In this document: positions 1 through 64,000 of the stretch, in pieces
Position numbering within the stretch: the first letter of the stretch is position 1
Layout: every line of letters starts with the position of its first letter
NCBI RefSeq assembly: GCF_029016285.1
Contig: NZ_CP091976.1
Coordinates: 1,054,001-1,118,000, forward strand
Origin: Vibrio sp. DW001
GTDB taxonomy: Bacteria > Pseudomonadota > Gammaproteobacteria > Enterobacterales > Vibrionaceae
Direction: 5' to 3'
Length of the DNA: 64,000 nucleotides
Notes under the pieces: model-generated
Told to the model about the DNA's origin: nothing
The model's input: the letters and a program-made list of their open reading frames with translations, nothing else
Database searches by the model: none
Made by a program: the position numbers and the translations under genes

Positions 1-46
1 GGTGACCAAGTTCTTTCAGTGCTTTCGCAACGCTTTCTAGATTCAT
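1..46 (-). CDS. ArsR-family transcriptional regulator, N-terminus only
   Basis: A leftward gene starts at position 46 and runs off the left edge, leaving 15 codons (MNLESVAKALKELGH). An AGGAG ribosome binding site sits a few bases upstream of the ATG. The start resembles the first helix of small ArsR/SmtB winged-helix repressors, which usually continue with an LGHPTR-type motif. It is divergent from a cysteine-bearing permease, and three copies of an inverted repeat lie between the two genes, a typical arrangement for a repressor controlling itself and an exporter. The inducer cannot be read because the sensor residues lie outside the window. Confidence 0.6.
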   Translation of the reverse strand, partial: MNLESVAKALKELGH

Positions 47-62
47 TCATTACTCCTAATTT

Positions 63-86
63 ATAGTTCGATAATATTGGAAATAG
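63..86. promoter_or_regulatory. operator-like inverted repeat before the ArsR-type gene
   Basis: ATAGTTC and GAAATAG are separated by 10 bases; the inner five bases of each arm (AGTTC, GAAAT) are partly complementary. The layout (TTC-GATAAT-N4-GAA) is the same as in two copies before the permease, so this is probably the autoregulatory site of the leftward regulator. The rest of the 47-369 spacer is AT-rich with no convincing gene. Confidence 0.45.
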
Positions 87-282
87 GGGTAATGTTCAAC
101 CCATTGTGCGGTTCTGTCTCAAGGTTGAACCAGTAATACGAGTACATTGCGTATTTGATTCACTGAAATGCTCTTCTTACTAAATTGATGATTTTTTATC
201 GGTCGTCAACTTTGTTATAAATTCTATTTTTGTAATGATTTAACTACAGATTTAATGGTCAAAGTAGGTTTTCTCTATATTT

Positions 283-355
283 ATATTTCGATAATAGTGG
301 AAATATATTGACGACTCTAATTTGCAATAGTATATTTCGATTATTCCAGAAATAC
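283..355. promoter_or_regulatory. two operator-like inverted repeats before the permease
   Basis: Copy one (283-306) has perfect ATATTTC/GAAATAT arms around a 10-base spacer. Copy two (332-355) has ATATTTC/GAAATAC arms, again with a 10-base spacer. Both spacers begin GAT. Their centres are 49 bases apart, and the second ends only 14 bases before the permease start, so a bound repressor would cover the leader and probably the promoter. ArsR-family dimers commonly bind AT-rich imperfect repeats of this size. Confidence 0.55.
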
Positions 356-369
356 CGAGATAATATATT

Positions 370-1284
370 ATGGTTATTACACAAGACATGGTTATGGACA
401 CGCTAGGTATGTTTGCCTTTTTAGCGATAGAGCTCACCATTCTCTTTCTATTGATTAGCTACCTTGTTGGTGTATTACAGGAATACATCCCACCAGAAAA
501 AATACAGAGTATTCTGAGTGGCAAGAACGGTAAAGGGTACCTCGTAGCAGGTTTCCTCGGCGCAATCACGCCGTTCTGCTCATGCTCAACCATTCCTTTT
601 TTGAAGGGCTTGTTGCGGGCGAAAGCGGGCTTCGGAACTATGATGGTTTTCTTATTTGCGAGCCCACTGTTGAACCCCATAATCATCGGGCTGTTTGCTG
701 TAACGTTTGGACTAAAAGTCACCGCGTTCTACTTTGCTATCGCGCTGGGCGTATCCGTTGTAGCAGGCTACACACTTGAAAAACTTGGCTTTGAGAAATA
801 CGTAAAACCAGAAGCGTATGTTACCCCTGAAACCAAAGGGTGTACTTCCTCATGTGGTGGAAAAGTAAAGCCTGTAAGCAAATGGATAAAGATTTGGAAC
901 AGTACATGGACAGACTTTAAAAAGGTGCTTCCTTATCTGGTGGGTGGTATTGCGCTTGGCTCGATGATTTATGGCTTTATGCCAACAGAGTTTGTCGCGA
1001 GTATTGCAAGTGAAGACAATCCATTCGCTATTCCGGTCGCCGCGATAATTGGTATTCCATTGTATATCCGTGCTGAAGCTGTGATTCCCCTAAGTGCAGC
1101 GTTGGCCGCGAAAGGGATGGGACTTGGGGCTGTAATGGCGTTAATCATTGGCAGTGCAGGTGCAAGTTTAACGGAAGTGATTTTGCTTAAATCTATCTTC
1201 AGAAATCAGATGGTTGCCGCGTTCCTATTCGTCATCCTAAGCATGGCAATCGGTGCTGGTTTCCTATACCAATTCATCTTCTAA
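370..1284 (+). CDS. YraQ/DUF318-family membrane permease with paired cysteines
   Basis: A 304-residue polytopic membrane protein of the COG0701 (YraQ/DUF318) permease family. About eight hydrophobic segments fall in two halves. The conserved first-half motif TPFCSCSTIPFLKG gives Cys70 and Cys72, and a central hydrophilic loop near residues 150-172 has a second pair, Cys158 and Cys162 (GCTSSCGG). Family members are often coupled to ArsR-type regulators and thought to move metalloid, sulfur or thiol-reactive species, but the substrate is not established. The ribosome site before 370 is weak (GAGA), and ATGs at 388 and 394 are possible alternatives. A strong terminator follows at once, so the gene is probably a single-gene unit controlled by the divergent regulator. 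Confidence 0.75.
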   Translation: MVITQDMVMDTLGMFAFLAIELTILFLLISYLVGVLQEYIPPEKIQSILSGKNGKGYLVAGFLGAITPFCSCSTIPFLKGLLRAKAGFGTMMVFLFASPLLNPIIIGLFAVTFGLKVTAFYFAIALGVSVVAGYTLEKLGFEKYVKPEAYVTPETKGCTSSCGGKVKPVSKWIKIWNSTWTDFKKVLPYLVGGIALGSMIYGFMPTEFVASIASEDNPFAIPVAAIIGIPLYIRAEAVIPLSAALAAKGMGLGAVMALIIGSAGASLTEVILLKSIFRNQMVAAFLFVILSMAIGAGFLYQFIF

Positions 1285-1289
1285 TTGGT

Positions 1290-1319
1290 AAAAGCACACC
1301 CTAAAAGGTGTGCTTTTTT
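1290..1319 (+). terminator. rho-independent terminator after the permease
   Basis: AAAAGCACACC and GGTGTGCTTTT form an 11-bp perfect stem with a six-base loop (CTAAAA), followed by a T-run. Confidence 0.9.
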
Positions 1320-1471
1320 CTCGCTCTAGGCTATTTAACCTATGAGACTTCGATAAGTCTTGTGTAAGAAAATCGCTTTTCATTTCCAAGTTTTCACTGA
1401 TTTTTCTCTTATTAACACATCACTTAATTAGTGACCGATCTCTGCTTTTCTTTTCAAATTTTGAATTTTCA

Positions 1472-1487
1472 TTAGACCTCCATCACA
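1472..1487. promoter_or_regulatory. possible CRP site upstream of rbsD
   Basis: TTAGA-CCTCCA-TCACA matches the CRP layout TGTGA-N6-TCACA with a perfect right half and 3 of 5 in the left. Its centre at 1479.5 would lie about 61 bases before a start point near 1541, implied by a TATATT -10-like hexamer at 1527-1532. That is a class I CRP geometry, which would fit a sugar operon. The site is weak by sequence. Confidence 0.35.
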
Positions 1488-1534
1488 CATTTATTTTTCC
1501 TATGAGGCAAAAAATATTTGAGCAGCTATATTCT

Positions 1535-1586
1535 ATCGAAACGTTTCGATGGCGTTTTATTTAGCACCATCGAAACGTTTCGATGG
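1535..1586. promoter_or_regulatory. tandem RbsR-type operators
   Basis: Two copies of the 16-base palindrome ATCGAAACGTTTCGAT lie at 1535-1550 and 1569-1584. The second extends to a perfect 20-base palindrome at 1567-1586. Centres are 34 bases apart. The CG-centred form is the classic LacI/PurR-family operator and fits the rbsR gene at the end of this operon. The first copy overlaps the inferred start point, so binding should block rbsD transcription. Confidence 0.85.
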
Positions 1587-1661
1587 TTAGTGAAAATCTT
1601 GTTAGGTTTTTTCTAAATGAGAGATTCTCGTTTTGAGGATTACACAATTTAGGTCACCAAT

Positions 1662-2081
1662 ATGAAAAAAACACGCTTATTAAATTCTGAACTTTCTTAT
1701 CTTGTCGCGACATTAGGGCACAAAGATGAAATTACGATTGGTGACGCGGGACTGCCCATTCCAGAAGGCGTAGAACGAATTGATCTAGCTTTAACTCATG
1801 GTGTTCCTGGTTTTATTCAGACGGTTGAAGTATTACTTAGTGAGTCTCAAATTGAAGGCGTCATCATTGCGGAAGAAACGAAACAAGTGAGTCCTGAGCT
1901 ACATTCTCAATTGCTTGAAGTGATTAAAAAAGACAGCCAGAGTACAGGTAAAGAAACGAACATAACTTATGTTTCTCATGAAGAATTTAAAGTTCACTCT
2001 TTTGATAGTAAAGCGATAGTAAGAACGGGCGAATGTACGCCTTATGCCAATGTGATTTTTCAAACTGGTGTCACTTTTTAA
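1662..2081 (+). CDS. rbsD: D-ribose pyranase
   Basis: At 139 residues this has the usual RbsD length. RbsD converts beta-D-ribopyranose to the furanose form used by ribokinase, in the cytoplasm as a ring-shaped oligomer. The N-terminus MKKTRLLNSEL, catalytic His20 in LGHKDE, and the GDAGLPIP and LTHGVPGF segments are family hallmarks. It is the first gene of rbsDACB, 24 bases before rbsA and about 75 bases downstream of two RbsR-type palindromes, so it should be repressed by RbsR and induced by ribose. Confidence 0.95.
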   Translation: MKKTRLLNSELSYLVATLGHKDEITIGDAGLPIPEGVERIDLALTHGVPGFIQTVEVLLSESQIEGVIIAEETKQVSPELHSQLLEVIKKDSQSTGKETNITYVSHEEFKVHSFDSKAIVRTGECTPYANVIFQTGVTF

Positions 2082-2105
2082 ACGCAGACATTTCGAGGAA
2101 GAGTA

Positions 2106-3611
2106 ATGACTCAACCAATTTTAGAGCTAACGGGTATAGACAAAGCCTTTCCCGGTGTGAAAGCACTAGATAATGCTTGTCTCAACGTATACCCAGGTCG
2201 TGTTATGGCACTGCTTGGCGAAAATGGTGCAGGTAAGTCTACGTTGATGAAGGTGCTAACAGGTATCTATTCTTTAGATGCAGGGGACATCCGATATCAA
2301 GGTGTCAACGCCGCATTTCAAGGGCCGAAGCATTCTCAGGAAGCGGGCATCAGTATTATTCATCAGGAATTAAATCTTATTCCTGAATTAACGATCGCAG
2401 AAAATATTTTTTTGGGCCGTGAAAGAGTATCACCATTAGGCCGCATTAGATGGTCTGAAATGTATAAAGAGGCGGATGCACTGCTTGCTCGTCTTAATGT
2501 CAAACATAGCTCTAGAGACCAACTTGGTTCGCTGAGTCTTGGTGAACAACAAATGGTTGAGATCGCAAAAGCGCTCTCATTTGATTCGAAGGTCATCATT
2601 ATGGATGAACCTACCGATGCATTAACCGATACAGAGAGTGAGTCACTGTTTGCGGTTATAGAGGAATTGCGTCAAGAGGGATGTGGCATTGTCTATATTT
2701 CACATCGTTTGAAAGAGATCTTCCAAATGTGCGATGACATCACGGTATTGCGTGACGGCAAGTTTATCAATCAATGCACGGTCGCGGGAACCAATGAGGA
2801 TCTGCTCATTGAGATGATGGTAGGTCGTAAACTTGAAGAACAATATCCTCGAATCAATGCGGTTCACGGGACCACCTGTTTGGAAGTGAATAATCTAACT
2901 GGTTCGGGTGTTAATAACGTCAGCTTTACATTAGATAGAGGTGAGATCCTCGGCATTTCTGGTTTGATGGGGGCAGGTCGTACAGAGCTAATGAAAGCGA
3001 TATATGGGGCGTTACCAAAAGAGTCTGGCAAGGTGATGTTGGATGGAAAAGTAATCGATCCGCAAAACCCACAAGAAGGATTAGCACAAGGCATTGCCTA
3101 TATTTCCGAAGATCGTAAAGGCGATGGGTTGGTATTGAGCTTGTCGGTTAAAGAAAATATGTCACTTAGTTGTTTAGAACAGCTGTCGAAAGGGATCCAA
3201 ATTCAACACAAAGACGAAATTATGGCAGTAGAAGATTTTATTAACCTCTTTAATATTAAAACGCCGAGTCGCAATCAGATTATTGGCAATCTTTCTGGTG
3301 GTAATCAGCAAAAAGTGGCTATCGCGAAGGGGTTAATGACAAGGCCAAAGGTGTTGATCCTAGATGAACCAACACGTGGCGTAGATGTTGGCGCTAAAAA
3401 AGAGATATACCAACTCATCAATAAGTTCAAGGCAGAAGGAATGAGCATTATATTAGTCTCTTCGGAAATGCCGGAAGTGCTTGGAATGAGTGACCGAATT
3501 ATTGTTATGCACGAAGGCCACATCAGTGGTGAATTTGATGCAAAAGAAGCGGATCAAGAGAAACTTATGGCTTGTGCTGTTGGTAAAAAAGTAAGTGAGG
3601 TAGCAGCATGA
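2106..3611 (+). CDS. rbsA: ribose ABC transporter, ATP-binding subunit
   Basis: A 501-residue tandem ATPase that energises ribose import. The first nucleotide-binding domain has a full Walker A (GENGAGKST, about residues 38-46), signature LSLGEQQ and Walker B IIMDEPT. The second has the degenerate P-loop usual in this family ([10 protein letters not shown]), an intact signature LSGGNQQ near residue 399 and [11 protein letters not shown] near 420. Length and asymmetry match RbsA/MglA/XylG proteins. An AGGAAGAG-like ribosome site precedes the ATG, and the stop overlaps the rbsC start by four bases, implying translational coupling. Confidence 0.95.
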
Positions 3612-4594
3612 ACAACGATACAACAACCAAAAAGATAGAACCCATGCAAGATAAAAAACTATTTACTAAAGAGTGGCTAATCGAGCAGAAATCACTCATC
3701 GCATTGCTTTTTTTGATTGCAGTGGTCTCGTTTCTTAACCCTTACTTTTTTACGATGGATAACATTCTCAATATTTTGAGACAAACATCCGTAAATGCAA
3801 TTATTGCCGTTGGGATGACCCTTGTTATTCTCACCGCTGGTATAGATTTGAGTGTCGGGTCTGTAATGGCACTATGCGGAGCCTTTGCCGCGAGTTTAAT
3901 TGCAATGGAAGTTTCGGTGTTTATCGCCGTTCCAACGGCTCTTCTTGCTGGTGCGGCTTTAGGCGCAATTAGTGGGGTGATTATTGCCAAAGGTAAGGTT
4001 CAAGCCTTTATTGCCACACTGGTTACGATGACTTTATTACGTGGTGTCACTATGGTGTACACCGACGGACGACCAATTTCGACTGGATTTACTGATACCG
4101 CGGATACGTTTGCGTGGTTTGGTACTGGATATGCTCTAGGTATCCCTGTTCCTGTATGGATTATGGTTATTGTATTTTCGGCCGCATGGTATGTGCTAAA
4201 CCACACGCGATTTGGTCGTTATGTATACGCCTTAGGTGGCAATGAATCAGCAACACGCCTATCTGGTATTAATGTTGATCGTGTAAAGATAGGTGTATAC
4301 GCCATCTGTGGTCTACTCGCGGCTTTAGCCGGTCTTATAGTGACATCCCGTTTGTCGTCGGCTCAGCCGACAGCAGGGATGGCCTATGAACTTGATGCTA
4401 TTGCTGCCGTAGTACTCGGTGGTACCAGCCTAGCCGGTGGACGTGGACGTATTATGGGGACCTTAATTGGCGCATTGATTATTGGTTTTCTTAATAACGC
4501 GTTAAACCTTTTAGATGTATCTTCTTACTATCAGATGATTGCCAAAGCTGTCGTCATTCTTCTGGCAGTTTTAGTCGATAATAAAAACAAATAA
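3608..4594 (+). CDS. rbsC: ribose ABC transporter, permease subunit
   Basis: A 328-residue inner-membrane permease of the carbohydrate BPD_transp_2 family, close to the usual RbsC length (about 320). It has a short charged N-terminus and then many hydrophobic segments. Recognisable stretches are [20 protein letters not shown] in the first half and [11 protein letters not shown] near residue 280, typical of RbsC. The ATG overlaps the end of rbsA. It should form the membrane channel as a dimer with RbsA and receive ribose from RbsB. Confidence 0.95.
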
Positions 4595-4655
4595 CTCTAC
4601 CAATATAGGGCTAAGGTGAACCTTAGCTCTCACTATGAAACAAAGGACTACAATA

Positions 4656-5534
4656 ATGAAAAAGATCGCAACTCTTATCTCAGCCGCTGTTTTATCTGCA
4701 TCAATGAGCACTACGGCGTTCGCTGAAGATACAATAGCAGTAGTAGTATCTACTCTAAACAACCCATTTTTCGTTTCTATGAAAGATGGCGCTGAGAAAA
4801 AAGCAAAAGAATTAGGCTATAAGCTTATCGTTCTGGATTCACAGAATGATCCAAGTAAAGAACTTTCTAATGTTGAGGATCTAACGGTTCGTGGTGTGAA
4901 GGCAATTCTGATTAACCCAACGGATTCTGACGCGGTTTCTAATGCAATCCGTATGATTAACGGAACAAATATTCCAGTGCTTACTCTAGACCGTGGTGCA
5001 AGCCGTGGTAAAGTTGCAAGCCACATTGCATCAGACAACGTAGTTGGTGGCGAGCTTGCAGGTAACTTTATTGTTGAAGCTATTGGTGATAATGCGAAAG
5101 TTATTCAACTTGAAGGTATCGCGGGTACTTCTGCTGCACGTGAGCGTGGTGAAGGCTTCATGAATGCTGTTAAAGGCAGCAAAATGGAACTACTTGCTAC
5201 TCAGCCAGCCGATTTTGACCGTACTAAAGGTCTGAACGTAATGGAAAACTTACTTGCTGCTAACCCAGATGTTCAAGCGGTATTTGCTCAGAATGACGAA
5301 ATGGCATTGGGTGCACTTCGCGCGGTTCAAGCGTCAGGTAAAGACGTTATGATCATCGGTTTTGACGGCACAGATGACGGTATTGCCGCGGTTAAACGTG
5401 GTGACTTAGCAGCAACGGTTGCTCAACAACCTGAGCTGATCGGTGCACTTGGTGTTGAAACAGCAGACAAAATCCTTAAAGGTGAGACAGTTGAAACGTA
5501 CATCCCAGTACCTCTAAAACTTGTTCTTAAGTAA
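4656..5534 (+). CDS. rbsB: ribose ABC transporter, periplasmic binding protein
   Basis: A periplasmic sugar-binding protein of 292 residues with a clean signal peptide ([16 protein letters not shown]..., cleavage after AFA near residue 23). The mature part begins [20 protein letters not shown], the usual start of RbsB-type proteins. I place the start at 4656, not at the in-frame ATG at 4635, because AAGGA lies about eight bases before 4656 and this gives a normal signal peptide. A 61-base gap after rbsC and a hairpin downstream fit the usual higher expression of the binding protein. Confidence 0.95.
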
Positions 5535-5586
5535 AACTGAAAATAGGTAATGTTGATAGGCTGGAGTCGTCATTTATTTTTAAAAG

Positions 5587-5616
5587 CCGTCGTTCCATTG
5601 TTTACTGGAATGACGG
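5587..5616. repeat. REP-like hairpin downstream of rbsB
   Basis: CCGTCGTTCCA and TGGAATGACGG form an 11-bp stem with one G-T pair around an 8-base loop. No T-run follows, so it is not a standard terminator. It resembles the short GC-rich palindromes scattered between vibrio genes and could protect the rbsDACB transcript from 3' decay. It lies in the 234-base gap before rbsK. Confidence 0.5.
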
Positions 5617-5768
5617 ACATGATGACATTCGTTTAGTCGAGTCTATTAGCATTACTTACCGCTGGGGAAACCCGTCGTCAAACTTTTTCGAGAATTAAAT
5701 AATTTGTTTATTTCAGTAAAATAACTAAATTATTCGGTTTTATATCCTCTACTCAATAGGTTGAATGT

Positions 5769-6695
5769 ATGAGTAAGCTCATTGTCCTCGGCAGCGTCAA
5801 CGCTGATCATGTTCTAAAGGTTCCATCTTTTCCTAGACCAGGTGAAACGCTCCACGGTGGTGGATATCAGGTGATTCCTGGTGGTAAAGGGGCCAATCAA
5901 GCAATCGCAGCAGTTCGGTTAGGCGCAGATATTGGATTTATTGCGAGTGTAGGCGATGATGCGTTTGGCGTAGCGATCAAAAAGAGCTTCAAAGACGAGG
6001 GCATGAATACCGATGCCGTTTTGATTGAAGATAATACGCCAACAGGAATCGCAATGATTCAGGTTGCGGACACAGGCGAAAACAGCATTTGTATTTCTGC
6101 TGAAGCAAATGGCCGGTTGAATGCGGCACGAATTACACCTTATCTTCCGTCAATTGAACAGGCAGATTTTCTGCTTATGCAGTTAGAGACGCCGATGGAT
6201 GGGGTTGAATTGGCGGCGAAAACAGCTAGGTTATCGGGAACAAAAGTAGTACTTAATCCTGCTCCGGCGACCATACTTAGTGATGGGTTACTAAGTTGCG
6301 TCGATATCATCACGCCGAATGAAACCGAGGCGGAAATACTCACTGGCGTGACAGTGTTTGATGAACAGTCTGCACAAGTGGCTTCAGATATTCTGCATGC
6401 CAAAGGCATCGAAACCGTGTTGATTACGTTAGGTGCTCAGGGCGTATGGCTTAGTGAAGAACGTGGTAAAGGCGAAATAATCTCTGGTTTTAAAGTGGAT
6501 GCAACCGATACGACAGCGGCAGGAGATACCTTTAATGGCGGTTTAGTGACAGGATTGATGGACGGTATGGACTTAAAACAATCTGTCGTTCTGGCCCATG
6601 CTGCTGCCGCGATTTCGGTGACCCGCTTTGGCGCTCAAACTTCTATTCCTAGTCGGAAGGAAGTGGATGCATTCAGTGCTCAACACGATAGTTAA
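5769..6695 (+). CDS. rbsK: ribokinase
   Basis: A 308-residue PfkB-family sugar kinase that phosphorylates D-ribose to ribose 5-phosphate. The N-terminal GSVNADHV segment and PGGKGANQAIAAVRLGA form the substrate-binding signature. The C-terminal DTTAAGDTFNGGLV holds the catalytic Asp and anion hole of the second PfkB signature. It lies 234 bases after rbsB, far enough for its own promoter or readthrough past the hairpin, and 29 bases before rbsR, so the last two genes are probably co-transcribed. Confidence 0.95.
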   Translation: MSKLIVLGSVNADHVLKVPSFPRPGETLHGGGYQVIPGGKGANQAIAAVRLGADIGFIASVGDDAFGVAIKKSFKDEGMNTDAVLIEDNTPTGIAMIQVADTGENSICISAEANGRLNAARITPYLPSIEQADFLLMQLETPMDGVELAAKTARLSGTKVVLNPAPATILSDGLLSCVDIITPNETEAEILTGVTVFDEQSAQVASDILHAKGIETVLITLGAQGVWLSEERGKGEIISGFKVDATDTTAAGDTFNGGLVTGLMDGMDLKQSVVLAHAAAAISVTRFGAQTSIPSRKEVDAFSAQHDS

Positions 6696-6724
6696 AATTA
6701 CTCTCAATAATCTAAGGTTGTAAC

Positions 6725-7729
6725 ATGGCTTCAATGAAAGATATTGCCAAACTAGCGGATGTTTCTACGTCTACGGTAAGCCATGTTGTTAATCAGACTC
6801 GTTACGTAAGCGAAGAGATTACAACTCGAGTAAAACAAGCCGCTAAAGAGCTAAATTATTCTCCCTCTGCTCTTGCTCGCAGCCTTAAAATGAATCGCAC
6901 TCGTACCATAGGTTTACTGGTTACAACGTCAACCAACCCCTTTTTTGGTGAAGTTGTTAAAGGAGTAGAAAGGCACTGCTATGAACAAGACTACAACCTA
7001 ATTCTTTGTAATACAGAAGGGGATGATGCTCGAATGAAGGCGTCTATTAACACCCTTTTGGAAAAAAGAGTCGATGGGTTGCTTTTGCTCTGTTCAAGCC
7101 TAGAGGGGAAACACTTAGATGTATTCGATCGATATCAGGATATCCCTACCGTGGTCATGGATTGGGGTGAAACCCATTTCCCGAGTGATAAAATTAAAGA
7201 CAATTCAAGGCTTGGCGGCTACATGGCGGCTAAGCATTTGATTGACAATGGTCATCGCGAAATGGGTTGTATTACGGGCCCATTAGATCGCCACCAAGCT
7301 CAGATTCGTTTTGCAGGTTTCCAGCAAGCACTGGATGACGAAGGAATATCATTGGAAGATAAATGGGTCGTTCCTTCTAACTTCGAGTGTGATGGCGGAT
7401 ACGATGCATTTAATCTCCTTTATGAACGTGGTGAGTTGCCAAGTGCTATCTTTGCTTGTAACGATATGATGGCAATGGGCTTAATCAATGCCGCGAATGA
7501 AAAGGGGGTTAGAGTACCTGAAGACCTTTCGGTTATTGGCTATGATGATATTTATATCGCTAAATTTATGGTTCCGGCGCTAACAACTATCCACCAACCT
7601 AAATTCCGATTGGGTAAAACGGCCGTTGATACTTTGCTTAAACGCATTGAAAAGCGAGCAGAGCAGATACAACAGGTTCAGCTGGAGCCTACGCTAGTGG
7701 TTCGAAATAGTGTTAAATCGTTGAAATAA
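6725..7729 (+). CDS. rbsR: ribose operon repressor, LacI family
   Basis: A 334-residue LacI/GalR-type repressor. The N-terminus MASMKDIAKLADVSTSTVSH is the helix-turn-helix, and NYSPSALARSLK is the hinge helix. The rest is a periplasmic-binding-protein-like sensor domain (IGLLVTTSTNPFF, NDMMAMGL, VIGYDD). Its position at the end of the ribose genes and the matching operators at 1535-1586 make it the ribose-responsive regulator of this operon. Only 23 bases separate its stop from the convergent transporter gene; a weak GCACTT/AAGTGC stem at 7745-7768 lies there. Confidence 0.93.
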   Translation: MASMKDIAKLADVSTSTVSHVVNQTRYVSEEITTRVKQAAKELNYSPSALARSLKMNRTRTIGLLVTTSTNPFFGEVVKGVERHCYEQDYNLILCNTEGDDARMKASINTLLEKRVDGLLLLCSSLEGKHLDVFDRYQDIPTVVMDWGETHFPSDKIKDNSRLGGYMAAKHLIDNGHREMGCITGPLDRHQAQIRFAGFQQALDDEGISLEDKWVVPSNFECDGGYDAFNLLYERGELPSAIFACNDMMAMGLINAANEKGVRVPEDLSVIGYDDIYIAKFMVPALTTIHQPKFRLGKTAVDTLLKRIEKRAEQIQQVQLEPTLVVRNSVKSLK

Positions 7730-7752
7730 GCATTACTGAACCAAGCACTTCG

Positions 7753-8661
7753 CTACTTTTGTAAGTGCCTTCGACTGTTCGCTTCAAGTTTGGAAAATAA
7801 CAGAGAGAGCCCGAAGCAGAGTACGAGATACGACAAACCGACTAACAACCATATCTCAAAAATCAATCCAGATGAATTTGCCATTTCTGTGCCGACGAAA
7901 GTCAGTTCTTGAATAGAAATCAATGAAACAATAGAAGAGTCTTTTACGAGAGAAATAGCCTGCCCTGCCAACGGAGGCGCAATGGTACTTATTACTTGAG
8001 GGCCAATGACATAACGATATTTTGACCACGTAGATAAGCCCAATACGTCCGCAGCTTCCCACTGACCTTTCTCTATGTTCTCTAATCCAGCTCTTACAAC
8101 TTCTGCGATGTAAGCAGCTGATAGTAATCCGACGCATAGCACACCAGAGAGTAAGTTTTCCCAGAGGTTTGCTTTTCCAAATAATATCGCCTGAACAGCG
8201 TTCGTCTCACCTGAATGTTCTCTAAGCAGGGCGTCTAAGCCAAGTAATGGGATAAGTTGATTGGAGATGAAAAAGTAAAAAATAAACACAAAAACCAACG
8301 GTGGGATATTGCGAATAAGCTGAATATAGGCGATAGCAGGTGCGCGAAATATCGATAATGTTGAGTGCCTAGCAATGCCTAATAGGACGCCAAGCAATAG
8401 CGAAAAAACAACGCCCCACATACTTAATCGGAGCGTTGAAACCACACCTTGGAAAAAATACGGTAGGTCTCCATTTGCTCTTGGAGTGAAAATAAGCTCA
8501 ATAGCACCAGACCAGTTCCAATGATAGTTCACACCAATAGAGGACCGGTAATAGAACCAGATGGCGGTAAACGCAATCAATCCAAGCAGAAAATAATCGA
8601 ATCGATTTAATCTTTTCGAGCGATGGGCCTTCGTTGATCTTATTGAGCTTATTATTTCCAT
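7753..8661 (-). CDS. polar amino-acid ABC transporter permease (second)
   Basis: A 302-residue inner-membrane permease of the His/Glu/Gln/Arg family. A charged N-terminal tail of about 22 residues precedes the first membrane segment. A periplasmic stretch precedes the transport domain (VVSTLRLSMWGVVFSLLLG), and YIQLIRNIPPLVFVF and the EAA-like loop (AAYIAEVVRAGLENIEKGQWEAA) are family hallmarks. It is the last gene of a four-gene leftward operon, six bases after the binding-protein gene. It probably pairs with the 9506-10300 permease as a heterodimer. The substrate is not evident. Confidence 0.88.
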   Translation of the reverse strand: MEIISSIRSTKAHRSKRLNRFDYFLLGLIAFTAIWFYYRSSIGVNYHWNWSGAIELIFTPRANGDLPYFFQGVVSTLRLSMWGVVFSLLLGVLLGIARHSTLSIFRAPAIAYIQLIRNIPPLVFVFIFYFFISNQLIPLLGLDALLREHSGETNAVQAILFGKANLWENLLSGVLCVGLLSAAYIAEVVRAGLENIEKGQWEAADVLGLSTWSKYRYVIGPQVISTIAPPLAGQAISLVKDSSIVSLISIQELTFVGTEMANSSGLIFEIWLLVGLSYLVLCFGLSLLFSKLEANSRRHLQK

Positions 8662-8667
8662 TGTAGA

Positions 8668-9474
8668 TTACTGCCCTTGAGCCACTTGGTTTTGCCAATC
8701 TAACGTAGAGAACCAATATTCGTATCGTTCAGCCAACCAACCGTCTTCAGTTCGCTCTTTAATCCAATGATCAAAAAAGGCTTTTTTATCGTCTTCACCG
8801 AGACGGACTGCGAACGCCTCGTTACCTTTTGACAGCCTTTCATTGAAAGGAAGAAAAAGGACATCTTCGTGTTTTAAAGTTTCATGCTCGGGTTTAGGGC
8901 TAGAGGCGATAACCGCGTGAGCATTGCCGTTTAACACTTCTTGAAATGCTTGCGCATCGTCATCAAATTGAAGGATTTTGGCTTTAGGAAAGGTTTCACG
9001 CGCCACTTGTACAGTGAATGCCCCACGACGCGCCGCAATTTTCACTTTGCGAGAATTAAAATCGCTCATTTGATCAAAGCCGGCGGCGAGTGTTTTATTC
9101 GCGGCTACTTGAACGCCTGAATGTGAATACGCGGCGCTAAACAGAACGCTTTCGGCTCGTGCTGGCGTGATAGACATGCCACCTATAATAACATCAAATT
9201 TCTTCGCCAAGAGTGCAGGGATAATTCCGTCCCAAGCTGTTGGGACGAACTCGACTTTCCAGCCAGAATCTTTCGCTAGGCGGTTGGCTACATCGATCTC
9301 AAATCCAATCAATTCACCCTGTTTATTACGCATCGCCCATGGAACGAAGGTAGACATACCAACACGCAACGTGCCACGTTGCTCTATTTTTTCGATGTTT
9401 ACGTTATCTGCAACCGAAGGCAGTGATAGTAATGCCCCCAACATTGCAATCATTGCACTTTTTAATAATCTCAT
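8668..9474 (-). CDS. amino-acid ABC transporter substrate-binding protein
   Basis: A family 3 extracellular solute-binding protein of 268 residues. The signal peptide is MRLLKSAMIAMLGALLSLPS with cleavage after SVA. The mature part has RGTLRVGMSTFVPWAM, GFEIDVANRLAKD and the IPALLAKKFDVIIGGMSIT segment that lines the ligand cleft. I use the ATG at 9474, because GGAG lies about eight bases upstream and a secretory start results; an in-frame ATG at 9528 would overlap the upstream permease. The gene is sandwiched between the two permease genes. It probably binds a polar amino acid. Confidence 0.88.
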   Translation of the reverse strand: MRLLKSAMIAMLGALLSLPSVADNVNIEKIEQRGTLRVGMSTFVPWAMRNKQGELIGFEIDVANRLAKDSGWKVEFVPTAWDGIIPALLAKKFDVIIGGMSITPARAESVLFSAAYSHSGVQVAANKTLAAGFDQMSDFNSRKVKIAARRGAFTVQVARETFPKAKILQFDDDAQAFQEVLNGNAHAVIASSPKPEHETLKHEDVLFLPFNERLSKGNEAFAVRLGEDDKKAFFDHWIKERTEDGWLAERYEYWFSTLDWQNQVAQGQ

Positions 9475-9505
9475 ATTTCTACTCCGTGTTTTTTTCGTTT
9501 GTCCA

Positions 9506-10300
9506 TTATAGAGTTCGCCATTGGGCACCTAGTTTATGTTCTAGCCTTGCTGCGAATGCGGATAGTGAAAGGGTTAAGGCTAGATAAATAGCCGCAATAG
9601 TAAACCATATTTCAAATGGCATTGCCGTCTCAGAAACGATATTCCTCCCTTCTGTTGTAAGGTCAAAGATGGCCATGACGCTAACAATAGATGAATTTTT
9701 AATCAACGATACGACCTCATTTGTTAGTGGTGGCAGCGTTCTCTGTATTACCTGTGGCAATATAATGTCTCGATAACTATCGAGTGGCGAAAGTCCAAGT
9801 GAACGAGCAGCTTCGAACTGGCCCCGGGGAATGCTGTTTAATCCTGCTCTGAATATTTCCGCTGTATAGGCTCCTTGGAATAATGCTAAAGCAAGTATTG
9901 CGGTTGAGAATCGGTCGAGTCCAATCACTGGACCAAAAATAAAGTAGAGCAGATATATTTGAACCAGCAATGGTGTATTACGTATAAGCTCAATATACCC
10001 ACGGGCAATGGCTCTGCCAACGATAGAGTCTGATAACCTAAGTAGAGCAGTGGTTAGTCCTAGTACGAGGGTTGCTAGCAAACTGAATAGAGAAATACGT
10101 ATGGTGACGAGAAGACCATCAACCAGCTCGGCGGACCACCATTCACCATCCTCGTAATAAAATAGGTAGTCGGGTATTCGCTCCCATTGCCAACGGTAAC
10201 CCATAGACTCGGCGCCACTGTCTAAAAGCCAGACAATTCCGACAATTAAAACCGCAATTTGAAGCAGTGCCGAGAAAACGGGTTTGAGGATTTTAACCAT
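9506..10300 (-). CDS. polar amino-acid ABC transporter permease (first)
   Basis: A 264-residue permease of the His/Glu/Gln/Arg family. After an N-terminal membrane segment and a periplasmic loop come the transport-domain start (LVDGLLVTIRISLFSLLATL), GYIELIRNTPLLVQIYLLYF and the EAA-like loop (GAYTAEIFRAGLNSIPRGQFEAA). It begins two bases after the ATPase gene ends, consistent with one transcript. Confidence 0.88.
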   Translation of the reverse strand: MVKILKPVFSALLQIAVLIVGIVWLLDSGAESMGYRWQWERIPDYLFYYEDGEWWSAELVDGLLVTIRISLFSLLATLVLGLTTALLRLSDSIVGRAIARGYIELIRNTPLLVQIYLLYFIFGPVIGLDRFSTAILALALFQGAYTAEIFRAGLNSIPRGQFEAARSLGLSPLDSYRDIILPQVIQRTLPPLTNEVVSLIKNSSIVSVMAIFDLTTEGRNIVSETAMPFEIWFTIAAIYLALTLSLSAFAARLEHKLGAQWRTL

Positions 10301-10301
10301 A

Positions 10302-11054
10302 TTAATGGCTTAATATCTGGTTTAAGAATGCACGTGTACGTGGTTGTTTTGGTGTGCTAAACAATTGCTCAGGTGGTGCTGTTTCGATGATTTCACCTTC
10401 ATCCATAAAAATGACACGATCCGCGACTTTTTTAGCAAACCCCATTTCGTGGGTGACGCACACCATGGTCATACCTTCTCTCGCAAGTTCAATCATCACA
10501 TCTAACACCTCGTTGATCATCTCTGGGTCAAGTGCTGAGGTGGGTTCATCAAATAACATGATGGAAGGCATCATACAGAGAGAACGAGCAATCGCGACAC
10601 GTTGTTGCTGCCCTCCAGAGAGTTGGATCGGGAATTTATCGGCTTGTTCGGCAATGTGTACACGATTGAGGAAATGCAGTGCGCGTTGTTCGGCTTCTTT
10701 TTTGGAAAGCTTTAGCGTTCGGATTGGGGCCAGAGTAAGGTTGTCTAATACGGTTAAGTGAGGAAACAAATTGAAATGTTGAAACACCATGCCAACCAAC
10801 CCCTTTTGTTTCGAAAGGTCTGTATTTCCTAAGACGTTGATACTGCCGGAATCAACCCGTTCTAGTCCGTTAATGCAGCGAATTAGCGTTGATTTTCCCG
10901 AGCCTGATGGGCCACAGACAACAACTATCTCACCTTCAGCTACGGTAAGGTCGATTTTGGCCAATGCTTGAAAGTTGCCAAACCATTTATCAACACCTTT
11001 AAACTCGATGGCTTGTGAGTTTGACTTCGTCAATTTAACTCCACTGTGTTTCAT
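10302..11054 (-). CDS. polar amino-acid ABC transporter ATP-binding protein
   Basis: A 250-residue ATPase of the GlnQ/HisP/ArtP type and first gene of the leftward importer operon. It has Walker [10 protein letters not shown] near residue 52, a Q-loop ([13 protein letters not shown]), signature [15 protein letters not shown], Walker [16 protein letters not shown] and the H-loop VTHEMGF. About 15 residues precede the usual family start, so an internal start is possible. It is divergent from the DUF2760 gene across a 186-base spacer. No regulator gene is adjacent. Confidence 0.92.
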
Positions 11055-11240
11055 TTAATTATTACCATAGCAATATCAGCGAGATATTTCATTTATAGAT
11101 TGGCATTTATAGCGAAATTTTGTCGCCCATATACACTTTAAATATGAGACAATGATCCCAATTATATGGTTATTGTAGGCAGCCGACGACAAAGTCGCCT
11201 GTCAGTTACACCCAGAATTGTTATTTACAGAGAGTGAAAA

Positions 11241-11873
11241 ATGACTTTTGATTTAAATCTGATCCCTACCACCTTTGATATGTTGCATGGTGGCCTTGCT
11301 GCGTCTTCTCTTATGCTGCTTATTGTTGCCATTTCTCGCCAATCTAAAGTGATTGAAAAAACGGTTGAAAAGCCCATTGAAAAGATCGTTGAAGTAGAAA
11401 AACAAGTAGAGAAGATAATCGAAGTAGAAAAAATTGTTGAGGTTGAAAAGGTCGTTGAAAAAGTGATTGAAGTTGAGTCAAAATTGAAGACCGCTAACAC
11501 CGATTCTGCTATGCAATTGCTTTCAATTATGCAGCAAGAAGCAAGATTGATTGACTTTCTCAAAGAAGATTTAACCAGTTTTTCTGATGATGAAGTAGGC
11601 GCGGCTGCTCGCGTTATCCATTCAGGTGGCCAGAAAGTATTGTCTGAATATGTGGAGCTTTCTCACATAAAAAATGAGGAAGAAGAGACTCGAATTACCA
11701 TCGAGGAAGGCTTTAACCCTCAAGCGGTTCGCTTAATTGGTCATGTGACTGGTCGCGCACCATTTAGCGGCACGCTTATCCACAAAGGTTGGAAAGCAGA
11801 TAAAGTGAATTTGCCCAAGCTCGCTAAAAACTATAATGCTGCCATTATTGCGCCTGCAGAGGTAGAGCTTTAA
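11241..11873 (+). CDS. DUF2760-family protein with membrane anchor and VEK-repeat coiled coil
   Basis: A 210-residue protein of the DUF2760 type. Residues about 12-30 are hydrophobic (one N-terminal membrane anchor). Residues about 34-74 are a striking repetitive stretch of IEK/VEK/VEVEK units, expected to form a charged helical stalk. The C-terminal 130 residues (LLSIMQQEARLIDFLKEDL, then a segment ending VRLIGHVTGRAPFSGTL) form the conserved globular domain of unknown function. The ribosome site is AGAGAG before the ATG. Its TAA shares a base with the ATG of the next gene, an Hsp70 protein, so the two are translationally coupled. I infer a membrane-tethered partner of the two Hsp70 proteins. 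Confidence 0.75.
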   Translation: MTFDLNLIPTTFDMLHGGLAASSLMLLIVAISRQSKVIEKTVEKPIEKIVEVEKQVEKIIEVEKIVEVEKVVEKVIEVESKLKTANTDSAMQLLSIMQQEARLIDFLKEDLTSFSDDEVGAAARVIHSGGQKVLSEYVELSHIKNEEEETRITIEEGFNPQAVRLIGHVTGRAPFSGTLIHKGWKADKVNLPKLAKNYNAAIIAPAEVEL

Positions 11874-13759
11874 TGGAAAATGATATGCCTAAATACAGCG
11901 TTGGGATCGACTTAGGGACGACCCACTGTGTTTTATCTTTTGTTGAACTCAACAACGAAGACGCGATGGTGCAAGTACTTAATGTCCCTCAGCTTATCGC
12001 GGCGGGTCAGGTTGAAGAGAGAACTCAACTAGGATCGTTTGTTTATCAGCCTTCTGAATATGAAATGGGGGAAGGCTCCCGCGTGCTTCCGTGGACCACG
12101 ACACCGAGTGCTTTGGTGGGTGCCGTCGCACGAAATCTTGGTGCGAAAACACCAATACGTCTAGTTGCTAGTGCAAAATCATGGTTGTGTCATGGTGGAG
12201 TGAACCGGCGTGAGGCGTTTCTTCCTCAAGGGAGTCCAGAAGAAGTTGTAAAGATATCTCCATTACGAGCAACCGAGTTGTATCTAGAGCATCTAAAAGA
12301 AGCTTGGAATCATAAAAAACCTGAACATAAACTTGAAGTTCAAGATCTTACCCTTACCGTTCCTGCTTCTTTTGACCCTGCGGCTAGAGAACTTACTGCA
12401 GAGGCGGCGCGGAACGTTGGCTTCAACCATGTAACACTGCTTGAAGAGCCACAAGCTGCATTGTATAGCTGGATAAATAACAGCGAAGATCAATGGAGAA
12501 GTGAGGTTGATGTCGGCGATGTGGTTTTGGTCGTGGATATTGGCGGAGGTACTACCGATCTATCATTGGTTGCGGTAACAGAAGATGAAGGCAATTTAGG
12601 CCTAACTCGTGTCGCAGTTGGTGAGCATATATTGTTAGGTGGAGACAACATGGACCTTGCCCTTGCCTATCGTATTAAAACGAAAATGTCTCAAGAGGGC
12701 AAAGACCTACAGCCATGGCAAGTTCAAGCGATAACGCAAGCGTGTCGTGACGCAAAAGAGACCTTACTCAACGATATGGAGGTACAGTCTGTGCCTATCG
12801 TTATTCCGAGTCGAGGTTCAAAATTGTTGGGTTCTACACTGAAAACCGAGCTGACCAGAGAAGAGGTTCAACAGACATTGGTCGATGGCTTTTTCCCAAT
12901 GGTTCAAGTGCACGAACACCCTTTACAAAAGGCACGCAGCGCGTTGACTCATATGGGGCTTCCGTATGCTCAAGACGCCGGTATAACTCGCCACATCGCC
13001 GCCTTTTTATGTAAGCAGAGCAATGCAACTCAAGAGGTGTTCGGCGGGTTTTATGATGAGCATCCAGCCGTTGATTTTATTAAGCCAACCGCCATTTTAT
13101 TTAATGGTGGTGTGTTGAAATCTCGCCTACTAGAAGCACGCCTTACCTCAACGATTAATGCATGGATTGAGCAATCGAATCATCTTGAACAAGAGACCAG
13201 TTCTGAGCAATCAAAATGCCAAACGGCTAAGAAACTGAGTGGTCTAGATCTCGATCTTGCCGTTGCTAACGGTGCGGCATATTACGGAGCAGTAAGACAA
13301 GGTAAAGGTGTCCGCATTCGTGGTGGTATTGCCAGTAGCTATTACGTAGGCATCGAAAGTTCTATGCCTGCAATACCAGGAATAGCACCACCAATGGAGG
13401 CGATTTGTGTTGCGCCATTTGGTATGGAAGAAGGGTCATATTGTCAGGTTGAGAGTAAAGAATTTGGGTTGGTTATCGGCCAACCGGTTCAGTTTCAGTT
13501 TTATGGTTCTACTACTCGTCGTGACGACCAAGCAGGAACACATCTGGATTACTGGAGATCAGAAGAGCTCGAGGAGCTTCCAGAGATTCAGGTTACGCTT
13601 AGCGCATCAGAAGGGCGAAATGTCGGCGAGATTGTTCCCGTTACGTTGGCGGCACGAGTGACTGAACTTGGTACACTTTATTTGGAAGCGATGGCGAGTG
13701 ATAACGGCCAGAAATGGCATGTAGAGTTTGACGTGCGTGACGTTTCAAACGCGGAATAA
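11873..13759 (+). CDS. non-canonical Hsp70-family protein (first copy)
   Basis: A 628-residue protein of the actin/Hsp70 ATPase fold. The phosphate-1 loop is VGIDLGTTHCVLSF (residues about 8-21), the phosphate-2 loop is VVDIGGGTTDLSLV near 222, and LLEEPQAALYSW and ILFNGGVLKSR complete the nucleotide site. The C-terminal ~150 residues look beta-rich and could be a substrate domain, but they do not resemble the standard DnaK lid, and no EEVD-like tail is present. The stop/start overlap (TAATG) with DUF2760 implies coupling; a second ATG at 11885 is a possible start. No DnaJ or GrpE gene is nearby, so it is not the housekeeping DnaK. Confidence 0.85.
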   Translation: MENDMPKYSVGIDLGTTHCVLSFVELNNEDAMVQVLNVPQLIAAGQVEERTQLGSFVYQPSEYEMGEGSRVLPWTTTPSALVGAVARNLGAKTPIRLVASAKSWLCHGGVNRREAFLPQGSPEEVVKISPLRATELYLEHLKEAWNHKKPEHKLEVQDLTLTVPASFDPAARELTAEAARNVGFNHVTLLEEPQAALYSWINNSEDQWRSEVDVGDVVLVVDIGGGTTDLSLVAVTEDEGNLGLTRVAVGEHILLGGDNMDLALAYRIKTKMSQEGKDLQPWQVQAITQACRDAKETLLNDMEVQSVPIVIPSRGSKLLGSTLKTELTREEVQQTLVDGFFPMVQVHEHPLQKARSALTHMGLPYAQDAGITRHIAAFLCKQSNATQEVFGGFYDEHPAVDFIKPTAILFNGGVLKSRLLEARLTSTINAWIEQSNHLEQETSSEQSKCQTAKKLSGLDLDLAVANGAAYYGAVRQGKGVRIRGGIASSYYVGIESSMPAIPGIAPPMEAICVAPFGMEEGSYCQVESKEFGLVIGQPVQFQFYGSTTRRDDQAGTHLDYWRSEELEELPEIQVTLSASEGRNVGEIVPVTLAARVTELGTLYLEAMASDNGQKWHVEFDVRDVSNAE

Positions 13760-13831
13760 GTACCATTAGTAACGAAACGTCTTAGTAATACGTCGAATAA
13801 AATTCGTCATCTTCACCATGTGAGGAGCGAA

Positions 13832-13871
13832 TACCGTCTAGATTCTCTTTTTCACGGGAATCTAGACGGTA
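13832..13871. repeat. 14-bp inverted repeat between the two Hsp70 genes
   Basis: TACCGTCTAGATTC and its exact complement GAATCTAGACGGTA face each other around a 12-base loop. No T-run follows, so it is not a typical terminator. It sits 61 bases before the second Hsp70 start and could be a processing or stabilising stem in a shared transcript, or a protein-binding palindrome. Confidence 0.7.
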
Positions 13872-13948
13872 AATTTGTATAAAGCTAAATTCTCTGTTGA
13901 TTGACTGGCACTATTCGTTCGCGGGGATTTTTACCTAAAGGAAAACCC

Positions 13949-16777
13949 ATGGTCTCTGCTCGTTATTTGGTTGGTATCGATTTAGGCACGACGAATATTG
14001 TCGTTGCATACAGCGAGATTACTGAATCGCTCAAAGATTCACCAGTATCGATTTTTAAGATCGATCAACTCGTCGCTCCCGGTGAAGTAAGCCGAAAACC
14101 TCTGCTGCCCTCTTTTCGGTTTCATCCTGCTAAAGGACAAGTTTCTGAAAATGATATGGCTTTACCTTGGGAGAACGTACCTGTCGAAGGCGATCTTAAT
14201 CTTGCCATTGTTGGTGAATGGGCCAGAGAATTAGGAGCAAAGGTAGAAGGACGGCAGATATCTAGTGCCAAAAGTTGGTTGTCGCATCAAGCGGTGGATA
14301 GAGAGTCAGATATCCTGCCTTGGGTTGCGGGCAACGATGTCGATAAAGTCTCTCCCGTTACCGCCACCGCGAGCTATCTTAATCATGTACGGCAGGCTTG
14401 GAACTATCATAACCCTATTAATATCCTAGAAAAACAAGACGTAGTGATTACCGTACCGGCTTCATTTGATGAAAGTGCTCGAAAGTTGACCCTCCAAGCC
14501 GCAAAACAAGCTGGTTTGAGCAAGGTCGTGCTGTTGGAGGAACCGCAAGCGGTATGTTACGACTGGTATGCGCGCCATAGCGATTCAGCTAAATCAAAGC
14601 TAATAGATGTGCCTCTTATCTTGGTATGTGATGTGGGAGGAGGGACCACAGATCTCAGCTTAATTGAAGCGAATCATAACGATGATGAACTGGCGTTGAA
14701 CCGTATTGGGGTTGGTAATCACCTCATGTTAGGAGGTGATAACCTTGATCTTGCATTAGCGCACCTTGCAGAGCAACGATTTAACAAGGATAAAAAACTT
14801 AACGCGTCGAGTCTTTCTAAGTTAATTCAGCAAACGCGTAAGGCAAAGGAACAACTGCTGAGTAAAACCGAACAAGAACAAGTTAAGATAACCATGTTGG
14901 GCGGTGGTTCGAGGCTTATTGGCGGCACCAAAAGTGTCGATTTATCGAAGCATGAAGTACATCAATTGGCGCTAGATGGGTTCTTTCCAAAGGTGAGGAT
15001 AACCGATTTACCGGACAAAAGGCGCAAAGCAGTGATTGAATTTGGTCTGCCTTATGTTGCTGACCCGGCAATTACTAAACACATGGCTGAATTCATCTCT
15101 CAACATCAGTCAGTTGCAAGGCATGCGCTTGGATTGGCTATCACGAGTGATGAAAAAAACGATCAGCTCGTTGTCCCTGTAGGCATTTTGCTTAACGGTG
15201 GTGTCTTTAACAGTGAACTGGTTACCGAGCAGGTCACAACTATCCTGAGTAATTGGCGGGGTAGCCCTGTTACTGTATTAGATAACCCACACCCGGATCT
15301 TGCTGTCGCCTTAGGAGCGGTTGCTTTTGGTAAAGCGCGTCGTGGTGCCCAGTTAAAGATTGGAGGGGGGGCCGCTCGTTCGTATTTCTTACATTTACCT
15401 GAGAAAAAAGGCTTTGGCAATGCTATTTGTCTATTGGCCAAGGGCATTGAAGAGGGGCAAGAGATCCGATTATCAGGACGGAAATTTGCACTGACCCTAG
15501 GTGAACCTGTTCGATTTAATTTACTGACTTCTATCCACGATACGTTAAGCGATAATAAACCAGCCAATAATGGCGCAATGTATAAGGTAAATACGGACGT
15601 TTTTACGCCGTTGCCACCTTACATTACTAGCTTAGAACGTATGGAAGGTACAGAAGAACGCCAAGCTAATCAGAAACAACGGGTTGAAGTTCAGTTGGCC
15701 TGCAAACTGACGGAGGTGGGTACATTACAATTGGAGTGCGTAAGTGCGGATGATGCAGCCAATCGTTGGGCGGTTGAATTTGAGATAAGAAAACAAGCGG
15801 ATGTGACTCAGGAATCGAAAACATCACATCCCAAGCTTCAAGCATCACTCGATCTCATCACCACAGCATATAGTGGAAATAAGAAAAACGCCGACCCTAA
15901 GGTGATCAAAACTCTGGTGAAAGAACTCGAACAGAAACTTGGCAAAAGGGCTGATTGGGATGTTTCTACATCAAGGCAGATTTTCGATGCCTTCTCTAAA
16001 GGAAGAAAACGCCGTCGTCGCTCAGAGCAACATGAAAAGAACTGGCTTCGACTTTCTGGTTACGCACTTAGACCCGGATACGGCGACCCTACCGATGAAT
16101 GGCGTATCGAGCAGTTGTGGGCGCTATACCAACAAGGCATTCAATATCAGAATCATCAAGGTTGGAGTGACTGGTGGGTATTTTGGCGACGAGTTTCGGG
16201 AGGGCTAAGTGCGGATCAACAAGAAATAATCGCGACCGATATAGTGAAGTATTTGCACCCTGGCTCATTGCGAAACCCCAAGGTGGCTAAAGAGGCACAA
16301 GAAAAAGATTACGAAGCGATGGTTCGACTTGGTGCGTCTTTAGAGCTTCTGCATACCGAAGATAAGGTCTTAATGGCAAAGTGGTTCCTGAACAAGGCAG
16401 TTAATGAAGCGCAGCATTCTCAGGCCCATTGGTGGGCATTAGGCAGGATCGCCGCACGCCAACTTATGTATGGCAGCCAACACTCGGTATTACCACGCGA
16501 ACAAGTTGAACAATGGCTGCCGACATTATTAGCGCAGAACTGGATTAAAGAGCCTATCATCGGTTTTGCAACGGTGATGATGTGTCGTAAAACAGGCGAC
16601 CGTTTGTTCGATATTTCTGACGAATTTAGGCAGCAAGTTATAGAAAAACTACAACGTAGCAAAGTGTCATCAGCATGGATTGAACTAGTACAGCAAGTCA
16701 AGGAGATGGATGCCTCCGAGTCAAAACAAGCCTTTGGTGATGCGTTACCACACGGGCTTCATCTTGTTAAGGATTAA
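13949..16777 (+). CDS. large Hsp70-family protein with helical C-terminal extension (second copy)
   Basis: A 942-residue relative of the preceding gene. The ATPase core has GIDLGTTNIVVAYS near residue 9, VVLLEEPQAVCYDWY, LVCDVGGGTTDLSLIE and ILLNGGVFNSELV. A beta-rich part follows. The last ~300 residues are a Trp-rich, mostly helical region (KNWLRLSGYALRPGYGDP, WWVFWRRVSGGLS, HWWALGRIAARQLMYG) like the DUF3731 extension known from some proteobacterial Hsp70-like proteins. I choose the ATG at 13949 because AAAGGAAA lies just upstream and the GIDLGTT motif then starts at the usual place; an ORF start at 13901 lacks this. It is probably one operon with DUF2760 and the first Hsp70. Confidence 0.85.
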   Translation: MVSARYLVGIDLGTTNIVVAYSEITESLKDSPVSIFKIDQLVAPGEVSRKPLLPSFRFHPAKGQVSENDMALPWENVPVEGDLNLAIVGEWARELGAKVEGRQISSAKSWLSHQAVDRESDILPWVAGNDVDKVSPVTATASYLNHVRQAWNYHNPINILEKQDVVITVPASFDESARKLTLQAAKQAGLSKVVLLEEPQAVCYDWYARHSDSAKSKLIDVPLILVCDVGGGTTDLSLIEANHNDDELALNRIGVGNHLMLGGDNLDLALAHLAEQRFNKDKKLNASSLSKLIQQTRKAKEQLLSKTEQEQVKITMLGGGSRLIGGTKSVDLSKHEVHQLALDGFFPKVRITDLPDKRRKAVIEFGLPYVADPAITKHMAEFISQHQSVARHALGLAITSDEKNDQLVVPVGILLNGGVFNSELVTEQVTTILSNWRGSPVTVLDNPHPDLAVALGAVAFGKARRGAQLKIGGGAARSYFLHLPEKKGFGNAICLLAKGIEEGQEIRLSGRKFALTLGEPVRFNLLTSIHDTLSDNKPANNGAMYKVNTDVFTPLPPYITSLERMEGTEERQANQKQRVEVQLACKLTEVGTLQLECVSADDAANRWAVEFEIRKQADVTQESKTSHPKLQASLDLITTAYSGNKKNADPKVIKTLVKELEQKLGKRADWDVSTSRQIFDAFSKGRKRRRRSEQHEKNWLRLSGYALRPGYGDPTDEWRIEQLWALYQQGIQYQNHQGWSDWWVFWRRVSGGLSADQQEIIATDIVKYLHPGSLRNPKVAKEAQEKDYEAMVRLGASLELLHTEDKVLMAKWFLNKAVNEAQHSQAHWWALGRIAARQLMYGSQHSVLPREQVEQWLPTLLAQNWIKEPIIGFATVMMCRKTGDRLFDISDEFRQQVIEKLQRSKVSSAWIELVQQVKEMDASESKQAFGDALPHGLHLVKD

Positions 16778-16807
16778 GAGCAAACTGGAGAAATGATTGA
16801 TCATAAA

Positions 16808-16852
16808 TAGGGATAAAGTGACGCAGACACCAATCAACATGCTTTATCCCTA
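16808..16852. repeat. 11-bp inverted repeat before the GGDEF/EAL gene
   Basis: TAGGGATAAAG and CTTTATCCCTA are perfect complements 23 bases apart. A further GATAAAGTG just downstream repeats part of the left arm directly. The spacer 16778-17022 is otherwise AT-rich with no gene. It could be a regulator site or mRNA structure; there is no T-run for a terminator. Confidence 0.5.
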
Positions 16853-17022
16853 AATGGAGATAAAGTGTTATGTTGCTCACCCTTTGAAATGCATTCAGAG
16901 GCATAATTATCGGTGAGCTTCTAATATAAATATACCTACTAGAAGATGGTATGTTGTCCTCGATGTTGTAATTTAATTTTACAGAGTTACTCAAACCTAG
17001 CTTCCGCAAAAATCAGTCATTC

Positions 17023-19797
17023 ATGTTTGATAGGAAAATTGCAATTATTGTATTGAGTTCAGCTTGCATGCTTTGCCTCGCGGCCGTATTTACGCTCTTT
17101 ACTATTAAATCTAGCTTTGAAAACCATCTTGCTGATTCACTAAAAGTCATAAGAGATACGACTCATCAAGCTATTATGATCTGGGCATTTGAAAATGAAC
17201 AGAGAAGTAAAATGTTAGCTAGCGATAGTTTTATCCTTACTCAAACCGAACAACTGCTACAACAACGCGCGCATAACTTATCTTTGATTGGTGACCCAAT
17301 ACAACAGGAGATAAGAGCCTATCTATATCCCTTTGTAAAGCTGCATAATCTTCGAGGTTTCTTCATTATAGATCCAAATAATGTGAGCCTTGCGTCTACT
17401 CGAGACGTCAATACCGATACTGAAAATTTACTGGTTAGACAGCCGGGTTTTTTAGATAGAATCTGGCAAGGAGAGACGCTGATTTCGCTGCCTCAATTTT
17501 CAGATGTCGCGTTGCCTGGAATAGACGGCGAGTATGTTGTTGATTATCCAACCATGTTTGTTGCTAGTGGTATTCGCAACAGAGAAAACAAAATTATCGC
17601 GATATTAGCCTTACGATTAGACCCGATGACACACCTTCAGACTCTTGTGAATAGAGGACAAATTGGTCAATCAGGTGAGACTTATTTGATAGATAAAAGT
17701 GGATATTTACTGACGCAAAGTCGATTTGCAAAGCAAATAATGGCGTATAAACCTGATTTGGTATCAAAACAAAGCGTACAGAATTTAAAAGCCGTCGTTC
17801 CAACCAAATTAGAGGTGTCTAAAAATGGGTTACTATTATTAACAAAAATGGCGTCGAGTGTTGTAAAAGGTGAGAATGGCTGGGATACGAATGGATATAA
17901 AGATTACAGAGGTATTCCTGTCGTGGGAGCTTGGCTGTGGAACGATAGGTATCAATTCGGTCTTACAACAGAACTTGATCGTATCGAAGCATATTTACCT
18001 TTTAATCAAACAAAACAAGGTTTTATTTTTTTCACTGGTTCTGCATTAGTTCTTTTTGTTTTTGTCGCGATTGTGTTTTCTAAATTATTTTCAAAATTGA
18101 GAAGCCGAGAAATAAAGTACAGTAGTTTATTCGAGAATGCCGGGGACCCATTACTCATTTCTGATTGTAACACTGGGCTGGTTGTATCTTGCAACCAGCT
18201 TGCGAGCGAGTTCTTACAATACCCCACTTCTGAGCTTCAAGGTATGCACCTTTCACAACTAAGGACGGAGTCAACATATAATGATGTGTTGGACGATATC
18301 AACGATGTCGTCACCCTTGGAAGTAAAAGAATTGAAACAATATACCAAACGAAATCTGGAAAATTAATACATGTGGAATCCAACGCAAAATTAGTATCCT
18401 TTGGAAAGGAAAAAGCGATTCTGTCGATAATAAGAGATATGACAGCACAAAAAGAATACGAAGAAAACTTGAGGGTGTTAGCGAATACCGATGCGTTGAC
18501 AAACCTAGGAAATCGAGTCGCGTTTAACACGCAGATTAGTCATAAAATAATAGAAACGTCGACGGATAAAAACAATCTCGCGTTGATAATTGTGGACATC
18601 GACGAGTTCAGAATAATTAATGATGCTTTGGGTCATCGATTTGGTGATGAGATCTTAAAGAAAGTGGCGAAAATCTTATCCAATTCGATCCCTTTGAAAG
18701 CACGGGCTTTTCGATTTGCCTCCGATGAATTTATTGTGGCTGTACCCGTTGTGGATAGAAAAGAGACAGAGCAAATCTGCGACGCTATTCAGAGGTCAGT
18801 ATTGGAACCGTTTGTGGAAGGCAATAATAGAACTCAAATCTCATTTAGTATTGGTGTTGCGTTATCCCCACAAGATGGCGCGGACGTAACGACACTTTTA
18901 CAATCGGCAGATACTGCACTTCATACTGCGAAACAACAAGGCCGAAATCGGTATGTTCACTTCACCGAAGAAATGAAGCACAAAGACGCACTTCACGTGG
19001 CTATTTCATCCTCTCTAGATGTCGCTATTGCTAATAATGAATTCACTTTGGTATTTCAACCTGTAGTGACTTCTGTTGATGGTCAATTAGTCGGTGCAGA
19101 AGCGTTGTTGCGCTGGGAAAGTGCAGATATGGGTAACATTAGACCTGATGTTTTTATTCCTATCGCTGAACATAATGGAAAAATTCTAGATATTGGCCAG
19201 TGGGTTCTAAATGAAGCGTGTAGGGTTCGTGCACACTGGCTAACCGAGGGCTTGGTCGATATGAAGATATCCATCAACGTCTCTCCCATTCAGATTCTCT
19301 CATCTAATATGCCGCAGTTGGTTCAGGATGCATTGAGTAAACATAGGTTGAAGCCAGAGCATATCGCAATTGAAATAACGGAGGGTGTCTTTTTGGGGCA
19401 CCACGACAAGCAGATAGAGCAACTTTGTAAACTTAGAGAGATGGGTGTTTCTCTCTATTTAGATGATTTTGGTACAGGTTATTCATCATTGAGTTATGTG
19501 CACAAGTATCCATTCGATATTATTAAATTGGATAAAAGCTTTGTACAAGATATTAAATCAAACCCAATGTCTAGAACGCTCGCAAAATCCGTCATTTTGA
19601 TGGCAACCAGCCTAGACATTGAGGTGATCGCTGAAGGGGTGGAAACACAGTGGCAAGATAACTACTTGAGAAACCAAGGTTGTCATCGTATTCAAGGTTA
19701 TTTTTACGGAAAGCCAATAGAATCAGCAGAATTTCTAGAAAAATGGAACGCATCCGCCGATCAAATCACGTTAAAATTAAAGAAGGGTCACAATTAA
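17023..19797 (+). CDS. Cache-PAS-GGDEF-EAL c-di-GMP protein
   Basis: A 924-residue inner-membrane signalling protein. A membrane segment at about 7-27 is followed by a ~300-residue periplasmic sensor of the double-Cache type, a second segment at about 333-354, a PAS domain from about 365, GGDEF from about 487 and EAL from about 670 to the end. The GGDEF signature reads ASDEF (near 566) and there is no RxxD inhibitory site, so cyclase activity is doubtful. The EAL domain keeps its metal and catalytic residues (AEALLRW, INVSP, EITEG, LDDFGTGYSS, KLDKSF, AEGVE, QGYFYG), so it is probably an active c-di-GMP phosphodiesterase tuned by a periplasmic ligand. Another c-di-GMP gene follows on the same strand. 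Confidence 0.9.
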   Translation: MFDRKIAIIVLSSACMLCLAAVFTLFTIKSSFENHLADSLKVIRDTTHQAIMIWAFENEQRSKMLASDSFILTQTEQLLQQRAHNLSLIGDPIQQEIRAYLYPFVKLHNLRGFFIIDPNNVSLASTRDVNTDTENLLVRQPGFLDRIWQGETLISLPQFSDVALPGIDGEYVVDYPTMFVASGIRNRENKIIAILALRLDPMTHLQTLVNRGQIGQSGETYLIDKSGYLLTQSRFAKQIMAYKPDLVSKQSVQNLKAVVPTKLEVSKNGLLLLTKMASSVVKGENGWDTNGYKDYRGIPVVGAWLWNDRYQFGLTTELDRIEAYLPFNQTKQGFIFFTGSALVLFVFVAIVFSKLFSKLRSREIKYSSLFENAGDPLLISDCNTGLVVSCNQLASEFLQYPTSELQGMHLSQLRTESTYNDVLDDINDVVTLGSKRIETIYQTKSGKLIHVESNAKLVSFGKEKAILSIIRDMTAQKEYEENLRVLANTDALTNLGNRVAFNTQISHKIIETSTDKNNLALIIVDIDEFRIINDALGHRFGDEILKKVAKILSNSIPLKARAFRFASDEFIVAVPVVDRKETEQICDAIQRSVLEPFVEGNNRTQISFSIGVALSPQDGADVTTLLQSADTALHTAKQQGRNRYVHFTEEMKHKDALHVAISSSLDVAIANNEFTLVFQPVVTSVDGQLVGAEALLRWESADMGNIRPDVFIPIAEHNGKILDIGQWVLNEACRVRAHWLTEGLVDMKISINVSPIQILSSNMPQLVQDALSKHRLKPEHIAIEITEGVFLGHHDKQIEQLCKLREMGVSLYLDDFGTGYSSLSYVHKYPFDIIKLDKSFVQDIKSNPMSRTLAKSVILMATSLDIEVIAEGVETQWQDNYLRNQGCHRIQGYFYGKPIESAEFLEKWNASADQITLKLKKGHN

Positions 19798-19884
19798 GTT
19801 AACCAATTGAAATAAAAGAATAAAACTGTATTACTATTATAGATAATGATGGTAGTGAATTGTCGCTTAATGAGGGGACGTTAC

Positions 19885-22326
19885 ATGTCAACGCTCAAAC
19901 TTGTTCAAGAAGAATTGATTGGGTTTCATTCAAAACGAGAGATTTCTTGGACATGGAATACTGAAACGGAAGTGTTCTCTATTGATTCTGTGTTGATCCG
20001 TCAGTATTTAATGATCAATAAAGAAATTGCAACGATTGAAGATTTTCTCGCACTTTTTAGTAGTGAAGATCAAAAACGGATTGTTTCCTTGTTAAAAAGT
20101 GTCTATGGCGATGAAAAAACGAAGCCAGTAAAGGCTTGCATTGCGACAGAAGATGCGAGTGTTAGTTTAAGCGTAGTTACGGCGATAAAAGTATCTGAAG
20201 GCTTAATCGCGGGTTCCTTAATGCCACTCTTTTTGTCGCCAACGCAAGAGGACCTCTCAACTTTTTTTCATCAGTTATTCGAAAATGAACACCATGGTAT
20301 GTTGATTACCGATGGGAAAACCCGAATAGTCGCTTGCAACAGTTTATTTGAAAAGACATCGGGTTATCGTATTGATGAACTCGTTGGGAAAAAAACCTCG
20401 ATCTTTAATGCTGGTAAGCATGGCCCGACATATTTTGACGAAATGTGGTCCAAAATAGAGCTGAATGGATTTTGGAGCGGTTTGATTTTAAGTAAGCGAA
20501 AATCAGGTATTGTTGTACCGGAAGAGTTATTGATTCAGCGTATTACTTCCATACGTGGCAATATTTATTATTTGGGAATGACTGTTGATTTATCAGATAC
20601 ACCTTATCGAATTGCCGGTATTGAACACGGTGGTATTGAGCTCTTAACACAACTCCCAAGTGACAATGATTATTATCTAAGGGTGAAATCTACGTTTACT
20701 TCTAAAGAAGAGACTCAAGGTCTGATGGTGATTTCTTTTGTACCCAATTTTGAAAGCGATGTTGAATTTGAATACAAGAAACAGCTGGCCAACGCGTTTG
20801 ATCGAGAGAATAAAAACATTATTGCCGGCTTTCTAAAAGCCAGTGTTTTTTCTATTGCAATTTTGTACGAGCGTAGCCTCGATAAGCCTCACTCACTATC
20901 CATTTACGAAGCAATTCGAAGCTGTTTTAATGACATTAAGATACACATTGATGCCATTATTTATAAACATATTTCTCAATTATCCATTGGTGTTTCGGTT
21001 CTTGGTATGGATGCTACCTCCCCAAGCCGACTAATCTCACACTCTTTAAAAGCGATGTATGAGAAGCACTCATCAGGAAGCAATCATATCTGTTTTTATA
21101 ATAGAACGTTGCATGAGAAAGTTAAGAGGCGTGATAGCTTAGAAGCAATTGTGGTGGACTCAATTAAACACAATAAAATTGAGGTCTATTTTCAACCGAT
21201 CATTTGTACTGATAATTGGAAGGTAACGAAATTAGAGGCTCTCTGTCGATTTAGAGACGGAGAGAATAACATTCTCAATACTGAAGAGATGGTTAGGATC
21301 GCGGAAGATTTGGACTTGGTTGCACAACTCGATCTTGTGGTTGCGGAGATTGCACTTAAAACCAGAGATCTACTGGTGCAAAAGTTTGGTACAGATGTTG
21401 AGTTATCAATCAATATTTCACTCAATTCCAAAAAATCGATTAAGGTGATATTGGGTGATTTAATAAATATGTGTCGTGGATACAGTCAACATATACCCTA
21501 TACAATCATTGAATTGACAGAAACAGCGTATTTTAATAGCGAAAATGAAGATGTGGAACAGTTATCAAAATTAAGAGAGATTGGTTTTAGGGTTGCGATT
21601 GATGATTTTGGAACGGGTTACTCTTCGTTTTCCTACCTCAAAAACAATAATTTTGATATCTTAAAAATAGACAGAGAGTTTGTAAAAGATTTGGTCTACG
21701 GCTCGTCTAATTATCATATCGTTAAAACGATTACATCGCTAGCGCATACCCTAAACGTACAGGTTGTCGCCGAAGGGGTAGAGAACCTATCGGAAGTCGT
21801 GTTGTTAGGTGATTTAAAAGTGGATTACCTGCAAGGGTATTACTTCGAGAAACCGCTGCCATTTGATAAGTTGCAACCAAACATAAACTATGTAAGAAAA
21901 CTTAATGACTTAAAAGAGACAAAGAGCGCGGTGATAGAATTGATTGCGTTTCCACCAACCCTATCACCAGGGTGTAACCTCGGCGAAGTTAGAGAAATAT
22001 TTAGTAATACCAATTTCACCACGCTTCCCGTTATTGTTGATGATAAATGTGTCGGGTATCTAACGCGTGAAATTTTCAATTTGCATGCCTCTACGTCTTT
22101 AGGGACGGCAACCGAAACGATGCAAGACTATCGCTCATTATCAAAGCCCGTTAGTGCGATGATGGATGCAAAATTTGTCGAGGTTCATAAAACAGTTGGG
22201 CTTGGTGAGATTCATGAAAAAATTAAGAATAAAAATAAATTTCCTTGGATAGCAATCGATGATTCTGGTGAATATTTTGGATTAGTCGATGCTTTGAGTG
22301 CGATACAGTTTATCAATGAACAATAG
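19885..22326 (+). CDS. PAS-degenerate GGDEF-EAL protein with two C-terminal CBS domains
   Basis: A soluble protein of 813 residues. An N-terminal region is followed by a PAS domain (about 130-240, with KTSIFNAGKHGPTYFDEMW), a GGDEF-like fold at about 250-420 that has lost the GGDEF signature but ends in SIGVSVLGMD, then an EAL domain from about 430 (KLEALCRF, IELTETA, IDDFGTGYSSFSYL, KIDREF, AEGVE, LQGYYFEKP). The last ~125 residues look like a CBS pair (TLSPGCNLGEVREIFSNT and VSAMMDAKFVEVHKTVGLGE), which often bind adenine nucleotides. I start at 19885, where GAGGGG precedes the ATG. It is probably a c-di-GMP phosphodiesterase gated by PAS and nucleotide inputs. Confidence 0.85.
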   Translation: MSTLKLVQEELIGFHSKREISWTWNTETEVFSIDSVLIRQYLMINKEIATIEDFLALFSSEDQKRIVSLLKSVYGDEKTKPVKACIATEDASVSLSVVTAIKVSEGLIAGSLMPLFLSPTQEDLSTFFHQLFENEHHGMLITDGKTRIVACNSLFEKTSGYRIDELVGKKTSIFNAGKHGPTYFDEMWSKIELNGFWSGLILSKRKSGIVVPEELLIQRITSIRGNIYYLGMTVDLSDTPYRIAGIEHGGIELLTQLPSDNDYYLRVKSTFTSKEETQGLMVISFVPNFESDVEFEYKKQLANAFDRENKNIIAGFLKASVFSIAILYERSLDKPHSLSIYEAIRSCFNDIKIHIDAIIYKHISQLSIGVSVLGMDATSPSRLISHSLKAMYEKHSSGSNHICFYNRTLHEKVKRRDSLEAIVVDSIKHNKIEVYFQPIICTDNWKVTKLEALCRFRDGENNILNTEEMVRIAEDLDLVAQLDLVVAEIALKTRDLLVQKFGTDVELSINISLNSKKSIKVILGDLINMCRGYSQHIPYTIIELTETAYFNSENEDVEQLSKLREIGFRVAIDDFGTGYSSFSYLKNNNFDILKIDREFVKDLVYGSSNYHIVKTITSLAHTLNVQVVAEGVENLSEVVLLGDLKVDYLQGYYFEKPLPFDKLQPNINYVRKLNDLKETKSAVIELIAFPPTLSPGCNLGEVREIFSNTNFTTLPVIVDDKCVGYLTREIFNLHASTSLGTATETMQDYRSLSKPVSAMMDAKFVEVHKTVGLGEIHEKIKNKNKFPWIAIDDSGEYFGLVDALSAIQFINEQ

Positions 22327-22493
22327 TATGTTGTAAACCGTATAAGGATGTTTCGAATGATCTGAGAAATGATATCTATATTGATTTATAATTTGCTTAG
22401 CATGATATTACTCTCGATTTGATTTTCAATATTTTCTATATACAGTTTTCTGTTGTTGACTAATTATCAACCATTAGCGTCACTGTTACTATA

Positions 22494-22541
22494 TTGATAT
22501 TGAAGTCAACTTTCAAACTCGGACCAACGTATCAATATCAG
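22494..22541. promoter_or_regulatory. spaced inverted repeat upstream of the SDR gene
   Basis: TTGATATTGA near 22495 faces TCAATATCA near 22532 in opposite orientation, and a short TCGGAC/GTCCGA pair overlaps the second arm. The spacer 22327-22560 has no gene. This may be the operator for a regulator of the oxidoreductase, but it is only suggestive. Confidence 0.3.
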
Positions 22542-22560
22542 TCCGAACAAGGAATAAATC

Positions 22561-23370
22561 ATGCAAAAAACGATTCTTATAACAGGGGCGACAGACGGTA
22601 TTGGACTTGAAACAGCTAAGATGCTGGTGTCTGAAGGACACAGAGTTTTAGTCCATGGCCGAAATACTGAAAAATTAAAACAGATCGTTACGTTACTTTC
22701 AACGTTGTCGAGTGTGGAAAATGTTGAGAGTTATGAATCTGACCTTTCTCGTCTATCTGATGTAGAGGCGCTGGCCGCTGAGATCATCGTTAATCATAAA
22801 CACATTGATGTATTGATAAATAATGCCGGCGTGTATACAACACCAATTGCAGAGAGTTCGGAAGGCTTAGATGTTCGCTTTGTAGTTAATACGATTGCTC
22901 CCTATTTGTTGACTCGAAAACTATTGCCATTGATGGGGTCAACATCTCGTGTTGTTAATGTTTCTTCAGCAGCACAATCGTCGGTCGATTTGACCTCTCT
23001 TGCCTGCAAGCCTACATTAGGTGATGGACTCGCTTATGCTCAGAGCAAGCTTGCCATCACTATGTGGTCGCGAGATTTAGCGCTTTCTTTAGACGAAAAC
23101 GGACCCGCGATAATTGCTGTTAATCCTGCGTCAATGTTAGGCAGCAAGATGGTAAAAGATGCCTATGGTGTAACAGGGGGCGATCTTCGTATTGGTGCGG
23201 ATATCTTGTGTCGTGCTGCACTATCTGTAGAATTTGAAGACGCGTCAGGTAAATACTATGACAACGATGCTCGTCGGTTCGCTGCGCCACATAATGACGC
23301 GCTCGATCCAAGAAAAACGGCGGCACTTGTTTGTGTTATTGATAAGATTCTGATGGAAAAATGTCAGTAA
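22561..23370 (+). CDS. short-chain dehydrogenase/reductase
   Basis: A 269-residue classical SDR oxidoreductase. It has the cofactor motif TGATDGIGLET (about 8-18), NNAG near 90, a catalytic Ser in VVNVSSAAQSS and the YAQSK motif (Tyr/Lys) near 160. The VLVHGRN segment after beta-2 suggests NADP(H) preference. A good AAGGAA ribosome site precedes the ATG. The closest broad family is the WW-domain-oxidoreductase/retinol-dehydrogenase-like SDRs, but the substrate cannot be told. It is convergent with a LysR gene that may or may not control it. Confidence 0.88.
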   Translation: MQKTILITGATDGIGLETAKMLVSEGHRVLVHGRNTEKLKQIVTLLSTLSSVENVESYESDLSRLSDVEALAAEIIVNHKHIDVLINNAGVYTTPIAESSEGLDVRFVVNTIAPYLLTRKLLPLMGSTSRVVNVSSAAQSSVDLTSLACKPTLGDGLAYAQSKLAITMWSRDLALSLDENGPAIIAVNPASMLGSKMVKDAYGVTGGDLRIGADILCRAALSVEFEDASGKYYDNDARRFAAPHNDALDPRKTAALVCVIDKILMEKCQ

Positions 23371-23481
23371 CTCATTGCGTTAGTTAGCCCGTGGCTCGCG
23401 AAGTGATGACGGGTTAATAATTTTCTTATAAGTTAGCAATTGATTTACGGCTAATATGAGGAGTCCATTATATCGAATCTA

Positions 23482-24381
23482 TTATTTGGTTCTGTCCCAA
23501 TATGGTGGATTGCCATAGTAATCTGCAAAGTAATCGATGAAGGCTCTAACCTTAGGAGCTAGCAAGCGTGAACTCGGGTACACCGCCCAAATAGCAGAAT
23601 CCGATGCTAATGGGTAATCTTTAAGTATCTGAATCAACTCACCGCTTTCAAGTTGCTTATTTACACACCATGTAGCGGTCAATGCTATCCCTAACCCATG
23701 AACACAGGCGTCTCTAACCGCTTCTCCATGGTCAGTTCTCAAATTGCCTTTGGTTTTGATGTTCAGTTCACCATCTGGGGTGTCGAATAACCAGTTTTCA
23801 AGCCCCATCAATTTAATGCACTGATGATTATTAAGATCCTCTGGGGATTCAGGTTGTCCATAATTTACTAGGTATTCTGGAGAGGCGCAGATAATACGTT
23901 TATCAGAGGCCAGTTTACGTGCGATTAAACTAGAGTCTTTTAATTCTGCATTTCGAATCGCAATATCAAACCCGCCTTCAACAAGGTCGACAATGGAATC
24001 CGTTAACCGCAAGTCGATAGAAAGGCGAGGATGGAGAGCGAGAAACTCCTTAAGTGCAGGTAGCAGGTGCATTCGACCAAAAGATGCGGGTGCGGTAATT
24101 CGCAAAGTGCCTTGTGGTAATATGTTACCGACACCGATTGACGCTCTTGCAGCCTCAATAGTGGCAAGGACTTCCTCTGCATGAGGAAGAAAATCGATTC
24201 CCTCTTCAGTGAGTGAAACCTTCCTTGTGGTTCTGTGGACAAGGCGAACACCAAGCCCTTCCTCAAGTTTATTTACATGAGAACTGGCCACCGCAGGAGA
24301 CAGACCGAGCTCTTGGCCTGCTTGGCTAATATTGTTGGTGGCGGCGAGTCTTACAAACAGTCTAAGGTGTTCAATATTCAT
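23482..24381 (-). CDS. LysR-family transcriptional regulator
   Basis: A 299-residue LysR-type regulator. The N-terminal winged helix-turn-helix spans about residues 1-60 (MNIEHLRLFVRLAATNNISQ, ELGLSPAVASSHVNKLEE), followed by VRLVHRTTRKVSLTEEG and a periplasmic-binding-like effector domain (LRITAPASFGRMHLLPAL). It belongs to the CrgA/DsdC-like subgroup common beside oxidoreductases. It is convergent with the SDR gene, so the usual divergent target is not available; the gene to its left (24495-25442) is on the same strand. Confidence 0.9.
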   Translation of the reverse strand: MNIEHLRLFVRLAATNNISQAGQELGLSPAVASSHVNKLEEGLGVRLVHRTTRKVSLTEEGIDFLPHAEEVLATIEAARASIGVGNILPQGTLRITAPASFGRMHLLPALKEFLALHPRLSIDLRLTDSIVDLVEGGFDIAIRNAELKDSSLIARKLASDKRIICASPEYLVNYGQPESPEDLNNHQCIKLMGLENWLFDTPDGELNIKTKGNLRTDHGEAVRDACVHGLGIALTATWCVNKQLESGELIQILKDYPLASDSAIWAVYPSSRLLAPKVRAFIDYFADYYGNPPYWDRTK

Positions 24382-24494
24382 TATTAATTAAATAGTAGTA
24401 ATGGTCTGGAAACTTGACTCATACTATATTTATTTCAAATAAACAGCCACATAAGTCTGTCGGTTCTATGTTGTCTAATGACGCTATAACGAGC

Positions 24495-25442
24495 TTAAGG
24501 CGATAACGCCACATCGACAGGAAACGTTATGATTGGAGCGGGTAAATGTTCCGTTGTAACATAGATACTGCGGTTGTCAGAGCCAAAGGAGAGCGACTCT
24601 GCCTGTTTTAGTGTGGGGAGTTCATATCGAACTGGTGTAGATGAAAGTACGGTGTGCCAGTCGGTACTGCCTTTGGTGTCATATAAAAAAGCACTGTCAT
24701 AAGTTAATACCGCAGCAAAGCGTCCATCAGAAGATATATCCATTGCAGTAGGTTGTGATGAATAGCCAAGCAGATAAATAAAGCTAAACTTTGGCTTGCT
24801 CGGTTTTGGAAAAGAAGGCACTGCGCCCAAGTTGGTTGCGACTTGTGGTGTATCTCTATTAAGTGTTAATTCGAATAGGATTGGTTGTTCATCTCTTTTA
24901 GACAATAGGATTATTTTCTTATTTATTATATCTATGGCGATAGATTCACAATCTCTAGGACCATCAGCGTAAGTGTATGAGATGCTCCATTCAGGGATAA
25001 CTTGAATTGGATTAAGATAACGCCTTTTTGTTAATAGGGGCTCTTGGATTATATGAAGTAGATATTCATCCCTGACGGCGAAGTTGTCTCCTGTATCGGC
25101 GATTATAAGGTAGTTTTTCTCGTTGTATTTAAACGTCGCCATATCTTCCCAGTCAATATTTTCTACACCTTGAACATTAACTTTGGCTCGGAATTTCCCT
25201 TGCAGATCTAACGCAATCAATGAGGGTGAATTATCACTATCGTTGTGGCTCCATAAGGTGTCTGTATTCAATTTTGAAATAGCTAATCCACTTGATTCGG
25301 CGAGGTTTGTATCTTCGATAACCCCTGTCACTATAGCACCACTATTACTTTCATAATCATGAAGATGAGAACAAGATGATACCCAAATCACTGAGAAGAT
25401 CAGCAGTGCCACGGTGGCGATTAACATGACAATTCTGCGCAT
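24495..25442 (-). CDS. putative lipoprotein with beta-propeller-like repeats
   Basis: A 315-residue protein with an N-terminal hydrophobic segment ending in VSSC (Cys24), which may be a lipobox. The rest contains repeated short beta-rich units with Asp/Trp motifs (DTLWSHNDSDNSPSLIALD, IDWEDMATF, IIADTGDN, AMDISSDGRFAAVLTY), which look like blades of a six-bladed propeller. The DSDN and DTGDN segments suggest calcium-binding loops. I do not recognise a named family. It is expected in the periplasm or membrane-anchored, as a single gene. Confidence 0.6.
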   Translation of the reverse strand: MRRIVMLIATVALLIFSVIWVSSCSHLHDYESNSGAIVTGVIEDTNLAESSGLAISKLNTDTLWSHNDSDNSPSLIALDLQGKFRAKVNVQGVENIDWEDMATFKYNEKNYLIIADTGDNFAVRDEYLLHIIQEPLLTKRRYLNPIQVIPEWSISYTYADGPRDCESIAIDIINKKIILLSKRDEQPILFELTLNRDTPQVATNLGAVPSFPKPSKPKFSFIYLLGYSSQPTAMDISSDGRFAAVLTYDSAFLYDTKGSTDWHTVLSSTPVRYELPTLKQAESLSFGSDNRSIYVTTEHLPAPIITFPVDVALSP

Positions 25443-25548
25443 ATATTCCTTTTGATAGTCATTTACAGTTGTGTGTTACATCAGTCTAAAGACGCGCTTT
25501 AATTCATTTCACATACCATTATTCTAGCTATGCTCTTAATGTATTGTT

Positions 25549-26448
25549 TTATACTTTCTCTCGGTATCTGTTTTTTGAAGTCAACAATGAACGAATTGAA
25601 ATACCCGTTACTAACATGGTGCCTGACAAAACCAAAATAGTACCAAAAACCGTATTCCAACCGACTTGCTCATCTAATATCAGGTACCCCCAAAATATAC
25701 CAAATACCGGAATAAGGAAGGTCACAGATAGGGTTGAAGCTGCTCCAACGCTGGCTACTAGGTTAAAATAGAGTAAATAGGCGACACCAGTACTGAATAT
25801 ACCTAAAGCCAACACCGATAAACTGATTTCTATCGTTGGTACTTCTCTTATAGGAATAAAAAACACTAATGGTAAAACAATCAAGGCGGCGGCCCACATG
25901 TTGCCATGGGCATTATCAAAGGAAGAAATTTGTGGGGCTGTTCTGGTGTAATTACTCGCAATACCGTAACAAACAGCAGCCAATATTCCGGCGATGATCG
26001 GAAGTATCGCGTCCGTGCCCAAATTTACCGCGTCCCAACCAACGAGAATAATCACGCCAACAATACCGATAATCATGCCTAATAAGGCGTGCTTTGTTAA
26101 CGGCGTTCGTGTCCAGAATACACCAATTAGCGCACCCCATATCGCGGCAGTAGAATTCAAGATGGAAAGTGTTGATGCATTTAGTGTTTGTGCCGCATAG
26201 GCGAAAAACAGAAATGGCAGTGCAGTATTAAATAAGCCGATAATAAAAAAGTGTTTTTTGTACTGTAAAAGTGGCAGCTTTCTTTTTATAAAAATGGATA
26301 CGACCAATAAAAACAGTGCGGCTAATGTGACGCGAGCTTCAATCAATATGGCAGGGCCAAGAGCTGTTGCTGAGATCCGCATAAACAGAAATGAGCCCCC
26401 CCAAAGGGCAGCAAGTAGAAAAAGTTGAAGTGTGTTACGTAGTGACAT
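25549..26448 (-). CDS. EamA/DMT-family transporter
   Basis: A 299-residue integral membrane protein with ten predicted hydrophobic segments in two EamA repeats, as in drug/metabolite exporters (LFLLAALWGGSFLFMRIS at the N-terminus; GTILVLSGTMLVTG near the C-terminus). Such proteins export amino acids, metabolites or drugs. No ribosome site or neighbour fixes the substrate. It stands alone on the minus strand, with a 230-base spacer before the next gene to the right. Confidence 0.85.
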   Translation of the reverse strand: MSLRNTLQLFLLAALWGGSFLFMRISATALGPAILIEARVTLAALFLLVVSIFIKRKLPLLQYKKHFFIIGLFNTALPFLFFAYAAQTLNASTLSILNSTAAIWGALIGVFWTRTPLTKHALLGMIIGIVGVIILVGWDAVNLGTDAILPIIAGILAAVCYGIASNYTRTAPQISSFDNAHGNMWAAALIVLPLVFFIPIREVPTIEISLSVLALGIFSTGVAYLLYFNLVASVGAASTLSVTFLIPVFGIFWGYLILDEQVGWNTVFGTILVLSGTMLVTGISIRSLLTSKNRYREKV

Positions 26449-26678
26449 TTAAAACCAACCGCAGGGTGGTAGATATAGAATGAGGCTATCTTGTTACTAA
26501 TTTGTAATAAGTACAACTTGATTTTTGTTAAACCCAACAGAAGAATACTGTGTGTTTACGTTTGTAAGGACATGTTATTAAATTAAATTCGTTATTGTCC
26601 AGATAAAGAAGATGACGGTCGCGTTTTTAAGGAAGTATATGATCTACATTACTTTAAAGGCCAACCTCTGGAGCAGTT

Positions 26679-26927
26679 ATGCGATATCAAATTAAAGAAG
26701 CCGTCGATAAATTCATAGATGTGACGAACGCCGAACCGAGTCATGTATCTGTAACCAGTGCCAATCCAAATGATATTAGACTTTCTTACACGGATGATCA
26801 TGAGCGGAAGTTTGAGTTTAAGTACTCTGATGGAAAGTTATTTCTTTTAGATAAAGTTGAGGGTTCTTGGTTTCTTCTGGATGAGTTTAATTGTTCCTGT
26901 GATGGGTTATATTTTCTAAATTCGTAA
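26679..26927 (+). CDS. small hypothetical protein (82 aa)
   Basis: An 82-residue soluble, acidic protein with GGAG about seven bases before the ATG. It has no membrane segment. Its composition is normal (KFIDVTNAEPSHVSVTSANP, then beta-like FEFKYSDGKLFLLDKV), and it ends with a Cys pair (CSCDG). I do not recognise the family. Another frame just upstream is also protein-like (see findings), so the true gene structure here is uncertain. Confidence 0.5.
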   Translation: MRYQIKEAVDKFIDVTNAEPSHVSVTSANPNDIRLSYTDDHERKFEFKYSDGKLFLLDKVEGSWFLLDEFNCSCDGLYFLNS

Positions 26928-27005
26928 TAATTCCTCTGTAATTGTCTCTATTTTCTATTAGTCTATTGGCATCGATAAATTTTTAACGCGGCAAGAAGTT
27001 TAATA

Positions 27006-27911
27006 ATGAAGAGAAATACAGACGACTTTTTAATTTTCTATCATTTGATTGAATTGGGATCTTTTAGTAAGGCCGCAGATAAGGTTGGATTAACTAAATC
27101 TGTAATAAGTAAGCGTATTACACGTTTGGAACAGGAGTTAGGCGTACAGCTTATCTTCCGTACAACTCGCAAACTGACCCTTACTGAAGCAGGAGAGGTT
27201 TTTTTTCGCCACGCGCGCGAGATCTATTTTACCGTAAAAAATGCTCAGGAAGAGCTGAAAGGGTTGAGTGAGTCCTTTACCGGAACAATTCGTATAACTG
27301 TACCGACTATTTCTGGTGAACTTATCTTGCCTCAAGCTATCGCAGAGTTTAGCCGTAAATATCCTGACATCACGGTGCATATGGATTTAGACAATCAGTT
27401 TATTGACCTATTATCTGGAGGTTACGACCTCGCTATTCGGACCGGTGTATTGCCAGATTCGAGTCTTATTGCGCGGCGTTTAGTTGATGTCCATTGGGTT
27501 ATTTGTGGTGCCCCAAGCTATTTCGAAAAAAACAAACCTCCTCAGACCCCTCAAGAGCTGAGTAAACATAACTGCCTTGGGTACTCGTTTCAGGAAACAG
27601 GCTCAGATGAGTGGCTTTTTAAAGGAAAGACAGAACCATTTACGTTAAAGGTATCGGGCAACTTTTGTACTAATAATGCTTCAGCATTAAGAAGAGCCTC
27701 GCTCCTTGGCCAAGGGCTTATTTACGTACCGAAGGTGTTGGTGGCAGAAGATTTGAAAGAGGGCGCTCTTGTAGAAGTGCTTCATAAACAGGTTGGAAAA
27801 TGCTTAGGTATATTTGCGGTCTATCCTTATACCAAGCACCTACCAACTAAAACCAAGTTGTTTATCGATCACATCTACGATTGTTACAATCGAAGCGCAG
27901 AGAGTTTCTGA
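27006..27911 (+). CDS. LysR-family transcriptional regulator
   Basis: A 301-residue LysR-type regulator of the CrgA-like subgroup. The DNA-binding domain covers about residues 5-62 (DDFLIFYHLIELGSFSKAAD, GLTKSVISKRITRLEQELG, FRTTRKLTLTEAG), followed by the effector domain (RITVPTISGELILPQAIAEF). It is convergent with the D-lactate dehydrogenase-type gene that ends 43 bases downstream. Control of that gene is possible but cannot be shown. Confidence 0.9.
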   Translation: MKRNTDDFLIFYHLIELGSFSKAADKVGLTKSVISKRITRLEQELGVQLIFRTTRKLTLTEAGEVFFRHAREIYFTVKNAQEELKGLSESFTGTIRITVPTISGELILPQAIAEFSRKYPDITVHMDLDNQFIDLLSGGYDLAIRTGVLPDSSLIARRLVDVHWVICGAPSYFEKNKPPQTPQELSKHNCLGYSFQETGSDEWLFKGKTEPFTLKVSGNFCTNNASALRRASLLGQGLIYVPKVLVAEDLKEGALVEVLHKQVGKCLGIFAVYPYTKHLPTKTKLFIDHIYDCYNRSAESF

Positions 27912-27953
27912 CCGTTTGCCACTCCGATGAAACTTCGAAATGGCACCTTTGTC

Positions 27954-30776
27954 TTAACTGACTCTGTCTACCAAGTAAAGGATTGAGCGATACTCAATCC
28001 CGCTATGTTCTGACAGACCAATTTCACAGGTTCTGCTATTGGAATACCCCTCGCTGCAATCCTCTGGTACTTCTGATCTCAGTGAGGCTAACGCAGAGGC
28101 GTTGAGTTCCGGTTTAGTGAATCCTTTATCACCAGCGAAGCCACAACACTGTATATCCTCCGGTATGATCACTTTTTCAGCACATGCTTCAGTGACGTCT
28201 TGAATGATGCCTGCTAAACCATTTCGTCGTGATGTGCAGGTAATGTGTAACATCACCGGTTCTTTTTGCTGCGTGATGGTAAGCTTTGGTAAGACGTATT
28301 CCGCAACAAATTTAAACGGTTCGTATATTGATAATTCTTTTTGAAGTGCACCCTTACTCAGACTTGCACATGGGCTGGTATCCATCAAAATAGGATACTT
28401 CCCTTGTTGTGATGCGTGCCAAAGTGAGTCTTGCAATGCGTTCATCTTACTGTTTGCTGTATCGACAAAACCTTTGCTTTTATAAGGCATGCCACAGCAC
28501 TGGCTGTTAATATCATCTGGTAGTACAACATCGTAGCCCGCTTTTTCGAGCAAGGAAATGGTCACTTCAGTTAATGATCTGTTATCGATGGCATTTTTTT
28601 CTGGTCCCATATTACGGGATGCACAACTAGGGAAGTAGACGACCTTTTCTTTTCCTACGGAATGGATCGTAATCGCGGAAACATTTCTGGCTGGTATTGG
28701 AAGGTGGGGAGTCCATAATGGTACGCGTTTACCTGATAGCTGGTGAGCAGCTTTGGTCACCGCTCTCATGTTATTGGTTCCAATGATGCCGTGCACACTA
28801 TTGGCAGCACCCAATCCTAGCTTGGTAACGGAGGTAACTGCTTCGAAATGATCGGCTGTCCAACTTGCGATTGTATTGGCCAGAGAGGAGTGATCTTCAC
28901 GCAGTTTCCGCATTAGGTCACCCGTGTTTATACCTACCGGACACCGGTCAGCACAGAGCCCGGTGGCGGCGCAAGTATCAATACCTTGATAGCGGAATAC
29001 TTTTTCCATTTCGGCCAGTTTTGCAGGGTCTTCGTTGGTTTTGTAAAGGCGGCGGATCTCACGGTACACCGTGTTACGTTGCCGTGGCGTCAAAGAGAGG
29101 TTTCGCGAAGGGCATACTGGTTCGCAGAATCCACACTCTATGCATTTATCGATCAGTTCGTCTGCCGCAGGCATCTCTTTAAGGTTTTTAATATGTGACT
29201 CATGGTCGTTATTAAGGATGACACCAGGATTCAGAATGCCGGTTTTATCGAAGATTTTTTTGATCTTCTGCATCAATTCGTAACCGTCTTTGCCCCATTC
29301 CAGCTCAACGTAAGGAGCCATGTTACGGCCTGTGCCATGTTCTGCTTTGAGCGACCCTTTGTACTTCACGGCAACCAGTTGGGCTACGGCATCCATGAAA
29401 GCACTATAACGGTTTATTTCAGGCTCATTATCAAATGCTTGAGTAAATACAAAGTGAAGATTACCTGCCAATGCATGCCCAAATATTATCGCCTCATGAT
29501 AATCATATTTAATGAACAGATTTTGTAGTTCACGTACCGCAGGTGCGAGCTGGTCGAGTGGAAACGCGACATCTTCGATGATCACGGTTGTACCGGTTTC
29601 TCTTACTGCTCCGACGGCTGGAAATAGTCCTTTTCGGATGGCCCATAGTTGAGCGCATGTCGTCGCGTTACGGCTGAACTCGACGGCCTCAATGGGTGAA
29701 TAACGACTAATTATATTGATTAATGCTTGGGACTGCACAGCAAGATCTTGCTCATCTTCGGCGTGAATCTCTACAAGAATAGCGGCTGCTTCTGTGTTTC
29801 CTTTTATCCCTAATTCGGCAATGAAATCGGGCATCCCCGGTTCGTTGGCTACAGATGCGAGTGAGCGGCTGTCCATTAACTCTACTGCTGCTACATTGGT
29901 TTTGCTGAGTTCACTTACTGCAAAACAAGTGGTTTCAATATCTGAGAATACAAAAAGCCCTGACGCCTTGAAAGCGTGGTCAATCACCGTGTTATAAGTA
30001 ATATCAGCGATAAAACCGAGCGTACCTTCAGACCCAATTAGTAGGTGCTGAAGAATATCGATAGGGTCTTCATAGTCTACTAGTGAGTTTAGGCTGTATC
30101 CCGTGGTGTTTTTAAGGCGATATTTATGGCGTATTTTGTTCGCCATATCGGCATTACTATTGCACTCTTTTGCCAATGTAATGAGGTCTGAAATGAGGGA
30201 TTTATGACTGAATTTAAATGACTCAATACTGTCTTTGTTGAGGGTATCTAGCACGGTACCATCGGCAAGGACGACAGTCATACCAGCCAACGTTTTGTAG
30301 CTATTTTTTGAGGTGCCACAACACATGCCAGAGGCATTGTTGGCTGCAATGCCGCCAATTTTACAGGTATTGATTGACGCGGGGTCTGGGCCAATCATAC
30401 GCCCAAATGGAGCTAGATATTTATTTGCATCTGCGCCGATAACCCCAGGTTGTAGCCATATCTGTTCACCATTATTGATTATCTGGTGATTGCGCCAACT
30501 GGTTGTCAGGGTGATGAGAACAGAGTCGGATATTGCCTGCCCTGATAAACTTGTGCCTGCGGCTCGAAAGGTAAGTGGTATTTGTTTTACATTGCAGGTT
30601 TTGATTGCGAGAACGATTTCATCAAGAGAGTCGAGTTGCAGTATAAGTTTGGGCACCATTCTATAGAAGCTGGCGTCTGTACCGTATGCCAAGGTTAGGG
30701 TTGGGTCTGTGATGATTCTCTTTTCGTCGATATGAACGCTGAGTTCTTGTATCAACTCTTTATATATAGATTCCAT
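27954..30776 (-). CDS. FAD/Fe-S D-2-hydroxyacid dehydrogenase, probably D-lactate dehydrogenase
   Basis: A 940-residue fusion. The N-terminal half is an FAD-binding type 4 oxidase (FRAAGTSLSGQAISD, IGPDPASINTCKIGGIAANN, GSEGTLGFI) with the matching C-terminal oxidase domain (HALAGNLHF, EHGTGRNMAPYVE). Near residues 544 and 600 lie two ferredoxin-like cysteine motifs (CIECGFCEPVCP and CAATGLCADRCP). The end carries two CCG domains (CCGMPYKSKG, CCGFAGDKGF). This architecture matches the quinone-linked D-lactate dehydrogenase (Dld-II type) of marine gammaproteobacteria; the related YdiJ type acts on D-2-hydroxyglutarate. It probably feeds electrons to the membrane quinone pool. It is a single leftward gene. 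Confidence 0.82.
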   Translation of the reverse strand: MESIYKELIQELSVHIDEKRIITDPTLTLAYGTDASFYRMVPKLILQLDSLDEIVLAIKTCNVKQIPLTFRAAGTSLSGQAISDSVLITLTTSWRNHQIINNGEQIWLQPGVIGADANKYLAPFGRMIGPDPASINTCKIGGIAANNASGMCCGTSKNSYKTLAGMTVVLADGTVLDTLNKDSIESFKFSHKSLISDLITLAKECNSNADMANKIRHKYRLKNTTGYSLNSLVDYEDPIDILQHLLIGSEGTLGFIADITYNTVIDHAFKASGLFVFSDIETTCFAVSELSKTNVAAVELMDSRSLASVANEPGMPDFIAELGIKGNTEAAAILVEIHAEDEQDLAVQSQALINIISRYSPIEAVEFSRNATTCAQLWAIRKGLFPAVGAVRETGTTVIIEDVAFPLDQLAPAVRELQNLFIKYDYHEAIIFGHALAGNLHFVFTQAFDNEPEINRYSAFMDAVAQLVAVKYKGSLKAEHGTGRNMAPYVELEWGKDGYELMQKIKKIFDKTGILNPGVILNNDHESHIKNLKEMPAADELIDKCIECGFCEPVCPSRNLSLTPRQRNTVYREIRRLYKTNEDPAKLAEMEKVFRYQGIDTCAATGLCADRCPVGINTGDLMRKLREDHSSLANTIASWTADHFEAVTSVTKLGLGAANSVHGIIGTNNMRAVTKAAHQLSGKRVPLWTPHLPIPARNVSAITIHSVGKEKVVYFPSCASRNMGPEKNAIDNRSLTEVTISLLEKAGYDVVLPDDINSQCCGMPYKSKGFVDTANSKMNALQDSLWHASQQGKYPILMDTSPCASLSKGALQKELSIYEPFKFVAEYVLPKLTITQQKEPVMLHITCTSRRNGLAGIIQDVTEACAEKVIIPEDIQCCGFAGDKGFTKPELNASALASLRSEVPEDCSEGYSNSRTCEIGLSEHSGIEYRSILYLVDRVS

Positions 30777-31010
30777 TCATGCTCCAGATTCATTTACTTC
30801 ACGTTTTTCGCATATTCTTGTTATCGATGTCTTCAATCAGATCACTTTTTATAAATATATTATATAAGTGTTTATGATGTATGTGTTCTTACATTCGTTG
30901 TTTGATACTACATTAACCAATAAGGTTGATATATCACTTTAAATTCACTTGTTTGTTGCAAAAAGAAGACTAATCGAATCAATGATGTGGGAGGGGTGGA
31001 AGTCCAGACA

Positions 31011-31044
31011 TAAAAATGCCAGTCAGAATGAACGGACTGGCATT
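31011..31044 (-). terminator. terminator of the leftward alanine-type symporter gene
   Basis: AATGCCAGTC and GACTGGCATT form a perfect 10-bp stem with a 10-base loop. On the minus strand a T-rich tail follows (A-run at 31012-31016 on the plus strand). It ends 31 bases beyond the 31075 stop. The rest of 30777-31010 shows no gene. Confidence 0.9.
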
Positions 31045-31074
31045 AATTTCTAATAAAGCTAAACGTTATCTAGA

Positions 31075-32496
31075 TTAACTTTTTTTAACCCAAGCAGTCG
31101 TATCGATATCAAGATCTTTATATTCATCAGGATTAAACACAGGATGCTCAACACCTGCATCAAGTTGTTTCCTGTAATCCTTGATAAGTCGTGTTGCCGT
31201 TGGGAACAGCATAATGAGTGCTAACAAGTTAACAATGGCCAAAATTCCCATCAGTGGATCAGAGAAGAAGAAGACCGCTGTTGCACCAGGTGCTACCGCA
31301 CCAACAAACACTACGCCAATGACAAGAATACGCAATATGTGAATCGCCATTGGGTTCTTAGTCATAAAGGTTAGTGCATTCTCACCAAGATAGTAGTTGT
31401 ATATAACGGAACTGAATGAGAAAAGAAGGATAGCAAACGTTAGGTAATACTGAGTCCATGCACCGAAGTGAGAAACCAAAGACTGCTGAGTAAGTACTAT
31501 GCCATCAATACCTTCTGCACCAGGTACATACACATCACCAAGTAAAATAACAAAAGCCGTACAGCTACAAACGATTATAGTATCGATAAATACTGAAAGT
31601 GATTGAGTAATGCCTTGACTGACTGGGTGAGTAACGTCTGCTGTTGCCGCTACGTTAGGTGCGGAACCTAGGCCAGCTTCGTTAGAGAACAGACCACGAC
31701 GCAAACCTTGCGCTAATGCTGCACCCATACCACCACCAACAGCTTCCTCAATGCCGAATGCGTTAGATACGATATTTACAATAACACCAGGAATTTCTGT
31801 GATGTTAGTGATAATAACGAGAAGAGCCATTGCTACATAAGTGATAGCCATAATAGGCACAACAATATCTGCAACCTTAGCGATACGTCTGATACCACCG
31901 TAGATGATGAAACCGACAATAATCGCAAGGAATAAACCCGTATACATACGGTCAATACCCAAGCTATCTTGCACTGCACCAGCAACGGTATTGCCTTGGA
32001 ACGCGTTAAAACCAAACGCGAAAGCGGCAATCAAGCAGAATGCGAGTACATACGCTAACCAGCGATAGTCTTCACCAAGGCCATGAATAATCGTACGTGC
32101 AGGACCGCCACGGAACTCGTTACCTTCTTTACGCTTGTATAGCTGAGCAAGTGAACATTCCACTAGGCTTGTTGCCATACCGACCAATGCAATTGCCCAC
32201 ATCCAGAATACGGCACCTGGACCTCCAAGAGTAATAGCAACGGCAACACCAGCGATGTTACCACCACCTACGCGACCACCAACGGATAATAAAAGGGCTT
32301 CACGTCCGGAAATTTTGTCTTTACCCGCGGTTTGGTTTTTGCTTGATAGTACTCGGAACATACGTCCGAAAAATCGGAACTGAACAAAGTCAGTAACAAT
32401 GGTAAAAAATAGGCCAAAAATTACAAGAAATGGTATAAGCGACCATCCCCAAGTGAGGTCACCAATGACCCCAAAAAAGCTTTCTAACATTTCCAT
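31075..32496 (-). CDS. sodium:alanine/glycine symporter (AGCS family)
   Basis: A 473-residue polytopic carrier of the alanine/glycine:cation symporter family, which imports L- or D-Ala and Gly with sodium. It has about eleven membrane segments and the family motifs GGRVGGGNIAGVAVAITLGGP, GAVFWMWAIALVG and RRGLFSNEAGLGSAPNVAA. An AGGAG-like ribosome site precedes the ATG. It lies 244 bases downstream of the D-amino-acid aminotransferase gene on the same strand, so it may be part of, or co-regulated with, the D-amino-acid block. Confidence 0.92.
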   Translation of the reverse strand: MEMLESFFGVIGDLTWGWSLIPFLVIFGLFFTIVTDFVQFRFFGRMFRVLSSKNQTAGKDKISGREALLLSVGGRVGGGNIAGVAVAITLGGPGAVFWMWAIALVGMATSLVECSLAQLYKRKEGNEFRGGPARTIIHGLGEDYRWLAYVLAFCLIAAFAFGFNAFQGNTVAGAVQDSLGIDRMYTGLFLAIIVGFIIYGGIRRIAKVADIVVPIMAITYVAMALLVIITNITEIPGVIVNIVSNAFGIEEAVGGGMGAALAQGLRRGLFSNEAGLGSAPNVAATADVTHPVSQGITQSLSVFIDTIIVCSCTAFVILLGDVYVPGAEGIDGIVLTQQSLVSHFGAWTQYYLTFAILLFSFSSVIYNYYLGENALTFMTKNPMAIHILRILVIGVVFVGAVAPGATAVFFFSDPLMGILAIVNLLALIMLFPTATRLIKDYRKQLDAGVEHPVFNPDEYKDLDIDTTAWVKKS

Positions 32497-32740
32497 TCTT
32501 TCTCCTAGTATTAATTTTCTGTCTGAGAATTGATCAATTTGGCTAATTTATAGTCTATTAGGCGCCAATTGACCTTGCATTGTACTGGTTTTAAAAAAAT
32601 ATTCGAAGAAAAACAGGGAAAAAGTTTGTATACAGTAACTAGAGTGGATAAAAATCAGGAGCCAAGGGGGCTCCTGCGAAACAATATAGTGAATAAAGGT
32701 GTTAACGTGGAATTAACATGATGTTAGCAATATTTGATGT

Positions 32741-33598
32741 TCATACAGAAAGTGTTTTGGCAAATTCGATATAGATCTCACGGAGCTGTGATGCGACAGG
32801 GCCAGGAACACCATCACCAATTGGCCGCTCATCAATGGAGATGACAGGCCATATAAAGGTTGATGCAGAACTAATAAAAGCTTCTTTCGCTGCGTAAGCT
32901 TCTTCTATTGTGAATACCCTTTCTTCGATAGCCAGATTGTGTTTCTCCGCTACTTTTAGCAGTGAAGCTCGTGTTATACCGTGGAGAATATCGTTACTGA
33001 GTGGACGTGTAACAATAGTATTGTTTTGGGTTACGATGTAGGCGTTACTTGAGCCGCCTTCCGTGACGTATCCTTCTTCAATCAGCCATGCGTCATCACA
33101 GCCAACACTCATGGCTGCTTGTTTTGCCATACAGGCTGCCAATAGTGAGGTCGTTTTAACGTCACGACGTCTCCAACGAAGATCTGGCATGGAGATAATT
33201 TTGATGCCCTTTTTCGCTTTCGTTGAGTCGATCACGGCACGGGATTGAGTAAATAACACAACAGTTGGCTCAGTGTCGTCAGGGTAAGGGAAGTCACGAT
33301 CGCCAGATGACCCCCTAGTGACTTGTAGATAAATACCACCTTCCTTCAGATCATTAAGTGTAATGAGTTTTTTTTGAATGGTTATTAGATCTTCAGCAGT
33401 AAGAGGATTTTTCATTTCCAATTCTCTACATGAACGAGCAAGTCTCGCGACGTGTCCTTCAAGATCTAAGAGTTTTCCGTCGACAACGGCAGTCACCTCA
33501 TAAATGGCATCGGCGAATAAAAAACCTCTGTCAAAAATGGAAACCTTTGCTTCAGATTCTGGTAGATACTCGCCATTTAAGTAAACAGTACGTTGCAT
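32741..33598 (-). CDS. D-amino-acid aminotransferase (fold-type IV PLP enzyme)
   Basis: A 285-residue class IV aminotransferase. The N-terminus is MQRTVYLNGEYLPESEAKVS. IFDRGFLFADAIYEVT is the family start, RRRDVKTTSLLAA carries the PLP-binding Lys148, and EGGSSNAYIV and LHGITRASLL match D-alanine transaminases. I start at 33598 because AGGA lies eight bases upstream; longer in-frame starts overlap dgcA and lack a ribosome site. The enzyme moves amino groups between D-amino acids and 2-oxo acids, typically D-Ala plus 2-oxoglutarate to pyruvate plus D-Glu. It follows dgcN and dgcA, which consume D-Glu. Confidence 0.9.
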   Translation of the reverse strand: MQRTVYLNGEYLPESEAKVSIFDRGFLFADAIYEVTAVVDGKLLDLEGHVARLARSCRELEMKNPLTAEDLITIQKKLITLNDLKEGGIYLQVTRGSSGDRDFPYPDDTEPTVVLFTQSRAVIDSTKAKKGIKIISMPDLRWRRRDVKTTSLLAACMAKQAAMSVGCDDAWLIEEGYVTEGGSSNAYIVTQNNTIVTRPLSNDILHGITRASLLKVAEKHNLAIEERVFTIEEAYAAKEAFISSASTFIWPVISIDERPIGDGVPGPVASQLREIYIEFAKTLSV

Positions 33599-33651
33599 AA
33601 TTTTCATCCTAATGTAATTCAATTTTTCTAGGGAGCGCAATGAACCACTCC

Positions 33652-34626
33652 TTAACCCCATAACTCTGTAGAGAAGGGCATCATGTGATTGTTTTCGAAC
33701 TCGAATCCGTGCTCTATGTCTTCACTTAGCAGTAATGGGCCATCAAGATCAACAATATCGACACCTTGAGCAATAACGAATGCTGGTGCCATGCTCAGAG
33801 AGCTTGAAAGCATGCAACCAACCATGATCTGCAACCCTGCTTGCTCTGCTTGATTTTTGAGTGCTAATGCTTCTGTTAAGCCACCGGTTTTGTCGGTTTT
33901 AATATTGATCATATCGTAACGACCAATTATTTTGCCTAAACTTTCTCGATCGTGACAAGATTCATCCGCACAGATTGGAATAGGTCTAGGTAGTGTCTCA
34001 AGAATATAGTCCATCCCTACAGGGAAAGGTTGTTCAATCATTGCTACACCCAGTTTCACTAGTTCTGGAATCAGTATTTTATAGAGTTCGGGTGTCCATG
34101 CTTCATTTGCATCAAGGATAATCTTTGCATTGGGTGAACCTTCGCGAACCGCGGCAACTCTTGCTAAGTCTTCACCGCCTCCTAGTTTCAATTTAAGCAA
34201 AGGACGAAATGCATTCTCTATCGCCGCTTTTTTCATGTTTTCTGGGGAGTCTAGGGATAAAGTAAATGCTGTGACCAAAGCGTCAGGAGACATCGCCAAG
34301 TTGTCCCAAATTCGCTGTTGTTTTTGTTTACACTCAAGGTCCCATAGTGCGCAGTCGACGGCATTTCTTGCTGCGCCAGCCGGCATTAGGTCTTGCAATG
34401 TTTCTCGAGTGACCCCATTTTTTAGTGCAGGTAACACGTTTTCTAGTTCAGTTAAGGTACTATCAATCGTCTCGTTGTAACGTGCATATGGGACGCATTC
34501 ACCGCGACCCATAACACCGTGACTACTTATTTTTACCTGTATCACATCAGCCTGAGTTTTGCTTCCTCTAGAGATGGTGAAGCTTCCTCTAATGGGCCAA
34601 CTTTTAACCTTGAAGCTTATTTGCAT
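33652..34626 (-). CDS. dgcA: enolase-superfamily racemase, N-acetyl-D-glutamate racemase type (DgcA)
   Basis: A 324-residue enolase-superfamily enzyme of the dipeptide-epimerase branch. The acid/base pair is Lys145/Lys147 (LKLKLGGGED) and Lys243/Lys246 (NIKTDKTGG), and the metal ligands are Asp172 (DANEAW), Glu198 (IEQPF) and Asp221 (ADES). Alone it would be called L-Ala-D/L-Glu epimerase. Beside dgcN, with a stop/start overlap, it is better read as DgcA, which racemises N-acetyl-D-Glu to N-acetyl-L-Glu. The distinction is by context, not residues. Confidence 0.82.
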   Translation of the reverse strand: MQISFKVKSWPIRGSFTISRGSKTQADVIQVKISSHGVMGRGECVPYARYNETIDSTLTELENVLPALKNGVTRETLQDLMPAGAARNAVDCALWDLECKQKQQRIWDNLAMSPDALVTAFTLSLDSPENMKKAAIENAFRPLLKLKLGGGEDLARVAAVREGSPNAKIILDANEAWTPELYKILIPELVKLGVAMIEQPFPVGMDYILETLPRPIPICADESCHDRESLGKIIGRYDMINIKTDKTGGLTEALALKNQAEQAGLQIMVGCMLSSSLSMAPAFVIAQGVDIVDLDGPLLLSEDIEHGFEFENNHMMPFSTELWG

Positions 34627-35630
34627 TATACCTCCGATAGCTTGTTTACTATACGGCTTACACCTTGACGGAATGGGTCTACGACAGGTAGACCGAATTC
34701 AGATTCTACTTTATCCATAAATTCTAGCGCGACTTTTTCATCAAGCTGAGAGGTGTTTACAGAAATTCCAATAAATTGTACATCAGGATTGGTCAATCTG
34801 GCCGTTGCAATGTTAAGTTCCATACACGTTTTTATGTCGGGTACGAGGTAGTTTGGTAGACCGCGCATGTGTGTTCTTGTGGGTTCATGACACAGAACAA
34901 GAGCATCGGCTTGCGCCCCATGTATCAGTCCAGTCGTCACACCAGCAAAGGATGGGTGGAATAGAGATCCTTGTCCTTCAATTACGTCCCAGTGGTCTAT
35001 AGTGCTTTCTGGTGAGATGGTCTCGATTGCACCTGCGATGAAATCAGCTACAACGCAGTCAACACTCACTCCGTTACCAGTAATCAGAATACCGGTTTGA
35101 CCTGTTGCACGAAAGTCAGCGTTGACACCCTGTTCTTTCAGCGCTTTCTCTATTGCTAATGATGTATACATCTTGCCGCATGAACAATCTGTGCCAACCG
35201 TTAAAAGTCGTTTTCCTTGGCGTTTTTTACCATTGCCTACAGGGTAGTTTTGAGTTGGGTATCGAACATCAAACAGTGCCTGATCATTTTTTTTTGCACT
35301 AGCCACTAACTCCGGAATGTCGGTCAACTTATTATGTAAGCCTGAAGCGATATCAAGCCCAGCGTTTAAAGCTTCTATTAATACGCTACACCATTCCTTT
35401 GAGATAATACCCCCACGGTTAGCAACCCCAATGATCAAAGTCTTGGCCCCTGCTTCTATTGCTTCTTCAATAGAAAGATCAACCACACCGCAATCCGCAT
35501 TGCATGTTGGTAAGCGATACTGACCTACGCAATATTCAGGGTGCCAAGTTTTTATGCCTTGAGCAACTTTTGCCGCGAGCGGGTCTGCTGCGTCCCCAAG
35601 AAAAAGTAAATAAGGTTTTTTCAGTTCCAT
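34626..35630 (-). CDS. dgcN: D-glutamate N-acetyltransferase (DgcN, DUF1611 family)
   Basis: A 334-residue DUF1611-family protein. The N-terminal Rossmann-like part has GVANRGGIISKEW. A P-loop-like motif lies at residues 146-156 (GTDCSCGKMYTS), followed by FRATGQTGILI, IEGQGSLFHPSFAG and VLCHEPTRTHMRGLPNY. Members fused to the DgcA pathway acetylate D-Glu with acetyl-CoA as the first step of a D-glutamate catabolic route in marine bacteria. Its stop overlaps the dgcA start by one base (TAATG), so both are made together. It is the first gene of the leftward operon dgcN-dgcA-aminotransferase, preceded by an ~800-base spacer. Confidence 0.85.
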   Translation of the reverse strand: MELKKPYLLFLGDAADPLAAKVAQGIKTWHPEYCVGQYRLPTCNADCGVVDLSIEEAIEAGAKTLIIGVANRGGIISKEWCSVLIEALNAGLDIASGLHNKLTDIPELVASAKKNDQALFDVRYPTQNYPVGNGKKRQGKRLLTVGTDCSCGKMYTSLAIEKALKEQGVNADFRATGQTGILITGNGVSVDCVVADFIAGAIETISPESTIDHWDVIEGQGSLFHPSFAGVTTGLIHGAQADALVLCHEPTRTHMRGLPNYLVPDIKTCMELNIATARLTNPDVQFIGISVNTSQLDEKVALEFMDKVESEFGLPVVDPFRQGVSRIVNKLSEV

Positions 35631-36442
35631 TGGTGTTCTCCATTTAAGAAATTAGTTGCTACACAGATGATTAGGCTATGTATCGACATCAGTTGCAGTG
35701 CAATATTCGTGACAGGAATGACGACTAATGGGGTGTTCTTATACGGATATTATTAAAAATGTACTTTTTTAAAGAGGTAAGTGAGAGGGTTTTGCCTAAA
35801 TGTCGAAAATCTAGGGATATGGCCTCATTCTATAACTTAGGGCTATATTAGTTGAATGTTCTGATGGGAGTGAATTGCTAGATAAATTATTCAAAATCAA
35901 TAATTAATCAGAAGTATATAATTTCAATATGTACCTAAATTTGCGAAATTATATGCTGTACACAAAAAGAAATAACACCCTATCAATTCACGGGTTTTAC
36001 GATATTCAATCGTTAAGTTTATAAATAAATGAGCAGCATAATAGTCTTTACTCAGCACCATATATGAACAACTCACACTCTTAATGATCATTAATGGTGC
36101 AATGAACATCAAAAAAGTTAGAGACTCAGTGTTTAAAACTAATTCTGATTGATGCTAAGAAAAAACTGGTCTTTAAATTATTGTTGCCAGAATGTGAAGT
36201 ATTCTCGCATATCGATGTAGTGTATTATTCCAATAAAATAACAATATTCAAGATTAAAAACTAATAAAAGGTAGAAGGCCGTGTGAATTTATACTTGCAG
36301 CGTTATCTCATTATTGTTTCACTGCCATTGAAATTCCTCTTTAAATGGAATAATTCTAATCATTTCTTATGCTTGGTCTGCTATTTGCTACGGGTATGAG
36401 AGGGTAGTTTTTAAAAAGTCACTATTATTGGAGAGTCAGAAA
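35631..36442. promoter_or_regulatory. long divergent spacer between dgcN and a symporter gene, with 14-bp palindrome
   Basis: This 812-base AT-rich stretch has no convincing gene; the only ORF of note (62 codons, minus strand, 35924-36112) lacks a ribosome site and looks random. It holds the perfect palindrome TTAATGATCATTAA at 36081-36094, about 350 bases before the plus-strand symporter and about 450 before dgcN. It presumably contains both promoters and could hold a regulator site or a small RNA. GGAGAG at 36430-36435 is the symporter's ribosome site. Confidence 0.4.
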
Positions 36443-37801
36443 ATGGAGTTTATTTCCGGATTGGTCGGTCAGCTTAATGGGATAGTGTGGGGTGTACCCA
36501 TGCTCGTCCTCATTTTAGGGGTTGGTATTTACTTGACCGTGGGGTTGAAGTTTATGCCTATCCTAAATGTAGGGCGTGCATTTAAGTTAATGTGGAGTAG
36601 CCGTGAGGCGAGTGGAGAGGGTGAAATACCTCCGTTTCAGGCGTTGATGACGGCGATGTCTGCAACGGTGGGTACGGGTAATATTGCAGGAGTAGCAACC
36701 GCTGTATTTATTGGTGGCCCGGGTGCGCTATTTTGGATGTGGTTGACGGCACTTGTCGGTTTGGCAACCAAATATGCAGAGGCTGTTCTTGCCGTTAAAT
36801 ACCGTGAAAAAGATGAGAATGGCTCATTTGTCGGTGGTCCTATGTACTATATCAAAAATGGTATGGGTGAGAAGTGGGCGTGGCTTGGTTCTCTGTTTGC
36901 TTTATTTGGCGCGGTTGCTTGTTTTGGTATTGGTAATGCCGTTCAATCGAATTCCATCGCTCAAGTTTTAGAATCTAACTTCTCATTTTCGCGCCTCGTT
37001 GTAGGCCTCATTATTATGGTTCTAGCGGGTGGTGTGATATTAGGCGGCCTAAAGCGAGTTGGTAAGTTTGCGGGTGCAATGGTACCAGTTATGGCAACAG
37101 CCTATATTCTATGCGGGGTTGTGATCCTTCTGATGAACTTTGGGGAAGTCATTCCTGCGTTTGCACTTGTCTTTGAACATGCCTTCACACCGGCTTCAGC
37201 AGAAGGTGGTTTTGCTGGTGCGACTGTCTGGATGGCAATTCGCTTTGGTGTTGCCCGTGGTGTTTTCTCTAACGAAGCCGGTCTAGGTTCAGCGCCTATC
37301 GCGCATGCTAGCGCACAGACCGATGACCCGGTTCGTCAGGGATTGATAGCGATGTTAGGCACGTTCTTAGATACATTGGTCATCTGTAGTATTACTGGTC
37401 TCGTCATTATCATTTCTGGCGCATGGACAAGCGGTATCTCTGGTGCCGCTCTGACATCTGCTGCCTTTGGTCAGGTTATTCCTGGTGGTAGTTATTTGGT
37501 TGCGGTTAGCTTAGCGATTTTTGCCTTTACGACTATTGTTGGTTGGTCTGTGTATGGTGAGCGTTGTGCTGAATATTTATTTGGTCCTAAGGCCGTATTG
37601 CCATTCCGTATCATCTTTATTCTTGCTTTACCTATTGGGGCAATGATGGAGCTGGACTTTGTGTGGCTTCTTGGTGACACGTTAAATGCTATGATGGCGA
37701 TACCAAACCTAATAGCACTTGCGGTATTAAGTCCGGTGGTCTTTACCCTGACTAAAAACTATTTCAATAAGAAAGATTCAGCGGTTGCTGACTCAAAATA
37801 A
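36443..37801 (+). CDS. sodium:alanine/glycine symporter (AGCS family), second copy
   Basis: A 452-residue AGCS-family carrier and paralogue of the 31075-32496 gene. It has TAMSATVGTGNIAGVATAVF, GPGALFWMWLTALVG, GGPMYYIKNGMG and RGVFSNEAGLGSAPIAHASA, with about eleven hydrophobic segments. The ORF can be extended to a TTG at 36428, but that overlaps the GGAGAG ribosome site, so I use the ATG at 36443. It is divergent from dgcN, so the D-amino-acid block has an AGCS carrier on each side. It probably imports Ala, Gly or a D-isomer with sodium or protons. Confidence 0.92.
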   Translation: MEFISGLVGQLNGIVWGVPMLVLILGVGIYLTVGLKFMPILNVGRAFKLMWSSREASGEGEIPPFQALMTAMSATVGTGNIAGVATAVFIGGPGALFWMWLTALVGLATKYAEAVLAVKYREKDENGSFVGGPMYYIKNGMGEKWAWLGSLFALFGAVACFGIGNAVQSNSIAQVLESNFSFSRLVVGLIIMVLAGGVILGGLKRVGKFAGAMVPVMATAYILCGVVILLMNFGEVIPAFALVFEHAFTPASAEGGFAGATVWMAIRFGVARGVFSNEAGLGSAPIAHASAQTDDPVRQGLIAMLGTFLDTLVICSITGLVIIISGAWTSGISGAALTSAAFGQVIPGGSYLVAVSLAIFAFTTIVGWSVYGERCAEYLFGPKAVLPFRIIFILALPIGAMMELDFVWLLGDTLNAMMAIPNLIALAVLSPVVFTLTKNYFNKKDSAVADSK

Positions 37802-37810
37802 TACGTTGAT

Positions 37811-37851
37811 CGCTATCTTCTAATGAGCTTCTGCTTATATAGAAGATAGCG
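37811..37851. terminator. 12-bp inverted repeat between convergent genes
   Basis: CGCTATCTTCTA and TAGAAGATAGCG are perfect complements 17 bases apart, filling the gap between the stop of the symporter and the stop of the leftward BenE gene. T-runs on either side are poor, so it is a likely but not certain bidirectional terminator. Confidence 0.6.
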
Positions 37852-39006
37852 TTAAGCCTTTTGTTGGTATTTGAAGAGTGCAATACCAACCAACAGACCC
37901 AAAACTGGTGCGTTTATACCAAATAGTGTGACGCCCGAAAGTGATATTAAGAAAGTAAGCAAGGCAGGTTCCGTTGTCTTTTCTTTGCTAAAAGAGGTTT
38001 TTAGACACATGAGTAGTGTGCCGAGTAGCGCGAAACCAGCCAACATCTGCACAATGTCAGTTGGTAGAATCAGAAACAGAGAGACAACAGCACTTGCCCA
38101 ACATCCCGTCAATAAATAGAAAATACCTGCCCAAATAGTTGCTCGGTATCGCTGGTTTGCGTCTAAATCTACGTCCCTATTCATGCATATTGCTGCGGAT
38201 ATTGCCGCGAGGTTGGTGCTGAATCCACCGAATGGTGCTGACATCATATTCGCCAATCCGGTACCAAGAAAAAGTGATTTTGTCTGAATCTTGTAGCCGT
38301 AGCTATTAAGCATTGCTATGCCCGGTAGGTTTTGGGATAGCATCGTAATAATATAAAGCGGTAGAGCGATATTGATAGCACTGCTGTTACTAAATGTAGG
38401 TGTGACCCAAGTAGGCTTGGTTACAGTAAAGTTAATAGTGTGAAAGCTAAAACTATAGAAATACAAAGCATTGGCGATACTTACCAATAGCAGTATGAGC
38501 ATCGTGTATCTGGGCACAACAGATTTGCTTATTAGGTAGGCGATAAACATGGAAAAAAATAGGATTGGTGAGTGTTCTAGTGGTACGAAAGCTTTTAGGC
38601 AAAAAGGAAGTAAAATAGCCGCAAGCATTGCCGTGGCGATCTGAGCAGGTATGCGATCAATTAGTTGGTTAATAGGTTTAATTAATCCTGTTAATAATAC
38701 AAAAAGGCCTGACAAGATAAAAGCGCCAATACATTCCTGTAACGAGTAATCGGGAGCAACCGTTATTAACATAGCGGCACCTGGTGTAGACCATGCCGTC
38801 AATACAGGCACTTTGTAATACCAAGAATAGCCGATAGTCGTTACGCCTAATACGACCCCAAGCATGAATAGCCAGCTGGCGATATGATTGGGTGACGCGC
38901 CGGAGGAAGTCGCCGCTTGTATTACCAATATTACTGAGCTTGTATACCCAACGAGGACAGCAGTAAACCCGGCGGTTAAATGACTAAGTTGAAACGAACT
39001 AGGCAT
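37852..39006 (-). CDS. BenE/YdcO-family proton-coupled carrier
   Basis: A 384-residue membrane protein of the benzoate:H+ symporter (BenE/YdcO) family with about twelve hydrophobic segments (LSHLTAGFTAVLVGYTSSV at the N-terminus, LTAWSTPGAAML near 70, SAPFGGFSTNLAAISAAICM near 260). It is divergent from a SutR-type regulator, the same pairing as ydcO and sutR in E. coli. The substrate is unclear; benzoate is only a family label. Two palindromes in the shared spacer suggest SutR-like control. Confidence 0.85.
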   Translation of the reverse strand: MPSSFQLSHLTAGFTAVLVGYTSSVILVIQAATSSGASPNHIASWLFMLGVVLGVTTIGYSWYYKVPVLTAWSTPGAAMLITVAPDYSLQECIGAFILSGLFVLLTGLIKPINQLIDRIPAQIATAMLAAILLPFCLKAFVPLEHSPILFFSMFIAYLISKSVVPRYTMLILLLVSIANALYFYSFSFHTINFTVTKPTWVTPTFSNSSAINIALPLYIITMLSQNLPGIAMLNSYGYKIQTKSLFLGTGLANMMSAPFGGFSTNLAAISAAICMNRDVDLDANQRYRATIWAGIFYLLTGCWASAVVSLFLILPTDIVQMLAGFALLGTLLMCLKTSFSKEKTTEPALLTFLISLSGVTLFGINAPVLGLLVGIALFKYQQKA

Positions 39007-39036
39007 GGTAATACTCTCGCTTGGATGCTAATCTTT

Positions 39037-39090
39037 GTGCGTGATAACGCATAGGAAAGAGTCAATATATCAGTGTGCGCAATAACGCAC
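39037..39090. promoter_or_regulatory. two related palindromes in the BenE/SutR divergent spacer
   Basis: GTGCGTGATAACGCAT (39037-39052) and GTGCGCAATAACGCAC (39075-39090) share the pattern GTGCG-YRATAA-CGCA and lie 38 bases apart centre to centre. The second has TGTGCG/CGCACA arms. They fill the 100-base gap between the starts of the two divergent genes, so they are probably the operators of the SutR-like protein for its own and the carrier's promoters. Confidence 0.7.
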
Positions 39091-39106
39091 AACAGGATTT
39101 TTATTA

Positions 39107-39643
39107 ATGAGTGAGAACCAATTTCGTTCACATATAGCAGAGCACCTAAAACTGTTGCGGAAAAATCGAGGGTTGAGCTTGGATGCAACGGCGAAGTTGA
39201 CCGGGGTTTCTAAAGCGATGTTAGGTCAGATAGAAAGACAAGAGTCGAGCCCGACAATCTCTAAACTGTGGCAAATTGCGAGTGGTTTGGATACCTCTTT
39301 TTCTGCTTTTTTTGCGACGGAGCCCGAAATGCTCTTGAGTGTTAACATCTTTCCAAACGATAAGAACATGCATGTTAAAACTGTGTTTCCTTATCAACCA
39401 GATACGAAAATAGAGATGTTCGAGATTGAACTCGTTAATCACCATCAACAGATGTCAGACGCTCATGCGGTAGGCGTAGTAGAGCATATATGCGTTCTTA
39501 GCGGCGAGTTAGAGTTATATGTCGATGCTAAATGGAAGAAAGTTAATGCGGGTGAAAGTTGCCGCTTTCATGCGGATCAAATTCATGGTTATAGGGCCAG
39601 TACTGAACGAACTCTTTTCCAAAATATAGTGTGTTATACCTGA
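39107..39643 (+). CDS. XRE-cupin transcriptional regulator, SutR-like
   Basis: A 178-residue regulator with an N-terminal Xre-type helix-turn-helix (about 10-65: LKLLRKNRGLSLDATAKLTG, SKAMLGQIERQESSPTISKL) and a C-terminal cupin (about 105-175, HICVLSGELELYVD). Length and sequence match E. coli SutR/YdcN, which lies beside ydcO there. It is expected to repress or activate the divergent BenE-type gene through the two palindromes in the spacer. The stop is followed after one base by the next gene's ATG, so a beta-barrel-like protein is made in the same transcript. Confidence 0.88.
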   Translation: MSENQFRSHIAEHLKLLRKNRGLSLDATAKLTGVSKAMLGQIERQESSPTISKLWQIASGLDTSFSAFFATEPEMLLSVNIFPNDKNMHVKTVFPYQPDTKIEMFEIELVNHHQQMSDAHAVGVVEHICVLSGELELYVDAKWKKVNAGESCRFHADQIHGYRASTERTLFQNIVCYT

Positions 39644-39644
39644 T

Positions 39645-40613
39645 ATGAAATATTTTAAATTATGGATAATCTTACTGCTTGTTCCGTTTTCTTTCGCCAT
39701 GGCACAAGAAGAAGAGAGTATCGACCAGAGTAATGACGCCGTGACTTTCAAGAGTGCTGAGGAGCACTGTTATAGTGACAATAGAGAAGTTGGGTCACTC
39801 GATAAAACCTATCATTATTTGAATACAAAATTTTGCCAACCAGCGATATGGTTTGATAGTTTCTTCGTGGACGAACGGATTACAGATGACGCTAGAGCTG
39901 GAACGATGGTGAGGTGGTATAACGACTTTTCTTGGTCTGAATCGGATGGTTTTAAGTTTAGAACCTCACTGAAAGCGAAACTGCATTTACCAAGAGCGAC
40001 CAAAAAGCTTAAGATCGTAATCGAATCGGATGCAGACGATGATTTACAAGATATATTTCCGTCGAACAGCGACGAATTAGAAAATTCGGTAGGGCTTCGA
40101 TACGACTGGTACGCAAGGGAAAAAAGCAGTTTCAATATTAAGGTGACACTGAGACCAAGTATCGAAGCTCGATATCGCTATAGCTATCCTTTGTCGCAAG
40201 ATACGTTACTTAACTTTACACAGCGAGTGTATAGCCGTAAGAGTGTTTTGGGTGAAAGAACTCAAATCGATGTAGACCATACGCTGGATGAGCAATTCTT
40301 AGTTCGTTGGACCAATTATGCAAAGTATGAGGATGACATCAATAGCTTCGAATTAGCCAGTGGGTTAACTTTGTATCAATCGATCTCTGCTAAGCAGGCG
40401 CTAAGCTATAATGCCAGCATCACTGGGTATGATAAGCCGGACGCTTACATCAGCAATACAAATGTATCTGTAACTTACAGGCACAATATCTATCGAGATT
40501 GGTTATTCTATGAGATCACGCCTGAGTACAATTGGGATAACAAGATAGAAGAAGATAAAATGGACGAAGCGACGATTACGTTTCGTTTAGAGTTCTTGTT
40601 TAACAATGTATAG
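39645..40613 (+). CDS. exported beta-barrel-like protein of unknown function
   Basis: A 322-residue protein with a signal peptide (hydrophobic LWIILLLVPFSFAMA, cleavage near residue 21). The mature part is rich in alternating hydrophobic/hydrophilic segments with aromatic ends (VRWYNDFSWSE, LRPSIEARYRYSYPL, TFRLEFLFNNV), as in outer-membrane barrels or beta-sandwich proteins. The C-terminus is not the usual Phe. I do not recognise a family. It begins one base after the regulator's stop, so it is translationally coupled, an unusual partner for an Xre-cupin regulator. Confidence 0.7.
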   Translation: MKYFKLWIILLLVPFSFAMAQEEESIDQSNDAVTFKSAEEHCYSDNREVGSLDKTYHYLNTKFCQPAIWFDSFFVDERITDDARAGTMVRWYNDFSWSESDGFKFRTSLKAKLHLPRATKKLKIVIESDADDDLQDIFPSNSDELENSVGLRYDWYAREKSSFNIKVTLRPSIEARYRYSYPLSQDTLLNFTQRVYSRKSVLGERTQIDVDHTLDEQFLVRWTNYAKYEDDINSFELASGLTLYQSISAKQALSYNASITGYDKPDAYISNTNVSVTYRHNIYRDWLFYEITPEYNWDNKIEEDKMDEATITFRLEFLFNNV

Positions 40614-40650
40614 TGGTGTTTTTTGGTTTAAAGTTAGTTGAGATGAATAA

Positions 40651-40878
40651 GTGTTAGAGAAAGAGAACTTGATAAAATTAGCGAGAATCAAGATGCCGTT
40701 TGGTAAATACGCGGGGCGTACCTTGATCGATCTTCCGGAAGAATATTTGCTCTGGTTTGCTCGTAAGGATTCTTTTCCTGAGGGAGAATTAGGTGATCTG
40801 ATGCAACTCTGCTTAGCGCTAAAAATTGAAGGGTTAGATATGGTCGTTAAACCACTAAAGTACCCAGAGTCGCGCTAA
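40651..40878 (+). CDS. DUF3820-family small protein
   Basis: A 75-residue cytoplasmic protein of the DUF3820 type, recognised by MPFGKYAGRTLIDLPEEYLLWFAR, here residues about 15-38, followed by GELGDLMQLCLALK. The start is GTG at 40651, with GAGATG upstream; an ATG eight bases earlier ends after four codons, so GTG is the only choice. The family is conserved in gammaproteobacteria; the name quorum-sensing-regulated virulence factor found in databases is not supported by anything here. No operon partner is clear. Confidence 0.75.
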   Translation: MLEKENLIKLARIKMPFGKYAGRTLIDLPEEYLLWFARKDSFPEGELGDLMQLCLALKIEGLDMVVKPLKYPESR

Positions 40879-40913
40879 ACGTAGAGTTGATCTCTTATGG
40901 CTGAATAAACTAG

Positions 40914-41255
40914 CTACTTAGAGGCGAGCATCTCGTTAAGGCCGCCACCATTGTGAACGTTAGTGAATCCATTTTTTTTCAAAAAGCGTTCAGCTTGCCC
41001 TGAACGGTTACCACTGCGGCAATAAACAACAATCTGTTGATCTTTATCTACATTATTAAACGCGACATTCACCGTCTCTAGCGGGAAATTTACCGCAGAT
41101 TCAATATGTTGGGTGTCAAATTCTTGTGGTGTTCTAACGTCAACGATTAGCGCACCTTGTTCTATTTTTTGCCATGCTAATTCAGCACGGTTTTCTGCAA
41201 AGCTTGAGAAAGCGATGAAAGCCAGAGCAAGGGCGACAATTTTTTTAAAGATCAC
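40914..41255 (-). CDS. periplasmic rhodanese-like protein
   Basis: A 113-residue single rhodanese domain with a signal peptide (IFKKIVALALAFIAFSSFA). The start is GTG at 41255, with AAGGAAA upstream; longer ATG starts run through the promoter hairpin and destroy the signal peptide. The domain has VDVRTPQEF, HIESAVNFP and the active-site loop VYCRSGNRSGQA, whose Cys forms the persulfide. Size and export match PspE-type thiosulfate:cyanide sulfurtransferases. The promoter is embedded in a perfect 14-bp inverted repeat. Confidence 0.85.
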   Translation of the reverse strand: MIFKKIVALALAFIAFSSFAENRAELAWQKIEQGALIVDVRTPQEFDTQHIESAVNFPLETVNVAFNNVDKDQQIVVYCRSGNRSGQAERFLKKNGFTNVHNGGGLNEMLASK

Positions 41256-41271
41256 GGTTATTTCCTTTTTG

Positions 41272-41306
41272 ATGAACCTATATAAGAGGAGATTATATAG
41301 GTTCAT
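41272..41306 (-). promoter_or_regulatory. promoter within a 14-bp inverted repeat upstream of the rhodanese gene
   Basis: ATGAACCTATATAA and TTATATAGGTTCAT face each other around a 7-base loop. On the minus strand one arm contains a consensus TATAAT -10 box with TTCACA 18 bases upstream as -35, and the other arm sits just before the ribosome site. A protein bound to this palindrome would block the promoter; as RNA, the second arm could lie in the leader. The site looks like an operator for an unidentified dimeric regulator. Confidence 0.7.
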
Positions 41307-41375
41307 TATTTCTTTTGTGAAGTGTTTGATCAATATTGATTGTAATACCCGCTCTACAAAATGACAGGACAGAGT

Positions 41376-43457
41376 TTACTTACCCACAAAAGCGACAACC
41401 ACTTTGTCATCCCCAAGAACTCGAGAGAAAGCATAACCTTGCTTTTGTTTAAGCGCTTTATGTTGTCCTGCACCGATAGAAGGGTGTGATTTTCGAAACT
41501 GCCCAACCGTTTTCCAGTGTTCAAGTAGTTTCTTTCTATTGTCATCTAATTGCCAAACCATATCGGAGCGTGTGCCTTGATGAAAGTCATCGGCGTATGG
41601 GCCAATCGCTCTAGCAACTTCGTCTCCGTAATAAACCTGAATCGCCCCAGGGCTAAGCAACAAAGCACTTGCCGCGTCTCTTTGCATATCGAATGATTTA
41701 TAGCGACTAAAGAACAATTCTGTGTCATGAGATGACATGTAGCTTACTGGGTTAAAATCTTTTTCGGAGGCGATCGTATCGGCATAAGATTGATAGGTCT
41801 CTGCCATATAGCTGAAGCAAGCGGCACCTTTATCCATTTTTTTCTGCATGTCGAAGTTTATCAAGGCATCAAAACCGTCATCAAAATATGGACTTCTGTA
41901 CGCTGAGTGTCCCCATACTTCACCCATCATCCAAAATGGCTGGCCGCCCGATTGTCCATTTTTCTTACGCCATGCCTCTAGCTTCTCGCTTGATTGTTTT
42001 TTTAGTCGTATCCAAACGTCACTTTCAACGTGCTTTACGGTATCGACACGAAAGCCATCAATTCCAAATCGTTTAACCCAATCGGACTGCCATTCGATTA
42101 GATAATCGGAGACAGTGAAATTCTGCTTATGTTTGACACGAGTGCCTGGGTTATTGAGCAGCCAATTTGGTGGTGTAACGGTTTTTTCTGACTCGGTGAT
42201 AAAGTCTGGTAGTCCCGCCAAAGACATCGTAATGTCACTATTCCCTGGTTTTTTATAGTCAGGAAAACCAGCACGGATCCAATCTGGTCCCCACCAACTC
42301 GTCCATGCGTTACTAGCATAATCAATACTGTCATTGTAACTGTGCCAGTTTTCATTTTTTCCCGGTACCCAATCAGACCATTTATCCGGCCAACTTCTTT
42401 TCGGCGAGACGACATTGATGTCGTCAAACTGTAGATCGGATAAAGCAGCGTAGCCGGAATGGTTCACGACCGCATCTAACAGAATTTTTATACCCCGTTT
42501 ATGCGCTTCCGCGACAAGTTGTGTTAAATCCTCATCTTTACCGAAATTTTCGTCAATCTTGGTGAAATCTCGGGTCCAATAACCGTGATAAGCATAAAAT
42601 GGGAAGGACCCTTTTTCTCCTCCCCCAACAAAACCATGTATTTGCTCTACAATAGGGGAAAGCCATATAGCGTCAGTTCCTAAACTCTGGATGTAATCTA
42701 GCTTTTTAATAATGCCTTTTAAATCACCACCATGGAAAGTCCCCACTTCATCATTACCATCTTTTTGTCGACCATAACTCGTATCATTATTCAGGTCACC
42801 ATTGCTAAACCTATCGACCATGACAAAGTAGATGTTCGCGTTGCGCCAGTCTAGAGGGGTAGAAAGGTTGGAACTCTGTTGCAACGTTGGTTCTAACAAA
42901 ACCATACCACCGCTATTGAGGGATGGCGTTAGTGTTACGTGATGATTGATAACCTCAGTAACTTGCCCCGTGAACGTGTCTTTTAGCTTGGTACCATCTG
43001 CGAATGTATCGGCTACGTTTAACGTGACCTCTTCACTAATATGGGTATCGCAAGTGAGGTTGGGAACGGCTCTTTTGAATTCCTTTTTTACGGTATTACT
43101 TTTCTTCTTTGTGAGTGTTATCGATTGCGTGGTTTTATCGAATGTAAATAGGTAGTCGCCACTAAGGCGTATCTTTAGCTCGAAAAGAGTTGGTTCTTGG
43201 CAGTTGAGTTGCGTCGGTGTATTGAATTTGAGTTTCTTAACGACATCAACAGTACATGTTCCACCAATATCAGTCACTTTTATTGAATAATTATCTTTTT
43301 TTAGCGGAACATTCACTGGATGCTCCGCGGTAAAAGAATAGTTTCGGCTGTTAGTGGACGTCGATATTGTTAGGTTAGCCGCCGACAAAGGTGTCGATGC
43401 CAAGATCAATGCAGTTACTATCGTATTAAGTTTCATTGCTGGGCCATTATAGTTCAT
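41376..43457 (-). CDS. malS: periplasmic alpha-amylase, MalS type
   Basis: A 693-residue secreted GH13 alpha-amylase with a signal peptide (LNTIVTALILASTPLSA). The first ~200 residues are a Cys-containing beta-rich N-domain, followed by the (beta/alpha)8 barrel (DWRNANIYFVMVDRFSNGD, DAVVNHSG). Catalytic residues are the Asp in GFRVDTVKHV, the Glu in MMGEVWGH and the Asp in SSHDTE. MalS makes short maltodextrins from longer ones in the periplasm. ATGs at 43457 and 43436 are both possible; neither has a strong ribosome site, and the second gives a normal signal peptide. It is a single gene, downstream of which no clear terminator is seen. Confidence 0.88.
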   Translation of the reverse strand: MNYNGPAMKLNTIVTALILASTPLSAANLTISTSTNSRNYSFTAEHPVNVPLKKDNYSIKVTDIGGTCTVDVVKKLKFNTPTQLNCQEPTLFELKIRLSGDYLFTFDKTTQSITLTKKKSNTVKKEFKRAVPNLTCDTHISEEVTLNVADTFADGTKLKDTFTGQVTEVINHHVTLTPSLNSGGMVLLEPTLQQSSNLSTPLDWRNANIYFVMVDRFSNGDLNNDTSYGRQKDGNDEVGTFHGGDLKGIIKKLDYIQSLGTDAIWLSPIVEQIHGFVGGGEKGSFPFYAYHGYWTRDFTKIDENFGKDEDLTQLVAEAHKRGIKILLDAVVNHSGYAALSDLQFDDINVVSPKRSWPDKWSDWVPGKNENWHSYNDSIDYASNAWTSWWGPDWIRAGFPDYKKPGNSDITMSLAGLPDFITESEKTVTPPNWLLNNPGTRVKHKQNFTVSDYLIEWQSDWVKRFGIDGFRVDTVKHVESDVWIRLKKQSSEKLEAWRKKNGQSGGQPFWMMGEVWGHSAYRSPYFDDGFDALINFDMQKKMDKGAACFSYMAETYQSYADTIASEKDFNPVSYMSSHDTELFFSRYKSFDMQRDAASALLLSPGAIQVYYGDEVARAIGPYADDFHQGTRSDMVWQLDDNRKKLLEHWKTVGQFRKSHPSIGAGQHKALKQKQGYAFSRVLGDDKVVVAFVGK

Positions 43458-43861
43458 ATTAGTATCATCTAGCTAAATGATAAATGCAAAACGACGCTTA
43501 GACATCATTCGGTTGGCTACGCCTCAAAAGTGTTAACTAGGTCATGGTAGGGTGTAGAAAGATGTAGGGGGTAATATTTTTAGATTTGTCACAGTAGAAA
43601 AAATTATTCATTACCTATAGATACGATTAATTTTTCACACATATAGTGTCTTTTTTGTACATTTTGGCCTGATATTTATGTGATTTTTTATAAATTTTCT
43701 ATTTAAACAAAGAGATAAATTATTTACAAACATTTACTTTACGAGTGTGCAATAAATGGTTGAAATGAAGATGAATGAGGATATACTATCATAATATATT
43801 CGAATAAAGTTTTATAAAATTATAACTTTGGGCGAATATTTGTGAAACTAAGGAGGTGTTT
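43458..43861. other. divergent spacer between malS and the toxR-like gene
   Basis: 404 bases, AT-rich, holding the promoters of both divergent genes. No ORF or strong hairpin is seen. AAGGAGG at 43850-43856 is the toxR-like ribosome site. A TTTTTCACACAT stretch is a half CRP-like match only. Confidence 0.4.
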
Positions 43862-44677
43862 ATGATAGTGGAGAATAAGTACTTTCTTAACGACAAGTAT
43901 ATTTTCAATGTCAACAAAAAGTCATTAACTGATCTGGATAATAGTGAAGATATAATCTGGCTAGGTAGTAATGAAAGCAATATTTTATTAGCATTTATTG
44001 AAAGGCCAAATCAGGTCTTGAGTCGAGATGAAATACACGAGCTCGTGTGGACTAGCAACGGGTTTCATGTGGATGAATCTAGTGTTATCCAAGCAATATC
44101 AACCGTTAGAAAAATACTAAAAGATTCAGCAAAAGAACCTGAGTTTATTAAGACCATTCCCAAACATGGTTACCAATTTATTGGTAATAGTAAAAAGATA
44201 GAAGAAGATGTAAAGCAAGGCATAGATGACGAACTACAAGATGATGATCTAAAAGAGATTGAAATTGAACGTTTCAACATAACGAATCTGTTAAGTAAAA
44301 AATTATTATCATTTTTTATGGTGATGTTGGTTTCTGTATTAATGTTCCAGTTTATATGGCCGTTGAATCTATTTTCTCCTAAGTATTCTGAACTCAAAGA
44401 AATAGGTCGGGTAGGTGATATAGGAGTCTATTTGTTAAATAGAGATACTAATGGCGCTAGCCATGCGGAAGATATCAAGTATTGTACGAATAAGTTGTTG
44501 ACCTATCATCCCAATACCGAGAATATCGATAAAGTCATTGTGTCTTATACGTTCAGAAATGAGCTGATCATTAACGTAGTAGATAAATATTTAACGGAAA
44601 GCGTGAGCTATAATCTGATGCCAAAAAATATGGATATGATGTCCTTTTGTGAGATGAGGTTTGATAATGATAAATAA
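43862..44677 (+). CDS. toxR: ToxR-family transmembrane transcriptional regulator
   Basis: A 271-residue ToxR relative. The cytoplasmic winged helix (about 30-108) has LGSNESNILLAFIERPNQVLSR, HELVW, VDESSVIQAISTVRKILKDS and KTIPKHGYQFIG, very close to Vibrio ToxR. A short acidic linker of about 35 residues, shorter than in most ToxR proteins, leads to one membrane segment (about 147-166) and a periplasmic domain with Cys208 and Cys263, the same pair as in ToxR. The ATG at 43862 follows a perfect AAGGAGG; a GTG at 43856 lies inside it. The next gene is ToxS-like and overlaps by 11 bases. Whether it is the species' main ToxR or a paralogue cannot be told. Confidence 0.85.
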   Translation: MIVENKYFLNDKYIFNVNKKSLTDLDNSEDIIWLGSNESNILLAFIERPNQVLSRDEIHELVWTSNGFHVDESSVIQAISTVRKILKDSAKEPEFIKTIPKHGYQFIGNSKKIEEDVKQGIDDELQDDDLKEIEIERFNITNLLSKKLLSFFMVMLVSVLMFQFIWPLNLFSPKYSELKEIGRVGDIGVYLLNRDTNGASHAEDIKYCTNKLLTYHPNTENIDKVIVSYTFRNELIINVVDKYLTESVSYNLMPKNMDMMSFCEMRFDNDK

Positions 44678-45194
44678 AAACTTGTTGATTACATTGACTA
44701 TATTGTCTATACCACTGATGTATTTGATTGTTCATGATTCTACTTCAATTGAAAAATCAAGCTTTACCTCTAAAGCATGGCATTCGGAAATGAAGGTTCT
44801 TCTTCCAAAGAAAAGTGCGAACTATGGGAAGCTGGATATAGACAAAACGTATACAGTTTCGATAAAGAGTGATATTAAATATATGAATGATAATACATAT
44901 GTTCAAAATTCTATCGTGAATAGCTTAGATAGAAATGACGACACGATATCTACTCTTGAAATATCTAATGTAGGGCAATGGAAATACGAGCAAGGTTATA
45001 TTTTTTTAGAGGCTGGTGATATTAGAGACGTTTCTTCCGTCAGAGTTAATCATATTGATGACGGAAGTCTGGAAAAAATAAAGGAAATGTTCATCATTAA
45101 TATGTTACGAGTGACTGAGGTAAATCAGATCGATGAGAAAACCATGTTGATGACGTCTATAGATAACTCATCTAGGCTGTGGGTAGCCAATTAA
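44667..45194 (+). CDS. toxS: ToxS-like membrane partner of the ToxR-family regulator
   Basis: A 175-residue protein with one N-terminal membrane segment (NLLITLTILSIPLMYLIV) and a periplasmic domain that follows ToxS closely: SFTSKAWHSEMKVLLPKK, VSIKSDIKYMNDNTYVQ, ISNVGQWKYEQGYIFLEAGD and LMTSIDNSSRLWV. ToxS protects and activates ToxR's periplasmic domain and forms the bile-sensing pair. The start ATG at 44667 lies inside the end of toxR (11-base overlap) with GAGG upstream, so translation is coupled. A strong terminator follows. Confidence 0.85.
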   Translation: MINKNLLITLTILSIPLMYLIVHDSTSIEKSSFTSKAWHSEMKVLLPKKSANYGKLDIDKTYTVSIKSDIKYMNDNTYVQNSIVNSLDRNDDTISTLEISNVGQWKYEQGYIFLEAGDIRDVSSVRVNHIDDGSLEKIKEMFIINMLRVTEVNQIDEKTMLMTSIDNSSRLWVAN

Positions 45195-45224
45195 TATATA
45201 AATAGTGGAATGAATTTTGTTTTT

Positions 45225-45260
45225 AAAGGCCCCTTGCATTAGCAAAGGGCCTTTAATTTT
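45225..45260 (+). terminator. terminator of the toxR-toxS unit
   Basis: AAAGGCCCCTTGC and GCAAAGGGCCTTT form a 13-bp stem with one mismatch and a four-base loop, then AATTTT. Confidence 0.9.
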
Positions 45261-45648
45261 GAAATCAAGCTAAGTTGGTAAGGGTTTATATATTTGAGTT
45301 CGTGTATTGATTTTTAATGAGCTGATAAACATGTAATTAATAAAGTTGTACTATATTTATGCATCAGATTTTTAGGATCTTTCTTGGTGTGTTTTTATGT
45401 AAAAATAAATGTTATTAAAAAATTATTTGCCATGATTTTTGGTGCATGTATTAAGGATGATTATTACATTAGTAATAGGATGGTATGCTTGATTAATAGG
45501 GTTTGTAATAAATGGTCGTGTTAGAAAGTATAATATAAATAATGTTGTTAAGGATATATATTGTCTCCTTATTGATTCAATTATATTTATTCCTGGGTGT
45601 TAGCGTTTATATTTTTACTCGAGAATAATGATTAGGTTAGTTATTGGG
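45261..45648. other. AT-rich spacer, nothing recognised
   Basis: About 390 bases of AT-rich sequence between the toxS and porin terminators. No ORF with a ribosome site, no long inverted repeat and no promoter I would trust. Confidence 0.5.
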
Positions 45649-45674
45649 AAAAAAGCCTACAGTTAAGTAGGCAT
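45649..45674 (-). terminator. terminator of the leftward porin gene
   Basis: GCCTAC and GTAGGC form a 6-bp stem with a 6-base loop. On the minus strand it is followed by six Ts (A-run 45649-45654). It lies 28 bases beyond the porin stop. Confidence 0.8.
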
Positions 45675-45699
45675 TGAAATTATCTGAACGTTACTATTC

Positions 45700-46692
45700 T
45701 TAGAAAGTATAGTAAACACCAGCCACCATTAGAGACAGGTCAGCGTCTTTTTCATAACCTGAGTTGTCTGCAGCGGAGTATTCAGCAAAACCTGTTAGGT
45801 TGCTTGAGAATGTGTAATCAGCACCAAAAGTATAGGTTGTTACTTCATCGCTATTAGCGACGTCTTGCTCTTCAGCAATGTATGTTGAAGCATATACTCG
45901 CACTGCGTTAATTGTATAGTCCGCAGCAAGGCCGATGACTTCGTACTCTTGGCTGTCGACTTGCTCAACTACATAGTGTGATGCGATAGAGAAAACATCA
46001 TTGTCATAGCCTAGTTTAAAGCCGTAAACGTCATTGTCGCCATTGTTTGTGACTGCGTAAGCGCCGCGGTTGCCACGATCTTGATAAGATGCACCAATAT
46101 TAAAGTCAGCGATATCAAAAGCAGCTGAAAGTCCATATACCGAATCTTGATCTGAATCTTCAGCTAAATAAGTGTCTGCAATCAACGTCAACATTTCTGT
46201 ATTGTATCTTAGCGCAATGCCGTGACCTTTTGACTCAAATCGGTCTGCAACGTCATCAACATAACCTACACCTTCATTGGTGTTATCGATAATAATTGCG
46301 TTCAAAGAGTCTCCGAAATCACCCACTTCACCAACGGCGACAGCGAAATTTTCGCCAAATTTTGCGCCGAAGTATTCGTCATCAGTTTCAACTTCTTTTG
46401 AATCATTGTCACCAGGGCCAAAGCCTACGCCGTTTTGTATTTCGAATGAACCAAACACGCCAACCGTGTCACTTAGTTTATGGGTAGCATCGATCTGAAT
46501 TTTTGCCCATACATCAACGTCTGGGTCACTTTTATAATCGTCTGCAGCGGTGCCTTTCAGTTCAGAAGTACTTAGATAGACATCAATTTCACCTTTCAAG
46601 TTAAGAGACGTTTGGTCGTCGCTATATATGCTCGCTGCGTTTGCACCAGTAGTAACAGCGGCCACTGCTAAAGCAATAAGTTTTCTATTCAT
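45700..46692 (-). CDS. outer-membrane general porin, OmpU-like family
   Basis: A 330-residue porin. The signal peptide is MNRKLIALAVAAVTTGANA, cleaved before ASIYS. The mature protein is strongly acidic with alternating beta strands (LKGEIDVYLST, VGVFGSFEIQNGVGFG, YFGAKFGENFAVAVGEVG) and ends in VYYTF with the terminal Phe needed for outer-membrane assembly. It is of the gram-negative porin family common in vibrios; whether it is the OmpU orthologue is unclear. The ToxR/ToxS pair lies just downstream, and ToxR is a known porin regulator. Confidence 0.88.
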   Translation of the reverse strand: MNRKLIALAVAAVTTGANAASIYSDDQTSLNLKGEIDVYLSTSELKGTAADDYKSDPDVDVWAKIQIDATHKLSDTVGVFGSFEIQNGVGFGPGDNDSKEVETDDEYFGAKFGENFAVAVGEVGDFGDSLNAIIIDNTNEGVGYVDDVADRFESKGHGIALRYNTEMLTLIADTYLAEDSDQDSVYGLSAAFDIADFNIGASYQDRGNRGAYAVTNNGDNDVYGFKLGYDNDVFSIASHYVVEQVDSQEYEVIGLAADYTINAVRVYASTYIAEEQDVANSDEVTTYTFGADYTFSSNLTGFAEYSAADNSGYEKDADLSLMVAGVYYTF

Positions 46693-46729
46693 TTTTACTA
46701 ATCCTATGTAATACGTGTTTTAGTTATAT

Positions 46730-46867
46730 TGAGGTGAGATCAACACGAGTATCTGCAACAAACGCGTCTTAATTTTCTATACAACGAAAGTTGATAGATT
46801 TGGCGCTCAAATGTAGATGTCGTAATACATTGACTCACCTCATCGATTTAACGCCGATGAGGTTTTT
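46730..46867 (+). ncRNA. candidate small RNA or attenuated leader ending in a terminator
   Basis: A strong plus-strand terminator at 46837-46867 has a 9-bp stem (ACCTCATCG/CGATGAGGT), a 9-base loop and five Ts, but no rightward gene ends there; the porin gene starts leftward at 46692. TGAGGTGAG at 46730-46738 can pair with CTCACCTCA at 46834-46842, which overlaps the left arm of the terminator, so the two stems exclude each other. This suggests a rightward RNA of about 100-150 bases, divergent from the porin in the manner of porin-regulating small RNAs, or a leader attenuating the gene at 47135. A weak -10-like TATACA lies near 46779. Confidence 0.5.
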
Positions 46868-47134
46868 CAGGCTAGTAAAACGAAATAAATTCTATAATAA
46901 ATGCATTTTATTTTGTTTTTATGTCAGTTAAGTGTCTGTATATTAAGGTTAATATTGGATTTGTTAAATATTTTAGAAGGGCAAAAATAAAAGGTAGCAC
47001 GATGGGTTATTTAGCGATTTTTTATATAAAAATGAGATGTAAATCAGGTTTTTTTAGATCTATTCTCGATTTTATTGAATAGCGTTATTATTAATGCCTG
47101 TACAATACCTGTTGTTTGTTACGGGTTGAAAGAT

Positions 47135-47707
47135 ATGAAAAAGCGATTTTATTTGTCAATGGCATTAGCGTTGTTTACCAATCAAGCCAGTGCTTTTTCT
47201 CTGGTATGGTTGCAACCAATGATTGAGCCAAACACTGCCCCTTGGCAGTTAGAACAATTGCAAGAGTCAATGGAACTCTATGATTGTGGGCTAGAAAGGG
47301 AGAATCAAGCGTTCTGTTCCGATGTGATTAAATACTATAATGTTGATGTAGAAAGTCGCCTATTGGTACAGAATAATGTGGTGCAGCATATAGAAATCAC
47401 GGCGCCTTATTCTTCGATTGCCTATTCAGAGCTTCAACTTAACCTGAGAAAGGATGGTTATGTACTCGCTAAAGCCGTTATCAACGACCGCGTATATGAT
47501 GCGATTAAGGCGTTGAAATCAAAACCCACTAAATTGGTAAATAGAGAGATGGTCATGTTTATTAATAATGGTCCTATTTCTTCTTCTCGAGAGCTGACTT
47601 GGTACCCTAATTCAGAATATTATGCAGAGCACCCAAGTAGAGAGGCTATTTTTTCTAGTGATGAACAGGGCATCAAATTGACCTTCAAAAGGGCCAACAG
47701 ACCTTAG
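47135..47707 (+). CDS. secreted protein of unknown function
   Basis: A 190-residue protein with a signal peptide (KKRFYLSMALALFTNQASA). The mature part begins FSLVWLQPM and has two early cysteines (YDCGLERENQAFCSD) likely to form a disulfide. I use the ATG at 47135 with GAAAG upstream; an earlier in-frame ATG at 47075 would bury the signal. I do not recognise a family. It lies about 270 bases after the orphan terminator at 46867 and ends one base from the convergent HTH gene. Confidence 0.65.
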   Translation: MKKRFYLSMALALFTNQASAFSLVWLQPMIEPNTAPWQLEQLQESMELYDCGLERENQAFCSDVIKYYNVDVESRLLVQNNVVQHIEITAPYSSIAYSELQLNLRKDGYVLAKAVINDRVYDAIKALKSKPTKLVNREMVMFINNGPISSSRELTWYPNSEYYAEHPSREAIFSSDEQGIKLTFKRANRP

Positions 47708-47708
47708 T

Positions 47709-48095
47709 TTAACCCCTTCGATTCAAAAAAGCTTTCATACCTGTTTTGTCGAGATAATTGTCTGCTTTTTTGTGGGCTCGTAGGTATTGATAACCTGCAA
47801 TAATACGGCGGTGCAGGCTGTCCTCTACTAATTGGCGATCAGTGACAAATTCGTAAGCAATTTTGTAGGCTTCCATATCGACAATTTCCGCTTTACGGTA
47901 CAAGTATCCACACCCGGTCGCTAGCCATTCTAAAGAACAGTTTGCTTTCATTGCTATCTGATTTGCTTTCGTTAAACTCGGCTCACTGCCTTTGAGGTAC
48001 TTTCTAATTAAGGCTTCATTTAACTCGACTCGTCTAGCAAATCCGCTGACACTCTCTTCGCCTATTAACTCTTGTAATCGTTCTGAAAAACTCAT
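47709..48095 (-). CDS. CI-repressor-like helix-turn-helix protein
   Basis: A 128-residue protein. The first ~75 residues are a phage CI-type helix-turn-helix (FSERLQELIGEESVSGFARR, LIRKYLKGSEPSLTKANQIA, CSLEWLATGCGYL). The remainder is helical (VDMEAYKIAYEFVTDRQL, RRIIAGYQYLRAHK). The ATG at 48095 gives the normal family start, with only a weak AGAG ribosome site; an in-frame ATG at 48134 would add 13 residues. No phage genes are near, so it is probably a chromosomal regulator. Its target is unknown. Confidence 0.7.
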   Translation of the reverse strand: MSFSERLQELIGEESVSGFARRVELNEALIRKYLKGSEPSLTKANQIAMKANCSLEWLATGCGYLYRKAEIVDMEAYKIAYEFVTDRQLVEDSLHRRIIAGYQYLRAHKKADNYLDKTGMKAFLNRRG

Positions 48096-48196
48096 GATTT
48101 CGTACTCTGGTTCGAATATTCGATGTTTTACCATTGAGTGAGTTCTTAAACAAGCCTAGGATTCGTTTATATCCAATTAATTAAGGAGACAATCTA

Positions 48197-49105
48197 ATGG
48201 TTGCTAACGTTGGTATTGCGCCTCAAGGCCCAATTTTTTCTGAATTGGTTCAAGGCTATTGGCGTATGACAGAGTGGGGAATGACTCCTCAAGAAAGACT
48301 AAGTTTTTTAAAGCAACACGTTGAACTCGGCGTGACGACGGTCGATCACGCAGATATATATGGAAACTATCAGTGTGAGAAGCTTTTTGGTGAAGCGTTG
48401 GCATTAGATAAATCGATGCGTGATCAAATTGAGATTGTAACCAAGTGTGATATCCATCTGTGTGGATACCATGCTCCAGAAAGAAAAATCAATCACTACG
48501 ATACAAGTAAGCAACACATTTTGGCGTCAGTGAATAACTCACTGTCACATCTAAATATAGAAAACATTGATGTCCTGCTTATCCATAGACCAGATGCATT
48601 AATGAATGCTGACGAAGTAGCAGAGACAATGTTGGCGTTGAAAAAGGCCGGTAAGGTGTCGCACTTCGGGGTGTCAAATCACTCTCCTTTGCAGTTCGAT
48701 CTGTTGCAATCCAGACTCAACATCCCTTTAGTGACCAATCAAGTCGAGATTAATCCATTGAACTTTGGCGCTGTTGATGACGGTACTCTCGATCAGATGC
48801 AGATGAAACGCACGCGGCCAATGGCTTGGTCTTGTCTTGCGGGTGGTCGCCTTTTCTTTGGTAATTCAGAGAAAGAAATCAGGGTTAGAAACGAGCTTGA
48901 AGTTGTCAGGCAAGAATTAGGGGCAGAGAGTATCGATCAGGTTATCTATGCATGGGTACGTCGTTTACCTTCGCAACCACTCCCTATTATCGGCTCGGGT
49001 AAAATAGAGCGTGTGCAAGCGGCAATTGACGCTCTACGAATCGAGTTGACCCGTGAGCAATGGTATCGAGTTTGGGTGGCATCCAAAGGTCATGGTGTGC
49101 CATAA
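48197..49105 (+). CDS. aldo/keto reductase, YdhF type
   Basis: A 302-residue NADPH-linked aldo/keto reductase. The catalytic tetrad is visible: Asp50 and Tyr55 in VDHADIYGNY, the Lys in VTKCDI and the His in LLIHRPD, followed by GVSNHSPLQ and LPIIGSGK at the cofactor site. It resembles E. coli YdhF in length and sequence; the substrate is unknown. AAGGAG about eight bases before the ATG is a strong ribosome site. A terminator-like hairpin follows, so it is a single gene. Confidence 0.9.
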   Translation: MVANVGIAPQGPIFSELVQGYWRMTEWGMTPQERLSFLKQHVELGVTTVDHADIYGNYQCEKLFGEALALDKSMRDQIEIVTKCDIHLCGYHAPERKINHYDTSKQHILASVNNSLSHLNIENIDVLLIHRPDALMNADEVAETMLALKKAGKVSHFGVSNHSPLQFDLLQSRLNIPLVTNQVEINPLNFGAVDDGTLDQMQMKRTRPMAWSCLAGGRLFFGNSEKEIRVRNELEVVRQELGAESIDQVIYAWVRRLPSQPLPIIGSGKIERVQAAIDALRIELTREQWYRVWVASKGHGVP

Positions 49106-49145
49106 CCAATTATTAACGTAGCTAGTTATCATTGAAATCAATAAG

Positions 49146-49174
49146 AAAAGTCGTTTATATACAGCGGCTTTTTT
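49146..49174 (+). terminator. terminator after the aldo/keto reductase
   Basis: AAAAGTCG pairs with CGGCTTTT (one G-T) around an 11-base loop, then Ts. The spacer to 49384 holds the RND operon promoter. Confidence 0.75.
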
Positions 49175-49384
49175 ATTTATAAGTCACTGAAATATTTTCA
49201 CACATATTCGACTTTAATTTTGATAAAACTCTGACATTGCTCGGTTTTTTATAATCTATGTTATTGGCCTATAAGCAATTTAACCTTACCTTCAGATGTG
49301 TGATACGTAGACATGATTTATGTCTATTAGCGTATTTTTTCTAAATTCAGGTTACTTACAATTCCCACAATTATTGGTCAATTA

Positions 49385-50527
49385 ATGCGTAAAATTATAC
49401 TTCTTATTCCTGTTGCTAGTGCAGTAATTCTAGTCGGCTGCGGTCAAGAACCTTCTCTATCACAAGCGACGGCGCCTCTTGTAACGACAGAAAAAGTTGA
49501 GGTGGTGAGTTACCACCGAAACCAAGATTATGTCGGTCGAGTGAATGCGGTGGAAGATGTTGCCATCACGGCTCAAATATCAGGTTATCTAAAGTCTCGC
49601 CATTATACCGAAGGGGAGACCGTCAAGAAGGGGCAGCTTTTATACCAAATTGAATCTTCTTCATATCAGGCTCAGGTTGCCAGTGCAAAAGCCGACATTG
49701 CTCAAGCCGATGCGAATGTACAAAAAGCAACGTTAGACTATGAACGAGGCAAAGACTTATTGCCGAAAGGAAATATCTCTCGTTCGGAATATGATGCGTT
49801 GACCAGTATTAAGTTGGGGGCAGAAGCACAGCGAGAAGCGGCGAAAGCTCAATTAAATGTGGCTAACGTTAATCTTTCATATACCAGTATTGAGGCACCA
49901 ATTTCGGGTCGTATTAGCGAAAGTAACGTTAGTATTGGTGACCTTGTTTCTCCTTCTACGGGGACATTAACCAACATTGTAAGTCTGGACCCTATTCATG
50001 CAAGCTTTACGGTGAGTGAAAGAGAACGTTTGAATATGGGGATGGACGGCGTTGATGGCGACGGTAAAGGAGCGATCGACAAGGTTGAAGTGCATGTTGT
50101 TTTTGAAAATGAACAGATGTACAACCAGAGTGGGTATATCGATTTCATCGATAATCGTATTGATGTGACAACGGGTACCCTAGCGATGCGTGCGAGTTTT
50201 GCTAATCCAAATCAAATATTGCTGCCAGGCCAACACATAAAAGTCAATATCCAAGAAAAGAAGCCTGTTGAGGTTATTACTATTGCTCGTCGTGCTGTTC
50301 AAAGTGACTTAGAGGGTGATTTCGTGATGGTACTTAGCGAGGGGAATATTGCTGAACGACATAACGTATCTTTGGGAAAACAAGTGGAATCCGGTGTTAT
50401 TATTATGAATGGATTATCCAAAGACGATACGATTATTACCAAGGGACTACAACGAGTACGTAACGGTATTGTGGTGAGAGTTGAGGACACCTTAGCCGCA
50501 GATAAAGTCCACGGAGAGGGTTCGTAA
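49385..50527 (+). CDS. RND efflux membrane-fusion lipoprotein
   Basis: A 380-residue periplasmic adaptor of the AcrA/MexA type. The lipobox is LVGC (Cys19). Biotinyl-like halves ([43 protein letters not shown]) flank a helical hairpin of about 60 residues ([18 protein letters not shown]). It links the inner-membrane pump encoded two bases downstream to an outer-membrane TolC-type channel, which is not in this window. The ribosome site before the ATG is weak. The operon has no adjacent regulator. Confidence 0.92.
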
Positions 50528-50529
50528 CT

Positions 50530-53500
50530 ATGCTGAGTCGTTTCTTTATTCAACGTCCTAAATTTGCATTGGTTATTTCTATTATTCTGACATTAGCAGG
50601 CGCTATTTCGTTAACTCAACTGCCTGTGGCTGAATATCCAAAGATAAGCCCGCCTTCCGTCAGTGTAACAGCGTATTACACCGGAGCAAGTGCAGAGACA
50701 GTGGAACAAGCCATAGCGGATCCGATCGAAACCTCGGTTAATGGCGTTGAGAACATGATCTACATGTCTTCAAAAAGTGCCAACGATGGATCGTATAATC
50801 TGAACGTCACCTTTGATGTTGGTACCGATCCTGATATGGCACAAGTTAACGTGCAGAATCGAGTGACTCAAATCGAATCAAAGCTTCCTCAGGAAGTACG
50901 CATGGTTGGCGTGACGGTGAAAAAAAGGTCGCCGGATCTACTGATGGTTCTGAATTTTTACTCTCCAGATGGTAAATACGATGACCAGTTTCTGGTGAAC
51001 TACGTAAATCTAAATGTTAAAGATCAGCTAGCGCGTGTCAAAGGTATCAGTGAAGTCGGTGTGATAGGAGGTGGAGAGTACTCAATGCGTGTTTGGTTGG
51101 ATCCAGATAAGATGGCAAATCTTGGGTTAACCACCACTGATGTTTATGCGGCGCTCGCAGAACAGAATGTTCAAGTTGCGGCTGGTAAGGTCGGTGCACC
51201 ACCTTATGATAATGCGCAAGAGGTTCAATTTAACCTTGTTACAAAGGGTAGGTTAGAGACAGTCGAAGAGTTTGAAAATGTTGTGCTAAGAGCCAACAAT
51301 GATGGCTCCACCATATATTTACAAGACGTTGCCCGACTAGAATTGGGTAAAAAATTCTACGATGGTAACGGAAAATTTCGAGGGCAAGATGCCGCCATTG
51401 TGACGCTGTCACTACAGTCCGATGCTAACGCTTTAGAGAGTGGCGAAGCGGTGATGTCACTACTGGATGGCATGAGCGTTAATTTCCCGGAGGGTATGGC
51501 ATATGAAGCAAGCTATGACACGACGGTTTTTGTTGCCGAGTCGATTAAGGGCGTCGTTAAAACACTAATCGAAGCCATACTCTTGGTCATTGCGGTTACC
51601 TACATGTTTTTGGGTAGTGCACGAGCCACATTGATACCAGTGATTGCGATTCCGGTTTCATTAATAGGTACTTTTGCGGTAATGCTCATCACGGGCTTCA
51701 CCATAAATACGGTGACACTTTTTGGTTTAATACTCGCCATTGGTATCGTAGTAGATGATGCAATTTTAGTCATTGAAAACGTCGATACAACAATGAAAAA
51801 AGATCCTAGTTTAACACCGGCCAAGGCAACATTGATAGCGATGAAAGAGGTTACCGGCCCGATTGTTACGTCGACGCTCGTATTATTGGCGGTATTCTTA
51901 CCCGTTGCTATGCTACCGGGTATCACTGGCATCATGTATCGGCAGTTTGCTTTAACTATCTGTATTTCGGTTGTTATCTCCTCTATCAATGCATTGACCT
52001 TATCGCCAGCACTCTGTTCATTGGTGTTGAAACAGGGTGGAGGTAACACATCTAACTGGTTCAAGGCATTCAACAGGGGGTTGGAAAAGGTGACTCGGGG
52101 CTACGGTAATGTCGCTGGTTTCTTGGTGAGAAAGACAATATTACTTGGCGCATTTTTCATAATTGCGGTCGCCGCCGTCACCTATTTCACTAAAACAACG
52201 TCAACCGCATTTGTTCCTCAAGAAGACAAAGGCATCTTACTGGTTAATGTTCAACTACCCGATTCAGCGTCACTATCCAGAACCGAGGATACGACGGTTA
52301 AGTTGATGGAGATTGTTGAACAAGAACCGGGAATTGATGGGGTTACGGTTGCGAATGGTTATGCATTATTAACAGGTGCAGCGGCTTCTAACGGAGCGAC
52401 CTTATTCGTTAAGCTTAAAGGTTGGGAGGAGCGAAACAGCCTTGAGGGGGATCACTCCTCATTTGCTATTGCACAACGACTTAATAGCGCCGCAGCTCAA
52501 TTGTTACCTGAAGCGGTAGTATTCGCTTTGGGTCCACCAGCGGTTCCAGGGATGGGGGCTGCATCTGGTTTCGAATTTGTTTTAGAGGATACGTTAGGAC
52601 GAAACCGAACCGATCTTGCACAAGTAATGAATGAGGTTATTCAAGCGGCAAATCAACAGCCAGAGATACAGCATACATTCAGTACGTTTAGAGCGAATGT
52701 GCCGCATTTCCATGTTGATATTGACCGGGAAAAGGCGAAGCAATTAGGTATTTCGTTAGGTGATATATTCCAGACATTGCAGGGAAATCTAGGGTCACTT
52801 TATGTGAATGACTTTACGATGTTTGGTAAAAATTTCAGAGTCACCATGCAAGCGGATAGCGAACACAGAAGCAGCATGAACAACCTAAACCGATTCCATG
52901 TTCGTTCATCTGAAAACAAGATGATTCCACTGAGTACATTGGTTTCTTATGAACAAGTATTTGAACCGGACGTGGCGTGGCGTTATAACATGTATCGTTC
53001 GGCGGTAATCCAAGGTCAGCCAGCACAGGGATATTCAAGTGGTGATGCTATTGCTGCGATGGAACGAGTTGCCGCAGAAGTGTTGCCACATGGTTATCAG
53101 CATGAATGGACAGGGATGGCATATCAAGAAGTGAAAGCCGGGAACCAAGCGATTTTCGCATTCGCGTTGGCACTTATCTTTATCTATCTCTTCATGGTGG
53201 CGCAATATGAGAGTTGGAGTATACCAATTGCCATTATTCTTGTTGTTCCTGTCGCCACGCTGGGATCCTTCTCGGCGATAAACTTGGCGGGATTGCCACT
53301 CAATCTTTATGCTCAGATAGGTTTGGTATTGTTGATCGCTTTAGCGGCAAAAAATGCCATTCTTATTGTGGAGTTTGCTAAACAAGAACGAGAGGAAAAA
53401 GAAGTACCTATTGACGATGCGGCAGTACACGGCGGCAAATTGCGTTTTAGAGCAGTAAACATGACATCGTGGTCGTTTATTTTGGGTATTACACCATTGA

Positions 53501-53679
53501 TATTTGCTTCTGGAGCGGGGCACATCAGCCAAAACTCATTGGGTGTTTCTTTGGTAGGCGGGTTACTTTGTGTATTACTCGCGGGTACATTTTTGATACC
53601 CGGTTTTTATGCTGTTATCCAACGACGAAGAGAAAAAATTCATGGTGGAAATACAAAGGTCGTTGATATAGAAGAGTAA
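50530..53679 (+). CDS. RND multidrug efflux pump, AcrB type
   Basis: A 1049-residue inner-membrane pump of the HAE-1 RND family, full length. The proton-relay residues are present: the Asp pair in [14 protein letters not shown] (membrane segment 4) and the Lys in [13 protein letters not shown] (membrane segment 10). The N-terminus [19 protein letters not shown] and the porter stretch [17 protein letters not shown] are typical. It exports diverse toxic compounds in exchange for protons. Two bases separate it from the adaptor gene; a bidirectional terminator follows. Confidence 0.94.
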
Positions 53680-53726
53680 CGCTATGAAACCCTGAGAAGA
53701 ATCTGTATTGAATGGCTTTAGTTAAT

Positions 53727-53762
53727 AAAAAACCGCTAGCAACAAGTTGTTAGCGGTTTTTT
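53727..53762. terminator. bidirectional terminator between the RND pump and cheV
   Basis: AAAAAACCGCTA and TAGCGGTTTTTT flank a short AACAAGTTGTT-like top. The A-run before and T-run after let it serve both convergent genes. Confidence 0.9.
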
Positions 53763-53794
53763 ATGTGTTTATGTTGAACAATGGCTGTGGAACC

Positions 53795-54703
53795 CTAACT
53801 ACTCATCGCCAAGCGTTCAATTTGCTCTGCGCCGCGCAACATAGCCTGTACTAACTCAGTGGCATCAAACTTACATAAGGCTTCGTGTGCGCCAACTTGG
53901 TGGGCTCTATCGGCGCTCATTTCACTAGATAAAGAGGTGTGCAGGATACGATAGGCTTTGCTAATATTGGGATTATTTTGTACTTCAAATGCGAGTTCGT
54001 AGCCATCAAGGCCCGGCATTTCGATATCGCTGACGAGAAGATCGATGGGCTTTCCTTCGTCGGCATGGCTTTTCATTAACTCAAGCGCATCTATGCCGTT
54101 CTTACAGACGAAATATGAAATGTTAATGCTGTCTAGTGCGTCAGAAAGTTGCTTGCGAGCAATGCGTGAGTCATCGACCAGTAAGATATTCAGCGGTTTT
54201 AGACGTTCGCGTTCGACGTCGGTTAAAATAGGTATTCTCGCAGATGCATCCTGGGGATATATCTTAGACAGAAGCAGTTCGACATCGAGCATCTGTACTA
54301 TCTTATCTTCGTAGCGAGTGATGCCAGTAACAAATACGTTAGACCCTGCCGTTTCTGGCGAAGGTTCGATGGCATGCCAGTCACAATCGATAATTTTTTC
54401 TATCGTCCTAACCATAAATGCAACGATAGTTCGTAAGCAATCGGTCACAATGAGGTAACACTCATTATATTCTTCTTTTGCTATCGGTCTAAAACCAATC
54501 GCCGCCGCCATGTCGATGACAGGGACGGTAAGACCTCGAATGTTAACTGTACCAATAACATGATGATGCGAGAAAGGGATCTGTGTCGTTGGTGAGTAAG
54601 GAACAATCTCGCGCACCTTTAATGTACCTATGGCAAAGCTCTGCTGCAGTAGAGAGAGTTTAAACAATAGCATCCCTTGGGACTGACTCGCTTTGCTTTT
54701 CAT
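53795..54703 (-). CDS. cheV: chemotaxis coupling protein CheV
   Basis: A 302-residue protein with an N-terminal CheW-like domain (FAIGTLKVREIVPY, GTVNIRGLTVPVIDM) and a C-terminal receiver domain. The receiver has the acidic pair in ILLVDDSRIARKQL, the phospho-acceptor Asp in LLVSDIEMPGLDGYE, and a conserved Thr/Ser (HTSLSSE) where the switch residue lies. CheV couples chemoreceptors to CheA and adapts through phosphorylation. Vibrios carry several CheV copies, so the exact paralogue cannot be named. It is a single leftward gene. Confidence 0.93.
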   Translation of the reverse strand: MKSKASQSQGMLLFKLSLLQQSFAIGTLKVREIVPYSPTTQIPFSHHHVIGTVNIRGLTVPVIDMAAAIGFRPIAKEEYNECYLIVTDCLRTIVAFMVRTIEKIIDCDWHAIEPSPETAGSNVFVTGITRYEDKIVQMLDVELLLSKIYPQDASARIPILTDVERERLKPLNILLVDDSRIARKQLSDALDSINISYFVCKNGIDALELMKSHADEGKPIDLLVSDIEMPGLDGYELAFEVQNNPNISKAYRILHTSLSSEMSADRAHQVGAHEALCKFDATELVQAMLRGAEQIERLAMSS

Positions 54704-54864
54704 GTTTTTATCCTACACATACGACTTATTGACAGGCTCTATAGTAACTAACTCTTAGCCACTACTCAGTATATATTTTAATAAATATGCCATTATAGCG
54801 GCCTAAACATGTACATCTTGAGTGATTTAGTTAAAATCGCCTTCTATTTTCTTTGGAGCTCATC

Positions 54865-55143
54865 ATGGCTAGAACCGCGGCAGCATTGCATATATTAGTA
54901 AAACACGAATCTTTAGCTAAAGAACTGCTTGCAGAACTTAAGAAAGGAGCCAAATTTCAAGTGTTGGCGAAAAAGCATTCGACCTGCCCCTCGGCAAAAA
55001 AAGGTGGGGATCTCGGTGAATTTCGTCAAGGTGCAATGGTGCCACAATTCGATAAAGCCGTATTCAAAAATGAAGTGCTGACACCATTTATCGTCAAAAC
55101 TAAATTTGGATGGCACGTGGTTAAAGTGCTCTACAAAACATAA
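54865..55143 (+). CDS. ppiC: peptidyl-prolyl cis-trans isomerase, parvulin type
   Basis: A 92-residue stand-alone parvulin with no signal peptide, matching E. coli Ppi[51 protein letters not shown] and [10 protein letters not shown]. It accelerates proline isomerisation in cytoplasmic proteins. The reading frame opens upstream at a TTG (54853), but GGAG at 54854-54857 marks the ATG at 54865. It is convergent with a leftward gene one base away. Confidence 0.93.
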
Positions 55144-55144
55144 A

Positions 55145-55708
55145 TTAACTAGAGCGAGTAAACCACTTGACGATTTTTTCCGACCAGAGAACAGAGGGAT
55201 CGTCGACTTTTCGTTTTTCTTTACCATGGTAATAGCTTGCGAGAAGCTCGGTGCGAATTTCATCTAAGCTATGAGAGTGAAGAGCCTTTGCTAGCAGCTC
55301 AGATGCATTATGTGCGTAATCATTGGCTAAGCTGAAATCCATATTCAGGTAGCCTTGAACCATGAGCCATAGTTTAGTGACGAGTGATAGCTCGATAACA
55401 GAGTCGGCACTAAATTTGTCGGCCTGAGATTGACCGATAGTGTCCGAAAAAATATTCTGCATCATGCCTATTTTATCGGCTTGGGTTTCTAACCTCGCAG
55501 TGGCTTCGATTTGCAGTTTGGTTAATAACCCAAGAAGAAGAAGTTTGGGGTCTTTCCCTGGGCTTTTAGAACAGATATTTTCGTAGACAGCGGCTTTTTC
55601 CTCCACTGCACGAGCAAACAGTGACGCTTCTTTATCCGAAAGATGAAGCGTATCTATGCCAGCGACTTCCAGCTGTTGTTTAAGTTTACTTATGATTGAG
55701 TCTGTCAT
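55145..55708 (-). CDS. hypothetical protein, helical, downstream of yaeQ
   Basis: A 187-residue soluble, mostly helical protein with no signal peptide or membrane segment (ISKLKQQLEVAGIDTLHLSD, KLWLMVQGYLNMDFSLANDY). I do not recognise the family. It begins six bases after the YaeQ-family gene ends, so they share a transcript; any role could concern YaeQ, but nothing in the sequence shows this. Confidence 0.7.
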   Translation of the reverse strand: MTDSIISKLKQQLEVAGIDTLHLSDKEASLFARAVEEKAAVYENICSKSPGKDPKLLLLGLLTKLQIEATARLETQADKIGMMQNIFSDTIGQSQADKFSADSVIELSLVTKLWLMVQGYLNMDFSLANDYAHNASELLAKALHSHSLDEIRTELLASYYHGKEKRKVDDPSVLWSEKIVKWFTRSS

Positions 55709-55714
55709 AAATTG

Positions 55715-56248
55715 TTAAGCCTTCAGTTCTCGCCATTCGATCTCGCAATCACCATTTTCTGTTGAAGCAAAAACAGTATTGCCAGAAAGCATGATAGAAA
55801 AATCCATCGTTCTCTTTACATAGGTTGCTAGGGTCTCGATCCCTTCAGCGTCAAATTTATAGACCTCTGCCTTTAACAAGTTTAGTTTATTTGCGTTTTG
55901 TTTCCACCAAACATCAGATTTAGTATTGAAACTATACACACGAACTTTACGAGCCAATCGCGTTGATTTTTTCACACGTTCAGGATCGGGTTCACCCACG
56001 TCTATCCACAATGAAATTTGGCCATCCAGTGTTTTATGCCAGATATCGGGCTCTTCAATGTTTGAAAGACCTTTAGTAAAAGCGAGGTCGGGTTGCGCAT
56101 TCATAGAGAATGCCACTACACGCGCCATCATTCTTTGTAAGCTTTCCGAAGGGTGCTGTGCAATAGTTAAATTAAGCGAATCATAGTAATCGTTATTAAT
56201 ATCGGTTAATGCCACACGGAATTTATATATTGTTGGTTTTAAAGCCAC
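55715..56248 (-). CDS. yaeQ: YaeQ-family protein
   Basis: A 177-residue YaeQ protein, full length. Recognised by MALKPTIYKFRVALTDINN, ARVVAFSMNA, LWIDVGEPDPERVKKSTRLA, VYSFNTKSDVWW and GDCEIEWRE. The structure known for the family is a PD-(D/E)xK nuclease-like fold; function is unsettled. It heads a two-gene leftward unit with the 55145 gene. Confidence 0.92.
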   Translation of the reverse strand: MALKPTIYKFRVALTDINNDYYDSLNLTIAQHPSESLQRMMARVVAFSMNAQPDLAFTKGLSNIEEPDIWHKTLDGQISLWIDVGEPDPERVKKSTRLARKVRVYSFNTKSDVWWKQNANKLNLLKAEVYKFDAEGIETLATYVKRTMDFSIMLSGNTVFASTENGDCEIEWRELKA

Positions 56249-56280
56249 TTTTAATTTCTCTTTGATTCGTTTTAGAAGGT

Positions 56281-56736
56281 CTATTTTCGGTTCTTCCGGA
56301 TATAGTCTTGTGCGTTCGCCTCTCTAGCGGCGGAAGCGATCTCTTTTTCGACAACGGTTTTACCAATAGGGAAAAGAGCAATAGCGGCAAGTTTGAGATG
56401 CTGAATGCTAAAGGGTATGCCGATGATGGTAATGAAACAAGCGATGGCAGAAGTAATATGACCTATCGCAAGCCAGATACCAGCAAATAAGAACCAAAGA
56501 ATGTTGCCGATAATACCAAAAGCACCAGTGCCTATGTCTCTATTATTTGTTAACTCTTCCCGATCAATCGCTTCTTTGCCAAATGGGAAAAATGAGAAAG
56601 TACCCATGACAAAACAAGCGCGGCCCCATGGAATACCAATGATACTGACGAAAGCGAGTATACCAAAAAACCACCAAGCTAGGCCCATGATGATACCACC
56701 GAACAAGAACCAGATTATATTTCCTAATGTGCGCAT
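56281..56736 (-). CDS. yccF: YccF-family inner-membrane protein
   Basis: A 151-residue membrane protein of two homologous halves, each with a hydrophobic pair and the motif IIGIPW or IIGIPFSIQHLKLA. The first half starts RTLGNIIWFLFGGII, the second GNILWFLFAGIWLAIGH. It matches YccF, a conserved inner-membrane protein of unknown function. A cold-shock gene terminator lies upstream. Confidence 0.9.
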   Translation of the reverse strand: MRTLGNIIWFLFGGIIMGLAWWFFGILAFVSIIGIPWGRACFVMGTFSFFPFGKEAIDREELTNNRDIGTGAFGIIGNILWFLFAGIWLAIGHITSAIACFITIIGIPFSIQHLKLAAIALFPIGKTVVEKEIASAAREANAQDYIRKNRK

Positions 56737-56764
56737 GCTTTCTATCCATATCTAGAAAAAAGAC

Positions 56765-56793
56765 AAAAAAATAGCCAGTCGTTAGACTGGCTA
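56765..56793 (-). terminator. terminator of the leftward cold-shock gene
   Basis: TAGCCAGTC and GACTGGCTA form a perfect 9-bp stem with a GTTA loop; on the minus strand a T-run follows (A-run 56765-56771). Confidence 0.92.
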
Positions 56794-56822
56794 CAGAAAT
56801 TTTAGCGATTTAACAAACCATA

Positions 56823-57032
56823 TTAAACAGGTTTGATGTTCTCAGCTTGAGGGCCTTTTTGGCCTTGAGTTACAGTGAACTCAACTTTTTGACCTTCACC
56901 AAGAGTACGGAAACCGTCAGATTGAATAGCACTGAAATGTGCAAAAACGTCTGGGCCATTTTCTTGTTGAATGAAACCGAAACCTTTAGTTTCGTTAAAC
57001 CATTTAACTGTACCAGTCACTGTGTTAGACAT
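56823..57032 (-). CDS. CspA-family cold-shock protein
   Basis: A 69-residue single cold-shock domain. RNP1 is KGFGFIQQ and RNP2 is VFAHFSAI, with the N-terminal [13 protein letters not shown]. The protein binds single-stranded RNA and DNA and melts secondary structure in the cold. AGGAATT precedes the ATG. The leader is probably long, as is usual for cspA, and a small GTCCC/GGGAC stem (57061-57074) lies in it about 30 bases before the start. Confidence 0.95.
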
Positions 57033-57526
57033 AGTCTTAATTCCTATAAAAATTGTGTAGGTCCCACTGGGGACATATATAGATAGCGTGGAAAAAATAG
57101 ATTGCTATTTAGATACACACGGCGGGAAGTTTTGAACTAACCAACGACTTGTAAATCTTAAACAAAAGCTTTTCTTTCTAGCCGGAACAAAGCTTAAATC
57201 AACTACGTAGGAAGTCAATGAATATTACGTTAACTTTTTGGAATAACTTCAATAATTTGTGAAGAGGCACATTTTTATGTACAAAACTAACCATCATTAC
57301 CAAAATTTCGTGTTACAGGTTGGCTGTATTTCCATATAACTGACTAATTTAACGATATTATTTGATTTTAATCCATGTCAACGTTTCTGCTTGATAAACT
57401 GTGTAAAACCGCTGAAATTAAGGGCTATAGTGTCTCTTATTCCCCCTTTTCTGGTTTTACACCATGGCGATTAATGTATACTTTTCGCAAGGATGAAACG
57501 CTAACGATAAGGAATGAAAACCAACC
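57033..57526. promoter_or_regulatory. divergent spacer: cold-shock leader and kinase promoter region
   Basis: 494 bases between the leftward cold-shock gene and the rightward histidine kinase, with no convincing ORF. The left part should hold the long cold-shock leader, including GTCCC-ACTG-GGGAC at 57061-57074. The right part ends with AAGGAATGAAAACC, the kinase ribosome region. I cannot place promoters with confidence, nor a TATAAC-N4-GTTATA site like those at 60688 and 60772. Confidence 0.4.
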
Positions 57527-59197
57527 ATGAAAGAAGTGAAATATCCGCTTAGAGCGTTGTTTTGTTGCTGTGTTGCATTCATGACTAATGTCCTAGCTAA
57601 TGACAAGATTATTGTTGTCGGCGGAGACCATAATTATCCTCCCTACGAATTTATTAATGACAACGGTGAACCTGACGGATATAACACCGAGCTAACCTAT
57701 GCTATTGCTCAGGTTATGGGGTTAGATGTTAACGTTGCACTATCAAGTTGGGATGAAATGAAGTGGGATCTTGAGAGTGGTAATATCGATCTACTTCAAG
57801 GGATCTCTTATTCAGAGGAAAGGGCGGAACTTCTCGATTTTTCTCCGCCTCACTCCCTTATCCATCAATCTGTTTTCGCACGTGTGGGTTCTCCGTCTAT
57901 TTCTCAATTATCGGAGCTTGCTGGAAAGTCCATTATTGTTCAAAGTGGCGGCATAATGGCAGAGAAAATGGAAAGCTCTGGGATTGATGTCCAGCTTATT
58001 TATGTGGATACCCATGCAGCAGCGCTGCGGATGCTTTCAGCAGGTAAGTATGATTATGCTTTTGTTGCCAATTTACCTGGGCTCTATCTCGGTAAAGAGT
58101 TGTCACTGTCAAATGTAGAACCTGTCGGCAAACCACTGAGCTCTCAACGTTACGGTTATGCGGTCTTAAAAGGTAATGCCGACCTACTTGCCAAATTTAA
58201 TGAAGGTTTAGCGATACTAAAAAACACAGGTAAGCAGCAGGAGATCTACAATAAGTGGTTTGGTTCGTATACAGAAAGCGGACTAAATTGGCAGAAGATC
58301 AGTCTATTTATCGTTATTGCATCGGTGTTATTTACCTCTATTTTTATTGTCGTTATTGTATGGAATAGAAGTTTGGCTAAGCAAGTGGCTAGGCGAACCA
58401 AGAAATTGGAACAGCAGCATCAACAGTTAATTCAAGCCGACAAGATGGCGTCACTCGGTATACTCGTCTCCGGTGTTGCACATGAAATTAATAATCCAAC
58501 CAGTTTGTTGCTGCTTAACCTTCCTGTTTTGAAAGAGTCGTTTGAGGATATTGAGGAAATACTTGAAGAGCACTATGAAAACCATGGTGATTTCGAGATT
58601 GCCGGCCTCAGTTATACTCGCATTAGTAAAGAGATCCCTTTAATGCTTGGGGAGATGCTAGAGGGGTCGAACCATATTCGTAGGATTGTGAGTGACTTGC
58701 GAGATTTTGCGAGACAAGAACCACAAGCTTTGTCTGATAATGTTGATTTAAACCAAGTGGTTGCCGCAGCGATTCGATTAACAGATAGGGCAATTAAATC
58801 CGCGACAGACAATTTCTCTGTGTCGTACAGCGAATCGTTGCCTCTGTTTAGAGGAAATAGCCAACGATTACAGCAGGTCGTTATCAATCTTATTGTTAAC
58901 GCCTGTCAGGCATTGGATAGTACTCACCAAGTTATATCTATAAAAACAGAATACCAGATGACTACCCGTAGTATTGAGCTAACGATAAGTGATGAAGGAA
59001 AGGGGATAGAATCTCAACACCTCTCTCGACTTACCGACCCTTTTTTCACAACGAAGCGTAAAGAAGGTGGAACAGGACTAGGCTTGTCGATATCTTCAAA
59101 TATTATTGAAGAACATGGTGGCAAGCTATTATTTAAGTCTGTAGTGGGAAAAGGGACTCAAATTCTTCTCACTATTCCGTTAACTAAGGAAAATTAA
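57527..59197 (+). CDS. histidine kinase with periplasmic family 3 solute-binding sensor domain
   Basis: A 556-residue membrane sensor kinase. After a signal peptide (about 1-25), residues 28-255 form a solute-binding family 3 domain (VVGGDHNYPPYEFINDNGEP, GIDLLQG-like NIDLLQGISYSEERA, YNKWFGS). A membrane segment lies at about 262-284. The kinase core has the H-box VAHEINNPTSLLL (His near 321), N-box QVVINLIVNACQAL, G1 ISDEGKGI and G2 GGTGLGLSIS. The sensor domain belongs with amino-acid receptors, so it probably senses an amino acid or carboxylate directly. The partner response regulator starts five bases downstream. Confidence 0.9.
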   Translation: MKEVKYPLRALFCCCVAFMTNVLANDKIIVVGGDHNYPPYEFINDNGEPDGYNTELTYAIAQVMGLDVNVALSSWDEMKWDLESGNIDLLQGISYSEERAELLDFSPPHSLIHQSVFARVGSPSISQLSELAGKSIIVQSGGIMAEKMESSGIDVQLIYVDTHAAALRMLSAGKYDYAFVANLPGLYLGKELSLSNVEPVGKPLSSQRYGYAVLKGNADLLAKFNEGLAILKNTGKQQEIYNKWFGSYTESGLNWQKISLFIVIASVLFTSIFIVVIVWNRSLAKQVARRTKKLEQQHQQLIQADKMASLGILVSGVAHEINNPTSLLLLNLPVLKESFEDIEEILEEHYENHGDFEIAGLSYTRISKEIPLMLGEMLEGSNHIRRIVSDLRDFARQEPQALSDNVDLNQVVAAAIRLTDRAIKSATDNFSVSYSESLPLFRGNSQRLQQVVINLIVNACQALDSTHQVISIKTEYQMTTRSIELTISDEGKGIESQHLSRLTDPFFTTKRKEGGTGLGLSISSNIIEEHGGKLLFKSVVGKGTQILLTIPLTKEN

Positions 59198-59202
59198 TTT
59201 AC

Positions 59203-60612
59203 ATGAAAGATACGCTTTACCCGAGTTTCGGTGTTTTGTTGGTTGATGATGAGTCAGCATTTATACGCAGTTTGTCTCTCGTTCTTGAAAGGCGAGGGGG
59301 GATAAATCACCTGTATCAAACGAGTGATAGCCGTGAGGTGATGACATTAATCGAACAACATCCGATTGAGTTGGTATTGCTCGATCTAAACATGCCTCAT
59401 TTGACTGGGGATGTACTTCTTAAGCAGATTGTGGAAAAACATCCTCAAGTTGGCGTTATCATCATTAGTGGTATGAACCAGATAGAAACAGCGGTAGATT
59501 GCATTCGTCTTGGTGCATATGACTATTTTGTGAAAACGACGGAAGAAAACCGGCTGTTAGAAGGGATTAAGCGCGCTGTATCGATGCAGGAAATGCGTCG
59601 AGAAAATGAAGCCATGCGCAGACGCTTTCTTTCCGATACGTTAGAAGAACCAGAAGTATTTGAACAGATAATCACTCAGGACAAAAAACTGCGCTCGATA
59701 TTTCAGTATTTAGAGTCGATTTCGTCTAGTCGACAATCAGTGATGATTTGTGGCGAAAGCGGTGTAGGTAAAGAGCAGATAGCTAAAGCGGTTCATAAGT
59801 TGAGTCGCCGTCCAGGAAAGATGGTCAGTGTCAATGTTGCGGGTATTGATGATAACGTTTTTGCTGATACGTTGTTTGGTCATAGCCGAGGTGCCTTTAC
59901 CGGGGCGGATAAAAAGCGAATTGGTATGGTTGAGGCTGCCGCAGATGGCACACTATTCTTAGACGAAATTGGTGATCTTAGTCACACATCGCAAACCAAA
60001 TTGCTCCGGCTTCTACAAGAAGGAGAGTACTACTCATTGGGTAGTGATCGCCCTAAACGAAGCAAAGCACGTATTGTTGCTGCGACTCATCAGGATCTTA
60101 AATCTAAAGTAGAGGAAGGCAGTTTCAGAAAGGACCTCTATTTTAGGCTTTGTACTCACCATGTTGAAGTACCCGCATTAAGAGAACGAAAAGATGATAT
60201 TCCTTTGCTTTTCAAACATTTTTTGACGCAAGCGTCCGATGAGATGCGTAAAACCGCTCCCGCTTATCCTAAAGAATTGCCAGTGCTGTTGTCTACCTAC
60301 CATTTTCCGGGCAATGTACGTGAATTGCAGGCTTTGATCTATGACGCCGTTGGCCAGCATAAGAGCCACACATTGTCGATGGAGGTATTTCGAAGAGTGA
60401 TAGACCATTCTTATCATGATCTTGATTCGATTGAGTTTGATAGTGGTTTATTTGAACCGACGAAACCTTTACCGACGCTGCAAGAATTAAGTGAAATACT
60501 CATCATTGCGGCGATGGAGCGCTCTAACGGGAATCAATCACTCGCCTCTCGTATGCTTGGTATTTCTCAACCTGCTTTGAGTAAACGCCTCAAAAAAGGT
60601 CAAGAAAAGTAG
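59203..60612 (+). CDS. NtrC/DctD-type sigma-54-dependent response regulator
   Basis: A 469-residue activator. The receiver domain has phospho-acceptor Asp61 (VLLDLNMPHLTG) and the acidic pair in LLVDDESAF. The AAA+ domain has Walker A GESGVGKE near 185, the sigma-54-contacting GAFTGA loop near 229 and Walker B LFLDEIGDL. A Fis-type helix-turn-helix ends the protein (NGNQSLASRMLGISQPALSK). It is co-transcribed with the kinase. A sigma-54 promoter and two palindromes upstream of the next gene mark the symporter as its target. Confidence 0.93.
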   Translation: MKDTLYPSFGVLLVDDESAFIRSLSLVLERRGGINHLYQTSDSREVMTLIEQHPIELVLLDLNMPHLTGDVLLKQIVEKHPQVGVIIISGMNQIETAVDCIRLGAYDYFVKTTEENRLLEGIKRAVSMQEMRRENEAMRRRFLSDTLEEPEVFEQIITQDKKLRSIFQYLESISSSRQSVMICGESGVGKEQIAKAVHKLSRRPGKMVSVNVAGIDDNVFADTLFGHSRGAFTGADKKRIGMVEAAADGTLFLDEIGDLSHTSQTKLLRLLQEGEYYSLGSDRPKRSKARIVAATHQDLKSKVEEGSFRKDLYFRLCTHHVEVPALRERKDDIPLLFKHFLTQASDEMRKTAPAYPKELPVLLSTYHFPGNVRELQALIYDAVGQHKSHTLSMEVFRRVIDHSYHDLDSIEFDSGLFEPTKPLPTLQELSEILIIAAMERSNGNQSLASRMLGISQPALSKRLKKGQEK

Positions 60613-60652
60613 TTAACCTGTATTCGGCATTGAATGAATCATGCAGGTTAAC
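60612..60652. repeat. inverted repeat at the end of the response regulator gene
   Basis: GTTAACCTG (60612-60620) and CAGGTTAAC (60644-60652) are perfect complements 23 bases apart, overlapping the stop codon. No T-run follows. It may be a weak terminator or mRNA-end stem. Confidence 0.45.
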
Positions 60653-60683
60653 CTCACTATTTGGCGTTAACTTGGTAATCAAA

Positions 60684-60787
60684 CCCTTATAACAAAAGTT
60701 ATATTATGTCTTTTGTTATAAGGGGCCATCTATTTGTTATTTTTATGATTTTTATTGGGGCTATGTTTTTTTATAACTTAAGTTATA
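60684..60787. promoter_or_regulatory. candidate enhancer sites of the sigma-54 regulator
   Basis: TATAACAAAAGTTATA (60688-60703) and TATAACTTAAGTTATA (60772-60787) share the pattern TATAAC-N4-GTTATA; the second is a perfect 16-bp palindrome. Their centres lie about 185 and 101 bases before the start point expected from the sigma-54 promoter, the usual distance for NtrC-type enhancers. The first also belongs to a larger 15-bp inverted repeat (60684-60698 and 60710-60724) with 11 bases between, providing a third half-site. Confidence 0.75.
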
Positions 60788-60853
60788 CCCCTATCATAAT
60801 TCACCTTTCTATTAATTATTTAATTATCAATAGGTTATTGTTTTAGTTAACTC

Positions 60854-60869
60854 TGGCATTGTGATTGCA
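60854..60869 (+). promoter_or_regulatory. sigma-54 promoter of the symporter gene
   Basis: TGGCATTGTGATTGCA fits the -24/-12 consensus TGGCAC-N5-TTGCA with exact GG-N10-GC spacing. The start point would be near 60880, giving a leader of about 70 bases before the 60953 ATG. The upstream gene encodes a sigma-54 activator. Confidence 0.8.
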
Positions 60870-60952
60870 AGTTAATGACTGGGTTACTGTATCTATTGAG
60901 ATATAGAGTGCGCAGTAAACATATTTAAATAGGACAATTAAGGGAAATAATT

Positions 60953-62242
60953 ATGGAAAGAAAGGACGCAACACCACAGGCACGTGGTGGCTTTTGGAGT
61001 AAAATGGAACTATGGAAAAAAATCGTAATAGGCATGATTGCAGGTGTGATTGTTGGTGCGATAATGGGACCAGATGCTGAGGTACTAAAACCCATCGGGA
61101 CTCTATTTATCAATGCAATCAAAATGCTGATTGTACCGTTGATTTTCTGTTCTTTGATCGTTGGTGTTACATCAATGCAAGACTCCCGTAAAATGGGACG
61201 AATTGGTGCCAAGGCGATTATTCTCTATTTAGGCACAACAGCAATTGCTATCACTATTGGTCTTGGACTCGCTGCAATTTTGACTCCGGGTGAAGGGCTA
61301 AACATGGTGGCACAAGATTCAACAACGATGGGCAAAGATGCGCCCCCTCTGGTACAAACTTTATTAAACATTATCCCTAAAAATCCAGTGGGAGCTTTGG
61401 CCGCCGGCAACATCCTTCAAATCATTGTATTTGCACTCGGTTTAGGCATTTCGTTAACGCTAATTGGCGAAAAAGCGAAACCCGCTATCGCTGTTTTTGA
61501 AAGCCTAGCAGAAGCCATGTACAAATTGACTGAACTTGTTATGAAGCTTGCACCATATGGTGTATTTGGCTTAATGGCTTGGGTTGCTGGTAAATATGGT
61601 ATTGATATTCTGTTACCGCTTATCAAGGTTATCGCTGTCGCGTACCTAGGTAGTCTTATACACGTATTAGTGTTTTATACGGGCATAATTAGCTTTGTTG
61701 GTCGACTAAGCCCTATTCGTTATATCAAGGCATTGACCAATCCTGCCGCTGTTGCGTTTACTACAACAAGTAGTTCAGGCACACTTCCAGCCACACTGAA
61801 AGCTAGTCGTGAAGAGCTTGGTGTTTCTAAAGGTGTAGCAAGTTTTGTATTGCCACTTGGTGCCACTATCAACATGGATGGTACGGCGCTTTATCAAGGT
61901 GTTTGTGCTCTGTTTATTGCCCAGGCATTTGGTATTGACCTTGAAATGTCTGATTACGTGTTGATTATTTTGACCTCGACATTAGCCTCAATTGGTACAG
62001 CAGGTGTTCCTGGTGCCGGTCTTATCATGTTATCGCTTGTTCTAACTACCGTTGGTCTTCCTATTGAAGGATTGGCAATTGTTGCTGGTATCGACCGTAT
62101 CCTAGATATGGCACGTACCACTGTGAACGTTTGTGGTGATATGATGGTATCTGTTTTGATCGCAAAAAGTGAAGGCGAGTTAGACGAATCTATCTATAAT
62201 GCTGAAACGAGTAACGTTGGATCAGAAACAGAAATCGTGTAA
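60953..62242 (+). CDS. DAACS-family dicarboxylate/glutamate:cation symporter
   Basis: A 429-residue carrier of the dicarboxylate/amino acid:cation symporter family. It has IKMLIVPLIFCSLIVGV, the serine-rich hairpin TTSSSGTLPATLKAS near 274, the NMDGTALYQG motif near 305 and GTAGVPGAGLIML near 346; the last helix has MARTTVNVCGD, with the Arg/Asp-binding region. It imports C4-dicarboxylates or Glu/Asp with Na+ or H+. It should be switched on by the preceding kinase/regulator pair through sigma-54. The ribosome site is AAGGGAAA. A terminator follows. Confidence 0.92.
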   Translation: MERKDATPQARGGFWSKMELWKKIVIGMIAGVIVGAIMGPDAEVLKPIGTLFINAIKMLIVPLIFCSLIVGVTSMQDSRKMGRIGAKAIILYLGTTAIAITIGLGLAAILTPGEGLNMVAQDSTTMGKDAPPLVQTLLNIIPKNPVGALAAGNILQIIVFALGLGISLTLIGEKAKPAIAVFESLAEAMYKLTELVMKLAPYGVFGLMAWVAGKYGIDILLPLIKVIAVAYLGSLIHVLVFYTGIISFVGRLSPIRYIKALTNPAAVAFTTTSSSGTLPATLKASREELGVSKGVASFVLPLGATINMDGTALYQGVCALFIAQAFGIDLEMSDYVLIILTSTLASIGTAGVPGAGLIMLSLVLTTVGLPIEGLAIVAGIDRILDMARTTVNVCGDMMVSVLIAKSEGELDESIYNAETSNVGSETEIV

Positions 62243-62259
62243 ACTTTTACCTATAATAG

Positions 62260-62292
62260 AAAGCAGATTGGTGCAGGCCAATCTGCTTTTTT
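62260..62292 (+). terminator. terminator of the symporter gene
   Basis: AAAGCAGATTGG and CCAATCTGCTTT form a 12-bp perfect stem with a six-base loop and a T-run. Confidence 0.92.
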
Positions 62293-62492
62293 ACGTTATA
62301 TCCCCCGCTAAGCCGATGTTCCAGCCCAGTTTATCTTCGCGTTACTCGCACACTTGTAATTAATTTGTATCTAAATTGTTAATTTTGTAATGTATACTAT
62401 CAGTTAGGACGACTATGGAGAGTTCGACCTATCTATTCTAGTGTTATGAATGTGATGCACTGCCAGCCTGTTTTATATGACAAGGAAAAGTT

Positions 62493-64000
62493 ATGTCCAA
62501 ACGCTTCGTTTTTCTACTGTTGCTTCTCCCGTATTTATGTCTTTCTATAGCCAATGCAAACTGGCTTGAAGATTTATATGATGGAGGTGTTTTATCTGCA
62601 GAGAAGGCCGTAAAAAGTGGCGCTGACGTAAACGAGTACAGTGAAGAGTTTGGCGCCTATCCTATCCATGTTGCACTGTACTCTGAAAGCCTCGACGCCT
62701 TAGAGATGGTTGCGCATTATGGTGCAGACCTTGAAGCCGAGAACGAAGATGGTCAAACCGTCATGATGCTTGCACTTGAGTTTGGTGATCTAAATATCGT
62801 CAAGTTGTTGCAAAGTCTGGGGGCGAAGCTTGATGTCGATTCAGGTCGTGGGGGATCGCCACTTTATTATGCTGTGCTTTCAGGTAATGCCGAATTGGTT
62901 TCCTGGCTCATTCAACAAGGATATGATGTTAATAAAATCAGTGCATTGAACTGGAATGTATTGGATAGCCTAACCGCAATGGAGGACGAGTTTCCCGATC
63001 CGTTATTGGTGGAATCATTAGTAGCTGCAGGGCTTGATTCAAAACTGCGTTCGAATGAGGGGTATTCATTGCTGCATTGGGCGGTTCTTTATGGACAAAA
63101 TAAACTTGTGGAACAGTTGATAGAACAAGGCTATGACCCGTTAGAATTGACCCATGAGGATGACACTGCCTATGAGTTTGCGCTTTACAGTGACAGCGAT
63201 GAAACCAGTCTGATTCTGTATCAGGATATTCAAGCGCGTTTAAATAATGCAGAGAGCAACTTAACTCAAGATCAGATACGGACATTAAAGAATGAACGAT
63301 TGAGACTTGCGATTAGCATTAACGAAGAAGAGGTATTTAGACACTATTTCACCAAAAAAGACCTTGAATATAGAAGTGCCGACAATTCAAGCCTACTTCA
63401 TTATGCCGTGATCTTTCACCGTGTTGAAATTACCCAGTTTTTACTTGAACAAGGGGCCGATTTACAGGCAACGAACCATTACGATGATACCCCTTATGCT
63501 GCCTCAAGATATGATGAAGATAACCCTGTCGTGTCAGTCATAGTGAAGGCTATCAGTGAAAATGGTCCTCAAGAACTTAGAGTACAGCTTGCGGAAGAAT
63601 ATTTATACGATGGACAGGTTGAACAATTTTTAGTCTTAAGGCCGTATCTTACACCGGATGAAATGAGTCTATTGGGCTTTGAAATACTGCTCAGTGACAC
63701 AGAAAAGGGCCTCAGTGTTTGGTTAGAATATGCGGTCAAAGAAGATGACGCGATGCTCTCAATACTATACTCGCTTGTGCCAGCGACTTATCAAGATGAT
63801 GAATTCCTTTCTTATCTATCTATTATCCAAGCCAACAATAAGTCTATTCCTAACGACACTCTAATATCCATGTTGACTCGATTGCTTGAGGTGGATACAG
63901 AGCTAAATCTAGAACAGAGGTCGACGTATAATGCCGCATTGGCAGAAGTGACAGAAAACACTCAACAGTTTATTGAAAATGGACATGCTGACGAAATAGT
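62493..64000 (+). CDS. exported ankyrin-repeat protein, cut by the window end
   Basis: The frame is open from the ATG at 62493 to the last base, giving 502 codons with no stop. AAGGAAAAG precedes the start. A signal peptide (FVFLLLLLPYLCLSIANA) is followed by ankyrin repeats: YPIHVALYSESLDALEMVAH, TVMMLALEFGDLNIVKLL, SPLYYAVLSGNAELVSWLI, SLLHWAVLYGQNKLVEQLI and SLLHYAVIFHRVEITQFLL. After about residue 360 the repeats fade into a helical region. Periplasmic ankyrin proteins are usually interaction modules; no function can be assigned. A -10-like TATACT lies near 62394. Confidence 0.85.
   Translation, partial: MSKRFVFLLLLLPYLCLSIANANWLEDLYDGGVLSAEKAVKSGADVNEYSEEFGAYPIHVALYSESLDALEMVAHYGADLEAENEDGQTVMMLALEFGDLNIVKLLQSLGAKLDVDSGRGGSPLYYAVLSGNAELVSWLIQQGYDVNKISALNWNVLDSLTAMEDEFPDPLLVESLVAAGLDSKLRSNEGYSLLHWAVLYGQNKLVEQLIEQGYDPLELTHEDDTAYEFALYSDSDETSLILYQDIQARLNNAESNLTQDQIRTLKNERLRLAISINEEEVFRHYFTKKDLEYRSADNSSLLHYAVIFHRVEITQFLLEQGADLQATNHYDDTPYAASRYDEDNPVVSVIVKAISENGPQELRVQLAEEYLYDGQVEQFLVLRPYLTPDEMSLLGFEILLSDTEKGLSVWLEYAVKEDDAMLSILYSLVPATYQDDEFLSYLSIIQANNKSIPNDTLISMLTRLLEVDTELNLEQRSTYNAALAEVTENTQQFIENGHADEI

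Follow-up and report, generated by a model that had tools for sequence, protein, structure and literature searches.

Hsp70 proteins are taught as J-protein-driven machines, and the locus described here raises the question of what is made of that rule by a widespread bacterial unit whose two Hsp70s have the ATPase residues but neither the lid nor the allosteric linker nor the residues for J docking. The stretch of DNA analyzed (the window, 64,000 nucleotides) is located on the second contig of the 5.46-Mb genome of Vibrio sp. DW001, and holds three genes on the + strand in the order DUF2760, HSPa, HSPb. The DUF2760 protein (11241..11873, +) has 210 residues, matches PF10816 with an E-value of 1.5e-52 (Pfam) and is modeled by AlphaFold at a mean pLDDT of 77; its stop overlaps by 1 nt with the start of HSPa (11873..13759, +), a protein of 628 residues made of an Hsp70 nucleotide-binding domain (NBD) and a beta substrate domain, without a lid. 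HSPb (13949..16777, +) has the same two domains followed by a helical DUF3731 tail, in all 942 residues when counted from the ATG at 13949 (the mechanical ORF begins at a TTG, 13901). A previous inspection of the letters alone, here called the sequence-only reading, had described a 628-residue and then a 942-residue Hsp70, and both ORFs are found as it placed them, with the Pfam HSP70 family (PF00012) above cut-off in each (HSPa, E 5e-22; HSPb, E 4.6e-20). It had also seen no gene for a J-protein or GrpE, and a domain scan of ten flanking ORFs (E ≤ 1e-5) agreed, with neither a J nor a GrpE domain in them. The grpE, dnaK and dnaJ genes of the genome are clustered on the other contig, dnaJ being assigned by reading its ORF. 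On the 5′ side, the trio is flanked by an ABC transporter gene set on the – strand that includes a family 3 solute-binding protein, and on the 3′ side by one GGDEF/EAL protein and one EAL protein. An intergenic hairpin was considered as a repeat family and set aside: its arm occurs exactly at three genome sites, two of which are the hairpin itself.

The three genes form one conserved, nearly inseparable unit. Of 398 Pseudomonadota genomes, 28 have DUF2760, and 27 of these 28, with no others, have DUF3731; in the sole genome with DUF2760 only, the contig stops just past HSPa. A protein-alignment search of genome contigs returned at least 591 pattern matches and at least 523 confirmed relatives, and the best 80 were kept; together with 15 genome stretches these gave 95 readable loci, two sets in which the same species may recur. 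DUF2760 and HSPa lie on the same strand in 95/95 loci, with an overlap of 1 nt in 48 and of 4 nt in 38; an overlap compatible with the translational coupling proposed from the window is thus present in 86/95 loci. Wherever HSPb is present (92 loci), it follows HSPa on the same strand. Two of the three loci without it (L085 and L142) end with their contigs; the third, L120, has DUF2760-HSPa with no adjoining HSPb, and no DUF3731 was found in this MAG, though such a search does not prove absence. In one further genome HSPa and HSPb are approximately 2.9 kb apart, with at least two other ORFs between them. The sequence-only reading had called for a genome search of this kind and held that finding the genes separate in most genomes would speak against it; this is not the case, and separate occurrence is ruled out by the co-occurrence in the 398 genomes and the order in the 95 loci. 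When neighboring ORFs of at least 100 aa were clustered over the best 80 loci, the only clusters common to all five groups (Vibrio, Aliivibrio, Photobacterium, other gamma, beta) were the trio's own two; no neighbor was kept across the five groups, and some recur within Vibrio.

DUF3731 was detected in 24/24 other genomes of the genus searched and in one genome from another family of the order, and was absent from the remaining 15 genomes of the order searched. Its presence in every one of the 24 genus genomes speaks for a core function. As a candidate for anti-phage defence the trio gave with PADLOC only partial PDC-M61B matches, confined to a portion of the ATPase domain (E 9.5e-8 at HSPa 208-305; E 3.6e-7 at HSPb 223-316), and a defence system was not favored on this basis. 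A mobile or phage origin was rejected: 16 pattern matches in viral contigs included no confirmed relative, and the genus-wide presence of DUF3731 bears on this too. Beyond Pseudomonadota, Terrimicrobiaceae and Chthoniobacteraceae are among the named sources of DUF2760 proteins; DUF2760 genes also occur in Verrucomicrobiota and Rhodospirillales, and within Vibrio a DUF2760 protein is present in V. natriegens. Both domains are absent from 14/14 named control genomes, and the trio may be little studied because of this.

The structural model of HSPb resolves an NBD (residues 1-465; 13949..15343, +), delimited from the model and from PDB alignments to the NBDs of DnaK, BiP and Hsp110, then a beta substrate-binding domain (residues 478-615; 15380..15793, +), with several DnaK/BiP alignments reaching model residue 615-618, and then an all-helical tail (helices 630-929) in place of the usual lid. 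When the HSPb structure was searched, the NBD and the beta domain took up the match list. The tail holds the Trp/Arg-rich DUF3731 (residues 692-939; 16022..16765, +; PF12531, E 3.6e-95), and 14 Trp in about 310 residues (a hand count on the translation) agree with the Trp-rich helical extension noticed earlier. HSPa stops where the beta substrate domain stops, in a profile alignment of HSPa 5-619 with HSPb 1-609; the beta-sandwich domain is present in HSPb by model alignment and in HSPa via the alignment to HSPb alone. The canonical helical lid and C-terminal tail are therefore absent in both proteins, HSPa ending after the beta domain and HSPb having DUF3731 there, as the sequence-only reading had stated of the lid. 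Judged from their sequences, HSPa and HSPb are old paralogues, and the branch separating them from DnaK, HscA and other Hsp70s is very long (2.9 changes per column). NCBIfam equivalog models assign neither of them: TIGR01991 scored 83.2 and 83.1 bits against a cut-off of 708.55, TIGR02350 scored 54.6 and 63.6 bits (HSPa, HSPb) against 822.55, and NF003520, the best of all NCBIfam matches, reached 86.9 bits against 620.

The ATPase residues K70, E171, D194, T199 and D201 are invariant in 84/84 aligned copies of HSPa and HSPb, the window copies included, and the nucleotide-binding loops are thus kept as had been claimed. At the J-docking positions, N170 is Glu in 84/84 copies and T173 is replaced in 84/84, and R167 is kept in 18/84 overall (16/44 HSPb). 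A motif scan, with positive controls in DnaK and HscA, found the hydrophobic DnaK linker motif at the linker in 0/84 copies; in the window, the HSPa interdomain linker region, placed by eye between the conserved NBD end and the beta-domain start, reads GKGVRIRGG (13301..13327, +), compared to VLLLD in DnaK. The best-supported reading is a membrane-linked, stress-regulated heteropair in which HSPa and HSPb probably no longer use the standard J-protein interface, and because the docking residues and hydrophobic linker are replaced, J-protein control may have been given up. Counting against J-independence are the R167 of 16/44 HSPb copies and the chance that a J-protein encoded at another site in the genome acts via other contacts.

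The DUF2760 protein contains a predicted membrane helix (residues 14-32; 11280..11336, +) with a mean hydropathy of 1.84, which is helix H14-32 in the AlphaFold model, and a conserved DUF2760 domain (residues 87-209; 11499..11867, +) of short helices followed by a beta portion that closes with the conserved IAPAEVE. Prediction at KD ≥ 1.6 gives a membrane helix to 28/41 aligned copies and to 112/112 further distant proteins; among the 13/41 copies without a clear helix are two whose N-terminus had been cut on entry and seven belonging to the Massilia/Noviherbaspirillum type. The protein had been described as a membrane-anchored coiled coil: an anchor is predicted in most copies, whereas what was called a ‘coiled coil’ consists of a Val-Glu-Lys repeat, found mainly in Vibrionaceae copies, and residues 36-64 have a pLDDT below 50. 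No DnaJ family is among the listed Pfam matches, and no HPD occurs in invariant columns. PF01025 (GrpE) is absent from the four families matching the window DUF2760 and from the 25 listed, out of 30, for the 41 members, profile tests of DUF2760 against GrpE were not above shuffles, and Foldseek gave no match at E ≤ 0.001. The only fold hint is one weak structure match to GrpEL1; by sequence, homology to GrpE is not significant, and we keep the match as a structural hint. The earlier statement that GrpE is missing stands for linked genes and, given this fold match, may need qualification.

The heat-shock (sigma32) consensus is CTTGAA-N13-15-CCCCAT. A Vibrionaceae element of the form CTTGAATATGnTAnnATnnGCCCCnATTT lies ahead of DUF2760, and 36/51 Vibrionaceae upstream regions (the window included, within 250 bases) have a match with at most two mismatches to the consensus, counts from kin sequences that are not independent; the background of the same scan was 3.2% of shuffles and 1/51 reversed sequences, and 15/51 regions are without a heat-shock-like element. 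In 28 sequences anchored on the TTGAnTnTG core, identity averages 76% at the non-anchor positions, compared to 41-49% in the flanks. The exact consensus occurs at three sites in the genome, one of them about 140 bases 5′ of grpE, followed by dnaK. The window's own sigma32-like promoter (11136..11162, +) is a weak, diverged copy that reads CTTTAA, 15 bases and CCCAAT, with two mismatches. The Vibrio element also holds a sigma70 extended –10 (TGnTAnnAT), so that it is likely served by sigma70 as well as sigma32. Outside Vibrionaceae, 0/30 loci have a heat-shock-like promoter within 250 bases of a start that in many cases falls within the coding sequence, and 0/22 Massilia-group loci have one within 750 bases, so that the evidence for heat-shock-type control comes from Vibrionaceae.

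VC1375-1374-1373 is probably this trio, to judge by names given as ‘DnaK-related protein’, by the operon and by the DUF2760 proteins named V. cholerae. HapR has a binding site between VC1375 and VC1376, and the VC1375 promoter is activated by it both in vivo and in vitro (PMC10328515); a screen for biofilm-repressed genes lists VC1374, a member of the operon VC1373-1375 (PMC9201469). In loci of V. metoecus and V. mimicus, the V. cholerae HapR site had 0 matches at ≤3 mismatches. In a table of a ΔribD comparison, VC1373 falls by 1.04 (log2) alongside ibpA, clpB, dnaK, dnaJ, htpX, hslU, hslV, groES and groEL, and VC1374 and VC1375 are not in that table (PMC5816637); another study gives VC1374 at –2.68 among transcripts differing between wild type and a vc1639 mutant (PMC5636140). 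A dehydrogenase mutant of B. pseudomallei that is also less heat-tolerant has lost a 65-kDa ‘Hsp70 family protein’ (PMC7085900), and since the forward primer given there encodes, in our own translation, the HSPa motif GEHILL, the protein is probably HSPa. A ‘DnaK-related protein’ also appears among UVB-carbonylated proteins (PMC3706606) and among differentially expressed proteins (PMC6413534), in neither case with an implied identity to HSPa or HSPb. Three candidate papers on the trio were discarded on the text excerpted from them: VC1374 is a strain name in PMC9608740, the Hsp70 fragment of PMC9717686 has no visible tie to the trio, and PMC4618957 names dnaK and groEL only. A search of PMC found no paper naming DUF2760 or DUF3731, nor one joining heat shock and rpoH in Vibrio with ‘DnaK-related’. 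The view that the trio has no established function is to that extent sustained, but transcriptome tables do include VC1373-VC1375, and HapR has been demonstrated to act on the VC1375 promoter.

The overall best explanation, which we advance tentatively and a little short of even confidence, is a membrane-linked, J-independent Hsp70 heteropair in stress proteostasis. The products of the three genes would work as a single dedicated Hsp70 machine on the cytoplasmic side of the inner membrane, much as the sequence-only reading had envisaged one membrane complex, with DUF2760 as a membrane platform produced in step with HSPa via translational coupling. HSPa and HSPb would be a working ATPase pair that has given up J-protein control and the canonical lid, the DUF3731 tail substituting for the lid in HSPb. 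DUF2760 may have a co-chaperone role, recruiting HSPa to the membrane and setting its nucleotide cycle, and HSPb may be the large partner, as Hsp110 is to Hsp70, with clients bound by the beta domain and DUF3731 tail. A role in stress proteostasis would hold at least for Vibrionaceae, where the promoter looks like a heat-shock promoter, with HapR activation in addition in V. cholerae. If this were true, what an Hsp70 needs for ATP-driven work would be separable from what it needs for J control, the orphan domains DUF2760 and DUF3731 would become chaperone parts, and a whole genus would have a membrane-stationed stress system.

Several other explanations were weighed against the same evidence. 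The trio might be an ordinary specialized Hsp70 pair that uses the general DnaJ and GrpE, with DUF2760 as a client or a plain membrane receptor. The genome retains GrpE, DnaK and DnaJ, the NBD and beta domain can be aligned with DnaK, some HSPb copies keep R167, and the promoter element and the ΔribD profile side with the general heat-shock genes; yet the replacement of N170, T173 and the linker in every copy of both paralogues is hard to fit with such a pair, and DUF2760 is found in every genome with the Hsp70 pair, unexpected for a mere client, and we regard this explanation as unlikely. Doubtful to a slightly greater degree is the proposal that DUF2760 is a far-diverged, membrane-tethered nucleotide exchange factor (NEF) of GrpE type and the trio a J-less Hsp70 plus NEF system, which the weak GrpEL1 structure match hints at and the sequence comparison with GrpE does not support.

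Improbable in our estimate is an extended form of that proposal, a three-gene Hsp70 cycle without a J-protein, in which DUF2760 is the membrane-tethered GrpE-type NEF (homologous or convergent), HSPa and HSPb regulate each other, DUF3731 is a new lid and the whole is heat-shock- and quorum-regulated at the inner membrane. A non-chaperone role, in which the Hsp70 fold acts as an ATP-driven switch or scaffold (MreB-like or Ssz1-like) that assembles something at the membrane, seems equally improbable: the long branch, the altered linker, which suggests a different interdomain coupling, and the presence of the lid-less Ssz1 of the ribosome-associated complex (RAC) among the fold matches point towards it, while the beta substrate domain retained in both paralogues, the Vibrionaceae heat-shock-like promoter and the co-variation with heat-shock genes point away.

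The trio is a genuine, tightly conserved and little-studied module, which the sequence-only reading rightly did not assign to a known system. With DnaK-DnaJ-GrpE it shares the Hsp70 NBD and beta substrate domain, the ATPase residues and, in Vibrionaceae, a heat-shock-like promoter; it differs in having two paralogous Hsp70s and a membrane protein, no canonical lid, replaced J-docking residues and linker, no linked J gene and no proven GrpE. The best NCBIfam resemblance is to HscA-HscB, the Fe-S assembly Hsp70 (HSPa, TIGR01991, E 1.5e-23; HSPb, NF003520, E 1.1e-24), at scores far under the cut-offs and with no HscB-type gene in the flanking ORFs scanned. The Hsp110-Hsp70 pair (Sse1, Apg2) is eukaryotic, whereas the trio's two Hsp70s belong to one bacterial unit and both are without the J-docking residues. 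In RAC (Ssz1-zuotin), a lid-less Hsp70 is held in a fixed complex with its partner, and 6sr6 and 5mb9 are among the HSPb fold matches; zuotin, however, is a J-protein, and DUF2760 has no J-domain match among the listed families. In the GrpE/Hsp70 mini-operon of Magnetococcales, the co-chaperone gene likewise overlaps the Hsp70 start, by 4 nt, but unlike the trio this operon includes a gene that by eye is J-domain-like, together with a Pfam-recognized GrpE; 3/6 genomes with it also have DUF2760.

The heat-shock consensus, CTTGAA-N13-15-CCCCAT, to which the sigma32-like promoter element ahead of DUF2760 was compared, is supported by the window's own genome, because an exact copy (L155:1501-1526, corresponding to G000:C1:710861-710886) is located about 140 bases 5' of the grpE ORF. 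The promoter element has no extended –10 in five Vibrio loci (L086-L090; V. halioticoli and V. ezurae are among the species), and both CTTGAA and CCC are retained there. In L088-L090 the sequence that comes after CTTGAA is TTCAAG, its inverted copy, and in L086-L087 it is CTCAAG.

Within the unit, the 189-nt gap between the genes for the 628-residue Hsp70 (HSPa) and the 942-residue Hsp70 (HSPb) holds a perfect 13-bp inverted repeat (arms ACCGTCTAGATTC and GAATCTAGACGGT; window 13833-13870). No T-run was found 3' of this repeat, and a genome-wide search for exact matches to the arm returned a single copy elsewhere. The repeat could serve in attenuation or processing of the message. The HSPa frame is broken in contigs of V. 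sonorensis (L094) and V. mimicus (L091), and in L094 the HSPb frame is broken too, reflecting either decay or sequencing error. Directly 3' of the unit are genes for a GGDEF/EAL protein and an EAL protein (window 17023-22326); across the groups compared, neither family was a constant neighbour.

An operon distinct from the DUF2760 unit, encoding GrpE and an Hsp70, was found in Magnetococcales (G056) and other genomes. At locus L198 (5846-8619) it comprises a gene judged J-domain-like by eye, a divergent GrpE and a 587-residue Hsp70, the latter two genes overlapping by 4 nt; GrpE and Hsp70 are likewise present in L199-L203. DUF2760 is present in three of the six genomes having this operon (G056, G064 and G068).
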